The notes under the pieces were generated by a model. The model saw only the letters and a program-made list of their open reading frames with translations, had not been told where the DNA came from and ran no database searches. Both the position numbers and the translations under genes were made by a program. From positions 1-64,000 of the forward strand of contig JAUNDT010000008.1 in the NCBI GenBank assembly GCA_030525945.1: 64,000 bases of DNA, in the 5' to 3' direction. This stretch comes from Coriobacteriaceae bacterium. Its GTDB lineage: Bacteria > Actinomycetota > Coriobacteriia > Coriobacteriales > Coriobacteriaceae. This document shows, one piece after another, positions 1-64,000 of this stretch (the first letter of the stretch is position 1; every line of letters starts with the position of its first letter).

Positions 1-43
1 GTAATGCCTTGAAGGCGAAAGGGCCTCCCTTACGGACGGCTCA

Positions 44-466
44 ACTGTAATGGGGTGGTTTGGGTGCCAAGCAGGGAAACCTATCCCGTGCTGGGGCGAT
101 TCGGGCGGCCTGCCGGGAATCCTATCTCACGCTGGGGATGGTTTGAGTGCTCAGCGCGGGAACCTACCCCGCATTGGGGGTGGTTTGGATGGTTGGCTGA
201 GAAACCTCCCCTATATTGGGGGTGGTTTTAGCCCCAGTCGCTCTGAAAGCGCGAAGGACGGGAACTGCGATCTGCGCTTTTGTTGGCGCGGTTTTGTAAA
301 TCGGAGCCCAAGGGCACAAAACCTCCCCCAATGTAGGGGAGGTTTATTTCAAGGGGCGCCAAACCAGCCCCAATGCGGGGGAGGTTTGTTTTTGAATGCG
401 ATAAACCGCCCCCAATGCATGGGAAGTTCACTTTAGGATCCGCAAACGCCCCAAATACAAGTTTTG
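44..466. repeat. Array of nine 27-bp palindromic repeats, 42-bp period, two convergent halves
   Basis: No convincing gene lies in positions 1-617. The stretch holds nine copies of an imperfect palindrome of the form AAACCTCCCC-6 nt-GGGGGTGGTTT. In the first five units the TGGTTT-type ends fall at 56, 97, 139, 181 and 223, so the period is 41-42 bp. The last four units are inverted, with AAAC starts at 319, 361, 403 and 444, again 41-42 bp apart. The two halves face each other across an unrelated segment at about 234-318. Units are diverged in sequence but the spacing is strict. The same architecture recurs at 6750-6990. It is not a CRISPR, because the units differ and the spacers are only about 15 nt. 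Function is unknown. Confidence 0.8.
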
Positions 467-617
467 GATGCGTCAAACCGTCCTTAAGCCGTCCTTCAAT
501 ACAAGGGTTTTGCTTGGCGGGAAGGGTTTTGTTTGGTGGGTACGGTGAGCTGTCCTTTTTGCACGGAGGGCGCTCCGTGCTCCCGGCTTCTCGGAGGCGC
601 GATGCGCGCCGTGAAAG

Positions 618-1799
618 CTAGCGACCAAATAGCTCGTTATGTAGCAATGTCCTGCGCCTAAGGAAAGAGGGGGTCCGATCGGGAATCCTAAACCCAAGCC
701 TATCGGCGTAGGTCCCAATGAGCGTGTCGTAGATTTCCAGGTTTGCGAGCTGCTCGTAGGTGAATTCAACGAGGTTGTAGCCAAGGTAGTCTAGCGCCGC
801 GCTGCGACCCGTTTCCTTTTTAAATCCCATGCGATCGGTGTGGTATGCCTCTCCCAGCAGCTCAACCAGCCCCATGGTATCCGGCCACACCATATCACCG
901 ATGCAATAATGCTGGTGCGAAACGGCCTGCGCGTTACGGTCAAGTGCAATACGCCTGTTGAGGAAGGGCTTGCGCCATCCCTCTCCGCCCTGCCAGACGC
1001 TGGAGGTGAGCATGATGCAGGCTTTCGTTTCCAAAGGAGATGCCGACCCGTTTTGAACAAGACCAAGCGCTTCGAGAACCCGTTTTGAGTTCCGCGCGCC
1101 GCGGATGGTGGAAGCAAAAGCTTCAAGATCGTCGCGCGTAGTGAGCGGCGGGCGCTTCCACAGGTCCGTTGGTTGGCCCTGGGCGGCTTTGCTTAGAGTC
1201 CATGGAAGTGGATTTCCGAATGTGTCGACATGCGCAACGCGAGAGCCATCGAAGTCGTAGTACGCACTGAGGGCAGCCGAGCTATTTGCAGCGGGCTGCA
1301 CGGAAGGGTGAGACGATTCAAGCAGCTTGTTCAGGGCGAGTTGGCATGCAGGTGTTTTGGGAGCGCGTGCATACAAACCGCATGCTTCGAACAGGTCCTG
1401 TGCCAAGGCGATGGACTGTACGTGGGCGCGCGGTCTCATGAGCGCAAGCTCTGGGGATGCGACGTAGAGGCCGCCTCCAAGATCAAAAACATGGGAGGGG
1501 TTGAGGCCTTGAGGGATGCGGTGCGTGACAAATTGCTTGCAGGAATTGGCGCGCCGTAGATTCTCGGAAACCATGATATGGATGGGAAGCGACAGCCCCT
1601 TAAGGTCGTGCAATAGCCGGGGGAGAATGAGGCGCTCGGGGGTCCATGCGTTTGCGCGGAGCGAGTGGCCTTCGGTGTAAAGGCGGATGCCCGGGATCTT
1701 TGAGGCGCGGGCGGCCTCGAGCGGTATTTCGACATCACGCAGGGCCGGCGGCGTGCGCCAATACTCCCAAGCCGATATGTCGCAAATGATGATATCCAT
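618..1799 (-). CDS. Hypothetical protein with a DUF559/Vsr-like C-terminal region
   Basis: A 393-residue protein that I cannot assign firmly. The C-terminal part (about residues 315-360) has the layout GEAYHTD, then FKKETGRSAALDYLGYNL, then VEFTYEQL. This resembles the acidic-residue / R-x-x-x-L-x-x-x-G-Y pattern of DUF559 and very-short-patch-repair (PD-(D/E)XK) folds. The N-terminal 200 residues have no motif I recognise. No signal peptide or membrane segment is visible. The ATG at 1799 follows a gap with degenerate repeats. The gene is alone on the minus strand, and its 3' end abuts the 42-bp-period palindrome array at 44-466. A nuclease or antitoxin-like role is inference only. Confidence 0.6.
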   Translation of the reverse strand: MDIIICDISAWEYWRTPPALRDVEIPLEAARASKIPGIRLYTEGHSLRANAWTPERLILPRLLHDLKGLSLPIHIMVSENLRRANSCKQFVTHRIPQGLNPSHVFDLGGGLYVASPELALMRPRAHVQSIALAQDLFEACGLYARAPKTPACQLALNKLLESSHPSVQPAANSSAALSAYYDFDGSRVAHVDTFGNPLPWTLSKAAQGQPTDLWKRPPLTTRDDLEAFASTIRGARNSKRVLEALGLVQNGSASPLETKACIMLTSSVWQGGEGWRKPFLNRRIALDRNAQAVSHQHYCIGDMVWPDTMGLVELLGEAYHTDRMGFKKETGRSAALDYLGYNLVEFTYEQLANLEIYDTLIGTYADRLGFRIPDRTPSFLRRRTLLHNELFGR

Positions 1800-1964
1800 G
1801 GATTAACGGTAGCACAAAACGTCTCGAGCAATAACGTCAAAATAGGCTATCTACCTGCGAATTTAATGGTAAGAAGAGGGGCAGATTTGGGTCAGATGTA
1901 GGGCAGAACGGCCCATGTTTACCATTGGATGCAAGACAGCTCGGCTCGTGTTTGCCGTCAGATT

Positions 1965-2190
1965 TGACGTGGGTCGACTGAGGGAGCCGATGTGGGTAGC
2001 TGAATGAGGGTCGATGTGGGTAGCTGAATGAGGCTGCCGAGTACGGGGACGAGTGCAGGGTCGAATGAGGAAGTCGCCGCGTGTGAGGGCCAAGTGCGAA
2101 GCCGAGCGCTCGGTAGCAGCGGTTTGGGGCGACAGGTGCCGGGCGTGTGCGGGGGATCGAGTGCAGGGCCGAGTGCACGGACCCGGATGC
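1965..2190. repeat. Degenerate G-rich tandem repeat
   Basis: The gap 1800-2276 contains no credible gene. Two near-identical 24-bp units (gtcgatgtgggtagctgaat plus gagg) lie at about 1985-2035. They are followed by more degraded related G-rich units with recurring gagtgcagggc-type words up to about 2190. This is one of several locus-specific minisatellite-like tracts in the window. No function is evident. Confidence 0.5.
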
Positions 2191-2215
2191 AAAGTCCCTA
2201 ATCAAAAGTTTAACT

Positions 2216-2246
2216 GCAAGAAAAAGGGGCGCACGGGGCGCCCCTT
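2216..2246 (-). terminator. Intrinsic terminator of the 5-FCL gene
   Basis: AAGGGGCGC and GCGCCCCTT (2224-2232 and 2238-2246) form a 9-bp stem with a 5-nt loop. Read on the minus strand the stem is followed by a run of T (the A-run at 2216-2225 on the plus strand). It lies about 30 nt beyond the stop of the minus-strand gene at 2277-3050. Confidence 0.75.
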
Positions 2247-2276
2247 GCCATGCTCGCCTTGTGCTGGCGTGCGGTC

Positions 2277-3050
2277 CTACGCGGTAATGAAGCGCGGGAT
2301 CGTCCGGTCGTGCTTGTCGATCGGCACGGCTTCAACCTCCTGTTCGGCAAAAGCGACGCCGAGTAGCATGCAATCCTCGCGCAGCTGAGGCAGATAGCGG
2401 TCATACGTGCCGCGCCCGTAGCCCAGTCGGTTGCCCTGGGCGTCGAATGCCACCGCCAGGGCGATAACCAGGTCAATCTCGGAGGGCGGAATGACGGGGA
2501 AGCGCGTGTCGTCCTTGGGCGGCACGCTGCCCTTAACACGCGAGGGGATGAACCTGCGTGTGGCGCCCGCGCGGGTGCTCATGTACGTCTGGTGCTCCTC
2601 AGTAACGGCGGGGCCCCACGGCTTGCGCGGGTCGACGATGAACGGCACGTTGCCGCCCAGGTAGTTGTTGCACGAGACGGAGCGCATGGACATGGTTCCG
2701 GCGCTGGCATCGTTGGGCACGAGGCAGGGGAACACGATGCGGTAGCCGTATGCGTACGCTCCGCGGATAAAGCGGTCGAGGTCGACCTCGTAACGCAGGG
2801 CCGCGTACACCGCGAGCGTCGCGGGCTGCCCGCCCTTGCCCTTGATACCGCTGGCCTTGAGCAGCTCAAGCAACTGGTTGCAAATGTCGCGCGACTTGGC
2901 GGAGCGGGCGCTCGGGCGAATCTCCTGGCGGCGCTCAATGAGGTCGCGGCGCAACTCGGCCTTCTTGTCGAGCAGCTCCTGGGCCTGCGTGCTCGGCTGA
3001 AGTTCGTCGTTGGTGTCTGCGGTCTTCTTAGTGCGTTTAACGGCGGCCAT
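2277..3050 (-). CDS. 5-formyltetrahydrofolate cyclo-ligase family protein
   Basis: A 257-residue protein of the 5-FCL family (methenyltetrahydrofolate synthetase), which converts 5-formyl-THF to 5,10-methenyl-THF using ATP in the cytosol. The signature block near residues 205-232 contains DLVIALAVAFDAQG followed by RLGYGRGTYDRYL, the family's substrate/Mg-ATP loop. An N-terminal helix with RRDLIERRQEI matches the usual start of the fold. The first 30 residues are Lys/Thr-rich and extra. The central part has an insertion relative to the roughly 190-residue standard, so the protein is longer than typical. It is a single gene on the minus strand with its own terminator. Confidence 0.88.
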   Translation of the reverse strand: MAAVKRTKKTADTNDELQPSTQAQELLDKKAELRRDLIERRQEIRPSARSAKSRDICNQLLELLKASGIKGKGGQPATLAVYAALRYEVDLDRFIRGAYAYGYRIVFPCLVPNDASAGTMSMRSVSCNNYLGGNVPFIVDPRKPWGPAVTEEHQTYMSTRAGATRRFIPSRVKGSVPPKDDTRFPVIPPSEIDLVIALAVAFDAQGNRLGYGRGTYDRYLPQLREDCMLLGVAFAEQEVEAVPIDKHDRTIPRFITA

Positions 3051-3113
3051 AAAGCGGTCCTCTCAACGATGTGTTGCGCATTATTCTACCCCGTTGCGCG
3101 GACGCGGTGGCGT

Positions 3114-3156
3114 GCGCCCGCGCCGCACCGGCTGAGCGTCGGCGCGGGCGCTTTTT
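3114..3156 (+). terminator. GC-rich hairpin with T-run, oriented on the plus strand
   Basis: An 11-bp perfect stem GCGCCCGCGCC / GGCGCGGGCGC (3114-3124 and 3141-3151) is followed by TTTTT. It looks like an intrinsic terminator reading on the plus strand, yet both flanking genes are on the minus strand. It may block antisense transcription or be one of the many intergenic hairpins here. The rest of the gap 3051-3313 is G/C-rich with short gcgttgcggg repeats and no gene. Confidence 0.4.
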
Positions 3157-3313
3157 GCGGGGGTCCGGGCGTTGCGGGCGGCGTTGCGGGCGGAGTTGCC
3201 GGTGCGGTGAGCGGCGCCCCCCAGGCGAGACACACGGAGCCTTCTTCCGGAGAAACGCGCCACACCGCCGCTGCGGGCATTCGAGCCCGCGCGCCTCTCG
3301 TCGGCGTGCGCCC

Positions 3314-6300
3314 CTACGCCTCGTCCTGTCCGAGCAGATCCACGACATTCCAACCGGCAGCGCTCGCTTCGATGGCATCCCGACCGGCAAACACGCAGGC
3401 AGGAGCCTCGTTTGCCACACGCGTTACCTCGGCGGCCAGAGCGCGCAGCTGCTCCGGCGTCGCCGCGAGAATCTCCTGGCGCCTGAGCTCGCGTTCGCCT
3501 GCCGCGATTTTGCAGAAGTACTCGGCATTGCGGCGCTTGGTGAGCGCATACGGCTTAAGCGGGGCATCCATGCCGGAAACGCAGCTCACGATGAAGCCCT
3601 CGAAGGCATCCGCATCGGGCTCAAAGCGCTCGAGCCACGTCCCAGCCGCCTTGATGCGCTCCAGCGAGGCGTCGATCTCGGGGTCGCGGTACGTGTAGAA
3701 GCTCGCGTTGCGCTTGCCGCCCGCGCGGAAGCCGCAGCCGTACGCGCCGCCCTTCACGCGAATCTCGTTCCACAGGTAGTCGTAGGACAAAGCATTGGCG
3801 GCAACGCTCCATATGCCGTTCGTCTCGATGTCGAGCGTGCGCGGGTCGGTGGCGAGCGCCAGGTAGCTCACGTCACTCGGGATCACAAAGGCCTCGTGCT
3901 TGTCCTCGGGCCACGGAACGTAAAGCTCCTTGGTGGGCGCCGTGCGGGGGCTCAGCCCCAGGTCGCCCGCGGCGGTCCAATAACGCTGGAAGTCCTCATC
4001 CGAGCCGGTGAAGCTCGCGATGGCCCCGGTCGAGGTGAAGATGCGGTCGCGCAGGTCGCGTAGGGTGCGGCAGAGCTCGTCCTTGCGCTCGTCGAAGTTG
4101 TCGAGCAAATCGCGCAGGAACAGGTAGAAGTCCACGCCCGAGAGCTGCTGCACCAGCACAGCGGCGGGCGAGACGTAGGACAGGGCGCGCGCCAGGGCAG
4201 CGCTGTGCCCGTTCATGAGGAAGCTCTGCTCCAGGCCGATGCGCATCTGCGTGAGCACGTCGCGCATACGGTCCGTGTCCTCAAAGACGGTTTCGGACCA
4301 CACCTCGCGCGGGATGCGGGCGAGCGCGTCCATCTTCTCGGAAAGGGCGCCGGCCGACACGAGCAGGCGCGGGCGCGCGAGCTTCCAATTGGGCTGCGTG
4401 GCGACCTCCGTGGTAAAGGAAAGGAAGCCCAGGTTGGAGGCGATGTAGCTGTCGAGTTCGCCGGCACTCATGCGCTCGGTGGCGAGCTGCTGCATGAGGC
4501 GGGTGAGCACGGTCACGTACGGCAGCTCGGCAAACGCGAGATGGCTGAGGTCGAAGTACGTGAGCGCGTAGGCGAGCTGATGCGTGGGCAGGTTGTGGCG
4601 CAGGCAGGGGATGGGCGTCTGCTTGTTGAGGGTGAGCTGCGGCTCATGGCGCGCGGGACCGATGTCGCTCACGTGCAGGCGAGGCAGCGTGGCCTTGGCC
4701 TCGGGGGAATCCTCGGCTTCCTGACGCTCGCGAAGGGCCGCGACGTTGTCCAGGATGTTTTGGAGATCGGACGGCGTGAGCGTGGCTTTTTTGGCGGCGA
4801 GCTCGGCCTCCTCCGCGCTCGCGCCTTCGGCGGTCGTTGCCACGGGGACGAGCTCAACGAGGGCACTGTGGTTGCTGTCGAGCACGATTTCGCGCAGAAG
4901 GTCCTCGAAGAAGGTGGTGTTGAGGGCGCGCTTGAGCTCCTCGTATACGGCGCCGTACTCGAGCGCGCGCGTTGCCGCCGCGTCCGTGTCCTCGTAGAGC
5001 CAGGTGCCGAGCGCGTCGCAGGCGATGGCGACGCCGTCGGCGATGCCAAAGTCGCGCTGACGCAGGTCAAACTCCTCGCTGGCAAGGACCGCAGCCAGGC
5101 GATCGCGCGGAATACCCTCCTCCGCAAGGCGGCGGCATTCGTCCTCGACAACGCGGCGGAACTCGCGTGCGGATTCAGGTTGGGCGTTCTGCAAAATGAT
5201 GAGCGTGTGGGGCTGCAGCTGGTCGCCGGATGTATAGCTCACCACATTGCCGCCTAGGCCGGCGGCAAGAACCGCCTTTTTGACCGGGGCTTCGTTTGAC
5301 CCGAGCAGGGCGTCGAACATGATGTCCGCGGCGATCAGGCGCTTGCGGTCGGAGGCCTCGCCGAGCACGTATGCCATGCCTACCAGGGCGTTGTCGGGGG
5401 TGGTGGGCATCTCGACGCGCTCATAGTCGCAGACGACGGGCTGCTGGCGCACGAGCGGGTTGGGCGTGCCCGCGGTGCTCGCGGGGGCGTTGCAAGCCGC
5501 CGCCGTGCTGTCTTGGTCGTCCGCCAAGGGCGCCGCCGCCGTGCGCGCCCCCGCCGCGGCCAGCGCGCGGGCTCGGGCCGCTTCGTCGCGCAGTCGGGGC
5601 TCGTCTCCCAGATAGCGCTCATCCAAAAACGCCAGTTCACGCTCAATATGCATATCGCCGTACAGGACGATGTAGCTGTTTGCCAAGTTGTAATGGCGCG
5701 CGTGCGTGTCGAGGAACTCCGCGTAGGTAAGCTGCGGGATGGCGCGCGGGTCGCCGCCCGACTCGCAGGCGTAGGCGGTTTTCGGGAACAGCGCGCGGTT
5801 CACGGCGTCGTCGAGGACGCTCATGGGGTCGGAGAGCGCGCCTTTCATCTCGTTGAAAACCACGCCGTTGTAGCGCAAGGTGCCGTCGGAGGGCGAGCCG
5901 TCCTCGGGCATGTCGAGCTCGTAGTGCCAGCCTTCCTGCTCAAAGATGGAGGGCTTGGTGTAAATGGCGGGATTGAGCACGGCGTCCATGTATACGTCCA
6001 TGAGGTTGAGCAGGTCCTGCTCGTTGGTGCTCGCCACGGGATACACCGTTTTGTCCGGGTACGTCATGGCGTTGAGGAACGTCTGCATGGAGCTCTTGAT
6101 CAGGTCGACGAAGGGCTCCTTGACGGGGAACTTGGCGGATCCGCAGAGCACCGAGTGCTCCAGGATATGGAACACGCCGGTGTCGTTGGTGGGCGGCGTT
6201 TTGAACGCGATGGAAAAGGCCTTGTTCTCATCCTCGCAGGCAAGGTAGAGCACACGCGCACCCGAGGCGGCGTGGTGCATCACGTAGGCGTCGCCGTCGA

Positions 6301-6538
6301 ATTCGGGGAGCTCCTTGCGGGAGGTCACGGTGAAGCCCGAGAGCGTGCTGCCAGGTTTGAGCAGCTCGGAAGCGTGATCGCGTGCTGCCGGAGTGCGCGA
6401 GGGGCTGGGGCGGGTGGCGCTCGATGCCGTATCGGCTCCGCTGTGGGCGCTTGTCGACGCGCCCTTTGGGACGGCGTTGTTCGCGCCGCTGGCGTTTGCG
6501 CCGGGCGCGCTGGATGCGGTTGCATTCGGGATGCTCAT
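3314..6538 (-). CDS. M16C-family zinc metallopeptidase (presequence-protease-like)
   Basis: A 1074-residue insulinase-type peptidase. The inverted zinc motif HxxEH is present as HILEH (H124, E127, H128), inside the block VFHILEHSVLCGSAKFPVKE that is typical of the PreP/Cym1 (M16C) subfamily. The downstream FNEMKGA segment carries the third zinc ligand region. The remainder forms the second, catalytically inactive half of the clam shell. Family members degrade short unstructured peptides. The first 55 residues are Ala/Ser/Thr-rich, and a second low-complexity insert lies near residues 325-365. Both are probably disordered and make it longer than the roughly 970-residue norm. No clear signal peptide is present. 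Single gene. Confidence 0.9.
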   Translation of the reverse strand: MSIPNATASSAPGANASGANNAVPKGASTSAHSGADTASSATRPSPSRTPAARDHASELLKPGSTLSGFTVTSRKELPEFDGDAYVMHHAASGARVLYLACEDENKAFSIAFKTPPTNDTGVFHILEHSVLCGSAKFPVKEPFVDLIKSSMQTFLNAMTYPDKTVYPVASTNEQDLLNLMDVYMDAVLNPAIYTKPSIFEQEGWHYELDMPEDGSPSDGTLRYNGVVFNEMKGALSDPMSVLDDAVNRALFPKTAYACESGGDPRAIPQLTYAEFLDTHARHYNLANSYIVLYGDMHIERELAFLDERYLGDEPRLRDEAARARALAAAGARTAAAPLADDQDSTAAACNAPASTAGTPNPLVRQQPVVCDYERVEMPTTPDNALVGMAYVLGEASDRKRLIAADIMFDALLGSNEAPVKKAVLAAGLGGNVVSYTSGDQLQPHTLIILQNAQPESAREFRRVVEDECRRLAEEGIPRDRLAAVLASEEFDLRQRDFGIADGVAIACDALGTWLYEDTDAAATRALEYGAVYEELKRALNTTFFEDLLREIVLDSNHSALVELVPVATTAEGASAEEAELAAKKATLTPSDLQNILDNVAALRERQEAEDSPEAKATLPRLHVSDIGPARHEPQLTLNKQTPIPCLRHNLPTHQLAYALTYFDLSHLAFAELPYVTVLTRLMQQLATERMSAGELDSYIASNLGFLSFTTEVATQPNWKLARPRLLVSAGALSEKMDALARIPREVWSETVFEDTDRMRDVLTQMRIGLEQSFLMNGHSAALARALSYVSPAAVLVQQLSGVDFYLFLRDLLDNFDERKDELCRTLRDLRDRIFTSTGAIASFTGSDEDFQRYWTAAGDLGLSPRTAPTKELYVPWPEDKHEAFVIPSDVSYLALATDPRTLDIETNGIWSVAANALSYDYLWNEIRVKGGAYGCGFRAGGKRNASFYTYRDPEIDASLERIKAAGTWLERFEPDADAFEGFIVSCVSGMDAPLKPYALTKRRNAEYFCKIAAGERELRRQEILAATPEQLRALAAEVTRVANEAPACVFAGRDAIEASAAGWNVVDLLGQDEA

Positions 6539-6749
6539 ATAACCTCATTTCTTGTTCTGTTCATTGATGCCCAGTATACCCATGTGGATACGTGAGCCGA
6601 CCCGCGCCTGTTTGCGCCCGGCGCCGGTGGGTGCGCTGTTCCGTTGGCAAGGCACGCGGTTTCGCTGGTGTTTTTGAGCTCTGCTGGTTGGCGTTCACCC
6701 GTGCGAGCGCTTTTGCTCGGCGATTTGGCGGCGGCTTGGTCTCGCGGCA

Positions 6750-6990
6750 GCGAAGCTATGCTGCATTGGGGGTGGTTTGGGGTGCCCGAGAAAAAACCTC
6801 GTCTACATTGGGGGTGGTTTTGGCGGATATGCTCGCCAGCGCCGAAAAGCGCGGAACAAAACCGCAGGTAGATGAATGGGCGATTTTGCGACGGAAGGGA
6901 TTTCCTCGGTTAGAGCGCTCAAACCTCCCCCAATGTAGGGGTAGTTTTATTTTGTATGCCCCAAACCAGCCCCAATGCGGGGTAGTTTTG
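6750..6990. repeat. Second palindrome array: two plus two convergent units, 42-bp period
   Basis: Same repeat family as 44-466. Two units in one orientation have ATTGGGGG at 6765 and 6807 (exactly 42 bp apart). Two inverted units have AAACC at 6921 and 6963 (again 42 bp). The halves face each other across about 95 bp of unrelated sequence. The array fills most of the gap between the divergent M16 and EamA genes, and its last unit abuts the first possible starts of the permease. Confidence 0.8.
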
Positions 6991-6992
6991 CT

Positions 6993-8051
6993 ATGTTGGG
7001 GTTTGTACGGGCATTGCGCGACAGTATGCGAGGCAGCGTGGAACAGCGGAACGAGATGCAGCAAGACGAACGTGAGCAAATGGGGCTCGCCTCGTCGATC
7101 AAGCCGGGCGCGGACGCGGGGGCGGATGCCCGGGCGGCGCGCCGGAGCATGCGCGAGCGCCTGAACGACGGAGCGTCGCGTAAGCTCATGCTGGGCGTGC
7201 TCGCCACGCTGTTCGGCGGCATATTCTGGGGCTTTTCGGGTACGTCGGCGAGCTATCTGTTTGACGTGTATCACGTTGACACCGTTTGGCTGCTGAGCAT
7301 TCGCCAGCTTATCGCCGGGGCGATGTTCATGGCGGTCATTTTGCTGTTCGATCGCGCGCGGTTCGTCCAGCTCCTGAAGACGCCGCACGATTTGGCGGTT
7401 ATGGCTTTCTTTACGTTTTCGGGCGTGTTTGCCAACTCGCTTACGTACCTGCTGGCCGTGCGCTACACAAACGCCGGGACGGCGACGGTCATGCAGTGCC
7501 TCCAGCTCGTGATCATCATGGTGTACACGTGCATGCGCATGCGCCGTGCCCCGCGTCGCCGCGAGCTTGCGGGAGTTGTCCTGGCATTCGCGGGCGCGTA
7601 TCTCATTGCAACGGGAGGCGACCCTTCTGCGCTGGTTATCCCGCCTGAGGGGCTGGTCATGGGCCTCGTGTCTGCGGTTGCCGCCGCGTGCATGTCCATT
7701 GTTCCCACCAAGATCCTGCCGGTGTACGGGTCGTCTATTGTGACGGGTTCGGCGATGTTTGCCTCGGGGCTGGTCCTTTCGGTGTTCGTGAGGCCGTGGA
7801 GCAGCATGCCCTCGATGGCCGCGGACGGCTGGATCGCGCTTGCCATTCTTATCGTGGTGGGGTCGTTTTTGGCATACAACCTGTATATGCAGGGCGTTAA
7901 GGATATCGGTAGCGTGCGCGCGAGCCTCATTGGCACGGTGGAGCCGGTCTCCGCAACCATCACCAGTGCGCTGGTTCTGGGCACCGTTTTTGCCCCAACC
8001 GACATCATCGGCTTTGCCTGCATCATTGTGATGGTGTTCCTCACGGTATAG
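6993..8051 (+). CDS. EamA/DMT-superfamily transporter
   Basis: A drug/metabolite-superfamily permease with about ten hydrophobic segments in two EamA repeats. The first begins at LMLGVLATLFGGIFWGFSGT, and the second half starts near GLVMGLVSAVAAACMS. About 60 hydrophilic residues precede the first membrane segment and are not typical. In-frame ATGs at 6975, 6993, 7026, 7056, 7080 and 7149 all lack a strong ribosome site, so the start is uncertain, and 7149 would give the family-like length. The substrate is unknown. The gene is monocistronic and its upstream region is the palindrome array. Confidence 0.82.
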   Translation: MLGFVRALRDSMRGSVEQRNEMQQDEREQMGLASSIKPGADAGADARAARRSMRERLNDGASRKLMLGVLATLFGGIFWGFSGTSASYLFDVYHVDTVWLLSIRQLIAGAMFMAVILLFDRARFVQLLKTPHDLAVMAFFTFSGVFANSLTYLLAVRYTNAGTATVMQCLQLVIIMVYTCMRMRRAPRRRELAGVVLAFAGAYLIATGGDPSALVIPPEGLVMGLVSAVAAACMSIVPTKILPVYGSSIVTGSAMFASGLVLSVFVRPWSSMPSMAADGWIALAILIVVGSFLAYNLYMQGVKDIGSVRASLIGTVEPVSATITSALVLGTVFAPTDIIGFACIIVMVFLTV

Positions 8052-8069
8052 GCGCTGCGACGGGCATCG

Positions 8070-8226
8070 GGCCTTGCGAATGCGCAAATGTGGGGATGAA
8101 TTCCGAATGTTTGGGTAGAGGCACAAGAGTCGCTGACAAACCAGCAGGTAAAGGCCTTGAGACGTTTTGGTCTACTTGCGAACCCGGAGATTTGTCCCCA
8201 CATTTGCGAACAAGAAGGCCCTGGGG
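8070..8226. repeat. Long imperfect inverted repeat 3' of the EamA gene
   Basis: Left arm 8073-8106 and right arm 8183-8224 share GGGCCTT, then CGCAAATGTGGGGA, then a TCCG-type end in inverted orientation. This gives a hairpin of about 150 nt starting some 20 nt after the EamA stop codon. No ORF of note lies inside. Confidence 0.65.
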
Positions 8227-8282
8227 TTAAGGGGCGGCGGTTCGTGGAAAGCGGGCTGTCTTATAGAAAGCGCACGTTTTGC

Positions 8283-8540
8283 CAGGTCGCGCCGTTTCCA
8301 ATGAACCCGGGCACGCTGTGCCTAATGAGGTGGGGCGCGCTGTAGCTAATGGGGCGGGGTGCGCCGTGCCTGGTGGGGCGGGGTGCGCCGTGCTTAATGG
8401 AGCAGGTCGCGCTGCGTCTGATGGAGCAGGGCACGCCGCAGCTAATGGAGCAGGGCGCTCCGTGGAGCATGCTGTACCCAATGAAGCTGGGTGTGCTTGC
8501 GTAAGGAAGCTGGGCGCGCTGTGCCCAATGGGGCGCACGC
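8283..8540. repeat. 24-bp degenerate minisatellite
   Basis: About ten head-to-tail copies of a 24-bp unit, for example ggggtgcgccgtgcctggtg plus gggc. One copy is longer, and divergence increases towards the right end. Because 24 is a multiple of three, several frames stay open across it, but no start signal or recognisable protein supports coding. Confidence 0.7.
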
Positions 8541-8562
8541 TCTCCACCAAAGACACGTGAAC

Positions 8563-8595
8563 AAAAAAGCGCAGCTCGCGAATGAGCTGCGCTTT
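8563..8595 (-). terminator. Intrinsic terminator of the M32 carboxypeptidase gene
   Basis: AAAGCGCAGCTC / GAGCTGCGCTTT (8566-8577 and 8584-8595) form a 12-bp stem with a 6-nt loop. On the minus strand it is followed by TTTTTT (A-run at 8563-8568). It lies just beyond the stop of the gene at 8620. Confidence 0.85.
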
Positions 8596-8619
8596 CGCAA
8601 TCCCGCCTAACCGCCTGAG

Positions 8620-10137
8620 TTAGAGCTGGTAGAGCTCGCTGAACTTGGTTGCCAGGTAATCGCAGTAGAACGTAGCGTCGAACGGCGCGCCGCACGCGCC
8701 CTGGATGAGCTCGTCGGCGTCCTTGCCGCGACCCCACTGCCAGATGTTTTCGCGCAGCCAGGCGCGCACGGGCGTAAGGTCGCCCGCGGCGCACGCGGCA
8801 TCGAGGTCGATGCCCGCGCGCTCCATGGCGGGCACGTACTGCGCATCGTAGGCGGAACCCAGCGCGTAGGTGGGGAAGTAGCCAAAGCTGCCGCCGCTCC
8901 AGTGGGTGTCCTGCAGGCAGCCGAGCGTATCGTTGGGCACGTCGAGCCCTAGGTACTGCTTGGTGAACTTGGCCCACAGCGCGGGGATGTCCTTGGCCGT
9001 GGCCTCGCCCGCGAACAGCATGCGCTCGATGTCGTAGCGGATCATGATGTGCAGCGGGTAGGTGAGCTCGTCGGCCTCGGTGCGCACGAGCGACGGCTGG
9101 GCGATGTTCACCGCGCGGTACAGCTCGTCTTCGCTCACGCCGGCGTAGACCTCGGGGGCGTAGCGGCGCAGCAGGGCAAGCAGCGGCGTCATGAACGCGC
9201 GGCTGCGGCCGGCGGTGTTCTCAAAGAAGCGACTCTGGCTCTCGTGGATGCCGAGCGACGTGCCGCCCTCCAGGCACGTGCGCGCGTACGCGGGGTTGAC
9301 GCCCAGCTCGTAGGACGCGTGCCCGGCCTCGTGAATCACGGAGTACACGTTGGAGAGCAGGTTGTCCTCGTAGATGTGCGTGGCCACGCGGGCGTCGCCC
9401 ACAGCGAAACCCTCGGAGAAGGGGTGCTCGGTAAAGGCGAGGCAGGTGTCGGCAAGATCCAGGCCCACGAGCTTCATGAGGTCGAACGACATGGCGCGCT
9501 GCGCGGCGTCGGGCACATGGGCGGTGAGGAACGGCGCCTCGGGCTGCGTGCCGCGCTCGCCGATCGCGTGGACGAGCGGCACGACGGTCTCGCGCACGGC
9601 GCCGAAGAAGCGGTCGTACGCTGCGGCGTCCATGCCGCGCTCGTACTGGTCGAGCCACACGTCGTAGGGGTCGCGGTTGGGGTCCATGTAGCCGGCGTGG
9701 CGCTTGAGGGTCTCCACGATGCGGTCCACGTAGGGCTCAAAGCTCGCCCAGTCGTTGGCGTTCTTGGCCTTGTGCCACACGGCGTCGGCCTCGCAGGTCA
9801 GGCGGCTCCAAGCCTCGACTTCCTCGGTGGGCAGGGCGCGGGCCTCGCGCTGGTCGCGGGCGAGAGTGCGCACCTCGGCCACGGCCTGCGGGTCGCTGAG
9901 CTCGCCAGCGGCGACGGCGGCCTCGAGCTCGGCCACGAGCGCGCAGGCGTCGGCGCTGGTGAGCAGCTCGTGGTGCTCGCCGGCCAGCGCGCCCATGGCG
10001 TCGCCACGGGCGGCGGCGCCGTTCTCGGGCGCGATGGTGGCGCCGTCGAACTCGGCGATCTTCATGAGGTACTCGCGGGTCCACAGCTTGCCCTCGAGGG
10101 CGCGCAGGCGGCTGGTCAGTTCTACTGCAGATGCCAT
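8620..10137 (-). CDS. M32-family metallocarboxypeptidase
   Basis: A 505-residue zinc carboxypeptidase (Taq/Pfu type), cytosolic, removing C-terminal residues from peptides. The zinc motif HExxH is HEAGH (H269, E270, H273). The downstream block GTSLGIHESQSRFFEN carries the third zinc ligand, as in all M32 enzymes. The family's conserved GxFGYFPTY-type block is seen near the C-terminus as GSFGYFPTYALGSAY. Length and motif order match the family. A good ribosome site (AAAGGAGG) precedes the ATG at 10137. Monocistronic on the minus strand with its own terminator. Confidence 0.94.
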   Translation of the reverse strand: MASAVELTSRLRALEGKLWTREYLMKIAEFDGATIAPENGAAARGDAMGALAGEHHELLTSADACALVAELEAAVAAGELSDPQAVAEVRTLARDQREARALPTEEVEAWSRLTCEADAVWHKAKNANDWASFEPYVDRIVETLKRHAGYMDPNRDPYDVWLDQYERGMDAAAYDRFFGAVRETVVPLVHAIGERGTQPEAPFLTAHVPDAAQRAMSFDLMKLVGLDLADTCLAFTEHPFSEGFAVGDARVATHIYEDNLLSNVYSVIHEAGHASYELGVNPAYARTCLEGGTSLGIHESQSRFFENTAGRSRAFMTPLLALLRRYAPEVYAGVSEDELYRAVNIAQPSLVRTEADELTYPLHIMIRYDIERMLFAGEATAKDIPALWAKFTKQYLGLDVPNDTLGCLQDTHWSGGSFGYFPTYALGSAYDAQYVPAMERAGIDLDAACAAGDLTPVRAWLRENIWQWGRGKDADELIQGACGAPFDATFYCDYLATKFSELYQL

Positions 10138-10387
10138 TTGGCCTCCTTTGATGTTGGTTCAGACTGGTCTGAGTGTACCCAAGTTGCCGAAGATTCTTGT
10201 TGAGGGTCTTGCCCCGCCGGTGTTCAGGCAGCGTGGGGCCCGCTGCCGCACCCCTGCGCCGCTCGCGGATAAACGTGCGCCGCTGGTCGATGCGCCCGCA
10301 GCGCCGCGTTCGGGCCGCGCTACGATGCCAGCATGTATTGTGCTTCGCCTCCAGCACATTGGCGGCGCCGCTCGAAGAAGGAGAACC

Positions 10388-13300
10388 ATGCAATTCTCGA
10401 ATGTACCCTCACGCTCATGGCGCCGCTCGACCGGCCTTATCATCGCCGGCGCGCTGGCCTTGGGCGTGACGGTCACCCCGACCCTGAGCAATCCGCCCGC
10501 CGCCATGGCCGCTGAGCAGCAGAGCTCCGAGGAACTCTGCGAACTGGTGAACCCCGTGCTGCAGAGCTACGTTCCCGCCAAGTCCGGCGATGCCTGGAAG
10601 TTCAGCGCGGAGTCGCGCCTGGTGGTGAACGCCACCGACGCTAATCTCAAGAACGAGCGCCTGGCTGAGGTCGTTGACCTCATGAACGCTGAGTTCGCCG
10701 AAAAGCAGCTCATCCCGTCCTTCCTCGGCATGATCTATGCGCCGGCCGACGTCACCGCCGCGGGTGACATCGTGGTCGACGTTGTTCCGGTGGAGCAAAT
10801 CACCTCCGAGACGACCTCACCCGAGGCATACAAGATCGAGATCTCCGCAGACGGTGGCGTGCGCGTGCTCGGCGCCAGCGAAAACGCGGTCATGTACGGC
10901 CTGCGCACCATCGAAGCCATCATGCAAACGAACAACGGCGAGCTACCGGCGGGCGAGATCGTGGACTGGCCCAACATGAAGGAGCGCCGCCTGTTCGTCG
11001 ACTGCGGCCGCAAGTTCTTCTCTAAGGACTGGTTCATCCGCCAGATCCATGAGATGAGCTACCTCAAGCTCAACACGCTCGACATGCATTTCTCAGAGAA
11101 CCTGGGCTTCCGTATTGAGTGCGACACCGACCCCGAGATCGTCTCCGACGAGTTCCTCACCAAGGAGGAGGTCCTGGAGATCCTCGAGGAGGCCCGCCTG
11201 TACGGCATCAAGGTCATCCCCTCGATCGACTCGCCCGGCCACGTCGACCAGATTCTCAAGGTGCACCCCGAGTACGGGCAGGTCGCCGTCGACGGTGTGA
11301 CGCATTACAAGAGCGGCCTCGACATCACGAACCCCGAGGCCATCAAGTACATGAACAGCATTTACAAGGAGTACATCGACCTCTTTAAGCAGGGCGGCAC
11401 CACCACCGATATCTCCATCGGCTGCGACGAGTACATGGAGTTCGACCGTAACCCGTTCACCTCGCAGTACCGTCCGGTGCTCGAAAAGTGGGCGGACGAA
11501 AACCTGGGGCCGGAGTACAGCTGGACCGACACGCTCGCCACATATATCAACAATCTTGCGGAGTTCTGCCGGGACGAGGGCCTCACGCCGCGCATCTTCA
11601 ACGACGCCATCTACTACGGCGAGGGCAGGGATTACGCGCAGAAGGTGCAGATCCACGACTGGATCGGCGTTGACTTCTGGTCACAGATGAGCTGGAACTG
11701 GGATATCGCCAACCTGCAGGACCTGGTGAACCACGGCATGAAGGACATTTACAACTTCAATGCCAACTACGGGTACTTTGTCCTGCGCAATAACGACCGC
11801 GGCGCGTCGTTCGACTTTGATGACAGCCTCGAGCGCTGGTGGAACAGCTGGCGCCCGGGCGATTTCCAGGATGCCCAGAACCAGCACACGCTCAGGGACG
11901 ACGACCCGCGCATTAAGGGAACGGCTATCGCCATCTGGTGCGACTACCCTGAGGTCGCAACCGAGGACGAGGTCATGGAGGGCATCTCCAAGGAGCTCCG
12001 CGCCATGGCGTCGCGCAGCTGGAATGTGGACTGCAACGCGAACATGACGCTCGACGAGTTCAAGGCGCTCTATGGCGAGCTCGGCCACGCGGGCGCGTGG
12101 GATCGCGGCGAGAAACTCCCCGATGCGGGCGAGATTCTGCCTGCCGAGAACGTGGGCAAGGTCACCGTGCACTTCGTTGACGAGGCGGGCAAGCAGCTCA
12201 AGGACGACGCGGTGAAGTACGGCACGATCGGTAAGGAATTTACCGTCGAGGCACCCGAGATCTACGGGTATCGCCTGGTGAGTGAGGATGCGAGCAGCAC
12301 GGGCACGTTCACCAAGGAAGGCGTCGAGGTCACGTTCGTGTACGAGCTGTTCACCAATAAGAACGACCTGGCCCAGGCCCTGGCAAGCGCTCCCATTGCG
12401 TCGATGAGTATCGATGCCACGTTTGAGGGAATGGACGCCGCAATCGCCTCCGCGCGCGCCGTGTTCGAGAAGGAAGACGCGACGCAGACCGAGGTCGACG
12501 ATGCCCTCAAGGCGCTGAACGCCGAGGTCGCCGAGGCGGTTTCCCTCGATCTGTATGCGCTGTTCGTTGAGTGCACCTATCCGCTGCAGGCCGACGATTA
12601 CGTTGCCGGCTACGAGGCGTATGCCGAGGCCCTCGAGGGTGCCCGCGCGCTGCTGCACAAGGAGGGTGTGACCGGCGAGGAGGCGCGCGCCGCGCTTGAG
12701 CAGATTCGCGCGGCAAAGGGCGGCCTGTCCAAGCCCATGGGCACGAAGCCCACGGTGAGCGCCACCGACGGTTACTATCCCATCACGCCGGGCTACCCGT
12801 ACGACAACATGCTCGACGGCGACCCCAACACGAAGTGCTGGTTCAACAAGGACCAGAAGGCGGGCGCCGAGGTGGTCTTTACCTTCCCGCAGGCCCTGCT
12901 CATGAACGGCGTTGCGATCGACCAGCCCGACGACATCTTGGACAACGACGTCATTGAGGGCGCCGAGGTTCAGGTGAGCGCGTCGGCGAACGGCGATGAC
13001 TGGAAGACCATTGGGACCATGGACGCCTCCAAGGCCGATTGGTCGATGAGCTTTGACGAGCAGATGGTTCGCCGCGTGCGCATTAAGCTGACCAAGACGA
13101 AGAAGAACTGGTACCAGATCAACGAGGTCACCTTTGCCTCCAAGCCCGTTGCCGAGGACACGACGCTCGCCGATGCCATTGACGCTGCAGAGGATGTGGA
13201 CGTGACAGCAGCGTCTGCGGCTGAGGTCCAGCAGCTCGTGCAGGCGCTCGTTGCGGCTCAGCAGGCCCTTGTTTCGGGCAAGAGCGATGTGAGCGGTGAG

Positions 13301-14023
13301 GTCGAGGCGCTGAACGCCACGGTCGACGCCGTTAAGCACAGCGATGGCGTGGCCTCGAGCACCGATGCGCTCAAGGCCCTGTACGACTCGGTCAAGGGGC
13401 TGGACGCAAAAGAGTACGAGCCCGCGAGTTGGGCGGTGTTCGAGAAGGCACTGGGCGACGCCAAGAAGATCTTGGATAGTGCTAAGCCCCAGCAGGTCGA
13501 TCTCGACGCGGCGCACTGCGCCCTGCAGCGCGCCTACTACACCCTGGTGAAGGGCGAGGGGGAGACTCCGGAGCCGCAGCCCGAGGTGTTCACCGTGACG
13601 TTTGATGACTGCCTGCCGAATACCGAGAACCTGCAGATTCAGGTCAAGGAGGGCGAGACGGTCAACGAGGCCGACGTGAAGGCGCCGGTGTGCGAGGGCT
13701 GGAAGTTCGAGGGCTGGTTCACCGATACCAACCTGACCAAGCCGTTTGATTTTGCGGATCCGATTACGGCCGACATGACCGTGTTCGCCAAGTGGTCCAA
13801 GGTTGACGACGGCAAGCCCGAAAAGCCGGAGAAGCCCGACGTGAAGCCGGAGGATCCCAGCGGCAAGCCCGAGAAGCCCGGCAAGCCCGGTGAGACCGGC
13901 GATGGCGATGGGTCGAGCCTGCCTCAGACGGGCGATCCCGCGATGATGGCGGCGCTGGTTGCCACGGCAGGTTCTCTTGTCGCCGGCGCGGGCGCGGTTG
14001 CCCGTCGCAAGCGCGAGGAGTAG
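10388..14023 (+). CDS. Cell-wall-anchored GH20 beta-N-acetylhexosaminidase
   Basis: A 1211-residue secreted enzyme. The order is: signal peptide (about 1-45, ending AAMA); GH20b plus GH20 catalytic domain (about 60-560) with the catalytic pair D347-E348 in IGCDEYMEF; a MucBP-like segment (about 590-655); FIVAR-like helical repeats (about 660-780); F5/8-type C discoidin domain (about 785-920); more helical repeats (about 925-1055); an InlB/Listeria-Bacteroides repeat (about 1065-1135); a Pro/Glu/Lys spacer; and the sortase signal LPQTG with hydrophobic tail RRKREE. It should release terminal beta-GlcNAc or GalNAc (or lacto-N-biose) from host glycans. The ATG at 10388 follows GAAGGAGA. Longer upstream starts have no ribosome site. 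Confidence 0.93.
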   Translation: MQFSNVPSRSWRRSTGLIIAGALALGVTVTPTLSNPPAAMAAEQQSSEELCELVNPVLQSYVPAKSGDAWKFSAESRLVVNATDANLKNERLAEVVDLMNAEFAEKQLIPSFLGMIYAPADVTAAGDIVVDVVPVEQITSETTSPEAYKIEISADGGVRVLGASENAVMYGLRTIEAIMQTNNGELPAGEIVDWPNMKERRLFVDCGRKFFSKDWFIRQIHEMSYLKLNTLDMHFSENLGFRIECDTDPEIVSDEFLTKEEVLEILEEARLYGIKVIPSIDSPGHVDQILKVHPEYGQVAVDGVTHYKSGLDITNPEAIKYMNSIYKEYIDLFKQGGTTTDISIGCDEYMEFDRNPFTSQYRPVLEKWADENLGPEYSWTDTLATYINNLAEFCRDEGLTPRIFNDAIYYGEGRDYAQKVQIHDWIGVDFWSQMSWNWDIANLQDLVNHGMKDIYNFNANYGYFVLRNNDRGASFDFDDSLERWWNSWRPGDFQDAQNQHTLRDDDPRIKGTAIAIWCDYPEVATEDEVMEGISKELRAMASRSWNVDCNANMTLDEFKALYGELGHAGAWDRGEKLPDAGEILPAENVGKVTVHFVDEAGKQLKDDAVKYGTIGKEFTVEAPEIYGYRLVSEDASSTGTFTKEGVEVTFVYELFTNKNDLAQALASAPIASMSIDATFEGMDAAIASARAVFEKEDATQTEVDDALKALNAEVAEAVSLDLYALFVECTYPLQADDYVAGYEAYAEALEGARALLHKEGVTGEEARAALEQIRAAKGGLSKPMGTKPTVSATDGYYPITPGYPYDNMLDGDPNTKCWFNKDQKAGAEVVFTFPQALLMNGVAIDQPDDILDNDVIEGAEVQVSASANGDDWKTIGTMDASKADWSMSFDEQMVRRVRIKLTKTKKNWYQINEVTFASKPVAEDTTLADAIDAAEDVDVTAASAAEVQQLVQALVAAQQALVSGKSDVSGEVEALNATVDAVKHSDGVASSTDALKALYDSVKGLDAKEYEPASWAVFEKALGDAKKILDSAKPQQVDLDAAHCALQRAYYTLVKGEGETPEPQPEVFTVTFDDCLPNTENLQIQVKEGETVNEADVKAPVCEGWKFEGWFTDTNLTKPFDFADPITADMTVFAKWSKVDDGKPEKPEKPDVKPEDPSGKPEKPGKPGETGDGDGSSLPQTGDPAMMAALVATAGSLVAGAGAVARRKREE

Positions 14024-14036
14024 ATACTCGGAGTGA

Positions 14037-14099
14037 GCGTGCGCGGCTGAGCACGCGTGTTTTTGCTGGCCCGTCTGCCGCTCAAGCGGTGGGCGGGCC
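14037..14099 (+). terminator. Tandem terminator hairpins after the GH20 gene
   Basis: The first stem GCGTGC/GCACGC (14037-14056) is followed closely by TTTTT. A second, longer stem of GGCCCG-TGCCGCT against AGCGGTGGGCGGGCC lies at about 14068-14099. Both are 3' of the stop codon at 14023. Confidence 0.65.
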
Positions 14100-14196
14100 T
14101 TCGCATGGGGCGCTGCCGGGTTGCGCGCGTTGGTTTGGCGAGCATCGACCCCGACTGCCCCGGCCCTGCGCTTTGCGCCCGCCTGGAATCCGCTTG

Positions 14197-14205
14197 TGCT
14201 ATCAT
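14197..14205 (+). promoter_or_regulatory. Extended -10 promoter element of pheST
   Basis: TGC followed by TATCAT at 14200-14205 makes an extended -10. Transcription from about 14212 would begin right at the 5' side of the T-box leader. No clear -35 is seen. Confidence 0.4.
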
Positions 14206-14211
14206 CGTGAC

Positions 14212-14577
14212 CACTGCGTTGACGGAGAGGTTGCGCCTCACCGCGCGCCGCGCGAGAGAAGGTGGGTCACCGGCTGCAAGCCCGCCTGCGGCGTGGAGGT
14301 GCGAGTTCACTCCCGAGCTGCGACCTGAACGGCTGCGATGCGGCGGCGTGCGGGGGCGAGTCCCATTCGCCATGTCCTGAGCGACATGCAAGGGGCCGAG
14401 GTTCCTCGCGCCGATGGCATAAGCTGAGTAGGGAAGCCGCGCGCCCGCGCGAGATCGGGCAAAAGAGAGCATGGCGGGCCGAACATCCGCCAGCTAAACA
14501 AGGTGGTACCGCGGAATCAGATCCGTCCTTGGGCAGCGCGAGCAATCGCGCGAAACCCAAGGGCGGATTTTTCTATG
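14212..14577 (+). promoter_or_regulatory. T-box riboswitch (tRNA-Phe sensing leader of pheST)
   Basis: The leader carries the diagnostic T-box sequence AAGGTGGTACCGCGG at 14500-14514. It is followed by a terminator hairpin ATCCGTCCTTGGG / CCCAAGGGCGGAT (14521-14533 and 14556-14568) with a TTTTT tail. The T-box overlaps the antiterminator alternative, so uncharged tRNA should favour readthrough into pheS. A TTC (Phe) triplet in a GAGTTCACTC context near 14303-14312 is a possible specifier, but I could not fold Stem I reliably. The regulated gene is pheS, which starts 50 nt downstream. Confidence 0.88.
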
Positions 14578-14627
14578 GAGCAAATCGGCGCGCCGCCCGG
14601 CGCCGTCGAACAGGAGAGGGGAACCAA

Positions 14628-15704
14628 GTGAGTCTGATTAACGACCTGGAAGAGCTCGAGCAGCGCGCTCGCGAGATGATCGAGGGCGCCGAGACGGCCG
14701 AAAAGCTCGAGGCCGCCCGCGTGGCGCTCATGGGCCGCAAAGGCGAGATCACGGGCCTCATGCGCATGATGGGCCAGATCACGCCCGAGGAGCGCCCGGT
14801 GCTCGGCAAGCGCGCCAACGAGATGCGCCGCATGGCCGAGACCCTGCTCAACGAGCGCATGAAGGAGATGAAGCGCGCCGCCGTGCGCGAGCTCATGGCC
14901 ACCGAGGCCGTGGACATCACGCTGCCCGGCGCCCGCCCGCACATCGGCCACGCCCACCTTATCAACCAGATCATCGAGGAGATCGAGGACGTGTTCTGCG
15001 GCATCGGCTACACCGTGGAGGCTGGCCCGCAGGTCGAGTCCAGCTGGTACAACTTCACCGCGCTGAATGCCCCGCTCGATCACCCGAGCCGCTCGGCGCG
15101 CGACACCTTCTACGTGCGCGATAACGCCCCCGGCACCGCCGCGCATCCCGAGGAGCACGCCCATGGCGAGTCCGACGTGCTGCTGCGCACCCAGACCTCC
15201 GGCGTGCAGGTGCACACCATGGAGACCCAGGAGCCGCCCATTTATATGATCGCCCCGGGTCGCGTGTACCGCCCCGACACGGCAGACGCCTGCCATCTGC
15301 CGCAGTTCCATCAGGTCGAGGGCCTCGTGGTGGACAAGGGCATCACGTTCGGCGACCTCAAGGGCACGCTCGACTACTTCGTCAAGTGCATGTTCGGCGA
15401 GGACCGCGCCACGCGTTACCGCCCGCACTTCTTCCCGTTCACCGAGCCCTCCTGCGAGGTTGACGTGAGCTGCGGCGTGTGCGGCGGCGAGGGCTGCCCC
15501 TTCTGCAAGCACTCCGGCTGGATCGAGATCTTGGGCGCCGGCATGGTCGACCCCAACGTTCTGCGCAACTGCGGCATCGACCCCGACGTTTACACCGGCT
15601 TTGCGTTCGGCGCCGGCGTGGAGCGCATCGCCGCGCTTCGCTACGACCTGCCCGACCTGCGCACGCTCGTTACGGGCGATATGCGCTTCTTGGGACAGTT
15701 CTAG
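14628..15704 (+). CDS. pheS: Phenylalanyl-tRNA synthetase alpha subunit
   Basis: A 358-residue class II synthetase subunit that charges tRNA-Phe as part of the alpha2-beta2 enzyme. Seen: N-terminal coiled-coil arm (about 1-85); the motif 2 region GRVYRPDTADACHLPQFHQV; and motif 3 GAGVERIAALRY near the C-terminus. A CxxC/CxxC-like element (CGVCGGEGCPFC) sits before motif 3, as in many bacterial PheS. A GTG start at 14628 is preceded by AGGAGAGGGG, and the frame upstream of it is T-box leader. pheT follows after a 198-bp gap that contains a hairpin element and a palindrome. Confidence 0.97.
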   Translation: MSLINDLEELEQRAREMIEGAETAEKLEAARVALMGRKGEITGLMRMMGQITPEERPVLGKRANEMRRMAETLLNERMKEMKRAAVRELMATEAVDITLPGARPHIGHAHLINQIIEEIEDVFCGIGYTVEAGPQVESSWYNFTALNAPLDHPSRSARDTFYVRDNAPGTAAHPEEHAHGESDVLLRTQTSGVQVHTMETQEPPIYMIAPGRVYRPDTADACHLPQFHQVEGLVVDKGITFGDLKGTLDYFVKCMFGEDRATRYRPHFFPFTEPSCEVDVSCGVCGGEGCPFCKHSGWIEILGAGMVDPNVLRNCGIDPDVYTGFAFGAGVERIAALRYDLPDLRTLVTGDMRFLGQF

Positions 15705-15717
15705 CCCCAGCGGCTTG

Positions 15718-15803
15718 CCCAGGCACCGCACCTTGGCGTTCAATCGTCGCTTACGTACCTTAGTACGCTGCGCTCCTCTTTCACGCCAATCTGCGGCACC
15801 TGG
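15718..15803 (+). repeat. Covarying-stem hairpin element, copy 1 (3' of pheS)
   Basis: Starts 14 nt after the pheS stop. Outer arms CCCAGGCACCGCACCTTGGC and GCCAATCTGCGGCACCTGG pair. Next comes an internal loop with left side TTCAATCGTCG and right side GCTCCTCTTTC. The apical stem is ACGTAC-ctta-GTACG. The internal-loop sides are shared with copies at 18492, 26570 and 26691, while the stems differ between copies and remain self-complementary. Confidence 0.75.
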
Positions 15804-15829
15804 ACAACCCGTCTCCGTTACTTGCGCAA

Positions 15830-15868
15830 AAATGCGTCATTTAGGGTCTGACCCTAAATGACGCATTT
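15830..15868. repeat. 39-bp perfect palindrome with a copy upstream of the PhoP-like gene
   Basis: Arms AAATGCGTCATTTAGGGTC and their exact complement flank a single central T. The inner 33 bp are identical to 46183-46215. It ends 34 bp before the pheT start and about 27 bp after the hairpin element. It lacks a T-run. It could be a transcript hairpin or a protein-binding site. Confidence 0.8.
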
Positions 15869-15902
15869 GGATCGATTTTTCATCTTGTAGAAGAGGTTTG
15901 TC

Positions 15903-18377
15903 ATGAAAGTTTCTTACGACTGGCTTTCCAGCATGGTCGAGCTGCCGGAGGACCCCTCCGAGCTTTCCCGCGAGTTCATCCGCACCGGCACTGAGGTCGA
16001 GGCCATCGAGACCGTGGGCGAGGCGTTCGACCACGTGGTCACCGCGCAGGTGCTCTCCAAGACCGCCCATCCCGACTCGGACCACCTGTGGGTGTGCTCG
16101 GTCGACGTGGGCGCCAACAACGTCGACGCCGAGGGCAATCCGGAGCCGCTGCAGATCGTGTGCGGCGCGCAGAACTTTAACGAGGGCGACCACATCGTGA
16201 CCGCCATGATCGGCGCGGTGCTGCCCGGCGACGTCAAGATCAAGAAGGGCAAGCTCCGCGGCGTGGTCTCCATGGGCATGAACTGCTCCGCCCGCGAGCT
16301 CGGCCTGTCTAGCGACCACGAGGGCATTTGGATCCTGCCTGAGGACGCCCCGATCGGCATGCCGCTCTCCCAGTATCTGGGCAGCTCCGACGTGGTGCTC
16401 GACTGCGAGATCACGCCGAACCGCCCCGACTGCCTGTCCATGATCGGCATGGCCCGTGAGGTCGGCGCCATCTACGACCGCGACTTTTCGGTGGAGCTCC
16501 CGCAGGTGCAGGCGGAGTCGGGCGAAAGCGCCGAGGACACCGTCTCGGTCGCGCTGCTCGACGAGGGCCTCTGCGACCGCTACGTGGCGCGCGTGGTGCG
16601 CGGCGTGAAGGTGGGCCCGTCGCCCGACTGGCTCGTGCAGCGCCTGAACGCCGCCGGCGTGCGCACACACAATAACGTGGTCGACATCACCAACTACGTC
16701 ATGATGCTCACCGGCCAGCCGCTGCACGCCTTCGACCTGAACGCGTTCGAGCTCGTTGACGGCAAGCGCGCCGTGGCCGTTCGCGCGGCGCACGAGGGTG
16801 AGCAGTTCCGCACGCTCGACGACGTGGAGCGCACGCTTTCCGCTGGTATGGGCCTTATCGCCACGGGCGAGGCGGGCGCTGTGCCCGTGGCGCTCGCGGG
16901 CGTTATGGGCGGCATGGACTCCGAGGTCACCGATGCCACGGTCGACGTACTCGTGGAGAGCGCCTGCTTCAACGCCGGCCGCACCTCGCACACGAGCCGC
17001 GACCTCGCGCTCATTTCCGACGCGTCCATCCGCTTTGAGCGCCAGGTGGACGAGACGGGCTGCGTGAACGTGGCCAACATCGCTTGCGCCCTCATGGAGG
17101 AGCTCGCCGGCGGCGCCGTTGCTCCCGGCTGCGTGGACGTGTATCCGGCGCCCCGTACGGTCGAGCCGGTTGAGCTGCGCCTTTCCCGCGTGCACGCCAT
17201 CTGCGGCGCGGCCATCGAGCCCGCGTTCATCGAGCGCACGCTCGGTCGCCTGGGCTGCACGGTCGAGGCGGCGGGCGAGGGCGAGGAGCTCGTCTACACC
17301 GTGACGCCCCCGACCTTCCGTCCCGACCTCCCGCGCGAGATCGACCTGATCGAGGAGATCCTGCGCATTTGGGGCATGGGCCGTGTTGAGGCAACCATCC
17401 CCGCCGCGAAGAACCATATCGGCGGCCTTACCCGCGAGCAGCGCCTCACCCGCAAGGTGGGCCAGGTGCTGCGCTCCTGCGGCCTCAACGAGACCATGAA
17501 CTTCTCCTTTGCCGCGCCGGGCGATCTGGAGCGCATCGGCATGACGGACGAGGGCCGCGGCTGCGCGGTCGAGCTCATGAACCCGCTGGTGGCCGAGCAG
17601 ACCGAGATGCGCCGCTCGCTCATCCCGGGGCTGCTGCAGTCCGTCGAGTTCAACATCACGCACAGCACCGCCAACGTCCAGCTCTACGAGATCGGCACGC
17701 TCTTCTTTGGCCGCGAGAACGCCAGCGCACCAAAGGAGCGCGAGGCTGTGGCCGGCGTGCTCTCGGGCGCCATGGGCGATGTGACGTGGAACTACAAGCC
17801 CATGCCGCTGCGTTTCTTCGATGGCAAGGGCGTGGTTGAGGAGCTGCTCGAGCAGCTGCGCATTCCCAAGGTCCGCTTCCGCGAGGCCACGGGCGAGGCA
17901 TACGCGTTCTTGCAGCCCGGCCGTTGCGCCGAGGTGCTTACGGGCGGCACCGTACTCGGTTGGGTGGGCGAGATTCACCCGGACGCGCGTGAGGCCTATG
18001 GCATCGACATCCCCGTGGTCGCGTTCGAGCTCAACCTGGAGGCCCTGCTCGCCTGTGCCGGCGCGCAGGAGGCCTATCGCGAGTTCTCCCAGTTCCCGAG
18101 CGTCGAGCACGACCTGGCCATCGTGGTGAACGAGGACGTGACCTGTGAGGATCTCGAGCGTCGACTGCGCTCCGCCGGCGGCAAGCTGCTCGTGGGCGTG
18201 CGTCTGTTCGACGTCTACCGCGATGTCGAGCGCGTGGGCGAGGGCAAGAAGTCCATGGCGTTCGCGCTCACGTACCGCGCCGACGACCATACGCTGACGA
18301 GCGAGGAGGTCGAGAAGGCGCACTCCAAGCTGGTTGCGAAGGTGTGTAAGGCCACCGGCGGCGAGGTCCGCTCTTAA
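15903..18377 (+). CDS. pheT: Phenylalanyl-tRNA synthetase beta subunit
   Basis: An 824-residue beta subunit, full length. Domains in order: N-terminal PheT fold beginning MKVSYDWLSSMVELPEDPSE; tRNA-binding OB domain (about 40-155, with HPDSDHLWVC and the SMGMNCSARELGL block); B3/B4 editing domain (about 215-390); B5 DNA-binding-like domain (about 405-475); core with the GLNETMNFSF segment; and C-terminal ferredoxin-fold anticodon-binding domain (about 730-823, FPSVEHDLAIVV). It is presumably co-transcribed with pheS under T-box control. The unusual 198-bp gap after pheS carries structured repeats. Confidence 0.97.
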   Translation: MKVSYDWLSSMVELPEDPSELSREFIRTGTEVEAIETVGEAFDHVVTAQVLSKTAHPDSDHLWVCSVDVGANNVDAEGNPEPLQIVCGAQNFNEGDHIVTAMIGAVLPGDVKIKKGKLRGVVSMGMNCSARELGLSSDHEGIWILPEDAPIGMPLSQYLGSSDVVLDCEITPNRPDCLSMIGMAREVGAIYDRDFSVELPQVQAESGESAEDTVSVALLDEGLCDRYVARVVRGVKVGPSPDWLVQRLNAAGVRTHNNVVDITNYVMMLTGQPLHAFDLNAFELVDGKRAVAVRAAHEGEQFRTLDDVERTLSAGMGLIATGEAGAVPVALAGVMGGMDSEVTDATVDVLVESACFNAGRTSHTSRDLALISDASIRFERQVDETGCVNVANIACALMEELAGGAVAPGCVDVYPAPRTVEPVELRLSRVHAICGAAIEPAFIERTLGRLGCTVEAAGEGEELVYTVTPPTFRPDLPREIDLIEEILRIWGMGRVEATIPAAKNHIGGLTREQRLTRKVGQVLRSCGLNETMNFSFAAPGDLERIGMTDEGRGCAVELMNPLVAEQTEMRRSLIPGLLQSVEFNITHSTANVQLYEIGTLFFGRENASAPKEREAVAGVLSGAMGDVTWNYKPMPLRFFDGKGVVEELLEQLRIPKVRFREATGEAYAFLQPGRCAEVLTGGTVLGWVGEIHPDAREAYGIDIPVVAFELNLEALLACAGAQEAYREFSQFPSVEHDLAIVVNEDVTCEDLERRLRSAGGKLLVGVRLFDVYRDVERVGEGKKSMAFALTYRADDHTLTSEEVEKAHSKLVAKVCKATGGEVRS

Positions 18378-18480
18378 AAGTTCCCCAGGCACCCCATCTT
18401 CGGGCCAGCGCGTAGGCTTATGTACCGCCGTACACCGCGCCTCCGTGCTGACCCGAACCTGGGGCACCTGGGAAACTTTT
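18376..18480 (+). repeat. Covarying-stem hairpin element, copy 2 (overlaps pheT stop)
   Basis: Outer arms AAAAGTTCCCCAGGCACCCC and GGGGCACCTGGGAAACTTTT pair around a core with apical stem GTAC-cgcc-GTAC. The element begins inside the TAA stop of pheT (18375-18377), so the arm includes the end of the coding sequence. Confidence 0.7.
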
Positions 18481-18491
18481 AGCGTTTATGG

Positions 18492-18579
18492 CCCAGGCAC
18501 CCGACCTTGGCCCTCAATCGTCGGTCGCGTACCTCAAGTACGCTTCCCTCCTCTTTCGGGGCGACCTGGGGCACCTGGG
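18492..18579 (+). repeat. Covarying-stem hairpin element, copy 3
   Basis: Arms CCCAGGCACCCGACCTTGG and CCTGGGGCACCTGGG enclose the shared internal loop (CTCAATCGTCGG / CCCTCCTCTTTC) and an apical stem GCGTAC-ctcaa-GTACGC. It follows copy 2 by 12 nt. It is the clearest example of the conserved core. Confidence 0.75.
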
Positions 18580-18676
18580 AAATACGCGCCATCGCATGGG
18601 ATGCGGCGCCCTGTCCTGCTGCGCGGGTGCGCGGCGGGGCGGGGCGTTCGGGCAATCGTTGGGAATGGGTTGAAAT

Positions 18677-19675
18677 ATGCCAAGTTGGAACATACATATC
18701 GCGCATGCCGAGGGGCTGATCGCGGACGGCGGCGCGCTGTCGCGTGTGGTCCGCGACCGCAATGCGTTTCTGTTCGGCAATCTCATCCCCGATATCTACG
18801 TGGGGTACATGGTGCCCGCCATCGCGGAGCCCATCCCGTACCGCCTGACGCATTTTGCCGTACCCGAGCATATCCCCAAGCCGCGCGAGCGCGAGTTTTG
18901 GGACGCCTATGTTGTCGAGGCGATTCGCCGTGCAGAGGGCGCCCGCGCGGGCGATCCAGACGGCTGCGATGTCGGTATCGATGCGGGCTCAATCGCGGCG
19001 GAGGTGGCTCATGTGTCGCCGGCGCATCGGGCCGATTACGAGCTGCGGGCGGATCCGCGCGACACCGCGCGGCTTCAGCAGGACATCTTTGAGAGCGATG
19101 CGGTAATCGACAGTGGATTTTGGACAAACAGACCCCAAAACAGCCCGGTAAATGTCCAAAACCCACGGTCTGATTTGGGGCAGGCCGCGGCGGTAACGGC
19201 GGCAGCGACGGCAGGTGCCGCGGCGGCGACGCCAGCGGCGCCGGCCGCGCCACTGCCGCTGGAACAGTCGCGCGCCGACCTCATCTTGGGAACGTGGGTG
19301 CACCTGTTGGCTGACACCATTTGGAATCAGCGCGTGCACGACTTTTTGGACGAGCGGGGCGAAACGCCGAGTTCGGGTTTCCGCATCAAGAAGCAGAGCG
19401 ACTTTGACCAGTTCGGCAAGTCGCTCTCCATCGATGCCGTTCCGCTGGCAACGCCGCGCCTGGTCGAACTCGCCGCGCAGTTTCCGCAGTATCCCATCGA
19501 CGAGCGCTCCGTATATGCCACCGTCGCCGTCGCGCACGAGGTGGTGCGCACCAACACGCTGTTCGCGGAGCCGGAGTATCGCCTGCTTTCGCGGGAGTTT
19601 TTCGAGTGCACCTTCCAGGAAGTACAGCGCGAGGCGGAAGAGCGGTTCGCCGAGCGCGCGGCGGCGCGCCCGTAG
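18677..19675 (+). CDS. Zinc-dependent phospholipase C family protein
   Basis: A 332-residue protein of the zinc-dependent phospholipase C / S1-P1 nuclease-like fold (PF00882 type). The start MPSWNIHIAHAEGL carries the Trp-His pattern of the family. Later candidate ligands are DRNAFLFGNLIPD, RLTHFAVPEH and GTWVHLLADTIWNQ. There is no signal peptide, so it is probably cytosolic, as in many actinobacterial and clostridial homologues whose substrate is unknown. Residues about 148-195 are a low-complexity Ala/Thr insert that starts with an inverted-repeat sequence (19118-19180) and looks like a repeat inserted in frame. The ribosome site is weak. Confidence 0.75.
   Translation: MPSWNIHIAHAEGLIADGGALSRVVRDRNAFLFGNLIPDIYVGYMVPAIAEPIPYRLTHFAVPEHIPKPREREFWDAYVVEAIRRAEGARAGDPDGCDVGIDAGSIAAEVAHVSPAHRADYELRADPRDTARLQQDIFESDAVIDSGFWTNRPQNSPVNVQNPRSDLGQAAAVTAAATAGAAAATPAAPAAPLPLEQSRADLILGTWVHLLADTIWNQRVHDFLDERGETPSSGFRIKKQSDFDQFGKSLSIDAVPLATPRLVELAAQFPQYPIDERSVYATVAVAHEVVRTNTLFAEPEYRLLSREFFECTFQEVQREAEERFAERAAARP
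19118..19180. repeat. Interleaved inverted repeats inside the phospholipase gene
   Basis: TTTTGGACA (19118-19126) matches TGTCCAAAA (19153-19161) inverted. CCCCAAA (19133-19139) matches TTTGGGG (19174-19180). The two pairs interleave. The segment is in frame and begins a roughly 50-residue insertion of low complexity. Confidence 0.55.
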
Positions 19676-19864
19676 CGACAATGCACGGGAGCAACGCCGG
19701 CATGCAACTGTCGCGCCGACGTGCGGCAGTGATGCCAGCGAGCGGCGACCTACCGGGATGCTGCCGTAAGCCAAACGCCCTAACACCACGGCGCGGCTAA
19801 CAATATCGCCGCATGTCAACAGCCATGCCGAGCAACTCCTCAGCAAAGAAAGGCCACGGTACCC

Positions 19865-20440
19865 ATGACGAACATCTGCATCCGGAGCGCACGCGAGGAA
19901 GACGCGCCGGCCCTGGCGGCAATATATGCCCCGTACGTGCGAGACACCGCGATAACGTTCGAGTACGTGGCGCCCACGCCGGGGGAATTCGCGGCGCGCA
20001 TGCGTAACACCATGGCGTTCTACCCGTATGTGGTGGCGGAGTCCAACGGCAAGATCGTGGGATACGCCTACGCGAGCACCTTCAAGGGGAGGCCCGCCTA
20101 CGATTGGGCGGTCGAAACATCTATCTACGTTGCGCAGGGCCACGCGGGCGAGGGGATTGGCCGCGCGCTTCACGATGAGCTGGAACGCGCGCTCAAGGCC
20201 CAGGGCATCCTCAACATGTACGCGTGCATCGCCGTGCCCGACGGCCCGGACGACGAGACGCTCACCCGCAACAGCGAGCAGTTCCATGCGCATCTGGGGT
20301 ATCGGCTGGTGGGCGAGTTCTACCGGTGCGGGTACAAGTCGGGCCGTTGGTACAACATGGTCTGGATGGAGAAGATGATCGGCGAGCACCGTGCGGACCA
20401 GCCGCCCGTGGTGTCGTTTCCGAGCCTCGTCGAAGACTGA
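19865..20440 (+). CDS. GNAT N-acetyltransferase, phosphinothricin acetyltransferase-like
   Basis: A 191-residue acetyl-CoA-dependent N-acetyltransferase. The N-terminus (ICIRSAREEDAPALAAIYAP) and the VETSIYV strand are typical of the PAT/bar and methionine-sulfoximine acetyltransferase group. The acetyl-CoA loop Q/RxxGxG/A appears as AQGHAGEGIGRALHDEL (about residues 94-112). The C-terminal EFYRCGYKSGRWYNMVWM is also characteristic. The likely role is acetylation of a small amine or amino-acid analogue. The exact substrate cannot be read from sequence. Single gene with its own ATG at 19865. Confidence 0.87.
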   Translation: MTNICIRSAREEDAPALAAIYAPYVRDTAITFEYVAPTPGEFAARMRNTMAFYPYVVAESNGKIVGYAYASTFKGRPAYDWAVETSIYVAQGHAGEGIGRALHDELERALKAQGILNMYACIAVPDGPDDETLTRNSEQFHAHLGYRLVGEFYRCGYKSGRWYNMVWMEKMIGEHRADQPPVVSFPSLVED

Positions 20441-20626
20441 CGCCCTGAGTCGGGCAGCCGTGGCGCGAGTCGGGCGGTAGGGCCAGGGCGCGGGTGGAGC
20501 ACGTAGCTTTACGCGCCGGAGGCCTCTGATTGCTCGCTCAACCCAAACGGAAACGCAGGCTCTGGGAATGCTCTCCCGCCTCGGCCGTGCACACTCCAAG
20601 ACGCCCCGGCGCTTTAGTTAGGTGGA

Positions 20627-20655
20627 TTGAGAAACCGCAGGTAACCTGCTATGTT
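20627..20655 (+). promoter_or_regulatory. Sigma-70-type promoter before the second EamA gene
   Basis: TTGAGA (20627-20632), a 17-nt spacer, then TATGTT (20650-20655). Start of transcription would be about 20662, directly on the 5' arm of the hairpin at 20660-20696. In the gap 20441-20626 I see no gene or recognisable RNA. Confidence 0.6.
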
Positions 20656-20659
20656 TGGA

Positions 20660-20696
20660 GGGCGCGTCCGCCGACTGAGGCCGACGCGCCCTTTTT
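20660..20696 (+). terminator. Intrinsic terminator hairpin at a transcript start
   Basis: GGGCGCGTC / GACGCGCCC (20660-20668 and 20683-20691) is followed by TTTTT. It can end transcription coming from the GNAT gene. It also lies at +1 of the promoter just upstream, so the EamA mRNA would begin with this stem. Confidence 0.75.
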
Positions 20697-20722
20697 GAAA
20701 CCACTCATAACGGGGGTGCACC

Positions 20723-21907
20723 ATGGCCAACAGTTACGACCTGTTTCTCACCGCGCGCGGCATCCCGCTTTCGTCTGAATACCGTTGCGGTTCGTGCCGC
20801 GCCGGCCTGCGCGACCCGCGTGCGGGCGCTGCTGTGCGCTCGCTTATGCAGGAGCTGAAGGCCCGCGTGCACGCCGCCGTGGCGCCCGAGCCTGAGCCCG
20901 ACGAGCTCGAAATGCTGGGCCCGGATGCCCCGGTTCCCAGCGAGGACCGTTTTCCCACCGACAAGGGCCCGCATGGCGCCGGCGCGCGCTCTCCGCTCTT
21001 TTGGAAAACCCTGCTCGTTTTTGCCGCGCTCGTTTGGGGTTCTTCGACCTTCATCATGAAGGACACCCTGACCGTCCTGCCCACGTTCTTGCTTCTGGCA
21101 TGCCGTTTTATCCCCGCGGCGCTCATGATGCTCGTCATGTTCAACAAGCGCATCCGCATCCACTTCAACAAGCGCAACATCGTTGTCGGTGTGGTCATGG
21201 GCATCATCATGTGGGCCGCCTACGGCCTGCAAACAATCGGCCTGAACGAGACAACCGCTGGTAAAAGCGCGTTTCTGACCGGCACCTACTGCATTTTGGT
21301 GCCGTTCTTCAGCTACTTTTTGGCGCGCGAGCGCATCACCAAGTTCAACGTCGGCGCGGCGCTGCTGTGCCTGGGCGGCATCGCCCTCGTTGCGCTCGAC
21401 AACTTCTCGATGGGTATGGGCGATGCACTCACGCTCGCGAGCGCCTGTTTCTTCGCCCTGCAGATGTCGATGGTCTCCAAGTACGGCCGCAACCTCGACG
21501 TGAACGTGATCACGTTCTGGATGTTCCTGTCCATGGGCATTCTGAGCGGCGGCACCTCGCTGCTTACGGAGAATCACCCTCCGCTGTCCGCCTTCACGCC
21601 CAACGTGCTCGGCGTGCTGGTGTATCTCTCCGTGCTGTGCACCTGCGGCTGCCTGCTCATCCAAAACGTCGCGCTCAGCCACGTTCCCCCGGCGACCGGC
21701 TCGCTGCTGCTGTCCCTCGAGTCCCCCTCCGGCGTCATGTTTTCCGTGATGTTCGCGGGCGAGGTGGTAACGGGTCGCCTGCTCGCCGGCTTTGCGCTCA
21801 TCTTCATCTCCATCGTGCTTTCCGAGACGCATTTCAGCTTCTTGAAGAAGCTCCTTCCCGCAACGGCACCGCGGAGCTCGGAAGCCCCGGAGGCGGACGC
21901 AGCGTAA
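20723..21907 (+). CDS. EamA/DMT-superfamily transporter with N-terminal extension
   Basis: A 394-residue permease with two EamA repeats (about ten membrane segments, first at LLVFAALVWGSSTFIMK, residue 95 on). WGSSTF and the following R-F pair match the family. Residues 1-92 are hydrophilic. They contain two cysteines in the pattern YRCGSCRAGL, a possible metal or redox site that ordinary EamA proteins lack, followed by a Glu/Pro-rich linker. The start at 20723 follows a GGGGGTG ribosome site. It differs in sequence from the EamA protein at 6993. The substrate is unknown. Confidence 0.85.
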   Translation: MANSYDLFLTARGIPLSSEYRCGSCRAGLRDPRAGAAVRSLMQELKARVHAAVAPEPEPDELEMLGPDAPVPSEDRFPTDKGPHGAGARSPLFWKTLLVFAALVWGSSTFIMKDTLTVLPTFLLLACRFIPAALMMLVMFNKRIRIHFNKRNIVVGVVMGIIMWAAYGLQTIGLNETTAGKSAFLTGTYCILVPFFSYFLARERITKFNVGAALLCLGGIALVALDNFSMGMGDALTLASACFFALQMSMVSKYGRNLDVNVITFWMFLSMGILSGGTSLLTENHPPLSAFTPNVLGVLVYLSVLCTCGCLLIQNVALSHVPPATGSLLLSLESPSGVMFSVMFAGEVVTGRLLAGFALIFISIVLSETHFSFLKKLLPATAPRSSEAPEADAA

Positions 21908-22104
21908 GGCCGCACTGCCGGCTTTGTCTGTGCGCTGCATGTGCGGTTTCTTTTCGCGACCGCTGCTACGTGCTTATGTCGTGTGTCCGCTGTCCCGCGC
22001 CCGCTACCATGGGCCTGCTGCCGCGCATCTTCTATAACCTGCTCTCTCAATGGCGGTCGACTGCTCACATGCGGCCGACCGCTACCTGTGTCCTCAGGCA
22101 ACGG

Positions 22105-22110
22105 TATAAT
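22105..22110 (+). promoter_or_regulatory. -10 box of hisS promoter
   Basis: A consensus TATAAT lies 39 nt before the hisS start, with no strong -35. A short palindrome GCGGTCG / CGACCGC (22053-22059 and 22076-22082) sits just upstream, in the -25 to -55 zone, and could be a regulator site. Confidence 0.5.
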
Positions 22111-22148
22111 GGCTCGGATTGACACGATTCTCGCAAAAGGAGACGACC

Positions 22149-23459
22149 ATGCAGGCACAGCGAGCTGAGGGCACCAAGGACCTGATCGGGCGCGAGATGC
22201 GCGCGTGGCAAAAGATGCAGGCCGTGGCCGCCGAGGTGTTCGGTCCCTACGGCTTCGACGCCATCGAGACGCCCGCTATCGAGCAGCTCGACGTGTTCGT
22301 ACACGGCATTGGCCAGTCCACCGACGTGGTGCGTAAGGAGATGTTCCGCGTGTTCTCCGGCGCCAACTTCGCGCGCGTCCTCGAGGAGGGCACCGACGCC
22401 AAGCTCAAGGCCAAGCAGCGCCTGGCTCTGCGCCCCGAGGGCACGGCGGGCGTGGTACGCTCCGTGGTGGAGAACAACCTGGTCCCTCAGGGTTCCGCGC
22501 CGTTTAAGGCATGGTATGCCGAGGCGATGTTCCGTGGCGAGCGCCCGCAGAAGGGCCGCCTGCGTCAGTTCCACCAGGTGGGCATCGAGTGGCTGGGCGC
22601 GCCCGACGCGGCAGCCGACGCCGAGTGCATCATCATGCTCATGGAGTTCTTCAAGCGCCTGGGCTTTGACATGAGCCGCCTGCGCCTGCTCATCAATTCG
22701 ATGGGCGACCCCGCGTGCCGTCCCGCGTACCGTGATTCGGTGCGAGCGTTCATCCTGGATCACGCCGACGAGATGTGCGACGAGTGCCGCGAGCGTGCCG
22801 AGCTGAACCCGCTGCGCGCGTTCGACTGCAAGAACGACCACTGCCGCGAGGTCATGAAGGGCGCGCCGCTCATGGGCGACAGCCTGTGCGATGAGTGCGC
22901 CGAGCACTACGCGGCGGTCAAGCGCTATCTGGACGCCGCTGGCATCGAGTACGTCGAGGATCCCACGCTCGTGCGCGGCCTGGACTATTACACGCGCACC
23001 GTGTTTGAGGTCGAGGTTCCCGATGCGGGCGTGGGCTCGATCGGCGGTGGCGGCCGCTACGACGGCCTGGTCGAGCTCGAGGGCGGCAAGCCCACCCCGG
23101 GCGTTGGCTTTGCCGTGGGCTTTGAGCGCATTGCGCTCGCGCTGGAGGCGCAGGGCGTCGATTTGGGCGAGGATGCGCCCGCGTGCGTATACGTGGCGAA
23201 CGCCGGGGCAGACCTGCGCGGCGAGGTCTTTCTGCTCGCGCACGAGCTGCGCGCCGCCGGCGTGCGCACCGAGTGCGACTACCAGGGCAAGTCCCTCAAG
23301 GCGCAGTTCAAGCAGGCCGATAAGCTGGGCGCGTCCCACATCGTGATCATCGGTGGCGACGAGCTGGCCGCCGGCAAGGTTAAGCTCCGCAACATGGCCA
23401 CCCACGACGAGTCCCTGATCGACCGCGCCACCGCCGCGGAGGTCATCGCCGCGCTGTAA
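22149..23459 (+). CDS. hisS: Histidyl-tRNA synthetase
   Basis: A 436-residue class IIa synthetase. Motif 2 is the FRGERPQKGRLRQFHQVGIE block. The histidine-specific signatures LVRGLDYYTRTVFEV and GGGRYDGLV are present, as is motif 3 (GVGFAVGFERI). The C-terminal anticodon-binding domain covers about 345-436. ATG at 22149 with AAGGAG seven bases upstream. A longer in-frame start at 22119 has no ribosome site and lies too near the TATAAT. Length fits the family. Confidence 0.97.
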   Translation: MQAQRAEGTKDLIGREMRAWQKMQAVAAEVFGPYGFDAIETPAIEQLDVFVHGIGQSTDVVRKEMFRVFSGANFARVLEEGTDAKLKAKQRLALRPEGTAGVVRSVVENNLVPQGSAPFKAWYAEAMFRGERPQKGRLRQFHQVGIEWLGAPDAAADAECIIMLMEFFKRLGFDMSRLRLLINSMGDPACRPAYRDSVRAFILDHADEMCDECRERAELNPLRAFDCKNDHCREVMKGAPLMGDSLCDECAEHYAAVKRYLDAAGIEYVEDPTLVRGLDYYTRTVFEVEVPDAGVGSIGGGGRYDGLVELEGGKPTPGVGFAVGFERIALALEAQGVDLGEDAPACVYVANAGADLRGEVFLLAHELRAAGVRTECDYQGKSLKAQFKQADKLGASHIVIIGGDELAAGKVKLRNMATHDESLIDRATAAEVIAAL

Positions 23460-23480
23460 AGGGCAGCCTGCCCACAGGGT

Positions 23481-23591
23481 CGCGCCGAGGCGTATCGTTC
23501 CGAGCGCAGCTCCGCACGAACAGGAGGCCACTTGATGTGGCCTCCGTCGTGAGCAGGACCGTTTGAGCACGGGATGATATGCCTCGGCGCG
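23481..23591 (+). repeat. Compound hairpin 3' of hisS
   Basis: Outer arms CGCGCCGAGGCGTATCGTTC and GATGATATGCCTCGGCGCG pair imperfectly. An inner perfect stem GGAGGCCAC / GTGGCCTCC with a 5-nt loop lies at 23523-23545. It is probably the hisS 3' end structure, but there is no T-run. Confidence 0.65.
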
Positions 23592-23664
23592 GCCCGACTC
23601 GAAAGACATCTGTCGCCAAACGATAGGTGAAATATGAAGACGCACTCCATCTAGCTAAAGCGTT

Positions 23665-23712
23665 TTGTAGAGCCCGTGCAACCTGTATATACTAGACAGG
23701 TTGCACGGGCTC
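23665..23712 (+). promoter_or_regulatory. ppc promoter overlapped by a 43-bp palindrome
   Basis: TTGTAG (23665-23670), a 17-nt spacer and TATACT (23688-23693) form a good promoter. A palindrome with 17-bp perfect arms (GAGCCCGTGCAACCTGT, 23670-23686, and its complement, 23696-23712) starts on the last base of the -35 and covers the -10 and likely start site. This is the geometry of a repressor operator. It could alternatively be a hairpin ending the hisS transcript. Confidence 0.6.
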
Positions 23713-23747
23713 CTTCGTTACCCCGTGCGAGCAGTTGAGGAGGTAGC

Positions 23748-26573
23748 GTGGCAGACCATACGCATGCAGATGCCCACACGGGCGAGACCGTTCTCAATGG
23801 GGCGAACCTGGACCTGATGTCCGGGACGCGCCGCATTGACCTCACCGATCTCGAGGCCGCCCTCGAGGTTCTGTCCGACATTGATATTCCCGCTGAGCTT
23901 CGCGACAACCTGGCGCTGTTCCTGCGCCTCGAGCGCCGCGTGCTGCGTGAGTACGACCCGGCGGTCCTGGACGTGTTCGACGAGCTCATGATGAACGTCG
24001 TGCAGGCAAACGCCGGCGATCCGGGCGCCGAGGCCGATGGTGAGGACGTGGACGAGCAGGGGATGCCCACCACGAGCACGCCGTCCGCCAACGCGTTCCG
24101 CGATGCGGTGGCGCTCATCGACACGCTGCCCGTCGACCAGACCCAGGTGCTGGTGCGTGCGTTCACCACCTTCTTTCACCTGGCGAATCTTTCCGAGGAA
24201 AACTACCGCGTGGCGCAGCTGCGCGGCCGCGAGCGCAACGTGTCCACCGAGGACGCGGTCGACCCCGCCAACGCGCTGACCGTGGCGTTCCACCAGCTCA
24301 CCGAGGAGGTCGGCGGCGCCAAGGCCACCGAGCTGCTGAGCCGCCTGGAGTTCCACCCGGTCTTTACCGCGCACCCCACCGAGGCGCGCCGCAAGGCCGT
24401 TGAGAACAAGATCCGCCGCATCGCCCGCCTGCTGGAGGAGCGCCCCTACATGGGCGGCTCCGACCTGGTGGAAAACGAGCGCCACATTCTGCAGGAGATC
24501 GACGCCCTCGTGCGCACGAGCCCCATCGCGCTCAAAAAGCCCACGCCCGTCGAGGAAGCCGACACCATCATCGACATCTTCGACAACACGCTGTTCGACA
24601 CCATTCCGGTGATTTACCGCCGCTTTGACGACTGGGTTCTGGGCGAGTACGCGGGCACCGTCCCGCCCGTGTGCCCGGCGTTCTTCCATCCCGGCAGCTG
24701 GATCGGCTCCGACCGCGACGGCAACCCCAACGTCACCGCCAAGGTGAGCCGTCAGGTGGCCGCCAAGTACGCGACGCACATGATCGCCAAGCTGGCCGAG
24801 AAGTGCCGCCGCGTGGGCCGCAACCTCACGCTTGAGTCCCGTTACAGCAAGCCCTCAGAGGAGCTGCTGAACCTATGGAGCCACCAGGTCGAGATGAGCG
24901 AGGTGCTCACCGAGCGCGCGAGCGTCATGTCCGCCTCGGAGCCGCATCGCGCCGTCATGCTCGTCATGGCCGCCCGCCTGGACGCCACGGTGGGCCGCAA
25001 CGCCGACACCATGTACCGAACTTGCGACGAGTTCCTCGCCGACCTGCGCGTGGTGCAGCGTTCGCTCGCCCAGTGCGGTGCGGTGCGCGCCGCCTACGGC
25101 CCGGTTCAGACGCTTATCTGGCAGGCCGAGACCTTCGGCTTCCACATGGTGGAGATGGAGTTCCGTCAGCACTCCGTCGTGCATACGCGTGCGCTGAACG
25201 ATATCCGCGAGCACGGCATTCACGGCGAGCTCGCTCCCATGACGCGCGAGGTGCTGGACACTTTCCGCGCCATCGGCTCCATTCAGAAGCGCTTTGGCGA
25301 GAAGATGGCGCATCGCTACATCATCTCGTTCACCAAGAGCGCCCAGCACGTGGCCGACGTGTATGAGCTGGCTCAGCTGGCCTTCGCGCATGCCGAGGAC
25401 GTGCCCGCGCTCGACGTTATCCCGCTGTTTGAGCAGCTCGAGGACCTCGAGGGCTGCGTGGACGTGCTCAACGAGATGCTCGAGCTGCCCGCCGTCCAGG
25501 CGCGCCTGGCGCAGACCGGTCGCCGCATGGAGATCATGCTCGGCTACTCGGACTCCTCCAAGGACGCCGGCCCCACCACCGCCACGCTCGCCCTGCACTC
25601 CGCGCAGGAGCGCATCGCCGCGTGGGCTGCCAAGAACGACATTGACTTGGTGCTCATGCACGGCCGCGGCGGCGCCGTGGGCCGCGGTGGCGGCCCGGCC
25701 AACCGCGCGGTGCTCGCGCAGCCCGCGGGTTCGGTGAACTGCTTCTTTAAGGTGACGGAGCAGGGTGAGGTCATCTTTGCCCGCTACGGCAACCAGACGC
25801 TCGCCCAGCGCCACGTGGAGAGCGTGGCGGCCGCGACCCTGCTGAACTCCGCCCCGTCGGTGGAGCGTGTGAACACCGAGACCACCGAGCGCTATGCGCA
25901 GATGGCGGCGCGCCTGAACGAGGCGAGCCACGAGCGCTATCTGGACCTGCTGAACACGACAGATTTCACCCCGTGGTTCTCCACCGTGACGCCGCTGACC
26001 GAGGTCGGCCTGCTGCCCATTGGCAGCCGTCCCGCCAAGCGCGGCCTGGGCGCCAAGTCGCTCGACGACCTGCGCACCATTCCGTGGGTGTTCTCCTGGA
26101 GCCAGGCGCGCATCAACCTGGCTGCGTGGTACGGCTTGGGCACCGCCTGCGAGAAGCTGGGAGACCTCGAGCTGCTGCAGCGCGCCTACCATGAGTGGCC
26201 GCTGTTCAGCACGTTCATCGACAACATCGAGATGTCGATCGCCAAGACCGATAACCGCATCGCCAAGATGTACCTGGCCCTGGGCGACCGTGACGACCTG
26301 GCCGCCAAGGTGTTCGACGAGATGATGCTCACGCGTTCCTGGGTGCTGCGCATTGTGGGCGATGAGTGGCCGCTCGAGCACCGCCGCGTGCTTGGCCAGG
26401 CCGTGCGCGTGCGCAACCCGTTCGTGGACGCCCTGTCGCTCGCGCAGGTCCGCGCGCTGCGTGAGGTCCGCGCCAACCAGGACGAGCTGTCCGAGGAGGC
26501 TAAGGCTGAGTTCATGAGCCTGGTGCTGGAGACCGTGACCGGTGTCTCCGCCGGTCTTCAGAACACGGGGTAA
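23748..26573 (+). CDS. ppc: Phosphoenolpyruvate carboxylase
   Basis: A 941-residue cytosolic enzyme that carboxylates PEP to oxaloacetate, an anaplerotic step. Catalytic blocks are intact: FTAHPTEARRKAVENKI (active-site His region), GSDRDGNPNVTA, LGYSDSSKDAGP and the glycine loop HGRGGAVGRGGGP. The C-terminus LQNTG is the usual ending. Residues 1-35 form a short extra N-terminus. The GTG start at 23748 follows GAGGAGGT. The last codons and the stop lie inside a hairpin element (26570-26676). Confidence 0.97.
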   Translation: MADHTHADAHTGETVLNGANLDLMSGTRRIDLTDLEAALEVLSDIDIPAELRDNLALFLRLERRVLREYDPAVLDVFDELMMNVVQANAGDPGAEADGEDVDEQGMPTTSTPSANAFRDAVALIDTLPVDQTQVLVRAFTTFFHLANLSEENYRVAQLRGRERNVSTEDAVDPANALTVAFHQLTEEVGGAKATELLSRLEFHPVFTAHPTEARRKAVENKIRRIARLLEERPYMGGSDLVENERHILQEIDALVRTSPIALKKPTPVEEADTIIDIFDNTLFDTIPVIYRRFDDWVLGEYAGTVPPVCPAFFHPGSWIGSDRDGNPNVTAKVSRQVAAKYATHMIAKLAEKCRRVGRNLTLESRYSKPSEELLNLWSHQVEMSEVLTERASVMSASEPHRAVMLVMAARLDATVGRNADTMYRTCDEFLADLRVVQRSLAQCGAVRAAYGPVQTLIWQAETFGFHMVEMEFRQHSVVHTRALNDIREHGIHGELAPMTREVLDTFRAIGSIQKRFGEKMAHRYIISFTKSAQHVADVYELAQLAFAHAEDVPALDVIPLFEQLEDLEGCVDVLNEMLELPAVQARLAQTGRRMEIMLGYSDSSKDAGPTTATLALHSAQERIAAWAAKNDIDLVLMHGRGGAVGRGGGPANRAVLAQPAGSVNCFFKVTEQGEVIFARYGNQTLAQRHVESVAAATLLNSAPSVERVNTETTERYAQMAARLNEASHERYLDLLNTTDFTPWFSTVTPLTEVGLLPIGSRPAKRGLGAKSLDDLRTIPWVFSWSQARINLAAWYGLGTACEKLGDLELLQRAYHEWPLFSTFIDNIEMSIAKTDNRIAKMYLALGDRDDLAAKVFDEMMLTRSWVLRIVGDEWPLEHRRVLGQAVRVRNPFVDALSLAQVRALREVRANQDELSEEAKAEFMSLVLETVTGVSAGLQNTG

Positions 26574-26676
26574 ACCGGATTGAAGCACCCCACCTTGGGG
26601 TTCAGTCGTCGGGCGCCGCACGTGAGGCGTGCGCCCTTCTCCTTCGCCCCAATCTGGGGCACTTCAACCGGTTTAC
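26570..26676 (+). repeat. Covarying-stem hairpin element, copy 4 (overlaps ppc stop)
   Basis: Left arm starts GTAAACCGG at 26570, includes the ppc TAA, and pairs with AACCGGTTTAC ending at 26676. The next stem part is GAAGCACCCCACCTTGGGG with CCCCAATCTGGGGCACTTC. The core (TTCAGTCGTCGG / CTTCTCCTTC) and a GC-rich apical stem follow the family pattern. Confidence 0.75.
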
Positions 26677-26690
26677 CTTTGCCGTTGTGA

Positions 26691-26796
26691 CGCGAAGCCG
26701 TCAGACGGGCAATCTGCCTTTCAATCGTCGGGCGCGTGCGAAAGCACGCATCCCTCCTCTTTCAAGGCACCTTGCTCCGCCTGGCGGCTTCTCGCT
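26691..26796 (+). repeat. Covarying-stem hairpin element, copy 5
   Basis: The outer arms here are quite different (GCGAAGCCG-CAG-CGG-CAA against TTGC-CCG-CTG-CGGCTTC-CGC), but the internal loop TTCAATCGTCGG / TCCCTCCTCTTTC and apical stem GCGTGC-gaaa-GCACGC are the shared core. It follows copy 4 within 15 nt. The whole gap 26574-27200 holds structured repeats and no convincing gene. Confidence 0.7.
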
Positions 26797-26828
26797 GTCG
26801 CGAGGTCGACCTACAAGGTTTTTGCTGG

Positions 26829-26880
26829 GCGCCGCGGGGTTGTACGTGTTGTGCGTGCAGGCCCGCGGCGCTATTTGTTT
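26829..26880 (+). terminator. Terminator-like hairpin
   Basis: A perfect 10-bp stem GCGCCGCGGG / CCCGCGGCGC (26829-26838 and 26862-26871) with a 23-nt loop is followed by TATTTGTTT. It could end the ppc transcript. Confidence 0.45.
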
Positions 26881-26930
26881 GCGGCTGGCTTATATTGCAG
26901 GTCGCACTGCCAATAACCGAAACTTCGGAG

Positions 26931-27021
26931 CACTTTATGAAACTCGGTGCGCTTCTGAACCATTTTTCGGTGTGCGCATGGTTAAAAAGTGCACCGAGTT
27001 TCACGAGGTGCTCCGAAGTTT
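26931..27021. repeat. Imperfect inverted repeat with about 43-nt arms
   Basis: Arms 26931-26973 and 26988-27021 share, in inverted order, AACTTCGGAGCAC, GAAACTCGGTGC and AACCAT. They are separated by only about 15 nt, giving a long stem. A possible terminator or mobile-element remnant before the ene-reductase operon. Confidence 0.65.
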
Positions 27022-27200
27022 GCCGAATTGCGCTGCCCCGCCGCCGCACCGCGTCCCGCCGTGTAGCACGCGGCGCCTCTGCTGTCTTCCTCTTGCCCGA
27101 ACGGTCGCTCGAGCGCCGTTGGGCGGCAAGCACGCAAGCCAAAACATCAACCGAGTACACTGGAAAGGTTAGACGCGCAGCTTCGCACGAGAGGATCGCC

Positions 27201-29150
27201 ATGCACTCAGACAAGTACCCGCTTTTGTTCTCGCCGCTCAAAGTCGGCACAACCCAGATCCGCAACCGCGTGTTCATGCCGCCGGTGTCCACCAACCTGG
27301 CAGACCACGGCTACGTTACCGACGCGCTCGTCGACCACTACGCGGCGCGCGCTGCCGGCGGCGTGGGTCTCATCGTCACCGAGGTCGTGACCGTCGAGCC
27401 CACCTACGTGTACCTGCCGGGCGACATGTGCATGGCGGACGATTCCTACATCCCCGGTTGGGAGCGCCTCACCGCCGCCGTTCACGAGCACGGCGCTAAG
27501 ATCATGCCCCAGCTCTTCCACCCCGCGTACATGGCGTTCCCGGTTCCGGGCACTCCGCGTCTCATCGCCCCGTCCTTCGTGGGCCCGTACTACGCGCGCG
27601 AGGCACCGCGCCCCGTCACGCGTGAGGAGCTCGCCGTTCTCACCCGCCAGTTTGGCGACGCAGCCGAGCGTATGAAGCGCGCCGGCACCGACGGCGTCGA
27701 GATTCACGCCGCGCACGCTCACGGCCTGCTCGGCGGCTTCCTCTCACCGCTCTACAACAAGCGCACCGACGAGTACGGCGGTGACATCGATGGCCGCCTC
27801 AAGCTCACGCTCGACGTGGTGCGCGAGGTGCGCGAGCGCTGCGGCGAGGACTTCATCATCGACGTGCGCATTTCGGGCGACGAGTACTCCGACGGCGGCC
27901 TGACCGTCACCGACATGTGCCATGTGGCGCGCGAGCTCGAGCGCGCGGGCGTCGACCTGCTGCATGTGTCGGGCGGCACCACCATCAAGCGCGGCAGCGC
28001 CATCCCGGCGGCGGGCACGCGCCAGGGCAGCCATGCGGAGGTGGCGGCCAAGATCCGTACCTGCGTGAATATCCCCGTTGCCACGGTGGGCCGCATTAAC
28101 GAGCCGTGGATTGCCGAGGAGCTGCTGGCCGAGGGCGTGGCCGACGCCTGCATGATCGGCCGCGCGAACCTGTGCGACGCCGAGTTCTGCAACAAGGCCG
28201 CCGCCGGCAACACCGCCGACATCCGCCCCTGCATCGGCTGCCTGCGCTGCCTGACGGGCATCATGTTCGGCAAGCCCATCGCTTGCACGGTGAATCCGGA
28301 CGTCGAGCACAACGATGCGGCGGTGGAGCCAGCCGAGGCCCCGCATGACGTGCTGGTTGTTGGTGCGGGTCCCGCTGGCATGGAGGCCGCGTTCGTGGCC
28401 GCTCGCCGTGGTCACCATGTGGTGCTCGCCGACGCGCAGGACGAGCTGGGCGGCACCATGCGCATCGCGGCCGTGCCCATCGCCAAGCAGGACCTGTGCC
28501 GCGTGATCAAGTTCCAGGCGCGCCGTCTTGAGCAGGCGGGCGTCGAGGTTCGCCTGAACACGCGCCTTACCGCCGAGGACATCGCGCGCGACTTTGCCGG
28601 CTACGAGGTGATTCTCGCAGCGGGCGCCGAGCCCATCGTCCCGGGCTTCGTCGGCGCGTTCAAGCAGGTCTGCACGGCCGATGACATCCTCGCGGGCCGC
28701 GTGCATCCGGGCAAGAACATCGTGGTGGTGGGCGGCGGCTCCGTGGGCTGCGAGACGGCAGACTACTTGGCACCGCTCGTGGGTGACCTCGCCCGCGGCA
28801 ACCGCGACATCACGCTGGTGGAGATGGGCCCCGTGCTCGCTCCCGCCGAAGGGGCCGCGGGTCGTGCGGCGCTCATCACGCGCATGCTTAGCAAGGGTGT
28901 TCACGTGCTCTGCGACGCCAAGGTGACCGAGGTCACCGAGGATACGATCGCGTACGAGCAGGCGGGGGAGACCCATGTGATCGAGGGCGCCGACACGCTG
29001 GTGCTCGCACTCGGCTACCGCTCCGATCCCAGCTTTGCCAACGCCCTCGCCGAGCAGGGCACAACCGTTCACGTAATCGGTGATGCCGAAAAACCTGGCA
29101 ACATCAAGGACGCCATGGCGGCCGCATACGAGCTGGCGCGCGGGCTGTAG
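27201..29150 (+). CDS. FMN/[4Fe-4S]/FAD ene-reductase of the FadH/BaiCD family (1)
   Basis: A 649-residue NADH:flavin oxidoreductase. An old-yellow-enzyme FMN barrel (about 1-340) starts YPLLFSPLKVGTTQIRNRVF and has the FLSPLYNKRTDEYGG block. The Fe-S motif is CIGCLRC, 11 residues, then C (about 345-365). An FAD/NAD(P) two-dinucleotide fold has VLVVGAGPAGMEAA and VVVGGGSVGCETA. Homologues reduce enoyl-CoAs or steroid/bile-acid and other enones. The Tyr usually found after the barrel's AAHG is absent (sequence IHAAHAHGLLGG). ATG 27201 with GAGAGGA. Followed by a paralogue 27 nt downstream, probably one operon. Confidence 0.9.
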   Translation: MHSDKYPLLFSPLKVGTTQIRNRVFMPPVSTNLADHGYVTDALVDHYAARAAGGVGLIVTEVVTVEPTYVYLPGDMCMADDSYIPGWERLTAAVHEHGAKIMPQLFHPAYMAFPVPGTPRLIAPSFVGPYYAREAPRPVTREELAVLTRQFGDAAERMKRAGTDGVEIHAAHAHGLLGGFLSPLYNKRTDEYGGDIDGRLKLTLDVVREVRERCGEDFIIDVRISGDEYSDGGLTVTDMCHVARELERAGVDLLHVSGGTTIKRGSAIPAAGTRQGSHAEVAAKIRTCVNIPVATVGRINEPWIAEELLAEGVADACMIGRANLCDAEFCNKAAAGNTADIRPCIGCLRCLTGIMFGKPIACTVNPDVEHNDAAVEPAEAPHDVLVVGAGPAGMEAAFVAARRGHHVVLADAQDELGGTMRIAAVPIAKQDLCRVIKFQARRLEQAGVEVRLNTRLTAEDIARDFAGYEVILAAGAEPIVPGFVGAFKQVCTADDILAGRVHPGKNIVVVGGGSVGCETADYLAPLVGDLARGNRDITLVEMGPVLAPAEGAAGRAALITRMLSKGVHVLCDAKVTEVTEDTIAYEQAGETHVIEGADTLVLALGYRSDPSFANALAEQGTTVHVIGDAEKPGNIKDAMAAAYELARGL

Positions 29151-29177
29151 CTCGCGCTCAAGAGAAAGGAAACGCTC

Positions 29178-31112
29178 ATGTCCCAGACCGATTTCAAGAT
29201 TCTCGAACCCATTACCGTCGGCGGCGTGGAGTTCAAGAACCGCATCATGTTCCCGCCGCTGACCACCGGCTATGAGGAGCGCGACGGCAGCATCGGTGAG
29301 CGCAGCCGCGCCTTCTACACCCGCCTGGCACAGGGCGGCGCCGGCTACATCGTGCTCGGCGACGTGGCGCCCATCGCGTCGTTCTCGCCCACGCCCAAGC
29401 TGTTCTGCGACGAGCAGATCGAGTCGTTCAAGCAGCTCGCCGACGCCGTGCACGAGTACGGCTGCAAGCTCGGCGTGCAGATCTTCCACCCCGAGTACGA
29501 CTGTGACGCCATCAACGCGTTGTTCCGCGAGGGCAAGATGAACGAGGTCCGCGCGCGCATGCACCACGATATGGAGCACTTCACCGACGAGGTGAGCGAG
29601 GAGACCCTGCTCGCCATCATCGACAAGATGTGCGCGTGCGCCGTGCGTGCGCAGAAGGCCGGCGTCGACGTGATCCAGGTGCACGGCGACCGTTTGGTGG
29701 GCTGCCTGACCTCCACGCGCATGAACCACCGCACGGACAAGTTCGGCGGCTCGCTCGAGAACCGCACGCGTTTTGCGCTCATGCTGGTCAAGGCTCTGCG
29801 CGATGCCGTGCCGGACATGGTGATCGACTACAAGTTGCCCATCGTGACGCCCGAGCGCGGCAAGGGCGGCATCGACCTGGAGGATGCGCCGCAGTTCGCG
29901 CAGTGGCTCGAGGAGGCCGGCGTTGACATGCTCCACGTGGCGCAGGCCAACCACACCGGCAACATGGCCGACACCATTCCGCCCATGGGCGTGCAGCCCT
30001 ACGGCTTCTTCGTCGACATCACCGGCCAGATCAAGCAGGCCGTGAGCATCCCGGTTTCCGCCGTGGGCCGTATTGTCGACCCGTATATGGCAGAGCGCGT
30101 GGTCGTGTCCGGCAAGGCCGATATGGTCGGCATCGGCCGCGGCTTTTTGGCCGACGAGGACTGGGTGCGCAAGGTTGAGGACGGCCGCGCCGACCAGGTC
30201 ATTCGCTGCTTGTCCTGCAACAAGGGCTGCACGGACGCGATTCAGCGCCGCGAGGGCCTGAGCTGCGTGCTGAACCCCGAGAACGGCTACGAGACCGTGC
30301 GCCATATCGTGCCCACGGATGCGCCGAAGCGCGTTGCGGTGGTGGGCGGCGGCATTGCCGGCCTCATGGCGGCTCGCGTGGCTGCCCTGCGCGGTCACGA
30401 GGTCACGCTGTTCGAGCGCGCAACCGAGCTGGGCGGCCAGCTCAACATCGCGTGTGTGCCGCCGCGCAAGTGCGAGATCCGTCGCGCCGTGCAGGATGCG
30501 GTGAGGGCCGCCGAGGGCGCGGGCGTTACGTTCCAGCTTGGCCGCGCCGTTGAGGCCTCCGAGCTTGCTGAGGCGGGCTTTGAGCGTGTCATCGTGGCCG
30601 TGGGCGCCGAGTGCGCCGTTCCGCCCATCAAGGGCGCCGACGGCGTGAACGTGGCGGATTCCTGGTTGGTGCTCGCTGGTACGGCCGATGTGTACGGCAA
30701 GGTCGCGGTCATCGGCGGCGGCATGGTGGGTTGTGAGACCGCCGAGCTGCTGGCCGATGCGGGCTGCGAGGTAAGCGTGGTCGAGATGCTCGATGCAATC
30801 GCCGCCGACGAGGGCCCGACCGTGAAGCCCACGCTGTTCGAGCACTTTGCCGAGCGCGGTGTTCAGCAGTTCACCCAGCATAAGGTGCTCGAGATCACGC
30901 CGACCGAGCTGGTGTGCGAGGGCCCCGAGGGCGAGGTCCGCATGCCGATCGACTACGCCGTGATGGCCATTGGCGCCAAGCGCGTGACGTTCGACACGGC
31001 GCCGCTCGATGCGGCGGGCGTGGCCTGGACGTTCGTGGGCGACTGCAGCGAGGAAGGCGGCGACATTTCGCGCGCCACCAAGACCGCCTACGACGCGGCC
31101 GCCGCGCTGTAA
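29178..31112 (+). CDS. FMN/[4Fe-4S]/FAD ene-reductase of the FadH/BaiH family (2)
   Basis: A 644-residue paralogue of the preceding gene with the same three parts: OYE barrel (about 1-330), Fe-S motif CLSCNKGC-11 residues-C (about 338-357) in the FadH spacing, and FAD/NAD folds (RVAVVGGGIAGLMAAR; VAVIGGGMVGCETAELL). The barrel motif is VHGDRLVGCLTS instead of the AHGYLL type, so the usual Tyr proton donor is missing here too. The two spacings of the Fe-S cysteines differ between the paralogues. The pair suggests two steps on related enone substrates, perhaps steroid, bile-acid, flavonoid or acryloyl compounds, which sequence alone cannot resolve. Confidence 0.9.
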   Translation: MSQTDFKILEPITVGGVEFKNRIMFPPLTTGYEERDGSIGERSRAFYTRLAQGGAGYIVLGDVAPIASFSPTPKLFCDEQIESFKQLADAVHEYGCKLGVQIFHPEYDCDAINALFREGKMNEVRARMHHDMEHFTDEVSEETLLAIIDKMCACAVRAQKAGVDVIQVHGDRLVGCLTSTRMNHRTDKFGGSLENRTRFALMLVKALRDAVPDMVIDYKLPIVTPERGKGGIDLEDAPQFAQWLEEAGVDMLHVAQANHTGNMADTIPPMGVQPYGFFVDITGQIKQAVSIPVSAVGRIVDPYMAERVVVSGKADMVGIGRGFLADEDWVRKVEDGRADQVIRCLSCNKGCTDAIQRREGLSCVLNPENGYETVRHIVPTDAPKRVAVVGGGIAGLMAARVAALRGHEVTLFERATELGGQLNIACVPPRKCEIRRAVQDAVRAAEGAGVTFQLGRAVEASELAEAGFERVIVAVGAECAVPPIKGADGVNVADSWLVLAGTADVYGKVAVIGGGMVGCETAELLADAGCEVSVVEMLDAIAADEGPTVKPTLFEHFAERGVQQFTQHKVLEITPTELVCEGPEGEVRMPIDYAVMAIGAKRVTFDTAPLDAAGVAWTFVGDCSEEGGDISRATKTAYDAAAAL

Positions 31113-31247
31113 GGGCTGCGCGAAAACCCTGAGATGCAAGGGGCGTGGGACGTGTTCCTGCGCCCCCTTCATGCGTTAGGTCTTGTGGCAACATGTGCCG
31201 TTCGGGATTGGCAAGCGAGCCTTTCGTCCTGAAAAATGTTGAACTCC

Positions 31248-31303
31248 ACACTTTTACGTCCTTAAAAATGTTGATAACAACAGAAATAAGGACGTAAAAG
31301 TGT
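31248..31303. repeat. Perfect 17-bp inverted repeat
   Basis: ACACTTTTACGTCCTTA (31248-31264) and its exact complement (31287-31303) flank a 22-nt AT-rich loop. A shorter related word (cgtcctgaaaaatgttga) lies just left. The gap 31113-31461 has no gene. It marks the edge between core genes and the defence island. Confidence 0.7.
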
Positions 31304-31386
31304 TATAGCCCGGGCGCAACACTCATTCGAGCCGGATGGTCTTGCTTTTTTGTTGCTCCCTGCGGCTCTATGAGCGAAGGTCTATT

Positions 31387-31416
31387 TTGACGGCACACAC
31401 CGTTCTAATCTATAAA
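31387..31416 (+). promoter_or_regulatory. Promoter of the Phd-RelE toxin-antitoxin operon
   Basis: TTGACG (31387-31392), an 18-nt spacer and TATAAA (31411-31416). The AT-rich segment downstream with AGTGCTAAAATAGGGCTACTT is an imperfect palindrome and may be the antitoxin's operator. Confidence 0.55.
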
Positions 31417-31461
31417 TAGTGCTAAAATAGGGCTACTTTAAGGGCTATGTTAGGAGTGTAC

Positions 31462-31737
31462 ATGAGTCCCGCTGTAGCGACCGTCGGCATGGCCGAGGCA
31501 AAGACCAATTTCAGCAAACTTACGGCAAATGCGAACGCCACGGGTCTGCCCATCACGGTGTTCAAGAACAACAAACCGTGGGTGGAGATTCGTCCGCTGG
31601 CCACGCCTCGCGATGATTTTGAGGGGATGCCTACGGAAACGATCCGTGCCATACGGGAGACGGAGGCCATGGCCGTCGATCCGGAGCACGTGACATATCA
31701 TGCTGCGGACGACCTTTTTGCTGCTCTCGGGCTGTAG
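31462..31737 (+). CDS. Phd/YefM-family antitoxin
   Basis: A 91-residue type II antitoxin. It begins MSPAVATVGMAEAKTNFSKL, the DNA-binding fold of the Phd/YefM family. The middle VFKNNKPWVEIRPL is the typical VxxNxxP-x-A/E-V strand. The acidic C-terminus would wrap the toxin. ATG 31462 is preceded by TTAGGAG. The earlier in-frame ATG at 31447 would place the ribosome site inside the gene. The toxin gene starts 9 nt after its stop, and together they should autoregulate the promoter at 31387-31416. Confidence 0.86.
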   Translation: MSPAVATVGMAEAKTNFSKLTANANATGLPITVFKNNKPWVEIRPLATPRDDFEGMPTETIRAIRETEAMAVDPEHVTYHAADDLFAALGL

Positions 31738-31746
31738 GGGGACTGG

Positions 31747-32046
31747 GTGTACTCGGCATCGTTTTCCTCCCGCTTCGAGCGAGACGTAAAGGCCTGTAAA
31801 AAGAAGCACTGGGACATGCAATCGCTCAAGGTCGCTATGTCAGATTTGCTCAAGTCTGATGACGAGGTGCTTGGCAGGCGGTACAAGGACCACGCGCTTA
31901 TGGGCGGGTGGCAAGGGTATCGGGCCATACATGTTGATTCGGCGCCGAATCCTGCGAAGGACCAGTGGGTGCTCATGTATAAGCTCTGTGACGGAGAGCT
32001 GATCTTTGTCAGGACGGGCACGCACGAAGAAGTGTATGGGAAGTGA
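31747..32046 (+). CDS. RelE/YafQ-type mRNA-interferase toxin
   Basis: A 99-residue basic toxin of the RelE/ParE superfamily, YafQ-like. It has the SSRFERDVKACKKKHW start, the DHALMGGWQGYRAIHVD core strand and the C-terminal ELIFVRTGTHEEVYG with the conserved R-G-H-x-E-x-F/Y ending of YafQ. Family members cut ribosome-bound mRNA. The GTG start at 31747 is 9 nt after the antitoxin stop. A hairpin terminator follows. Confidence 0.88.
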   Translation: MYSASFSSRFERDVKACKKKHWDMQSLKVAMSDLLKSDDEVLGRRYKDHALMGGWQGYRAIHVDSAPNPAKDQWVLMYKLCDGELIFVRTGTHEEVYGK

Positions 32047-32085
32047 AGTGACGCCCCGTCGTCTGTGTGGATAAGTTAAAGGCAG

Positions 32086-32120
32086 AAGCGCCCATCCTGC
32101 GTATGTCAGGATGGGCGCTT
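32086..32120 (+). terminator. Terminator between the TA operon and the helicase gene
   Basis: A 14-bp perfect stem AAGCGCCCATCCTG / CAGGATGGGCGCTT with a 7-nt loop lies between convergent genes. It could serve both strands, but lacks a long T-run. Confidence 0.6.
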
Positions 32121-32163
32121 TGCTGTACGTGCCAAAGTGTGGCGCGTGCTGCGGGGATTGCAT

Positions 32164-35133
<2,970 letters not shown>

Positions 35134-35156
35134 GTCAGCGGGGGAGCAGCGGAACG

Positions 35157-35447
35157 CTCGCCGGCGGGGTTTTCGAAGCCCATCTTACGGAGTCGATCAT
35201 GGACTGCGGTGTCTCTAAAACAAGTGCCATCGGAACGCATAGCGCTCTCGTCGAAGAGGATTTCGTAGGGCTTGCCTTCGCAGGGCTGCACCACGGGGTA
35301 TTGCTCTGCGACGCGAATCTCTGCGGTGCGAGTTGTATCTCCGACCTTGAGGAGCCCTTCATATTCGGGGTTTTTCTCGCGGTACGCATAGATTCTGGGA
35401 TGGATGTCCGGGCGCTTGGGGAAGAAAGAGGTGCTACTCATCGCCAT
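35157..35447 (-). pseudogene. GIY-YIG nuclease N-terminal fragment of the helicase protein
   Basis: From the overlapping start codons 35447/35441 (inside the last codons of the methyltransferase gene) about 95 residues resemble a T5orf172/MUG113-type GIY-YIG domain: HPRIYAYREKNPEYEGLLKV, GDTTRTAEIRVAEQ. It ends KMGFENPAGE. The next two bases (35155-35156) stand where three are expected. Skipping them restores FRCSPADVRNAWLQ, which runs into the helicase frame. Without correction the frame continues in unrelated sequence to 34911. So this is one gene of about 1,090 codons with a one-base deletion, either a true null mutation or a sequencing error. Confidence 0.75.
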
Positions 35448-36960
35448 CACCCAGGTCCATCGGGCGAATTAGGGAATTAATAAAGTCTATCTGCTGCAAA
35501 TTAATGTCGTACTTGTTGTACAGCTTTTCATCAGTCCACTTTTCTGAGAAGTTCTGTTTCGGGACAAACGTATACACCTTGCTGGTTGCGTCTTGAGAAG
35601 GTTTATGGAGCAGGACCAGGAATCGGAAAAATTGAGACCGGATATAAGAAATGACGTTCTCGCACTCTGCTTCAGATGTAAAAGGACCGAGTGCCAGATA
35701 TGATTCAGTGCAGGCGGAACCTGGTTCTCCAACGAAAGGCTTGCCGAGGATTGTGTGTGGGAAGGCATCGCTTCCGCTTCCGGCTCTCGGGATGAAAACT
35801 TTCCATGCATTGATTAATTGCTTATTTGAGAGAAGCTGGTCTTTGGAGACGTACCCATTTTCTCCTACTCGGTAAAGTTTGATGTTTGCGGTCGCAGTTT
35901 TCGCTTTCTCAAAATCCCCGAATGCTCCACGAAGGCCAAACGGTTTTGATGGACTTACAATTTCCTTAAAGCTGGGCTCCCCGTGTGCTCGCACCTTGGC
36001 TAGGATGTCGATGGCCTCATTCCATCGAATGAACGTGTCGCATCCCTCTTCAAGTAGAGGGCGTCTCATTGGGCTTCCAATAGATGTGCCATGGTGGGTG
36101 ACGATTTTGCAGTTATCGCGACGGTCTCTGGTCCATAGAAAATAGCAAACGCCGCCTTTTATTTGTACGCCAGGGAAACAATCCGATGCTTCGGGATAAT
36201 CGTGTATTTCAGTTAGGCGGTCATCGTTGAGCATTTCAGCTCGGAATTCATCAAGGCCACGTCCGCCAGAATACCAGCGTGCTGGAATAATCATGGATAG
36301 GTAACGCGGGTTGAGCATTTTCGCACGTTGGACAAACTTGTGATAAATCGGCACGGCGCTGGCGTGAAACCCCCCATCACTCAGCTGGTACGGCGGATTT
36401 CCGACGATGACGTCGAACTTCATATTCAAAATCCTCTCGGGATTATCGGTGTGGATGAACTCGTAGGCGTGGGTTTCGAGCGCGTTGTCGCGGTCGTATT
36501 CGGCGTTGCTCGCTCCGCAGTATTTGCAGCGGTTATTCACCCACGTATGTTGCAGAGTGCGATGGCGCACGTTTCCCTCGGTGTCATCGAACTCGGCCAC
36601 TGAAAACTTGCCGTTGGGGAACTTGCTGCAGTACAGGCTGCGCCTCGAAAGCAGGCTCGTCAGCTCGGTGATCGCGATGCCAAAGAGCTGCTCGTGCATG
36701 ATGTGATCCACACGTTCCTGCAGGTCGGGGTAGACGTGCTCCAAGCCTTTGATGAATCGCTTGGCCGCCTCGCGCAAAAATACGCCCGACTTACAGCACG
36801 GGTCCAGGATCTTGATGGTGGGGTCGCTCCAGATCTCCTCCGGCAGCATGTCCAGGACGTCGTTCGCGAGCTCGGGCGGGGTGAAAACCTCGTCGTTGCT
36901 CAGGTTGGCCAAACAGGTCAAGACATCGGGGTTGTATGCCTTTTCGAGTAGGCTAGCCAT
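35434..36960 (-). CDS. Eco57I-type adenine-specific DNA methyltransferase
   Basis: A 508-residue N6-adenine methyltransferase. The AdoMet motif is KILDPCCKSGVFLREA (a DPxxGSG variant with K for the first G) and the catalytic motif is VIVGNPPYQLSDGG. A zinc-like CKYCGASN element lies between them. The C-terminal half should hold the target recognition domain. The start at 36960 overlaps the stop of the upstream gene (ATGGCTAG), which implies translational coupling, and its own stop overlaps the start of the GIY-YIG gene. An earlier start at 37035 is possible but unlikely. The substitution in motif I is worth noting. Confidence 0.88.
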   Translation of the reverse strand: MASLLEKAYNPDVLTCLANLSNDEVFTPPELANDVLDMLPEEIWSDPTIKILDPCCKSGVFLREAAKRFIKGLEHVYPDLQERVDHIMHEQLFGIAITELTSLLSRRSLYCSKFPNGKFSVAEFDDTEGNVRHRTLQHTWVNNRCKYCGASNAEYDRDNALETHAYEFIHTDNPERILNMKFDVIVGNPPYQLSDGGFHASAVPIYHKFVQRAKMLNPRYLSMIIPARWYSGGRGLDEFRAEMLNDDRLTEIHDYPEASDCFPGVQIKGGVCYFLWTRDRRDNCKIVTHHGTSIGSPMRRPLLEEGCDTFIRWNEAIDILAKVRAHGEPSFKEIVSPSKPFGLRGAFGDFEKAKTATANIKLYRVGENGYVSKDQLLSNKQLINAWKVFIPRAGSGSDAFPHTILGKPFVGEPGSACTESYLALGPFTSEAECENVISYIRSQFFRFLVLLHKPSQDATSKVYTFVPKQNFSEKWTDEKLYNKYDINLQQIDFINSLIRPMDLGDGDE

Positions 36961-37630
36961 GGCGCCGCACCTCCCAGTAGTTAATAGGGGGTTCTTCATC
37001 AAAAGGTTTTGGGATAAAGCTCTGTGTTCCTTCATCGAATTCCAGGTCGGGGATCACAGGCCTCTCATCGAAGAGCGAGGGGTTTGATTTCTGCTTTGGC
37101 TGGTCATCGAGCAGCGCACTCAGATGGAAATATCGCCGCTTGACCTTGTCTCCCGTCACGAGGGACCACTCGGAAAAGACGATGGGTTCACCTTCGGATG
37201 TGCGAAGGTCTAACGCATTGCCGCAGACGATGTTTTTGTCGAGGACGTAGCGGATGGACTCCAAAAAGAGCGCGTCGGGCTTTTTGATGGCGCGCTTGGC
37301 CTCTTTCCCGACGATCCCGTACAGGCGCTCACGGCATTCCTGCGCGTTGTCCTCCAGGATGTCCACGCCGTACAGGCTGCTCACCGCCACAAAGGCATAG
37401 CGCATGTAGTCGTCGGGGCTGCGGCGATATTGCTGCGCCACTACGGCGAGCTTGCGGCGCAGCACCTCGGCCAAGAAATTGCCGTTGCCGCAGGCCGGCT
37501 CGAGGAAGCGGGATTCGATGCGTTCGGTCTCCTGCTTAACCATGTCGAGCATGGCGTTTACCTCGCGTTCGTTGGTAAACACCTCGCCGTGGTCCTGGAC
37601 CCTCTGCTTCGATTTGACCTGCTGAGGCAT
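36953..37630 (-). CDS. Small DNA-methyltransferase-like subunit of the R-M system
   Basis: A 225-residue protein with the methyltransferase N-terminal signature KQRVQDHGEVFTNEREVNAM and an AdoMet motif SRFLEPACGNGNFLAEVL, but no NPPY catalytic motif. It is therefore probably an AdoMet-binding partner or a decayed half-enzyme of the downstream methyltransferase rather than independently active. First gene of the three-gene minus-strand operon, with all junctions overlapping by a few bases. ATG at 37630. The upstream region contains the regulator sites. Confidence 0.8.
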   Translation of the reverse strand: MPQQVKSKQRVQDHGEVFTNEREVNAMLDMVKQETERIESRFLEPACGNGNFLAEVLRRKLAVVAQQYRRSPDDYMRYAFVAVSSLYGVDILEDNAQECRERLYGIVGKEAKRAIKKPDALFLESIRYVLDKNIVCGNALDLRTSEGEPIVFSEWSLVTGDKVKRRYFHLSALLDDQPKQKSNPSLFDERPVIPDLEFDEGTQSFIPKPFDEEPPINYWEVRRHG

Positions 37631-37641
37631 GCTGCTTCTCC

Positions 37642-37697
37642 GTATGTACGATATACCGTACAGCAGTGTAGCCCAAATCTGGTATGTACGAAATATC
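37642..37697. promoter_or_regulatory. Paired operator-like repeats between R-M operon and its regulator
   Basis: GTATGTACGATATAC (37642-37656, nearly palindromic) and GTATGTACGAAATATC (37682-37697) lie exactly 40 bp apart in the 83-bp space between the divergent methyltransferase operon and the HTH gene. This resembles C-box operators of controller-protein R-M systems. A false ATG of the HTH gene (37684) lies inside the second site. Confidence 0.6.
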
Positions 37698-37713
37698 AGA
37701 TAGGTCAGGGAAT

Positions 37714-38043
37714 ATGAGTCAATACGATGGACTCATGAAGAGAGATGAGACATGTGAGTACGTATGCAAGAAGGTGGGCGAGAACATCGGCCGTCTTCGG
37801 GAGGAGCATAAAGTTTCACAGGCTGAGCTTGCTCGCAGGATCGAGGTAAGCCGTCCCAATCTCAATAAGGTCGAAAGCGGGAACCAGAACTTTTCTCTCG
37901 ACTACCTTGTGCTAATTGCAAACGGCCTGGACATCCCCATTGTTGAGTTCTTTTCCGGTTTGGAAAAAGAATCTCCGCGCAAGTTGGTCGCGAAGCGGAA
38001 AAGGGCTGCTAACGTGCGCGCGGCCGTAAGCGCCAAAAGTTAA
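37714..38043 (+). CDS. XRE-family HTH regulator (C-protein-like)
   Basis: A 109-residue cytosolic DNA-binding protein. The HTH covers about residues 20-75: VGENIGRLREEHKVSQAELA, RRIEVSRPNLNKVESG, then SLDYLVLIANGLDIPIVEFF. It is a classical Cro/C1-type domain with a basic tail KRKRAANVRAA. Divergent from the methyltransferase operon, with two matching operator-like repeats between, it is likely the controller that times restriction and methylation. ATG 37714 is preceded by TCAGGGA. The in-frame ATG at 37684 lies in an operator and has no ribosome site. Confidence 0.85.
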   Translation: MSQYDGLMKRDETCEYVCKKVGENIGRLREEHKVSQAELARRIEVSRPNLNKVESGNQNFSLDYLVLIANGLDIPIVEFFSGLEKESPRKLVAKRKRAANVRAAVSAKS

Positions 38044-38151
38044 AAGCAAAATAGTCTCGGACATCTCGATCGTCCCTTCCTTTGTGGATGAGGCTCCTGG
38101 GCGTGCCCTGTATACTTGGGCTCAGTCCATATCGCATCTTGCGCAGAGCAC

Positions 38152-38180
38152 TGGACAAACTATTGCGAAAACGAAATAAT
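38152..38180 (+). promoter_or_regulatory. Promoter of the HTH antitoxin-zeta toxin pair
   Basis: TGGACA (38152-38157), a 17-nt spacer and AATAAT (38175-38180), 27 nt before the antitoxin start. The gap 38044-38206 holds nothing else clear. Confidence 0.5.
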
Positions 38181-38206
38181 TATCTCCAACATGGAGGAGG
38201 TTTCCG

Positions 38207-38593
38207 ATGACGGTTTCTCAAGCTGCAGAGATGTTGGGCATAAGTGCTGCTCGTGTTCGCCGGATGCTTCAGGACGGTGTACTCGATGGGCAAAAGGAGG
38301 GGGGAGTTTGGATGATCGACCGCTCGTCTGTGGTTCTTCGGCTGCAAAACGGAGCGCGCGTTGGTCGTCCGCCTCTCAATGCGAATGACGACCCCGAGGA
38401 GCAAGCTCAGCTTCGGCGTGGCGTTCGGGCTCATGAGCTTTACGAGGCTTGCCGTGAGGTCCTTGCTGGGGCATACGATGCCTCAGTGCTCGCCGCCGCC
38501 GAAACCGAGGAGGAGCGCCGCTTCTACCTCATGGTTTCTGATTTCTTTTTACAGCAAAAGCAGCGAGAGCTGGTGGCGCAGGGTGTCTGGTAG
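38207..38593 (+). CDS. Helix-turn-helix (excisionase/MerR-like) putative antitoxin
   Basis: A 128-residue protein. Residues 1-45 (MTVSQAAEMLGISAARVRRM, then QDGVLDGQKEGGVWMIDRSS) form an AlpA/excisionase-type winged HTH. The rest is acidic and helical (DDPEEQAQLRRGVRAHELYE, TEEERRFYLMVSDFFLQQ). A very strong ribosome site (GGAGGAGG) precedes the ATG. It stops 7 nt before a zeta-toxin-type kinase gene, so it is probably the cognate antitoxin and autorepressor. The fold differs from the classical epsilon antitoxin. Confidence 0.78.
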   Translation: MTVSQAAEMLGISAARVRRMLQDGVLDGQKEGGVWMIDRSSVVLRLQNGARVGRPPLNANDDPEEQAQLRRGVRAHELYEACREVLAGAYDASVLAAAETEEERRFYLMVSDFFLQQKQRELVAQGVW

Positions 38594-38600
38594 AGAGCCC

Positions 38601-39218
38601 ATGCGTATTGAACGGCCTCGATATACCATTTTTGCCGGTATTAACGGTGCGGGGAAATCCACGCTGTACCGGTCGGGTCTGTGGGCACGCCGGCCAAGCG
38701 ATCTTGGGGCTCCCAGGGTAAATCCTGACGAGATCTTAGTTGCCAACGGCGATAACCCCACGGACGTTCATGCTCAAATGCGTGCTGGCCGAGAAGCCAT
38801 CAGGCTCATCAATGAGTATTTTGATCAGGGCATTTCGTTTAATCAGGAGACAACGCTTTCTGGCAGGTCATGTTTACGGGATATAAAGCGTGCGCGCAAA
38901 TTGGGGTACCACATTGTTATGTGTTACGTTGGCGTTGAGTCGCCTAAGGTGGCAAACGAGAGAATCGCGCATCGTGTCGCGTTGGGCGGCCATGCAATCG
39001 ACCCTCAAGAGGTTGTGTTGAGGTATCAGAAATCCATCGATCATCTGCTAGAAGTTGCCCCGCTATGTGATGAGCTGTATCTGTTCGACAATACTCATCA
39101 GCTTTCCACTGTGGCCGTATTTGGGTATCGAATGGTTACATACCCTGTGTATCCAACGCAGTGCAGCTGGGCAAGCGGTCTCCTCGAGCGTCTTGATTGC
39201 ACTTTTAGGAGCAGGTAG
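38601..39218 (+). CDS. Zeta-toxin family P-loop kinase
   Basis: A 205-residue zeta-type kinase. The Walker A motif is FAGINGAGKSTLY (residues 10-22). VNPDEI and the FNQETTLSGR segment match the substrate-binding Asp and the N/S-x-E-T-T/S-L-S block of zeta toxins. YHIVMCYVGVESPKVANERI with the following RVALGGHAI forms the second nucleotide-binding arm. Characterised relatives phosphorylate UDP-N-acetylglucosamine and poison wall synthesis. ATG 38601 directly follows the HTH antitoxin gene. The ORF is open much further upstream, but those codons are the antitoxin gene in another frame. Confidence 0.85.
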   Translation: MRIERPRYTIFAGINGAGKSTLYRSGLWARRPSDLGAPRVNPDEILVANGDNPTDVHAQMRAGREAIRLINEYFDQGISFNQETTLSGRSCLRDIKRARKLGYHIVMCYVGVESPKVANERIAHRVALGGHAIDPQEVVLRYQKSIDHLLEVAPLCDELYLFDNTHQLSTVAVFGYRMVTYPVYPTQCSWASGLLERLDCTFRSR

Positions 39219-39541
39219 ATACGTACGTGATGGGCGGGCGTGCGGCATCCCCCCAATTGTTCCCAGCCTGTTAAAACGCCGTAGCTTGGCGCTCTTCTAT
39301 GATAAAGTGCCCGGCTTTCCTGTATCCTAGTGAGCTGTCGCGCGCGAGCTGGTGCGTGTGGCGGTCGTGTTCCTGGCGCCCGCCGCGCATGCCGGTGTTG
39401 CCCGAGGGAAGGCCCGCCATATTCGCCCGCCCGCCTTGCGCGACGCATTTCCGAAGCACGCTGTCTACGCGCTTCCGGAAGTCTGTACGTACGTCCGCCC
39501 GCTACGGCACGGGGCGGCGCAGATCGAAAAGGGAGGTTTTC

Positions 39542-41338
39542 ATGGCAGACGCACAAGCCATCAACCCCGCAAACACCCACTCCATGCATACCCGTACCTG
39601 CGGTGAGCTCCGCTCCGCCAATATCGGCGAGGAAGTCACGCTCACCGGTTGGGTTGCCCGTCGCCGCGACCACGGCGGCCTGATCTTCTGCGACCTTCGC
39701 GACCGCGAGGGCCTCACGCAGATCAACTTCGATCCCGAGCACTCCGACGGAGAGGCGTTCAAGATCGCCGAGACCATGCGCCCCGAGTGGCCCATCCGCG
39801 TGCACGGCGTTGTGCGCAGCCGCGGCGAGGACGCCGTGAACCCCAAGCTCGCCACCGGTGAGATCGAAGTACTCGTCGACCATGCCCAGGTGCTCAACCG
39901 CTCCAAGACCCCGCCGTTCCAGATCGAGGACGGCATCGAGACCGCCGAGGAAACGCGCCTGCGCTACCGTTACCTGGACCTCCGCCGTCCCGAGATGGCC
40001 GCGCGCCTGCGCCTGCGTTCCGACTTCACCTTCGCCATCCGCTCCGCCCTGCACGACCGTGCGTTCACCGAGGTCGAGACGCCGGCGCTCTTCAAGTCCA
40101 CGCCCGAGGGCGCACGTGACTTCGTGGTGCCGAGCCGCCTGCAGCCGGGCAACTTCTACGCCCTGCCGCAGTCCCCGCAGCTCCTCAAGCAGCTGCTCAT
40201 GGTGGGCGGCGTTGAGCGTTACTACCAGGTTGCCAAGTGCTTCCGCGACGAGGACCTGCGCGCCGACCGCCAGCCCGAGTTCACGCAGGTGGACATCGAG
40301 ATGAGCTTCGTTGAGCAGGATGACGTCATGTCCCAGATCGAGGACGTGCTCGCCAACGCGTTTTCGCAGGTGGGCGTTGAGATGCCCACGCCGCTGCGCC
40401 GCATCTCCTACTGGGACGCCATGGACACCTACGGCTCCGACAAGCCCGACACGCGCTACGGCATGACGCTCGTGGACCTCACCGACGTGTTCGCCGGCTG
40501 CGGCTTTAAGGTGTTCGCCAGCGCCGCGAGCACCGAGGGCCACGTGGTCAAGGCCATCAACGCCAAGGGCGCCGGCGCCTGGCCGCGCGCACAGATCGAC
40601 AAGCTCGCTAAGACTGCCGCGACGTTCGGCGCCAAGGGCCTGGCCTGGATCGCGTTCCGCGAGGACGGCTCCGTGAACAGCCCGATCGTCAAGTTCTTCA
40701 CCGACGAGGAGATGGACGAGCTGCGTCGCCGCATGGACGTCGAGCCCGGCGACCTGGTCATGTTCGCCGCCGGCCCGCGCCGCGAGTCCGACGAGATCCT
40801 GGGCGGCATGCGCTCCCACATGGCCGACGCGCTCGACGTGCCGCGCGAGGGCCACGACTTTTTGTGGGTCGTGGACTTCCCGCTGTTCCATTGGGACGAG
40901 GACGGCCAGCGCTACGAGGCCGAGCACCAGCCCTTTACCTTGCCGCACCTCGACGAGCTGCACCTTCTCGACGAGGACCCGCTCAAAATGGGCTCCTGCA
41001 CCTACGACTTCGTTATGGACGGATTTGAGGCCGGCGGTGGCGGCATGCGCATCCACGACGCCGAACTGCAGCTCAAGATGCTCGAGTTCATGGGCTTTAC
41101 CGAGGAGCGCGCCCGCGCCCAGTTCGGCTTCCTCATGGAGGCCCTCGAGTTCGGCGCTCCGCCCATGGGTGGCTTCGCGCTCGGCCTCGACCGCGTGTGC
41201 ATGCTGCTTGCCGGCACCGACTCGATCCGTGACGTCATGGCGTTCCCCAAGACGAGCTCCGGCTCCGACCTCATGTCCGCCGCTCCGTCCGAGGTGAGCC
41301 TGGCCCAGCTTAAAGAGGTTGGCCTGCGCCTGGAGTAG
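39542..41338 (+). CDS. aspS: Aspartyl-tRNA synthetase
   Basis: A 598-residue bacterial-type AspRS. An OB-fold anticodon domain (about 12-115) contains GWVARRRDHGGLIFCDLRDR. The class II core has motif 2 VAKCFRDEDLRADRQPEFTQ, the bacterial GAD insert (about 300-430) and motif 3 GGFALGLDRVCMLLAG. The start ATG 39542 follows AAAAGGGAGG. The upstream gap 39219-39541 is GC-rich with no T-box and no gene. The 3' end of this gene (from 41078) has a decayed second copy at 42760. Confidence 0.96.
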   Translation: MADAQAINPANTHSMHTRTCGELRSANIGEEVTLTGWVARRRDHGGLIFCDLRDREGLTQINFDPEHSDGEAFKIAETMRPEWPIRVHGVVRSRGEDAVNPKLATGEIEVLVDHAQVLNRSKTPPFQIEDGIETAEETRLRYRYLDLRRPEMAARLRLRSDFTFAIRSALHDRAFTEVETPALFKSTPEGARDFVVPSRLQPGNFYALPQSPQLLKQLLMVGGVERYYQVAKCFRDEDLRADRQPEFTQVDIEMSFVEQDDVMSQIEDVLANAFSQVGVEMPTPLRRISYWDAMDTYGSDKPDTRYGMTLVDLTDVFAGCGFKVFASAASTEGHVVKAINAKGAGAWPRAQIDKLAKTAATFGAKGLAWIAFREDGSVNSPIVKFFTDEEMDELRRRMDVEPGDLVMFAAGPRRESDEILGGMRSHMADALDVPREGHDFLWVVDFPLFHWDEDGQRYEAEHQPFTLPHLDELHLLDEDPLKMGSCTYDFVMDGFEAGGGGMRIHDAELQLKMLEFMGFTEERARAQFGFLMEALEFGAPPMGGFALGLDRVCMLLAGTDSIRDVMAFPKTSSGSDLMSAAPSEVSLAQLKEVGLRLE

Positions 41339-41406
41339 GGGCGTGCTTGCCTCAAACTATGTGGCTGGCACAAAGGAGAAGTTCTTCGAGCAGGCTTATC
41401 TTTTAA

Positions 41407-41439
41407 AGGGCGTCGCGGGTAAAGTACCTGCGACGCCCT
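41407..41439 (+). terminator. Terminator-like hairpin of aspS
   Basis: AGGGCGTCGCGGGTA / TACCTGCGACGCCCT form a 15-bp stem with one mismatch and a short AAG loop. Its loop end (CGCGGGTA...TACCTGCG) is echoed in the hairpin at 42901-42935. Confidence 0.65.
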
Positions 41440-41468
41440 CTCGAATTATGAATAATTCAGCACTTTTC

Positions 41469-41870
41469 TTAGGACTTTTTAGCCTTCGTGTCTGGGGTGG
41501 CTTTTCGGATTCCGGCAAAAATGGCGCAGCTCCACGCCAAGAATGAACTCAAAATCGCATACACCTGTATTTCTAAGTTGATGGGCAAGGATATTGAGAA
41601 AAGTGCCACAAGTATTACAGTGATGGCCTTCAGGTAGAACTCGACGTGTTGGAGGTCGGTAATTCTTGCATGAGCGTGTTTCTGTCCCAAGGCGATCAGT
41701 CGCTGGGATTGCCTCCAGAGTGTGAAAGCCGCTGTGCATAGAACCGTCGAAAAGAGAGCGACGTTGATGAGCCCTTGCCCTGCTTGCATGGTGGGTGGCA
41801 GCCTGCAGATGGCAATTTGAAGTAGAGTGCATATGACAATCTCAACTATCATTTTGACGATAAGGGCCAT
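41469..41870 (-). CDS. Small membrane protein with four predicted helices, unknown function
   Basis: A 133-residue protein with four hydrophobic segments (about residues 3-23, 33-52, 78-98, 103-123), short loops and a basic tail ending TKAKKS. No family recognised. Base composition is visibly less GC-rich than the neighbours. It lies 39 nt downstream of the secreted-protein gene on the same strand and is probably co-transcribed. An immunity or export role for that partner is a guess. The start ATG 41870 is not supported by a strong ribosome site. Confidence 0.6.
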   Translation of the reverse strand: MALIVKMIVEIVICTLLQIAICRLPPTMQAGQGLINVALFSTVLCTAAFTLWRQSQRLIALGQKHAHARITDLQHVEFYLKAITVILVALFSISLPINLEIQVYAILSSFLAWSCAIFAGIRKATPDTKAKKS

Positions 41871-41909
41871 CCCAATAATCTCCTGCAGCTTCGCGAGAGT
41901 TTAATCACC

Positions 41910-42590
41910 CTAGACTTCCACTCCGACGGGAGCCTCTGATGTCCATGACTTCACGAACTTCGTGCATGCCTCGTCTTCATATAACGTCCACACTTTGCGA
42001 GTAATCATCTTCGGCGTGTCGCAATACCAGTGTTCCATGGTTAGCCACATGTTCCTATGTTGGGTTACGGTCCAATTGAATGCGAAGTTGGCAATCGTCA
42101 TGGCAACCTGCGCTGGGACATTTCCGAAGCAAGCGAGGATGGATCCAACGAGCTGGGTGGGCATAGCAGCTTGTTCAACAGTCATTTTTGATGTGGACAT
42201 AAGGACACAAGCATATGTGACGGGATCACCGTTCTCGCGACGATAGATGATATCCGCCAGCGGTTTTCCGTCGAGCGTTGTGCACCCGTATGAGTCGGCG
42301 AGCACGACGTGAGCGACTCCGTCCTCGCCGGTGAGCAGATAGGCTTGTGGACCAGTTTGCTCAAAGCGAAGCGTCTTTCCAGAATCGCTAACATAAAGAA
42401 TAACACTGCCAGAGTGGTAGGCGCTGATTGTGCCGTCTTTGCAGAGGAGGGTATAACCGTCTGGAACAAGGCCAGAAAAATCAGAGCCACTTGCATGGGC
42501 TTCCACTGTGGTAAACAGGGCTGACGATGCCAGTAATGCCGTAGTGGTGAGCAATACACGGCGGGAAACGGAGAGGTTCTGATCTGACAT
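41910..42590 (-). CDS. Secreted protein of unknown function, possible Tat substrate
   Basis: A 226-residue protein. It begins MSDQNLSVSRRVLLTTTALL, a twin-Arg-like n-region (SRRVLL) and hydrophobic core ending near VEAHAS, so it is exported. The mature part has no recognised domain: a beta-rich first half (DGYTLLCKDGTISAYHSGS) and an aromatic C-terminal half with NFAFNWTVTQHRNMWLTMEH. ATG 42590 is preceded by GAAAGG. Lower GC than flanking genes and position between aspS and its decayed copy suggest an acquired cassette. A bacteriocin-like toxin with the next gene as immunity protein is conceivable but unproven. Confidence 0.6.
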   Translation of the reverse strand: MSDQNLSVSRRVLLTTTALLASSALFTTVEAHASGSDFSGLVPDGYTLLCKDGTISAYHSGSVILYVSDSGKTLRFEQTGPQAYLLTGEDGVAHVVLADSYGCTTLDGKPLADIIYRRENGDPVTYACVLMSTSKMTVEQAAMPTQLVGSILACFGNVPAQVAMTIANFAFNWTVTQHRNMWLTMEHWYCDTPKMITRKVWTLYEDEACTKFVKSWTSEAPVGVEV

Positions 42591-42759
42591 GTTGGCGCCT
42601 TTCATGAGGGCAATGTACAAAATGCTCCGGATAAAGGATGAGGGTACATCGGAGCCACCTCCCTTATTTACTCGTATATACCCAAATTCTCAGCCAAAAT
42701 GCTGAAGAGCAAAACGGTCAAAACTTTTCGATGGTCACGATGGTTGCATGTAAATAAAG

Positions 42760-42890
42760 GTGCTCGAGTTCATGGATTTTATCGAGAAACGTGCCCGTGT
42801 TCAGTTTGTCGTCCTCGTGGAGGGCCTCAATTTCGGTACCACCTTAGATATGAGGTGTTCGATTTTCCCGAGGGATTTCCTTCGCTCAAC
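42760..42890 (+). pseudogene. aspS: Decayed fragment of an aspS 3' end
   Basis: Translation from 42760 (MLEFMDFIEKRARVQF, LVEGLNFG) matches AspRS from 41078 (MLEFMGFTEERARAQF, LMEALEFG) at about 17 of 28 positions, with clear nucleotide similarity over 85 bp. After a deletion and frame change the words EVFDFPEG recall DVMAFPKT of AspRS. No intact frame, so it is a remnant of a diverged aspS copy. Confidence 0.75.
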
Positions 42891-42900
42891 TGGCTTTAAA

Positions 42901-42935
42901 GCAGGAGCCGCGGGTACACTACCTACGGCTCCTGC
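42901..42935 (+). terminator. Hairpin after the aspS remnant
   Basis: GCAGGAGCCG / CGGCTCCTGC stem with the inner CGGGTA-cac-TACCTACG part resembling the aspS terminator at 41407-41439. This supports duplication of the aspS end including its terminator. Confidence 0.55.
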
Positions 42936-43081
42936 TGCTTATCGACTTAAAGCTCGCTTAATCTCGTAATGCGCGATCATCTGTGCAAACTATATGACCA
43001 TAATGGAACCTGGATTCAGGATATGGCATTCTCCTGTCGTGGTCCTGTTTTCTGATACATTGAGGCAGAGAGTGGGTCGCC

Positions 43082-44653
43082 ATGCGCAACGAAAAGCGAA
43101 TTTCGGGCAAGCCGGGCCGTGCGCCCATCAATCCCATGACGGGCGTGCCCAATCGGCTGGCGACTCCCGACGTGGGGGACGGGTTTTCTGCGTCGGGTGG
43201 GCCTTCTGCATCGGGCGGAACCACTGCGGCAGACAGGGTCCCTGCGGCGAGCGGGTCATTCGCAGCGAGTGGCGCCCATGCGGCCGGCGGGGCAGCCGCG
43301 GCGGATGGTGCCCATGCGGCAAGCGGCTCCCCCGCGGCAGGTAGGTCAACTGCATCGGTCGGCTCCCCCGCGGCAGAGAGGCCGGCAGCAAGCACGCAGC
43401 TGGCGCAGGCCCCGGACGCGCGCCCTGCCTTCACCACCTCGAACGACTCCATCGACGAGCTGCTCGACAAACTGCGGACCGTCCTCGACAGCCGACTGCT
43501 TTCCATCATCGTGTTTGCACTCACATCGTTCGTGGTCGTTGCTCGAGAGTCTTTCCCGCTGTTCCTCGTTGTCCTCGTTGTGGGTTATGCCCTCATCGAC
43601 CGTTTCCTCACGGTTCGCCGCGCGGTTACGCTGGGCGGCTCGGCGTGGTTCAGCATCGTGTTCATTGGCGACCTGCTCACCATGGGCGTGGGCACCATGT
43701 ATGTGGACATTGATTACCTCTTCATGTTTTGCGGCTTTTTGCTCGCACTCGCTGTGTGCGGCGTGTTTTTTGCCGGGCGCTCGTTTTACTACATGGGGTA
43801 TGACCGCGGTCAGCTTATCGCCGACCGTGCCATCGCCAAGCATCTCGTTGACCGCCTGATCGACAACCCCGAAAATGTGGACAATATCGACGGCACGTAC
43901 CTCGAGGTCGAGGGCGCCATCAACCGCGTGCGCGATCGCGAGCGCCAGGTCGCCGACGCGCTGCGCGACGAGGCGCGCCGCAAGGACGACCTGGTTACGT
44001 ACCTCGCACACGATCTCAAAACGCCGCTTGCGAGCGTGGTGGGCTATCTCTCACTGCTCGAGGAGGCTGCCGATCTCCCCGCTGAGCAGCGCGTTCGCTT
44101 TACCGGGGTGGCTCTTGACAAGGCGCATCGCCTGGATGCCCTTATCGAGGAGTTTTTCGACATCACGCGCTTCGACTTCCACGATATCGTGCTTACGCGA
44201 GGGTACGTAGACCTGTCCTTGCTGCTTGCCCAGGTCGCAGATGAGTTTTACCCAACGCTGTCGGCGCAGAGTAAGCAGGTGGAGGTCGAGGCCCCGCCGA
44301 GCCTTACCGTGCTGATCGACGGCGATAAAATGGCACGCGTGTTCAACAACGTGATGAAGAACGCCATTGCCTACAGCTACGAAGGGTCCACCATTCGCAT
44401 CAAAGCCGAGGAGGGGGACGGGGCGGTTTGCGTTCGCTTTGAGAATCAGGGAGACCCGATCCCCGCTCCTAAACTGGGCGTTATTTTTGAAAAGTTTTAT
44501 AGGCTGGATGCGGCGCGCGCGACCAACCGCGGCGGTGCGGGCCTGGGCCTCGCCATCGCAAAGGAGATTGTGACTGCGCACGGCGGCACAATTTCGTGCG
44601 CTTCCACGCCCGAGGCGACCGTTTTTACCATCACGCTGCCTGCAGTGCGCTAA
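43082..44653 (+). CDS. Membrane sensor histidine kinase, VanS-like
   Basis: A 523-residue kinase. Residues 1-115 are Ala/Ser/Gly-rich and probably disordered. Four hydrophobic segments (about 138-155, 158-175, 185-205, 215-235) are followed by a HisKA domain with TYLAHDLKTPLASVVGYLSL (phosphorylated His about 310). The HATPase has NNVMKNAIAYS (N box) and GGAGLGLAIAKEI (G box). No response regulator adjoins, since the next gene is pstB, so it is an orphan here. The membrane part resembles cell-envelope sensors of the VanS group. The low-complexity N-terminus is encoded by degenerate short repeats. Confidence 0.88.
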   Translation: MRNEKRISGKPGRAPINPMTGVPNRLATPDVGDGFSASGGPSASGGTTAADRVPAASGSFAASGAHAAGGAAAADGAHAASGSPAAGRSTASVGSPAAERPAASTQLAQAPDARPAFTTSNDSIDELLDKLRTVLDSRLLSIIVFALTSFVVVARESFPLFLVVLVVGYALIDRFLTVRRAVTLGGSAWFSIVFIGDLLTMGVGTMYVDIDYLFMFCGFLLALAVCGVFFAGRSFYYMGYDRGQLIADRAIAKHLVDRLIDNPENVDNIDGTYLEVEGAINRVRDRERQVADALRDEARRKDDLVTYLAHDLKTPLASVVGYLSLLEEAADLPAEQRVRFTGVALDKAHRLDALIEEFFDITRFDFHDIVLTRGYVDLSLLLAQVADEFYPTLSAQSKQVEVEAPPSLTVLIDGDKMARVFNNVMKNAIAYSYEGSTIRIKAEEGDGAVCVRFENQGDPIPAPKLGVIFEKFYRLDAARATNRGGAGLGLAIAKEIVTAHGGTISCASTPEATVFTITLPAVR

Positions 44654-44663
44654 AAAAGGGTCT

Positions 44664-44820
44664 GTGATGCAGAAAAGTGCCTTATTATGGCCCGTTTGCG
44701 TGAGTGCCCATAAATTACCCGTAGCTAACTCAAAATGAACTGGGGTTTTCTTCACTCGGGAGGGGCTGGATGGGCCCCTGCCTCGCGTGGGGAGTAGAAT
44801 AAGGCACTTTTCTGCATCAC
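44664..44820. repeat. Perfect 23-bp inverted repeat 3' of the kinase gene
   Basis: GTGATGCAGAAAAGTGCCTT plus ATT (44664-44686) is exactly complementary to 44798-44820, with 111 nt between. It begins 10 nt after the kinase stop. No ORF lies inside, so it is not a classical insertion sequence. Confidence 0.75.
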
Positions 44821-44880
44821 GGGCGCATATATTTCGCACTGCGGTGTCGCTGGGACCTGAGGGCTCGGTTTTTGAGCGAG

Positions 44881-45075
44881 TTTGATATCGGAACGCCCGA
44901 GTCTGAGCGGACCTGGTATGACGGGTCGGGCATGAGCGGATCGGGGATGAGCGGGCTGGGAATAAGCGGGCCCGGCATGAGCGTACCGAGCGTTAATCGT
45001 ACCGAGCCTAAGCGAACCGAGTGTGAACGGACCGGGTAAACGGACGCGGTATGAACTGGTCCGGCGTGAGTGGGC
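44881..45075. repeat. 15-bp degenerate minisatellite upstream of pstB
   Basis: About 13 head-to-tail units of 14-17 bp, best preserved as gcggatcggggatga, gcgggctgggaataa and gcgggcccggcatga. Stops in each unit prevent coding in one frame. The tract ends about 120 bp before pstB. Confidence 0.65.
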
Positions 45076-45197
45076 CTGGAGCGGGACACGCCCCATGCGC
45101 GGGGCGGGTTTACAAGGACCTTACAATTGGCTTTCTCGTGCATGAAGTGTGTTCTATATCATCCTCAGAGTTCGAATGCCGTTTAGAGGAGGGCTCG

Positions 45198-46064
45198 GTG
45201 GACCGTACATCTGAGGAAAGCGCACATGCCATGGCGCGGGCGGCCGAGCAGGCGGCATTGCGTGAAATGGGAGCGCCGAAAGCCATGCTGGAAGCGGCCG
45301 AGGTGCCGGCGCACGCCACGCGACTGTCCGTTAAGAACGTCGATCTGTACTATGGGGACCACCATGCCCTCAAGGACGTGTCCATCGATATCCCCGAGCG
45401 TGAGATCACCTCGTTTATCGGGCCGTCGGGCTGCGGCAAGTCCACTTTGTTGCGCTGCTTTAACCGCATGAACGACTACGTTAAGGGCTGTCGCATCGAG
45501 GGCTCGATCACGCTCGATGGCCAGGACATTTACGCCGATTTCAACACGACGCTGCTGCGTCAGCGCGTGGGCATGGTGTTCCAGCACCCCAACCCGTTCC
45601 CAATGAGCATTTACGACAACGTGGCGTACGGGCCGCGCGGCATGGGCATCAAAAGCCGCTCCGAGCTCGACGGCCTGGTTGAGGAGTCGCTGCGCCGCGC
45701 CGCCCTATGGGACGAGGTCAAAGACAAGCTCAAGGCGTCGGGCCTGTCGCTTTCCGGCGGCCAGCAGCAGCGCCTGTGCATCGCGCGCGCCATTGCGGTG
45801 AAGCCCGAGGTCCTGCTCATGGACGAGCCCACCTCCGCGCTCGACCCCGTCTCGACGGTGCAGGTGGAGCAGCTCGCCATGGAGCTCAAGCGTGATTACA
45901 CGCTTGTGGTGGTAACGCACAACATGCAGCAGGCATCGCGCATTTCGGACTCGGTTGCGTTTTTCCTGCTGGGAGAACTGGTCGAGCACGGTCGTACCGA
46001 GCAGATCTTCAAAGCCCCCCGTGACCAGCGCACCGAGGACTATCTCACCGGGCGCTTTGGCTAA
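45198..46064 (+). CDS. pstB: Phosphate ABC transporter ATP-binding protein
   Basis: A 288-residue ATPase. Walker A is [11 protein letters not shown], the signature motif is [17 protein letters not shown], Walker B is [13 protein letters not shown], and the H-loop is [15 protein letters not shown]. The PstB-specific CFNRMND and [17 protein letters not shown] segments make the assignment firm. It energises the PstCA phosphate channel. The GTG start at 45198 follows AGAGGAGGG and gives an N-terminal extension of about 38 residues over the usual. pstS, pstC, pstA and phoU are not adjacent. A PhoP/PhoR-like pair follows after a repeat-bearing gap. Confidence 0.95.
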
Positions 46065-46078
46065 ACCCGCCCGGCCTT

Positions 46079-46160
46079 CCTGGGCACCGCACTTCGGTGT
46101 TTGGCCGCTGGGCATCGCGCTGGGCGTGCGTCCCGGTTCACGCCGATCTGTAGCGCCTGG
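46079..46160 (+). repeat. Covarying-stem hairpin element, diverged copy 6 (3' of pstB)
   Basis: Outer arms CCTGGGCACCGCACTTCGG and CGCCGATCTGTAGCGCCTGG and a GC-rich apical stem (ATCGCGC-tggg-GCGTGCG). The TTCACGCC side and outer-arm words match the copy after pheS. As there, the 33-bp palindrome follows within about 25 nt. Confidence 0.55.
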
Positions 46161-46182
46161 AAAACCCAGGACTGCGCGCCAA

Positions 46183-46215
46183 TGCGTCATTTAGGGTCTG
46201 ACCCTAAATGACGCA
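46183..46215. repeat. 33-bp palindrome, second copy (upstream of PhoP-like gene)
   Basis: Identical to 15833-15865: 16-bp arms TGCGTCATTTAGGGTC and complement around one T. It ends 61 bp before the response regulator start. Confidence 0.8.
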
Positions 46216-46276
46216 TCGCAAAGAGAGCGGGGGCGCGGGGTAGAATGAACGCAAATGGGCGAAGGGAGCCGATCGC

Positions 46277-46954
46277 ATGATTTACTACGTCGAGGACGAT
46301 GACAACATCCGGGGGCTCACCCTGTACGCCCTGCGCCAGCAGGGCATCGAGGCGGAAGGGTTCGCGTCCGACAGCGAGTTCAAAGTCGCGGTCGCGCGCC
46401 GCGTGCCCGATGCCGTGCTGCTCGACATCATGCTCCCCGACACCGACGGCCTCGAGATCATGCGCCGCCTGCGTGCCGACCAGGCAACGGCCACGGTGCC
46501 CATCATGATGCTCACCGCCAAGGACTCCGAGCTCGACAAAGTGGTGGCGCTCGACGGCGGCGCGGACGATTACCTCACCAAGCCGTTTTCGCTCATGGAG
46601 CTCACAAGCCGTTGCCGCGCCCTGCTGCGTCGCGGCGGCATGACCGCAAAAACCGCGCCCGAAACGCTCTCGGTGGGCGGCATCGAGCTCTCGCCGAGCC
46701 ACCGCGTGGCGCGCGTGGACGGGCGCGACCTCAAGCTCACGTTGCGCGAGTTCGACCTGCTCGAGTACCTCATGCGCAAGCCCGGCGTCGTGTTCACCCG
46801 CGAGTCTCTGCTGCAAAGTGTGTGGGGCTGGGACTTCGACGGCGGCTCGCGCACGGTGGACGTGCACGTGCAGACGCTGCGCCAAAAGCTCGGCGACCAT
46901 GCCGACCGCATCGAGACGGTCCGCGGCGTGGGCTATCGCTTGGCCGACCTGTAG
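46277..46954 (+). CDS. OmpR/PhoB-family response regulator
   Basis: A 225-residue regulator. The receiver domain (1-120) has acidic pocket EDD (6-8), phospho-acceptor D50 in LLDIMLP, T/S and K in MLTAKDS and DDYLTKPF. The C-terminal winged helix has LTLREFDLLEYLMRKPG and RTVDVHVQTLRQKLG. It pairs with the kinase 3 nt downstream. Adjacency to pstB suggests phosphate control (PhoB/PhoP role), which is inference. The ribosome site AAGGGAG precedes ATG 46277. Confidence 0.92.
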   Translation: MIYYVEDDDNIRGLTLYALRQQGIEAEGFASDSEFKVAVARRVPDAVLLDIMLPDTDGLEIMRRLRADQATATVPIMMLTAKDSELDKVVALDGGADDYLTKPFSLMELTSRCRALLRRGGMTAKTAPETLSVGGIELSPSHRVARVDGRDLKLTLREFDLLEYLMRKPGVVFTRESLLQSVWGWDFDGGSRTVDVHVQTLRQKLGDHADRIETVRGVGYRLADL

Positions 46955-46957
46955 CGC

Positions 46958-48424
46958 ATGATGACGAGCCAGCCTGCCCGCAAGGGTAACCGATCGCTGT
47001 CGTGGCGCGTGTTCGCCGCGATGCTTGCTATGTCGCTTACCACCATTGCGGTGTTCGCCCTGGCAGCGACCGTGTTCATGCAGCAGCGCCTCGTGCGCAC
47101 GACAAGTGAGCGCTTATCGAGCGAGGCGTCGATCGTGGCGGCGTCGCTCAATTCCGCGCCCAGCCACTTGAGCCTGCTCAGGCGCCTGCACCTCGACGGC
47201 ACGCGCGTAACGCTCATCAACGCCGACGGCGACGTACTGTTCGACAGCGACACCGACGAGGCGAAAATGGAGCTCCACAACGACCGCCCCGAGGTCGAGA
47301 GCGCCCTCGCCACCGGTCGCGGATCGGCGGAGCGCGCGAGCTCAACGCTGGGCGAGGTGATGCTCTACCAGGCGGTTCGCCTGGCGGACGGCAGCGTGGT
47401 GCGCCTGGCCCAGGGGCAGGCGGGTTTCCTGTCTATTTTGGGCTCGCTGATCGCCCCGGTTCTGCTCATGGTCGCGCTCGGCGTGGCGGCCTCGGTGTTC
47501 GTCGCGCGCCGCGCGTCACGGCGCATCATCGCCCCGCTGCTCGAGGTCGACCTGGACCACCCGCGCCGCAACGTGCAAACCGCCTATGCAGAGATGGTGC
47601 CCATGCTCGAGCGAATCGAAAGCCAGCGCCAGGAACTCAAGCGCCAAATGCGCGTGCTTGCCGACAGCGACCGCATGCGCCGGGAGTTCACCGCAAACAT
47701 CACCCATGAGCTCAAGACCCCGCTCACGGCAGTTTCTGGGTATGCCGAGCTGATCGCAAACGGCTTGGTAACCGACGAGGCCGACCTGCGCGACTTCGGC
47801 CGTCGCATCTACGACGAGGCGGGTCGGCTCACGGCGCTGGTGAACGACATCCTCACCCTTTCCAATTTGGACGAGGCCGAGCGCGAGCACGGTGAGGCGG
47901 TCTCGGCCACGCTGGGCAGCCGAGAGCCCGTGGACCTTCCTCGCATGCTGGAGAGCATCGAGCAGCGCTTGGCTTCCGTTGCCGAGCGCGCTGAGGTGCA
48001 GCTCAAGCTCGAGTGCGAGCCCGCCATGGTGACGGGCGTCCCGCGCCTGCTCGACACACTGGCGTACAACCTCGCGAGCAACGCGATTCGCTACAACCAG
48101 CCGGGAGGCACCGTCACGTTCGCGTGCGGCATGGAGCCCGGAAAGGCGGGGGAGGAGCCGCGCCCGTTCTTGCGCGTGTCTGACACGGGCATCGGCATTG
48201 CCCCGGAGGAGCAGGAAAAGGTTTTCGAGCGTTTTTACCGCGTGGACAAAAGCCGTTCCAAGGCGCGCGGCGGCACGGGCCTCGGCCTGGCGATCGTCAA
48301 GCACGCGGCGCTCTACCACAACGCCGAGCTCGAGCTTGAGAGCGAGTTGGGCGCAGGCACCACCGTGACCGTTCGCTTCTGCACGAGTTGTGAAGTTGAG
48401 CCGGTGGATGGTCAAGCGTTTTAG
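46958..48424 (+). CDS. PhoR-like membrane histidine kinase
   Basis: A 488-residue kinase. One N-terminal membrane helix (about 19-40), an extracellular region of about 110 residues, a second helix (about 155-178), a HAMP-like linker, HisKA with FTANITHELKTPLTAVSGYA (H250), and HATPase with NLASNAIRYN, DTGIGI and GGTGLGLAIVKH. Starts 3 nt after the regulator gene stop, forming a two-gene operon with it. Length and layout match PhoR/WalK-type sensors lacking a PAS domain. Confidence 0.92.
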   Translation: MMTSQPARKGNRSLSWRVFAAMLAMSLTTIAVFALAATVFMQQRLVRTTSERLSSEASIVAASLNSAPSHLSLLRRLHLDGTRVTLINADGDVLFDSDTDEAKMELHNDRPEVESALATGRGSAERASSTLGEVMLYQAVRLADGSVVRLAQGQAGFLSILGSLIAPVLLMVALGVAASVFVARRASRRIIAPLLEVDLDHPRRNVQTAYAEMVPMLERIESQRQELKRQMRVLADSDRMRREFTANITHELKTPLTAVSGYAELIANGLVTDEADLRDFGRRIYDEAGRLTALVNDILTLSNLDEAEREHGEAVSATLGSREPVDLPRMLESIEQRLASVAERAEVQLKLECEPAMVTGVPRLLDTLAYNLASNAIRYNQPGGTVTFACGMEPGKAGEEPRPFLRVSDTGIGIAPEEQEKVFERFYRVDKSRSKARGGTGLGLAIVKHAALYHNAELELESELGAGTTVTVRFCTSCEVEPVDGQAF

Positions 48425-48556
48425 CGCAGGTAGACAGTGGTGTTCGCCTCAAGAGACTTTTCGTTTTTACCCGTTTGCGCCACGTGGCGCCGAACACGGG
48501 CCGTATGATTACAAGCGTTGCCGTGACAATCGCATCGCACGAGGAGGACAACCGCT

Positions 48557-49405
48557 ATGCGCGATGAGGAGCTCATCAAGGTTGCCAACGACGTCCGCAA
48601 GGGAATCGTCGCCGGCGTTCACGCCGCCAAGGCCGGTCACCCGGGCGGTTCGCTCGGCGCCGCCGACATCATTACCTACCTGTATTTTGAGGAGATGAAC
48701 ATCGATCCGGCCGACCCGCGCCGCGCCGACCGCGATCGCTTCGTGCTCTCCAAGGGCCACTGCGCGCCGGCGCTCTACGCCGCGCTTGCCCACCGCGGGT
48801 TCTTCCCCGTGGACGACCTGCTCACGCTGCGCCACATCGGCAGCCACCTGCAGGGCCATCCGAACATGAACGATACCCCGGGCGTCGACATGTCCACCGG
48901 CTCGCTCGGCCAGGGCATCTCCGCCGCCACAGGAATGGCGCTCGCCGCTAAGCACTGGGGCGACTCCTACCGCACGTTCTGCCTGCTCGGCGACGGTGAG
49001 ATCGAGGAGGGCCAGGTGTGGGAGGCCGCCATGTTCGCCGGCAACCACCACCTCGACAACCTCGTGCTCATCGTGGACCACAACGGCCTGCAGATCGACG
49101 GCACCATCGAGGAGGTCAACTCCGCGATGCCCATCACGAACAAGTTTGAGGCCTTTGGCTTTGAGGTGATCGAGCTCGCCGACGGCAATGACATGGCCCA
49201 GGTTCGCGCCGCGTTCGACGCCGCCCGTGCCGCCGCCGGCACGGGCAAGCCCGTGTGCATCGTGGCCGAGACGGTCAAGGGCAAGGGCGTCTCCTTTATG
49301 GAGAACCAGGCCGGTTGGCACGGCAAGGCGCCCAACGACGAGCAGTTCGCGGTTGCGATGTCCGATCTTGCCTCCATCGAGGCCGGTTTTTCCCAGGAGG
49401 CGTAA
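48557..49405 (+). CDS. Transketolase, N-terminal (thiamine-binding) subunit
   Basis: A 282-residue half-transketolase. HPGGSLGAADIITYLYF and SKGHCAPALYAALA are the family's first blocks. The thiamine diphosphate motif GDG-27-N is GDGEIEEGQVWEAAMFAG followed by VDHNGLQ. The active enzyme needs the C-terminal subunit encoded 3 nt downstream. It works in the non-oxidative pentose-phosphate pathway. ATG 48557 is preceded by GAGGAGG. The gap 48425-48556 holds the promoter region only. Confidence 0.95.
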   Translation: MRDEELIKVANDVRKGIVAGVHAAKAGHPGGSLGAADIITYLYFEEMNIDPADPRRADRDRFVLSKGHCAPALYAALAHRGFFPVDDLLTLRHIGSHLQGHPNMNDTPGVDMSTGSLGQGISAATGMALAAKHWGDSYRTFCLLGDGEIEEGQVWEAAMFAGNHHLDNLVLIVDHNGLQIDGTIEEVNSAMPITNKFEAFGFEVIELADGNDMAQVRAAFDAARAAAGTGKPVCIVAETVKGKGVSFMENQAGWHGKAPNDEQFAVAMSDLASIEAGFSQEA

Positions 49406-49408
49406 ACG

Positions 49409-50350
49409 ATGACAGACGTGAAGAAGATCGCCACCCGCGTGAGCTACGGCGAGACCCTGGTTGAGCTGGGTGCCGAGCACGATGACTTCGTGGTGTTCGA
49501 CGCCGACCTGGCCGAGGCGACCCAGACGGGCAAGTTCAAGGCCGCATATCCCGACCGCTTCTTTGACGCCGGCATTGCCGAGGGCAACATGATGGGCCTG
49601 GCTGCGGGCGTTGCCACCACGGGTCGCGTGGCGTTCGCGAGCTCGTTTGCCATGTTCGCCGCCGGTCGCGCGTTCGAGCAGATCCGCAACTCCATTGGCT
49701 ATCCGCATCTGAACGTGAAGATCGGCGCCACCCACGCCGGCATTTCCGTGGGCGAGGACGGCGCGACGCATCAGTGCAACGAGGACATCGCCCTCATGCG
49801 CGCGGTGCCCGGCATGACCGTGGTCGTGCCCGCCGACGACGTGGAGGCCCGTGCCGCCACGCGTTGCGCATACGCTACCGACGGCCCCTTCTACCTGCGC
49901 CTTGGTCGCCTGGCCGCACCGGTGATCAACGACCCCGATACGTATGAGTTTGAGCTCGGCCGCGCCATTGTGATGCGCGAGGGCACCGATGTGAGCATCG
50001 TCGCCTGCGGCCTCATGGTGAGCGCCGCGCTCGAGGCCGCCGAGGCGCTCGCTGCCGAGGGCATCTCCGCCGAGGTCATTAACATGCACACCATCAAGCC
50101 CCTCGACACCGAGACGCTGTTCGCCTCGGCCGCCAAGACCGGCCGCGTGGTGACGGTTGAGGAGCACTCCGTGATCGGCGGTTTGGGCGAGGCCGTGTGT
50201 GCGGCTCTCTGCGAGCACGCTCCGGTGCCCGTGAAGCGCGTGGGCGTGCAGGACGTGTACGGCGAGTCCGGCCCGGCGCTCGACCTGCTCGACAAGTACG
50301 GCCTGAACGCCGAGGGCATTGCGTCCGCGGTGCGCGAGGTGCTCGCGTAA
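49409..50350 (+). CDS. Transketolase, C-terminal subunit
   Basis: A 313-residue partner. The pyrimidine-binding domain has FFDAGIAEGNMMGLAAGVAT (catalytic Glu in AEGNM) and SVGEDGATHQCNEDIALMR. The transketolase C-terminal domain (about 190-310) has VEEHSVIGGLGEAVCAAL. It completes the enzyme with the preceding gene. Split transketolases are common in actinobacteria, clostridia and archaea. The GDGATH-like block is present as EDGATHQ. Confidence 0.95.
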   Translation: MTDVKKIATRVSYGETLVELGAEHDDFVVFDADLAEATQTGKFKAAYPDRFFDAGIAEGNMMGLAAGVATTGRVAFASSFAMFAAGRAFEQIRNSIGYPHLNVKIGATHAGISVGEDGATHQCNEDIALMRAVPGMTVVVPADDVEARAATRCAYATDGPFYLRLGRLAAPVINDPDTYEFELGRAIVMREGTDVSIVACGLMVSAALEAAEALAAEGISAEVINMHTIKPLDTETLFASAAKTGRVVTVEEHSVIGGLGEAVCAALCEHAPVPVKRVGVQDVYGESGPALDLLDKYGLNAEGIASAVREVLA

Positions 50351-50357
50351 GGCGCGC

Positions 50358-50482
50358 GTGCGGGTCGCGGCGTGGGGCTGCGGCTGCGGTTGCTTGCGGT
50401 CGCAACGTATGCGGTTGTAGCGTATGGTCGCGGCGTGGGGCTGCGGCTGCCTTCGGTCGCAGCGTATGTGGCTGCGATGTAT
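50358..50482. repeat. Degenerate GC-rich repeat after transketolase
   Basis: Two approximate copies of a block starting ggtcgcggcgtggggctgcg (about 50368 and 50426), each followed by diverged ggtcgcarcgtatg-type units. No coding evidence. Confidence 0.5.
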
Positions 50483-50495
50483 AGAGTTTCACAAG

Positions 50496-50528
50496 AACGG
50501 TGTCGTCCAAGGGCGGCACCGTTTTTTT
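50496..50528 (+). terminator. Intrinsic terminator of the transketolase operon
   Basis: AACGGTGTCG / CGGCACCGTT stem (one mismatch) with a short loop and a run of seven T. Confidence 0.8.
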
Positions 50529-50723
50529 GTACCGATGCACCTTCCTCTGTGCCGATTGTGTCGGATAAATCTGAGCGTTCAAGACTTAGGTTTTATGAGT
50601 GCAATTATGGGTACCATGGTTAGCGTTCAACACGAGCGCCGCTTGAGCGGCGTGTCGGCCCGTGCGCAACGCCGCCCAGTGGCGCCGCGCGCCCGCCCCA
50701 AGCAGCAAGGAGGACTCCCACCC

Positions 50724-52748
50724 ATGCATCAGTTCAAAACAGAGAGCAAGAAGCTGCTCGACCTCATGATCAACTCGATCTACACCAACAAGGAGATCTT
50801 TCTGCGCGAGCTGATCTCCAACGCGTCGGACGCCGTGGACAAGCTCAACTTCAAGAGCCTGTCCGATTCAAGCATCCAAATCAACCAGGGCGACCTGGCC
50901 ATCCGCGTGTCGTTCGACAAGGATGCCCGTACGCTCACCATCTCCGACAACGGCATCGGCATGACGGCTGAGGACCTGGAGAAGAACCTCGGCACGATCG
51001 CCCATTCCGGCAGCCAGGAGTTCAAGCAGGAGAACGCCGAGAGCCAGGGCGGCGACGTGGACATCATCGGCCAGTTCGGCGTGGGCTTCTACTCCGCGTT
51101 CATGGTCGCGTCCAAGGTCCGCGTGGTCAGCCGCGCGTTCGGCGAGGACGCCGCGCACGTGTGGGAGTCCGACGGCCTGGAGGGCTACACCATCGAGGAC
51201 GGCGAGCGCGACAGCCACGGCACCGATGTCATCCTCACCATCCGCGAGAACATCCCGGGCGAGAACGGCGAGCCCGGCGAGAGCTACGACACCTACCTGT
51301 CCGAGTGGGGCCTCAAGGACCTCATCAAGCGCTACAGCAACTACGTGCGTTATCCCGTCCAAATGATGGTCACCAAGAGCCGCGAGAAGGAGCGCCCCGA
51401 GGACGCCGGCGACGACTACACGCCCGAGTACGAGGACTACCAGGAGCTCGAGACCATCAACTCCATGACGCCCATCTGGAAAAAGCGCAGCTCCGACGTG
51501 TCAGACGAGGACTATAACGAGTTTTACAAGTCCACATTCCACGACTTTGAGGACCCGGCGCGCACGGTGAGCTTCCACGCCGAGGGCACGCTCGAGTACG
51601 ACGCACTGCTGTTCATTCCCTCACGCGCGCCGTTCGACCTGTACAGCAAGGACTACGAGAAGGGTCTGGCGCTCTACAGCTCCAACGTGCTCATCCAAGA
51701 GAAGTGCGCCGACCTGCTGCCCGACTACTACAACTTCGTGCGCGGCGTGGTGGATTCCCAGGACATCTCGCTCAACATCTCGCGCGAGACGCTGCAGCAG
51801 AACCGCCAGCTCAAGGCCATCGCCAAGCGCGTGGAAAAGCGCGTGACGAGCGAGCTCGAGAAGATGCGCGATGCCGATCGCGAGACCTACGAGGCCTTCT
51901 TTGAGAACTTCGGCCGCGGGCTCAAGTTCGGCATTTACTCGAGCTACGGTATGAAGGCCGACGAGCTCGCCGACCTGCTGCTGTTCTGGAGCGCGCGCGA
52001 GAACAAGATGGTCACGCTCGCCGAGTACGCCGCTGCCATGAAGGACGGCCAGACCGCCATTTATTACGCCGCGGGCGACAACCGCGACCGCCTGTCCAAG
52101 ATGCCCGTGGTCAAGAGCGTGCTCGATCGCGGCTACGACGTGCTGCTGCTCACTGCCGATGTGGACGAGTTCACGTTCCAGGCCATGCGCGGCTACACTG
52201 CCAAGAACCTCCCCAAGGTGTATGAGGACGACGCCGCTCGTGAGGCGGCCGCCAAGGCCGTGGCCGACGGTGCCGAGCCCGAGACTGAGGACCGCTTCCT
52301 CGAGCTCAAGAACGTGGCGACCGGTGATTTGGACCTTGCGACCGAGGACGAGAAGAAGGATGCCGAGGAGGCTTCCAAGGAGCATGAGGACCTGTTCGGC
52401 GCCATGAAGGACGCGCTGGGCGACAAGGTTGAGAAGGTCGCCGTCTCCGCGCGTCTGACCGATGCGCCCGCGTGCATCACTACCGAGGGCCCGCTGTCGC
52501 TCGAGATGGAGAAGGTGCTTGCGCGCGGCCCCGAGGCCGAGAGGGGCGAGATGCCCAAGTCCCAGCGTGTGCTCGAGCTCAACGCCAAGCATCCGGTGTT
52601 CGCCAAGCTCGTGGCTGCGCATGAGGCGGACGACAAGGACAAGATCGCCCTGTACGCTGGTCTTTTGTACGATCAGGCGCTGCTGGTCGAGGGTATTCTG
52701 CCCGCCGATCCGGTGGCCTTCGCCCAGAGCGTCTGCGAGCTCATGTAG
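50724..52748 (+). CDS. htpG: HSP90-family chaperone HtpG
   Basis: A 674-residue chaperone. The N-terminal GHKL ATPase has FLRELISNASDAVDKL, DNGIGMTAEDL, the lid IAHSGSQEF and GQFGVGFYSAFMVA. The middle domain has YCP-like FIPSRAPFDLYSKDYE and DSQDISLNISRETLQQNR. The C-terminal dimerisation domain is complete, ending near SVCELM. ATG 50724 has AAGGAGG upstream. The longer frame from 50424 runs through the terminator. No CIRCE or HAIR operator was recognised. A short palindrome CGCCGCTTGAGCGGCG lies at about 50638-50653. Confidence 0.97.
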   Translation: MHQFKTESKKLLDLMINSIYTNKEIFLRELISNASDAVDKLNFKSLSDSSIQINQGDLAIRVSFDKDARTLTISDNGIGMTAEDLEKNLGTIAHSGSQEFKQENAESQGGDVDIIGQFGVGFYSAFMVASKVRVVSRAFGEDAAHVWESDGLEGYTIEDGERDSHGTDVILTIRENIPGENGEPGESYDTYLSEWGLKDLIKRYSNYVRYPVQMMVTKSREKERPEDAGDDYTPEYEDYQELETINSMTPIWKKRSSDVSDEDYNEFYKSTFHDFEDPARTVSFHAEGTLEYDALLFIPSRAPFDLYSKDYEKGLALYSSNVLIQEKCADLLPDYYNFVRGVVDSQDISLNISRETLQQNRQLKAIAKRVEKRVTSELEKMRDADRETYEAFFENFGRGLKFGIYSSYGMKADELADLLLFWSARENKMVTLAEYAAAMKDGQTAIYYAAGDNRDRLSKMPVVKSVLDRGYDVLLLTADVDEFTFQAMRGYTAKNLPKVYEDDAAREAAAKAVADGAEPETEDRFLELKNVATGDLDLATEDEKKDAEEASKEHEDLFGAMKDALGDKVEKVAVSARLTDAPACITTEGPLSLEMEKVLARGPEAERGEMPKSQRVLELNAKHPVFAKLVAAHEADDKDKIALYAGLLYDQALLVEGILPADPVAFAQSVCELM

Positions 52749-52751
52749 TTG

Positions 52752-53080
52752 TGGGTTCGTGCAGCCTGGCGTTCGTGTAGTTGTGAGCTCGTTTTGCTGT
52801 GGGCTCGTGTAGCTACGGCCCCATCTAGCCGCGCGTTCACGTAGCTGCGAGCGCATGTGACTGAGGGCTATGTAGCTACGGGCTTATTTAGTTATGGGTC
52901 TAAGTAACTGTGGGTTCGTTTGGCAGCGAGCTCGAGTAACTGGGAGGTCACGTGACTGCGAGCGCATGTAACTGGGAGCTTATGCTCTTGTGAACTTACG
53001 TTGCCGTGGGCCCACGTAAAAGCAGACTCATATGGCTGTGGGTACATGTGGTTGCGCGTTCGTTTAGCTGTGGGCATATG
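52752..53080. repeat. 16-bp degenerate minisatellite after htpG
   Basis: About twenty head-to-tail units of almost exactly 16 bp, for example tgggttcgtttggcag, cgagctcgagtaactg and cgagcgcatgtaactg. Consensus is close to TGGGCTCATGTAGCTG. Composition is less GC-rich than the genes. No ORF with start signals. Confidence 0.75.
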
Positions 53081-53215
53081 TAGTTGCGTCGCGGCGCCCC
53101 ATCAGGTCCGATGGGGTGCCGCGCTTTTATTTCCCCCCGGTAATGGGCGCCTCTGGTTATGGGGTACTCGCCGTAATGGGAAGCCCCCGGTAAGGGCTCG
53201 TCCAAGGGCCAACCC

Positions 53216-53764
53216 TGCTGTCCTCTCACTCACCAGCAGAATCGTCCACTTTTCCGCTGTTTTTGCAGGCAAAAGGTGGCAATCTTTGCTGCTCTGCAGC
53301 CTACCAGCATGTTCGGCCGCTTTTGATACCCTGCGGGCCGCCGGCGTGTTGGCCCCATTTGCTGCCCTGCAGGCTACCAGCATCTTCAGCCGCTTTTGCC
53401 AGCCCATCCAGCTGAAAAAGTGGCAAAACGTGCTGCCCTTTTTCATGATTGTGAACTGCGGTCGGTCTTCAGCAGCCTGCCGCACGCCAAATTCTCGTTC
53501 CTCATTCTGAGACGAGAAGCTCGTTCAAGTTCAGAAGTAGCTAATTTTGCTGCCCTCTCACTTACCAGCAGAATCGGCCACTTTTCCGCTGTTTTTGCAG
53601 GCGAAAAGTGGCAAAACGTGCTGCCCTGCGGCAAAGCAGCACGCTGGGCCACGTTTACCGGCCGCGCCGCTTGCAAGGTGGCTCGTTGTGCTGCTCTCTG
53701 GCTCACCAGCACAACGAGCCACTTTTCGCCCTGGTTATTGATCAAAAAGTGGCGAAAACTGCTG
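53216..53764. repeat. Tandem array of nested hairpins (58-nt units, 13-nt linkers)
   Basis: Seven units that begin CAGCA and end TGCTG lie at 53234-53291, 53305-53364, 53378-53435, 53470-53552, 53566-53623, 53637-53693 and 53707-53764. Most contain an inner stem of the GCCACTTTT / AAAAGTGGC type. Six are 57-60 nt and one is 83 nt. Linkers are nearly always 13 nt (CCCTCTCACTTAC, CTCTGCAGCCTAC and so on). A lone TGCTG at 53216-53220 ends a lost first unit. Loop sequences differ. No gene lies in 52749-54196. Confidence 0.78.
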
Positions 53765-53774
53765 GTGAGCTGAG

Positions 53775-54045
53775 GTTGGCGGCGTCCGCTTGGCTCCGGG
53801 TGGCCAGCTGGTGCCGGGGCGTCTGCTAGGTTCCGGGCGTCTGGCTGGTGCTGGGGCGTCCGCCTGGTTTTGCAATGTTCGGCCAGTGACGGTGCGTGCA
53901 CAGACGCAGCGAACAGTAGGGGTGTCCGGCCAGAGCTGGGGCGTCCACTTGGTGTCAGAACATTCGGCCAGAGCCGGGGGCGTCCAGCCAGAGCCGGGGG
54001 ACGTCCAGCCGGCGCCGGGGGGCGGTCGGTTTGGCGCCGAAACGA
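53775..54045. repeat. G-rich degenerate minisatellite, about 20-bp units
   Basis: Units such as tctggctggtgctggggcg and tccagccagagccgggggac recur with 18-21 bp spacing at 53800-53870 and 53925-54040, separated by a less repetitive stretch. No coding support. Confidence 0.55.
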
Positions 54046-54103
54046 CCAACGCCACCCGAGCGTTCGGCTCCAGTCAAACGTCGCACCCTGCTCTTTTTGC
54101 AGA

Positions 54104-54157
54104 AACTATCGATAGTTAGCGTTACATGTGTTGTTTTACTAACTAACGTAGTATAGT
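54104..54157 (+). promoter_or_regulatory. Putative promoter/operator of the YhgE/Pip operon
   Basis: A 14-bp palindrome AACTATCGATAGTT (54104-54117) is followed by GTTAG and, 30 nt on, CTAAC/TAACG words and a -10-like TATAGT at 54152-54157. The AT-rich island stands out from the GC-rich surroundings. A TetR-type operator is a reasonable inference. Confidence 0.45.
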
Positions 54158-54196
54158 GCTGCCCCACAAGAGGAAAAGGCAAGGTCAAAGGGTGAG

Positions 54197-56764
54197 ATGG
54201 TCGTGAAAAAGTCCTTTCAGATCTTCAAGCGCGACGTAATGCGATTGCTGAAAAATCCCGTTGCGATGGTGATCACCATCGGCGTGTGCATCATCCCCTC
54301 GCTGTACGCGTGGTACAACATCGCGGCGAACTGGGACCCGTACGGCAGCACGGCGGGCGTGAAAATCGCGGTGGCAAACGAGGACGAAGGCACGTCAAAC
54401 GAACTCGTGGGCGAGCTCAACGCCGGCGAGCAAACCGTGGGCGAGCTCAAAAAGAACCATGACCTCGGCTGGGTCTTCACCGATGCCGAGCGGGCGCAAG
54501 AGGGCGTGCGCCGCGGCGACTATTACGCGGCGATCGTGATCCCTAAGGACTTCAGCAAGGACTTGACGAGCATGCTCACGGGCGAGTTCGAGCAGCCGAA
54601 GATCTCCTACTACGTCAACGAGAAAAAGAACGCGATCGCGCCCAAAGTCACCGACACGGGCGCGGAGACCATCGAGGAGCAAATCAACGAGACGTTCGTC
54701 TCGACGGTGAGTAAAACGCTGGCAACCCAGGCAAAAGCGCTGGGTGTTGACCTCAAAGCCCAGGCCGGGGAGGCGAAATCGGGCCTGCTCGCGCATATCC
54801 GTTCCTCCAAGGACGCGGTAACCACGGTTCGCACCTCCCTGGGCGGCATGGATGAGACCATTGCGGCGACCAAAAAGGCCGTGGGCGGCGCGCAAAGCAC
54901 CCTGTCGCAGCTCGACGGCCAAATCCCGAGCCTCATCAAGGCGCTCACCCAGGCCGACACCCTGATGGGCACCACGCGCGCGGCGGCGCGGGATTTCTCG
55001 ACGTCGCTCTCAACGGCGCTCACCGGCGGCGCAACGCAGCTCGGCGCGGCGTCGGCGAAGGCGAACGCGGCGGTAGGCACGGTGTCGGGCGTGGTGTCGG
55101 AGGCCAAGCTCAAAGCCGACATCGCCCTATCCAACCTGCAGTCCATCATCGACTCCAACACCAAGGTCATCGAGCTCCTCAAGCAGCTCAACGGCTCGGG
55201 CCATATCACGGGTGAGCTCGACAGCCTCATCGCGGGGCTCGAAGAGCAAAACGCAAATATGCAGGGGCTGAAGAACGGCCTGCAGGCCCAAAGCGACGCG
55301 GTGGGCCAGGACATGAACGCCGTCGAGGGCGCGGTGGGTGCGGTCAACACGGCGGTGCAGGGGAGCGTGGACGGCATCAACGGCGTGCACGAGCAGATGA
55401 GCACCACGGTGCTGCCGCAGATCTCGACGGGCCTCGACGCGTTTTCCGGCGTGGCGAGCGATCTTTCGGGCGTGGCCGCCGGCGCGCAACCCACCATCGA
55501 GCAGTCGGCGGGCATCCTTTCGCAGCTCAACGGCATGCTCGACCAAACCTCAACGGCGCTTGACGCAACGGACAAGGTGCTCGGCGACATCGAATCTATG
55601 CTCGACACCGCGGCAACGGACGTCGCGGCCCTGCGCAGCTCGGAGTCCATGCAGGAGCTCGCCGCCGCCCTCAACATGGACGCGGACGAGGTCGCCGAGT
55701 TCATGGCGTCGCCGGCGCTGCTCACCACCAAAGCTGTGTATCCCGTGGTCAATTACGGCTCGGGCGTCACGCCGTTCTACACCAATCTGGCCCTGTGGGT
55801 GGGCGGCTTCGTGCTCATTGCCATCTTCAAGCTCGAAGTGGACCGCGAGGGCATCGGCCACATCACCGCCATCGAGGGGTACTTTGGCCGCTGGCTGCTG
55901 TTGGTGCTGCTGGGCTTCGTGCAGGCGCTCATCGTGTGCGTGGGCGACCTGGCGCTCGGCATCCAATGCGAGCAGTCCGCCCTGTTCGTGCTTGCCGGCC
56001 TGTTCACATCGTTCGTATATGTGAATATCATCTACGCGCTGGCCATCACGTTTAAGCACATCGGCAAGGCCATCGGCGTCATTTTGGTCATCGTGCAGAT
56101 CCCGGGCTCGTCGGGCATGTACCCCATCGAGATGATGCCGGCGTTCTTCCAGGGGCTTCACCCGCTGCTGCCGTTCACCTACGGCATCAACGCCATGCGC
56201 GAGACCATCGGTGGCATGTACGGCGCCGACTACCTCGTCAACCTGGGTGTTCTGGCGATTTTCCTGGGGCTGGCGCTCATTTTGGGCGTGTGGCTGCGCC
56301 CGCTTCTGCTCAATCTCAACCTGCTATTTGACCACGAGCTGTCCGGCACCGACGTCATGATCTGCGAGAAGGACGACATGCCGCGCGAGCGCTTCAGCAT
56401 GCGCGCAACCATCCGCGCTCTGCTCGACACGCAGGCGTTCCGTCGTGACATCCTCGAGCGCGGGGCGCGGTTCGAGCGCCGGTATCCGCGCCTTATCAAG
56501 ATCGGCTTCGCGCTCGTGTTCGGCCTGCCGATTCTGCTGTTCATCCTCACCGCCACGCTTGACCTCGACATCGACGGCAAGCTCACCATGCTCGTGCTGT
56601 GGATTGTGGCGATCATCGCGGCGGACGCCTACATGATCGTGGTCGAGTACATGCGCGAAAGCCTGAACGTCCAGGCCCGCATGACGGCGCTTTCGGACGA
56701 GGAGCTGCACGACCAGATCGAGCGCGCCTTTCCCGTTGCGCGCCAGAAAGGGGGCGAGGAGTAA
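54197..56764 (+). CDS. YhgE/Pip-domain membrane protein (1)
   Basis: An 855-residue protein of the YhgE/Pip family (ABC-2-like permease fold). One N-terminal helix is followed by IPSLYAWYNIAANWDPYG, the family hallmark. A long extracytoplasmic helical region (about 200-500) is rich in Ala/Ser/Gln. Six or so membrane helices lie at about 520-730 (YGSGVTPFYTNLALWVGGF and SGMYPIEMMPAFFQGLHPLL are typical). Unlike its neighbour it has a cytoplasmic tail with two further helices (about 770-820). Homologues include lactococcal phage-infection protein and Esx-system-associated proteins. First of a two-gene operon. Confidence 0.88.
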   Translation: MVVKKSFQIFKRDVMRLLKNPVAMVITIGVCIIPSLYAWYNIAANWDPYGSTAGVKIAVANEDEGTSNELVGELNAGEQTVGELKKNHDLGWVFTDAERAQEGVRRGDYYAAIVIPKDFSKDLTSMLTGEFEQPKISYYVNEKKNAIAPKVTDTGAETIEEQINETFVSTVSKTLATQAKALGVDLKAQAGEAKSGLLAHIRSSKDAVTTVRTSLGGMDETIAATKKAVGGAQSTLSQLDGQIPSLIKALTQADTLMGTTRAAARDFSTSLSTALTGGATQLGAASAKANAAVGTVSGVVSEAKLKADIALSNLQSIIDSNTKVIELLKQLNGSGHITGELDSLIAGLEEQNANMQGLKNGLQAQSDAVGQDMNAVEGAVGAVNTAVQGSVDGINGVHEQMSTTVLPQISTGLDAFSGVASDLSGVAAGAQPTIEQSAGILSQLNGMLDQTSTALDATDKVLGDIESMLDTAATDVAALRSSESMQELAAALNMDADEVAEFMASPALLTTKAVYPVVNYGSGVTPFYTNLALWVGGFVLIAIFKLEVDREGIGHITAIEGYFGRWLLLVLLGFVQALIVCVGDLALGIQCEQSALFVLAGLFTSFVYVNIIYALAITFKHIGKAIGVILVIVQIPGSSGMYPIEMMPAFFQGLHPLLPFTYGINAMRETIGGMYGADYLVNLGVLAIFLGLALILGVWLRPLLLNLNLLFDHELSGTDVMICEKDDMPRERFSMRATIRALLDTQAFRRDILERGARFERRYPRLIKIGFALVFGLPILLFILTATLDLDIDGKLTMLVLWIVAIIAADAYMIVVEYMRESLNVQARMTALSDEELHDQIERAFPVARQKGGEE

Positions 56765-58975
56765 ATGAAGAACATCATCAAGCTGTTCCGCCGCGACCTG
56801 AGCCGCGTGCGCAAAAGCGTGATCGCAATGATCGTCGCCGTGGGCCTCGTGATCGTGCCGGTGCTCTACGCGTGGTTCAACATCGCCGGAAGCTGGGACC
56901 CGTACGGCAACACGGGCAACCTTAAGGTGGCCGTGGCAAATGCGGACGCGGGCTACAAAAGCGACCTCATCCCCGTCAAGGTGAACATGGGCGAGTCGGT
57001 CGTTTCGTCCCTGCGCGCGAACGACCAGATCGGCTGGGAGTTCGTGGACGAGGACGAGGCGCTCGAGGGCGTGAAGTCGGGTGCGTACTACGCCGCAGTG
57101 GTGATCCCCAAGAGCTTCTCCGCCGACATGATGACGCTGTTCTCCGACGACGTGAAGCATGCCCAGATCCTGTACTACGAGAACCAGAAGGCGAGCGCGA
57201 TCGCCCCGCGCGTAACCGACAAAGCCGCAGGTACCGTGCGTCAGCAGATCGACGAGACGTTCACCGAGACCATCGGCAGCGCAGGGCTCGTGACGGCCTC
57301 GAGCCTGCTTGACTTTATGAATAGCGACCAGGTGGCGGCGTTTGTGGGCAATCTTACCGGGACCTTGGATACGGGCGCCTCGAGCCTGCGCGACGCGAGC
57401 GACTCGGTGACGTCGTTTGCCGAGGTGGTGGGCTCGTCCACCGGCGTACTGCAATCGACGAGCGACTTGCTGGCCCAAGCGGGCTCCACGAGCGCGGGTG
57501 AGCAGGGAATCGTGGACGATGCCAAGAAGGGGCTGTCGAGCTTGGGCGGCGCGCTGGACGCCGCGGTCGAGGCGGTGAACGGGGCGCTGAAGGACAGCGC
57601 CGGCAACTACGATGCCGCGGGCAAGGCGATTGAGGACGCGTTCGACACGGTGGGCGGCCACGTGGACACCACGGTGGAGCAGCTCGGCAGCGTGTCGGCC
57701 GCCATCGCGCAGGACGCCGCCAACACGCGTGCCCTGCAGGAGCAGATCCGCGCGCTTGAGGACAAGATTGAGTCGTCCAGCCTGCCGGGTGCCGTCAAGG
57801 ACGAGCTGGTGCAGAAGATCGACACCGCGCAGAACAGCGTGGGCAATATCGCCAACCAGCAGGAGCTGATGGCCAAGAGCTTAAGCGACGCGGCCGCCTC
57901 GCTCACCACCCACATGGATGAGGCGAAAAAGCAGCTCAAGGATGCGAAAGACCTGATCGCTCAGGCCAAAAACGACCTGTCCCAGGTACATGGAACCTAT
58001 GACGAGCAGCTCAAGCAGCAGCTGGATGCGCTGGCCGGCACGTTCTCGGGCATTGCCGAGAACAGCGGGACGATTGCGGACAGCTTGAACGCCACGGTTG
58101 AGGACCTGTCCGGTGCGGCGGGCTCGCTTGCCCAGAATCTGGACGACGCGCATCAGGCGCTTGTGGATGCCGCGGCGGGCCTTGCGTCTTCGGCAGATGA
58201 GCTCGTGCAGATTAAAGACGAGCTGAACGAGGCCGTGACCAGCGGAGACCTCGACCGCGTGCGTGATTTGATCGGGTCGGACCCCGCGGCGCTGGCGGAC
58301 TCGCTCGCGGCGCCGGTCGCGCTCGATCGCAAGCCGGTGTACCACATCGAAAACTACGGCAGCGCCATGGCCCCGTTCTACACGGTTTTGTCCCTGTGGG
58401 TGGGCGGCATCGTGCTTGCGGCCATGCTCAAGGCGCAGGTGGACGAGGCGACCGCCCGCGAGCTGGCGCCGATTTGCCAGCATGAGCTCTACCTGGGGCG
58501 TTATGCGTTCTTTGCCCTGCTGGCGCTTCTGCAGGCCACGCTCGTGTGCGCCGGCGACCTGCTGTTCTTTGGGATTCAGTGCGCGCATCCGCTTCAGTTC
58601 ATGCTGGTGGGCTGGGTTGCCGGGTTCGTGTTCAGCAACATCGTGTATACGCTCACGGTGAGCTTTGGCGACGTGGGCAAGGCAATCGCCGTAGTGCTGC
58701 TGGTCATGCAGGTGGCTGGTTCGGGCGGCACGTTCCCCATCGAGATGACCGCCGATTTCTTCCAGGACGTGTATCCGTTCCTGCCGTTCACGCATGCGAT
58801 CAACGCCATGCACGCCGCGATGGCGGGTGCGTACGGCATGGAGTTCTGGACGGAGTTGGGTATTTTGGCGAGCTACCTGCTGCCGTCGCTGGCGCTGGGT
58901 CTGGTCTTGCGCCGCCCGGTGATCCGTGCGAACGCGTGGATTGCCGAAAAGCTCGAGGAGACCAAGCTGATGTAA
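56765..58975 (+). CDS. YhgE/Pip-domain membrane protein (2)
   Basis: A 736-residue paralogue beginning immediately after the stop of the first gene. It has the same order: N-terminal helix, VLYAWFNIAGSWDPYGNTGN, a coiled-coil extracellular stretch (about 190-500), then YGSAMAPFYTVLSLWVGG and about six helices with SGGTFPIEMTADFFQDVYPF. It lacks the C-terminal extension of its neighbour. The two probably form a heteromeric envelope complex. Whether it exports a substrate or acts as an adhesin or phage receptor is not decidable from sequence. Confidence 0.88.
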   Translation: MKNIIKLFRRDLSRVRKSVIAMIVAVGLVIVPVLYAWFNIAGSWDPYGNTGNLKVAVANADAGYKSDLIPVKVNMGESVVSSLRANDQIGWEFVDEDEALEGVKSGAYYAAVVIPKSFSADMMTLFSDDVKHAQILYYENQKASAIAPRVTDKAAGTVRQQIDETFTETIGSAGLVTASSLLDFMNSDQVAAFVGNLTGTLDTGASSLRDASDSVTSFAEVVGSSTGVLQSTSDLLAQAGSTSAGEQGIVDDAKKGLSSLGGALDAAVEAVNGALKDSAGNYDAAGKAIEDAFDTVGGHVDTTVEQLGSVSAAIAQDAANTRALQEQIRALEDKIESSSLPGAVKDELVQKIDTAQNSVGNIANQQELMAKSLSDAAASLTTHMDEAKKQLKDAKDLIAQAKNDLSQVHGTYDEQLKQQLDALAGTFSGIAENSGTIADSLNATVEDLSGAAGSLAQNLDDAHQALVDAAAGLASSADELVQIKDELNEAVTSGDLDRVRDLIGSDPAALADSLAAPVALDRKPVYHIENYGSAMAPFYTVLSLWVGGIVLAAMLKAQVDEATARELAPICQHELYLGRYAFFALLALLQATLVCAGDLLFFGIQCAHPLQFMLVGWVAGFVFSNIVYTLTVSFGDVGKAIAVVLLVMQVAGSGGTFPIEMTADFFQDVYPFLPFTHAINAMHAAMAGAYGMEFWTELGILASYLLPSLALGLVLRRPVIRANAWIAEKLEETKLM

Positions 58976-59004
58976 GGCGGGGAGCCTGCGGGGCGCGCAA
59001 CAAC

Positions 59005-59032
59005 AGAAGGGGCCCCGAGCGGGACCCCTTCT
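59005..59032 (+). terminator. Hairpin 3' of the YhgE/Pip operon
   Basis: AGAAGGGG-CCC / GGG-CCCCTTCT stem (59005-59032), 30 nt after the stop. No T-run, so it is either rho-assisted or a simple 3' stabiliser. Confidence 0.55.
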
Positions 59033-59058
59033 GCCGAGTCGCTATGGTTGTGGTGCAC

Positions 59059-59271
59059 TTAAGCTGTGGTTTGCTGCAAGGGTGCTACGTTGAGCGCGTC
59101 GAGCAGCTTGCAGTAGGAGCGCTGCAGGTTGGCGCGCTGATTGCTCGAACGCTTGGAGGTGGTGGGGTCGAGGAGGCCCTTTCTCTGTGTCGGGGGGAAG
59201 GAGAAACAAATCGCACGTGAAAGCGACGGATGGTCAGTCCGATCGCGTGTTGCATCGCTTAAAGCTTGCAT
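59059..59271 (-). CDS. Possible small protein (70 aa), unknown
   Basis: In the otherwise empty gap 58976-59659, an ATG at 59271 on the minus strand follows a strong ribosome site GAGGAGGT at 59277-59284 (5-nt spacing) and encodes 70 residues starting MQALSDATRDRTDHPSLSRA and ending NVAPLQQTTA. It is basic in the middle and resembles no family I know. A hairpin CACCCGAG / CTCGGGTG (59305-59335) lies upstream. The ribosome site is the main argument. Composition gives no help. Confidence 0.35.
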   Translation of the reverse strand: MQALSDATRDRTDHPSLSRAICFSFPPTQRKGLLDPTTSKRSSNQRANLQRSYCKLLDALNVAPLQQTTA

Positions 59272-59659
59272 ATCGGACCTCCTCGTCATCCACCTAAAAC
59301 ATCCCACCCGAGCCCTCGCTGCTTGGCCTCGGGTGTTGTTCTCATTATTGCCAGCAACGGCCTCCTCGGTGCCATAAGAAACGCTTAACGCTCTTTGCCG
59401 TCCTCGTGAATCAGCAGGTAGACGCCTAAAAAATGCCCCTTGCGCCGCCCTGCGAGCTCCGCTCAGTCTTACGCTCGCCTTAAGAAACCGACCGTTCACC
59501 GTGGCGCTTCTGTGGCGGGTCTGTTGCAAAAGTGTGAAGCCGCGCCCCGCGCGCCCTCGATTTGCGCGGGATATGCACGCCGCGCTGCGCCCCATTGCAC
59601 GGCGTCAAACCACGTATACTTTACCGAAGCGTATTACTGCCCAGCGGAAAGGGGCTGTC

Positions 59660-60964
59660 ATGCAGACGATCTACCAAAAGATGAGCGACGCCGAGCTCTC
59701 GGCGGCTCTTGAAGACCTGAACGCCCGCGTCGCCGAGGTCAAGGCCCGCGGCCTCAAGCTCGACATGGCGCGCGGCAAGCCGTCACCCGAGCAGGTGAAC
59801 ATCTCCCGCTCGATGCTCGACCTCGTGCGCGCCGATTCCGACCTGACCGACGACGGCGTGGACTGCTCCAACTACGGCTGCTTTGAGGGCATCCCGTCGG
59901 CGCGTAAGCTGGCCGGTGAGTTTTTGGGCGTCGCGCCCGAGCAGACGCTGGTCCTCGGCAGCTCCAGCCTGCTCATCGAGCACGACACCGTTGCCATGTG
60001 CTGGCTTAAGGGCACTTGCGGCAACGCTCCGTGGTCCGAGTACGCCGCCGCGCACAACGGCGAGCGCGTGAAGTTCCTCTGCCCGAGCCCCGGCTACGAT
60101 CGCCACTTCGGCATTACCGCCGACCTCGGCATCGAGAACATCCCCGTCCCCATGACGGCGGACGGTCCCGACATGGACGAGGTGGAGCGCCTGGTTGCCG
60201 CCGATGCGGGCATCAAGGGCATCTGGTGCGTGCCCAAGTACTCCAACCCCACGGGCGACACGTATTCGGACGAGACGGTGCGCCGCCTGGTGTCCATGCC
60301 CACCGCCGCGCCCGATTTCCGCATCTTTTGGGACAACGCCTACTGCGTGCACGACCTCTACGATGAGGGCGACGAGCTGCTGAACGTGTTCGCTGCGGCG
60401 CGCGAGGCGGGCATCGAGGACCGCGTGATCGCGTTCGCCTCCACGTCCAAGATCACGTTCCCGGGCGCCGGCGTGGGCTTTGTGGCCGCGAGCCCCGTGG
60501 TTATCAAGGAGATCGCGAGCCATCTCAAGGCGGGCCTCATCAGCGCCGACAAGATGAACCAGCTGCGCCACGTGCGCTTCCTGCCCAATATCGAGGCGGT
60601 GCGCGAGCACATGCGCAAGCATGCCGAGTTCCTGCGCCCGCGTTTCGAGTGCGTCGACGCTAAGCTGCACGAGGGATTCGACGGCACGGGCTGCGCTACT
60701 TGGACGAGCCCACGCGGCGGCTACTTTGTGAGCTTCGACGGCCCGGAGGGCTCCGCCAAGCGCGTGGGTGCTCTGTGCCGCGAGCTGGGCGTGACCCTCA
60801 CGCCGGCGGGTGCAACGTGGCCGGGCGGCGACGACCCGCGCGACACGAACATCCGCATCGCCCCGAGCTATCCGAGCGTTGAGGACCTGTCTGCCGCGCT
60901 TGATGTGCTCGTGCTCGCGGTCAAGCTGGTGAGCGCCGAGCTCGCGCACGAGGAGCGCGCGTAG
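59660..60964 (+). CDS. Aminotransferase class I/II, type Ic (MocR-like AspAT group)
   Basis: A 434-residue PLP enzyme. KLDMARGKPSPEQV and NYGCFEGIPSARKL at the N-terminus, CVPKYSNPTGDTYSD and the PLP-lysine segment FASTSKITFPGAG (Lys about 270) match the subgroup sometimes annotated as aspartate aminotransferase Ic. Likely reaction: transamination between aspartate or another amino acid and 2-oxoglutarate. ATG 59660 follows GGAAAGGGG. A -10 TATACT lies at 59615-59620. The next gene begins directly at its stop. Confidence 0.88.
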   Translation: MQTIYQKMSDAELSAALEDLNARVAEVKARGLKLDMARGKPSPEQVNISRSMLDLVRADSDLTDDGVDCSNYGCFEGIPSARKLAGEFLGVAPEQTLVLGSSSLLIEHDTVAMCWLKGTCGNAPWSEYAAAHNGERVKFLCPSPGYDRHFGITADLGIENIPVPMTADGPDMDEVERLVAADAGIKGIWCVPKYSNPTGDTYSDETVRRLVSMPTAAPDFRIFWDNAYCVHDLYDEGDELLNVFAAAREAGIEDRVIAFASTSKITFPGAGVGFVAASPVVIKEIASHLKAGLISADKMNQLRHVRFLPNIEAVREHMRKHAEFLRPRFECVDAKLHEGFDGTGCATWTSPRGGYFVSFDGPEGSAKRVGALCRELGVTLTPAGATWPGGDDPRDTNIRIAPSYPSVEDLSAALDVLVLAVKLVSAELAHEERA

Positions 60965-61966
60965 ATGGCCGATTCGACCAGGCGCATGGCTGCTGAGGAC
61001 GTTCAAGACGCGGACGAGTTTTTCGACGATGAGCAGGAGCTCATGGCGGCGTCGGAGGGCGCGGGCGCGAGCGATACGGACGGAGCAGCGGGGGAGGGCC
61101 CTTCGGCTGCTGATGATTCTGCAGCTCTGAGCGGAGCGGCGAGCTCGGTGGCTGGCTCGGCGGCTGGCCGAGAGCCCGCTTCGAACGGGTCAGCTGCGGC
61201 GTGCGAGTGCTCCGCCGCGGCGTTCGAGCACCCTGCGGAAGACCCCTCGTCTCGCCCCGCGCCTGATGCTCCCACCCGTACTGCGCCGCCGTTTTGGATG
61301 GTGCTCGCCATTGCCGGTGTCGCGCTCGTGCTCGGCATCGTGATCGGCTATCTCATGGGTACTTCGGCAACGATCTCCCAGCTTGCCGATGGCGAAGCGC
61401 AAGCGGGCCAGAGCGCCTCGGCGTCTGGGGACGGCGTGTCGATGCCCGAGGGCCATCCGGACCTGACGGTAAACGAGGACGGCACCGCGTCGGTGAGCGA
61501 CGATGCCGCGGACGCTGGCGGTACTTCGGACGCCGGCACCTCCGCCACCGCCTCCGACCCGCTCACGCTGGCGAACAACTACTTCGACATGGGCATGTCC
61601 GCCCTGCAGAACGCGACGGACAGCAAAGCGCAAGCCCAGGCCGCCGAGTTGTTCCGCCAGGCCATCGTGCACTACGATGAGTACCTGGCGACCAACAGTT
61701 CGCCTTCGGCGGAAGTCGATCGTGCCATCTGCGTCTTTTACGCGGGGGACCACGAGGCGGCCATCGCCGACCTCGAGGCGTTCACCAAAAAGGACGCCAC
61801 GTTCGCCCCTGCGTGGGCAAATCTGGGCATGTTCTACGAGGCCCACGGCGACACGTCCAAGGCGATCGCCGCGTACGAACACGCGCTCAAGGCCGCCGAG
61901 AAAGAGGACGCGTACGGCGTTAAGGACTACGCTCAGCAGCATCTCGATGCGCTGAAGAGCAAATAG
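60965..61966 (+). CDS. TPR-repeat protein with one membrane helix
   Basis: A 333-residue protein. The acidic Ala/Ser-rich N-terminal 95 residues are probably cytoplasmic and disordered. One helix (FWMVLAIAGVALVLGIVIGY, about 103-122) follows. After a Ser/Gly/Asp linker come tetratricopeptide repeats (about 197-330: LTLANNYFDMGMSALQNA, AWANLGMFYEAHGDTSKAIA). A protein-interaction scaffold at the membrane, partner unknown. It starts right after the aminotransferase stop and is followed 12 nt later by an anti-anti-sigma gene. Confidence 0.78.
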   Translation: MADSTRRMAAEDVQDADEFFDDEQELMAASEGAGASDTDGAAGEGPSAADDSAALSGAASSVAGSAAGREPASNGSAAACECSAAAFEHPAEDPSSRPAPDAPTRTAPPFWMVLAIAGVALVLGIVIGYLMGTSATISQLADGEAQAGQSASASGDGVSMPEGHPDLTVNEDGTASVSDDAADAGGTSDAGTSATASDPLTLANNYFDMGMSALQNATDSKAQAQAAELFRQAIVHYDEYLATNSSPSAEVDRAICVFYAGDHEAAIADLEAFTKKDATFAPAWANLGMFYEAHGDTSKAIAAYEHALKAAEKEDAYGVKDYAQQHLDALKSK

Positions 61967-61978
61967 GAGAGATTTACT

Positions 61979-62293
61979 ATGGAGTTGACCATAACCACCA
62001 ACCCCCGTCCGGAGCGCTACGTTGTCTCCGTTGCGGGCGAGATTGATATTTCCAATGCCCAGAGCTTGCGCAATGCCATTGACCTGGCGCTGGAGCAGCC
62101 CACGGAGCGCGTGGTGCTGGACTTTGCCGGCGTTGACTACGTTGACTCGACGGGTATCGGCGTGCTCGTGGGCGCGGCGCACCATGCCGAGGAGCATGGC
62201 CGCGGGTTTTCCATCGTCGGCGCGCAGCCCAATGTGCTGCGCGTGGTCCAGCTGCTGGGCGTGGACAAGGATATCGACATCAGCGCAGCGTAA
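61979..62293 (+). CDS. STAS-domain anti-sigma factor antagonist
   Basis: A 104-residue SpoIIAA/RsbV-type protein. Start MELTITTNPRPERYVVSVAG, GEIDISNAQSLRNAI, then VDYVDSTGIGVLVGA with the phosphorylatable Ser57. In related systems the unphosphorylated form binds an anti-sigma kinase and frees a sigma factor. No kinase or sigma gene is nearby, so its partner lies elsewhere. Ribosome site GGAGAG precedes ATG 61979. Confidence 0.9.
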   Translation: MELTITTNPRPERYVVSVAGEIDISNAQSLRNAIDLALEQPTERVVLDFAGVDYVDSTGIGVLVGAAHHAEEHGRGFSIVGAQPNVLRVVQLLGVDKDIDISAA

Positions 62294-62307
62294 AGCTTCG
62301 CTCGATT

Positions 62308-62336
62308 GCGCGCCCCTCTTGTTCGGAGGGGCGCGC
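62308..62336 (+). terminator. Hairpin after the STAS gene
   Basis: GCGCGCCCCTC / GAGGGGCGCGC, 11-bp perfect stem with a 7-nt loop, 14 nt beyond the stop. It is followed by CAAGGTATACT, a -10-like sequence (62344-62349) that probably serves tatA. Confidence 0.65.
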
Positions 62337-62418
62337 GTCAAGGTATACTAAACAAATTGCTGTTTCGTGCGCCGCCGCCCGAGAGGGGAGGCGCCTGAGA
62401 GTGCCTGGGAGGTTTCCC

Positions 62419-63222
62419 GTGTTAGGAATTGGCTCCACAGAGCTGGTGATCATTTTGGTCTTCGGCTTTTTGCTGTTTGGACCTGACAAATTGCCGCAGA
62501 TGGGCCGCACCATCGGCCGCGCGATGCGCCAGTTCCGCGAAACGCAGGAGAAGCTGACTGCCGTGGTGCAGACCGAGGTCGTGGACCCCATGGCAGCCGC
62601 CGCAAAGCAGCCGGTGAAGACCGCCGCCTCCGCCCCGGCCGCCGCCGACGACTCGGATGCGGATGCTCCCGCCGCTGAGGCTCAGCCTGTGCGCAAGGAG
62701 ACGTTCGCAGAGCGCCGCGCCCGCCTTGCCGCCGAGCGCGCCGAGGCTGAGGCTGCCAAGGCCGCCGCGTCGGAAGGTGCGGATGCTTCTGCAGGCGAGG
62801 GTTCTGCTGCGCCTGAGGGTGCGGGTGCCGCTGCTGCGACGGAGGGGGCTGTTTCCGCGACTACGGATGGCGCGCCTAACGCGCCCGCTGGTGCCGCTGC
62901 CGAGCCCGCCGGCGCGCCTGGGGATCCCGCTGGAGCTGCCGCATCCGGCGCTGCTTCGGCTGCGCCTGCCGATTCCACCGCACCCGCTGCAGGTTCTGCT
63001 TCGACTTCGTCCGACGACTCCGTCTCTGCCGCCGCCGCGGGTTCCGCTCCTGCCACTACCACCGCTGGCTCCGCATCGGCCACCGCCGTGCCGGCCACCG
63101 AGGACCCCGCCGTCCTCACCACCGAAGACCTCTACGCCCGCCGCCCCCGCAAGCGCAAGGCCGCTTCCGTGGAGGACGCCGGCGAAACCCTCGAGGACTC
63201 CAAGAAGGGAGGCGAGCAGTAA
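62419..63222 (+). CDS. Twin-arginine translocase subunit TatA/TatB
   Basis: A 267-residue Tat subunit. N-terminal helix VLGIGSTELVIILVFGFLLF, then the hinge FGPDKLPQMGRTIG and an amphipathic helix RAMRQFRETQEKL. This pattern fits TatA or TatB. The remaining 200 residues are Ala/Pro/Ser-rich, far longer than usual, and encoded by short diverged repeats. The GTG at 62419 with GGGAGG is the best start (62401 lacks one). It forms the Tat pore with TatC, whose start codon overlaps its stop by one base. Confidence 0.87.
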   Translation: MLGIGSTELVIILVFGFLLFGPDKLPQMGRTIGRAMRQFRETQEKLTAVVQTEVVDPMAAAAKQPVKTAASAPAAADDSDADAPAAEAQPVRKETFAERRARLAAERAEAEAAKAAASEGADASAGEGSAAPEGAGAAAATEGAVSATTDGAPNAPAGAAAEPAGAPGDPAGAAASGAASAAPADSTAPAAGSASTSSDDSVSAAAAGSAPATTTAGSASATAVPATEDPAVLTTEDLYARRPRKRKAASVEDAGETLEDSKKGGEQ

Positions 63223-64000
63223 TGCCTATCGGACCAGCGCGCATGCCGCTTATGGATCATCTCGGCGAGCTGCGCCGTCGACTCACCATCGTTGTGGTGT
63301 CGGTTCTTGCCGCCACGGTGTTCATGTACTTTGCCGCCCCCACGCTCGTCGACATCCTCAAGGACCCGATTCGCGGCGCCCTACAGGACGGCGAGAAGCT
63401 CCTGGTGATGACATCGCTCGGCGGCTTCTCCATTAAGTTCAACATCGCCATCAAGGTGGCCGTGGCCATGTGCACGCCCATGGTTATCTGGCAGATCCTC
63501 GGGTTCTTCCTGCCGGCGCTGCGCCCCAACGAGCGCAAGTGGGTCGTGCCCACGGTGCTCATCGCAACCGCGCTGTTCTTCGCCGGTGTGATTTTCTGCT
63601 ACATGTTCATCGCGCCCGCTGCGTTCGAGTGGCTCCTGAACGAGGCACGCTCCATTGGCGCTGCGGCCCCGCAGCTCGAGGACTTCATCAACACCGAGCT
63701 TTTGCTCATGATCGGTTTTGGCGTTGCCTTCGAGCTCCCGTTGCTCGTGTTCTACCTCGCGGTCTTCCACATCGTGCCGTACGCCAGTTTCCGCGCTGCA
63801 TGGCGCTACGTGTACGTGATCATGCTGGTGGTGTCTGCGTCCATCACGCCCGACGCGTCGCCTGTCACGCTGATATTCATGTATGCGGTCATGCTGTCGC
63901 TGTACGAGGTCGCGCTGATGGTGACGCGCTTTGTGGTTGTGGCGCGCGACGGCAAGGCCGGCCTTACCGAGAGCCGCCTGGGCCTGTTCGGCGACGACGA
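63222..64000 (+). CDS. tatC: Twin-arginine translocase subunit TatC (partial)
   Basis: The ATG at 63222 overlaps the tatA stop (taATG), with GGGAGG upstream. About 259 residues are visible before the window ends. MPLMDHLGELRRRLTIVVVS is the conserved TatC N-terminus. FxxEL-type loops and six helices follow, including GFFLPALRPNERKWVVP, GFGVAFELPLLVFYL and SASITPDASPVTLIFMYAVM. TatC binds twin-Arg signal peptides at the membrane. The secreted protein at 41910 is one possible client in this window. Confidence 0.94.
   Translation, partial: MPIGPARMPLMDHLGELRRRLTIVVVSVLAATVFMYFAAPTLVDILKDPIRGALQDGEKLLVMTSLGGFSIKFNIAIKVAVAMCTPMVIWQILGFFLPALRPNERKWVVPTVLIATALFFAGVIFCYMFIAPAAFEWLLNEARSIGAAAPQLEDFINTELLLMIGFGVAFELPLLVFYLAVFHIVPYASFRAAWRYVYVIMLVVSASITPDASPVTLIFMYAVMLSLYEVALMVTRFVVVARDGKAGLTESRLGLFGDD

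Follow-up and report, generated by a model that had tools for sequence, protein, structure and literature searches.

The hairpin array between positions 53201 and 53764 of the window (the whole 64,000-nucleotide stretch of DNA that was analysed) is best explained, with a probability of roughly 70%, as a small mobile palindromic DNA repeat, probably non-autonomous, that has expanded locally. The element is discrete, dispersed, fixed in its geometry, covaries as hairpins, and has been gained at sites that are empty in relatives; its dispersal and discreteness, together with the empty orthologous sites, therefore indicate a mobile palindromic repeat, apparently non-autonomous. A mobile doublet explains insertion, discreteness, and geometry together, while termination and RNA function each do not. 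The host is placed in Collinsella, a genus of gut bacteria, by inference from kinship, and its genome (G000, the window genome) is compared here with those of relatives including G054, G205, and G161.

The building blocks of the array are 20-nt arms (consensus CAGCACGnnnnGCCACTTTT) on alternating strands, separated by gaps of 13 and 18 nt, giving a period of 71; in this array two gaps deviate, at 17 and 20 nt. An arm profile places the alternating arms at a fixed spacing of 33 and 38 bp, and the arm boxes are near-invariant while the arm middle differs from unit to unit. The first-pass annotation had drawn a single array of seven nested hairpins, mostly of 57-60 nt, with CAGCA/TGCTG termini, an inner GCCACTTTT/AAAAGTGGC stem, and 13-nt linkers at a period of about 71. 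The termini, the inner stem, the unit length, the linkers, and the period are all present in the window sequence, and six of the units are reasonably intact (53234-53291, 53305-53364, 53378-53435, 53566-53623, 53637-53693, and 53707-53764), but the "seventh" amounts to half a unit near 53533, and approximately 90 bp of unrelated sequence (53444-53532, no strand assigned), without an arm partner at 53449 or 53495, divides the array into two blocks. Block 1 (53201-53443, forward strand) contains three units of alternating 20-nt arms located by the arm profile at the fixed 33/38 spacing, with R1/R3 model matches at 53201-53324, 53214-53311, 53285-53384, and 53358-53455. Block 2 (53533-53764, forward strand) contains hairpins at 53533-53585, 53604-53656, and 53674-53726 and a terminal arm at 53745-53764, and repeats 109 nt of block 1 at 83%. 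A coding reading of the array was rejected; 71 is not a multiple of three, so the frame would shift at every unit.

The array strand folds far more stably than its dinucleotide shuffles, with a z-score of -6.3 as RNA and -6.8 as DNA. The arms can pair either across the 18-nt gap, which gives the unit as first drawn, or across the 13-nt gap. Arm middles covary across the 13-nt gap (0.52 observed compared with 0.40 expected, p=0.001), while in the same test across the 18-nt gap the arms do not vary together (p=0.99). A three-species alignment gives the same outcome for the register, with 133 compensatory double-change cells compared with 58 in shuffles and at most 42 when slid, and isolated hairpins with 13-nt loops are present in G054. 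Since the arm middle covaries only across the 13-nt gap, the better-supported basic structure is a hairpin of 53 nt, with a 20-bp stem and a loop of 13 nt, that recurs at intervals of 71 nt and is joined to the next by an 18-nt linker. The earlier suggestion that structure matters is upheld, and the nested hairpin keeps its arms but gives way to the neighbouring pairing.

Hairpins of this kind lie on the forward strand of the window at 53272-53324 (loop CTCTGCAGCCTAC), 53533-53585 (loop CCCTCTCACTTAC), 53604-53656 (loop CCCTGCGGCAAAG), and 53674-53726 (loop CTCTCTGGCTCAC), the last being the most perfect, with 18 of 20 arm positions identical. The 18-nt linkers on the same strand at 53254-53271 (CCGCTGTTTTTGCAGGCA), 53586-53603 (CCGCTGTTTTTGCAGGCG), and 53727-53744 (CGCCCTGGTTATTGATCA) follow a directional consensus, C..CCCT.TTT, that is common to different species too. 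One complete 124-bp twin-hairpin unit (20-13-20-18-20-13-20) spans 53533-53656 on the forward strand; it matches model R3 with 99.7 bits and aligns without gaps with 18 other copies from three species.

The array is not isolated, as numerous others are present in the window genome. The 98-bp unit model R1 recovers approximately 34 copies, which occupy 15 places across 10 contigs of the window genome. In the parts of that genome examined, matches to the arm profile at a score of 17 or more are confined to the arrays, and 1.19 Mb of two close relatives contains none. Alignments of 98, 53, and 124 columns are gapless across copies and species, the 124-bp twin hairpin over 19 copies that represent three related species and as many arm sequences. 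Likeness between copies covers this twin hairpin and a few bases at each end and then stops; identity within the unit is 0.71-0.98 in the pairs compared (mean 0.61 over all pairs), while the flanks average approximately 0.28, about chance. For example, two copies on contig C7, separated by 430 bp, match at 93% and have left flanks that are unrelated. The first-pass annotation had named decayed transposon ends as an explanation that would count against its own, and this was near the mark in one sense, in that the unit is discrete and behaves as if inserted. Contig C8 contains two 98% identical elements (L039:2733-2860 and L039:4879-5010) in the same orientation on either side of one gene, which looks like that of a cell-wall-anchored surface protein and lies in the rpsL-rpoC interval (named from translations only).

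Searches with models R1, R2, and R3, which covered as many as 299 genomes of the order, placed clear members in three of them only, the window genome and, among its closest relatives, G205 and G054 (HtpG identity to the window genome 94% and 92%), with stricter filters, under which weak members may be missed, in the searches that covered more than 40 genomes. New arm types were sought in parts of G205, G054, and G126. There are approximately 34 core units in the window genome, fewer in G054, and one twin unit found in G205. The arms are uniform inside one genome and different between genomes, being AAAATGGTCG...TGCCA in G054 and AAAACGTCC...TGCTG in G205; one copy of the G205 type is present in the window genome, at C10:140417. 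Loop pattern and linker are constant across species and so, unusually, is the geometry, to the base, while the arms switch throughout a species. G205 also contains a further twin hairpin (L174:1093-1216) with arms GCGTAAACCGCCGGTTGAAA, 12-nt loops, and a 22-nt linker, possibly of related geometry. The exact core motif occurs in 17 stretches among 84,980 species genomes, 15 of them in unrelated taxa, and chance alone would produce a few. Two core-motif matches in the Collinsella genome G130 (L058:94-129 and L059:382-417) were set aside as near-perfect palindromes, GCCACTTTTGGTCGACACGTGTCGACCAAAAGTGGC, of another architecture, with an inner stem in common with the array.

Gain and loss can be followed at orthologous sites. 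In the window, htpG (50724-52748, forward strand) lies upstream of the array and the gene of a YhgE/Pip-like membrane protein (54197-56764, forward strand; named from its translation, not from a family search) lies downstream. The gap between them is 1.45 kb in the window compared with approximately 0.2 kb in G205, G054, and G161, where the htpG orthologues are followed by a gap empty of such an array. On contig C9 an element (L040:2880-3010) lies in frame within an EcfA-EcfA fusion gene (1925-4018), in the segment that links its two ATPase domains, where it is read through without a stop; it is absent from the orthologues in G205 and G054. One insertion in G054 is absent from G000 and G205. 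No target-site duplication, which together with terminal inverted repeats shared with an autonomous element would mark a MITE of a DDE transposon, is evident at the element ends compared, and this counts against the mobile-repeat explanation. At two orthologous sites the species have elements with different arms (G054 compared with G205, and G054 compared with G000); simple random insertion does not predict this, which counts against the mobile-repeat explanation, and the cause is either arm replacement in orthologues or a site preference. At two sites one species has another kind of palindrome in place of the twin hairpin. A different multi-hairpin element (CTAACGTCA...TGACGTTAG) is found on contig C10 (L240:15760-15960) in an intergenic region that has twin hairpins in G054 and G205, and G205 has a long palindrome (GCGTCGAGTGAGCGCTTTTCCAACGTTT...; L187:11800-11900) at the site of the third-type twin hairpin of the window genome. 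Other repeats occur in the htpG gap of the window, namely degenerate 16-bp repeats (GTGGGCTCGTGTAGCT-like) at 52733-53085, between the htpG stop codon and its terminator, and GC-rich tandem repeats of 37 bp and 21 bp (GGCGTCCGCTTGG... and GCCAGAGCCGGGGG) at 53781-54021, directly after the array; the former are absent from G205 and the latter from its htpG-yhgE gap.

The unit of the repeat is a pair of 53-nt hairpins joined by the directional linker of 18 nt; it measures 124 bp, and some extra bases are shared at its ends. In single-stranded DNA, such as the template of the lagging strand, the hairpins may be recognised by a transposase or nuclease that acts in trans, as proposed for REPINs, and would then be copied into mostly intergenic DNA. 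Arrays would subsequently grow by 71-bp tandem duplication between alternating arms. A more specific version, which is tentative and rather doubtful, is that a trans-acting factor enforces the exact 20-13-20-18 geometry and that the arm sequence it recognises is replaced genome-wide with species divergence, even at a shared site; the whole would be a REPIN-like system with a non-Y1 enzyme. The element separates what such a system needs (geometry, pairing, and linker) from what can change (arm sequence).

Transcription could account for the hairpins in another way, with each acting as a bidirectional terminator or insulator and the arrays as reinforced terminators between genes. Many stems are edged by three to four A 5' and three to four T 3', and different palindromes occupy the intergenic regions of different species. 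By gene context, as called with a simple codon score and not from curated annotation, seven of the 25 sites are convergent; however, 14 are tandem, two divergent, one in a gene, and one undetermined. The T runs are only about four long and several hairpins are without them, and the fixed 13/18 geometry is unnecessary for termination. Moreover, htpG already has a strong intrinsic terminator (53090-53123, forward strand; 14-bp stem and T run) upstream of the array and separate from it, with a similar terminator hairpin in the htpG-yhgE gap of G205. Termination or insulation is therefore an unlikely role for the repeat.

The rigid arm spacing and near-invariant arm boxes would also suit an array at which a DNA-binding protein docks by reading the 20-nt arms, in chromosome organisation or regulation, and arms that are uniform per genome but differ between genomes are expected if the reader protein changed its specificity. 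However, the arm middle changes freely and still pairs across the 13-nt loop, which a reader of duplex DNA would not need, and closely related species differ by gains and losses of sites. This explanation is regarded as improbable.

The processed multi-hairpin RNA offered in the first-pass annotation fares worse and is very improbable. The strong fold would suit it, as would the excess of G-U over A-C in the stems of the window genome (50 to 26), but the trend is opposite in G054 (9 to 14), and single-stranded DNA predicts the covariation equally. The array lies between the htpG terminator and the apparent promoter of the next gene (approximately 54140, after the array, as read by eye), a simple sigma-70 scan gave no promoter-like match around it, and no Rfam family scored above chance. 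Orientation relative to genes elsewhere is mixed, and one copy lies within a protein-coding gene.

In integrons, attC sites form an array of imperfect inverted repeats with cassettes between them. The window array shares the imperfect inverted repeats of approximately 57-60 nt, but cassettes are absent from between its units, a second hairpin register is better supported, and its copies lie on 10 contigs. The first-pass annotation was right that this does not look like a CRISPR or attC array; the copies are dispersed over 10 contigs and the linkers have a single consensus. Moreover, phage records gave no match, and the single match in viral contigs was a chance palindrome, apparently inside a coding stretch. 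Neither these readings nor phage origin nor termination only is supported.

The preferred mobile repeat works like the REP, BIME, and REPIN repeats, although it is not a proven member of them, and the statement that no counterpart has been described was too strong, as these are close functional counterparts. No description of such elements for Collinsella or Coriobacteria was found in the literature searched. Like REPs and BIMEs (PMC2817692, PMC3733652), the 53-nt hairpins are dispersed, mostly extragenic palindromes (at 15 places, with 23 of 25 sites intergenic), with regular spacing and alternating orientation (33/38 bp), occasional insertion in genes, and compensatory stem changes. The stem here has 20 bp and the loop 13 nt, whereas GTAG REP stems have 5-13 bp and CGTC stems 8-9 bp (PMC2817692, PMC3733652). 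In place of a GTAG/GGAG or CGTC foot, the feet are AAAAGTGGC, AAAATGGTCG, and AAAACGTCC, and in arms of the AAAACGTCC type CGTC sits within the stem. REP/BIME copy number is usually above 100, compared with approximately 34 in the window genome, and no RAYT (Y1) gene flanked by the same palindrome was found. With REPINs (PMC3116915) the element shares a doublet with a conserved spacer, discreteness against unrelated flanks, ordered tandem clusters, and pairing of copies. The doublet appears to be the replicating unit, in that likeness of copies spans the twin unit and ends near its edges, although G054 has some single hairpins alongside twin units. Differences from REPINs are that each half is itself a 53-nt hairpin, that the arms vary between species at fixed spacing, and that no cognate RAYT was found. 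The element is not classed as a REPIN because the GTAG/CGTC foot, the cognate Y1 transposase, and the high copy number are lacking. The Rickettsia palindromic elements RPE-4 and RPE-6 are CGTC REPs (PMC3733652), and some RPEs interrupt genes, like the C9 copy; sequence, clade, and arrangement differ, and only a single in-gene copy is present here.

REP- and REPIN-type repeats usually go with a RAYT transposase, and here one host species is without a Y1 gene, none having been found in G054. The element makes the hunt for the missing enzyme concrete. The window genome has one Y1 transposase gene, with flanking palindromes unlike those of the element, and model R2 gave no match around 21 Y1 loci. 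No mobilising enzyme was identified, which counts against the mobile-repeat explanation. A link to RAYTs is disfavoured by the other flanking palindromes that the Y1 genes examined carry, although a RAYT may have been lost or may act in trans. On contig C2 of the window genome (approximately 99.3-100.0 kb; L064:1117-1866), a Y1 (HUH) transposase gene has near-identical 20-bp palindromes (AAAATGCGYCATTTAGGGTC-A/T-GACCC...) on both sides and looks like a TIR-associated tyrosine transposase element. The palindromes of the Collinsella Y1 genes examined, GGGTC-A-GACCC and, at other Y1 loci of the genus, GGGAC-A-GTCCC (with an A/T centre), resemble those of TIR-associated transposases (PMC3733652).
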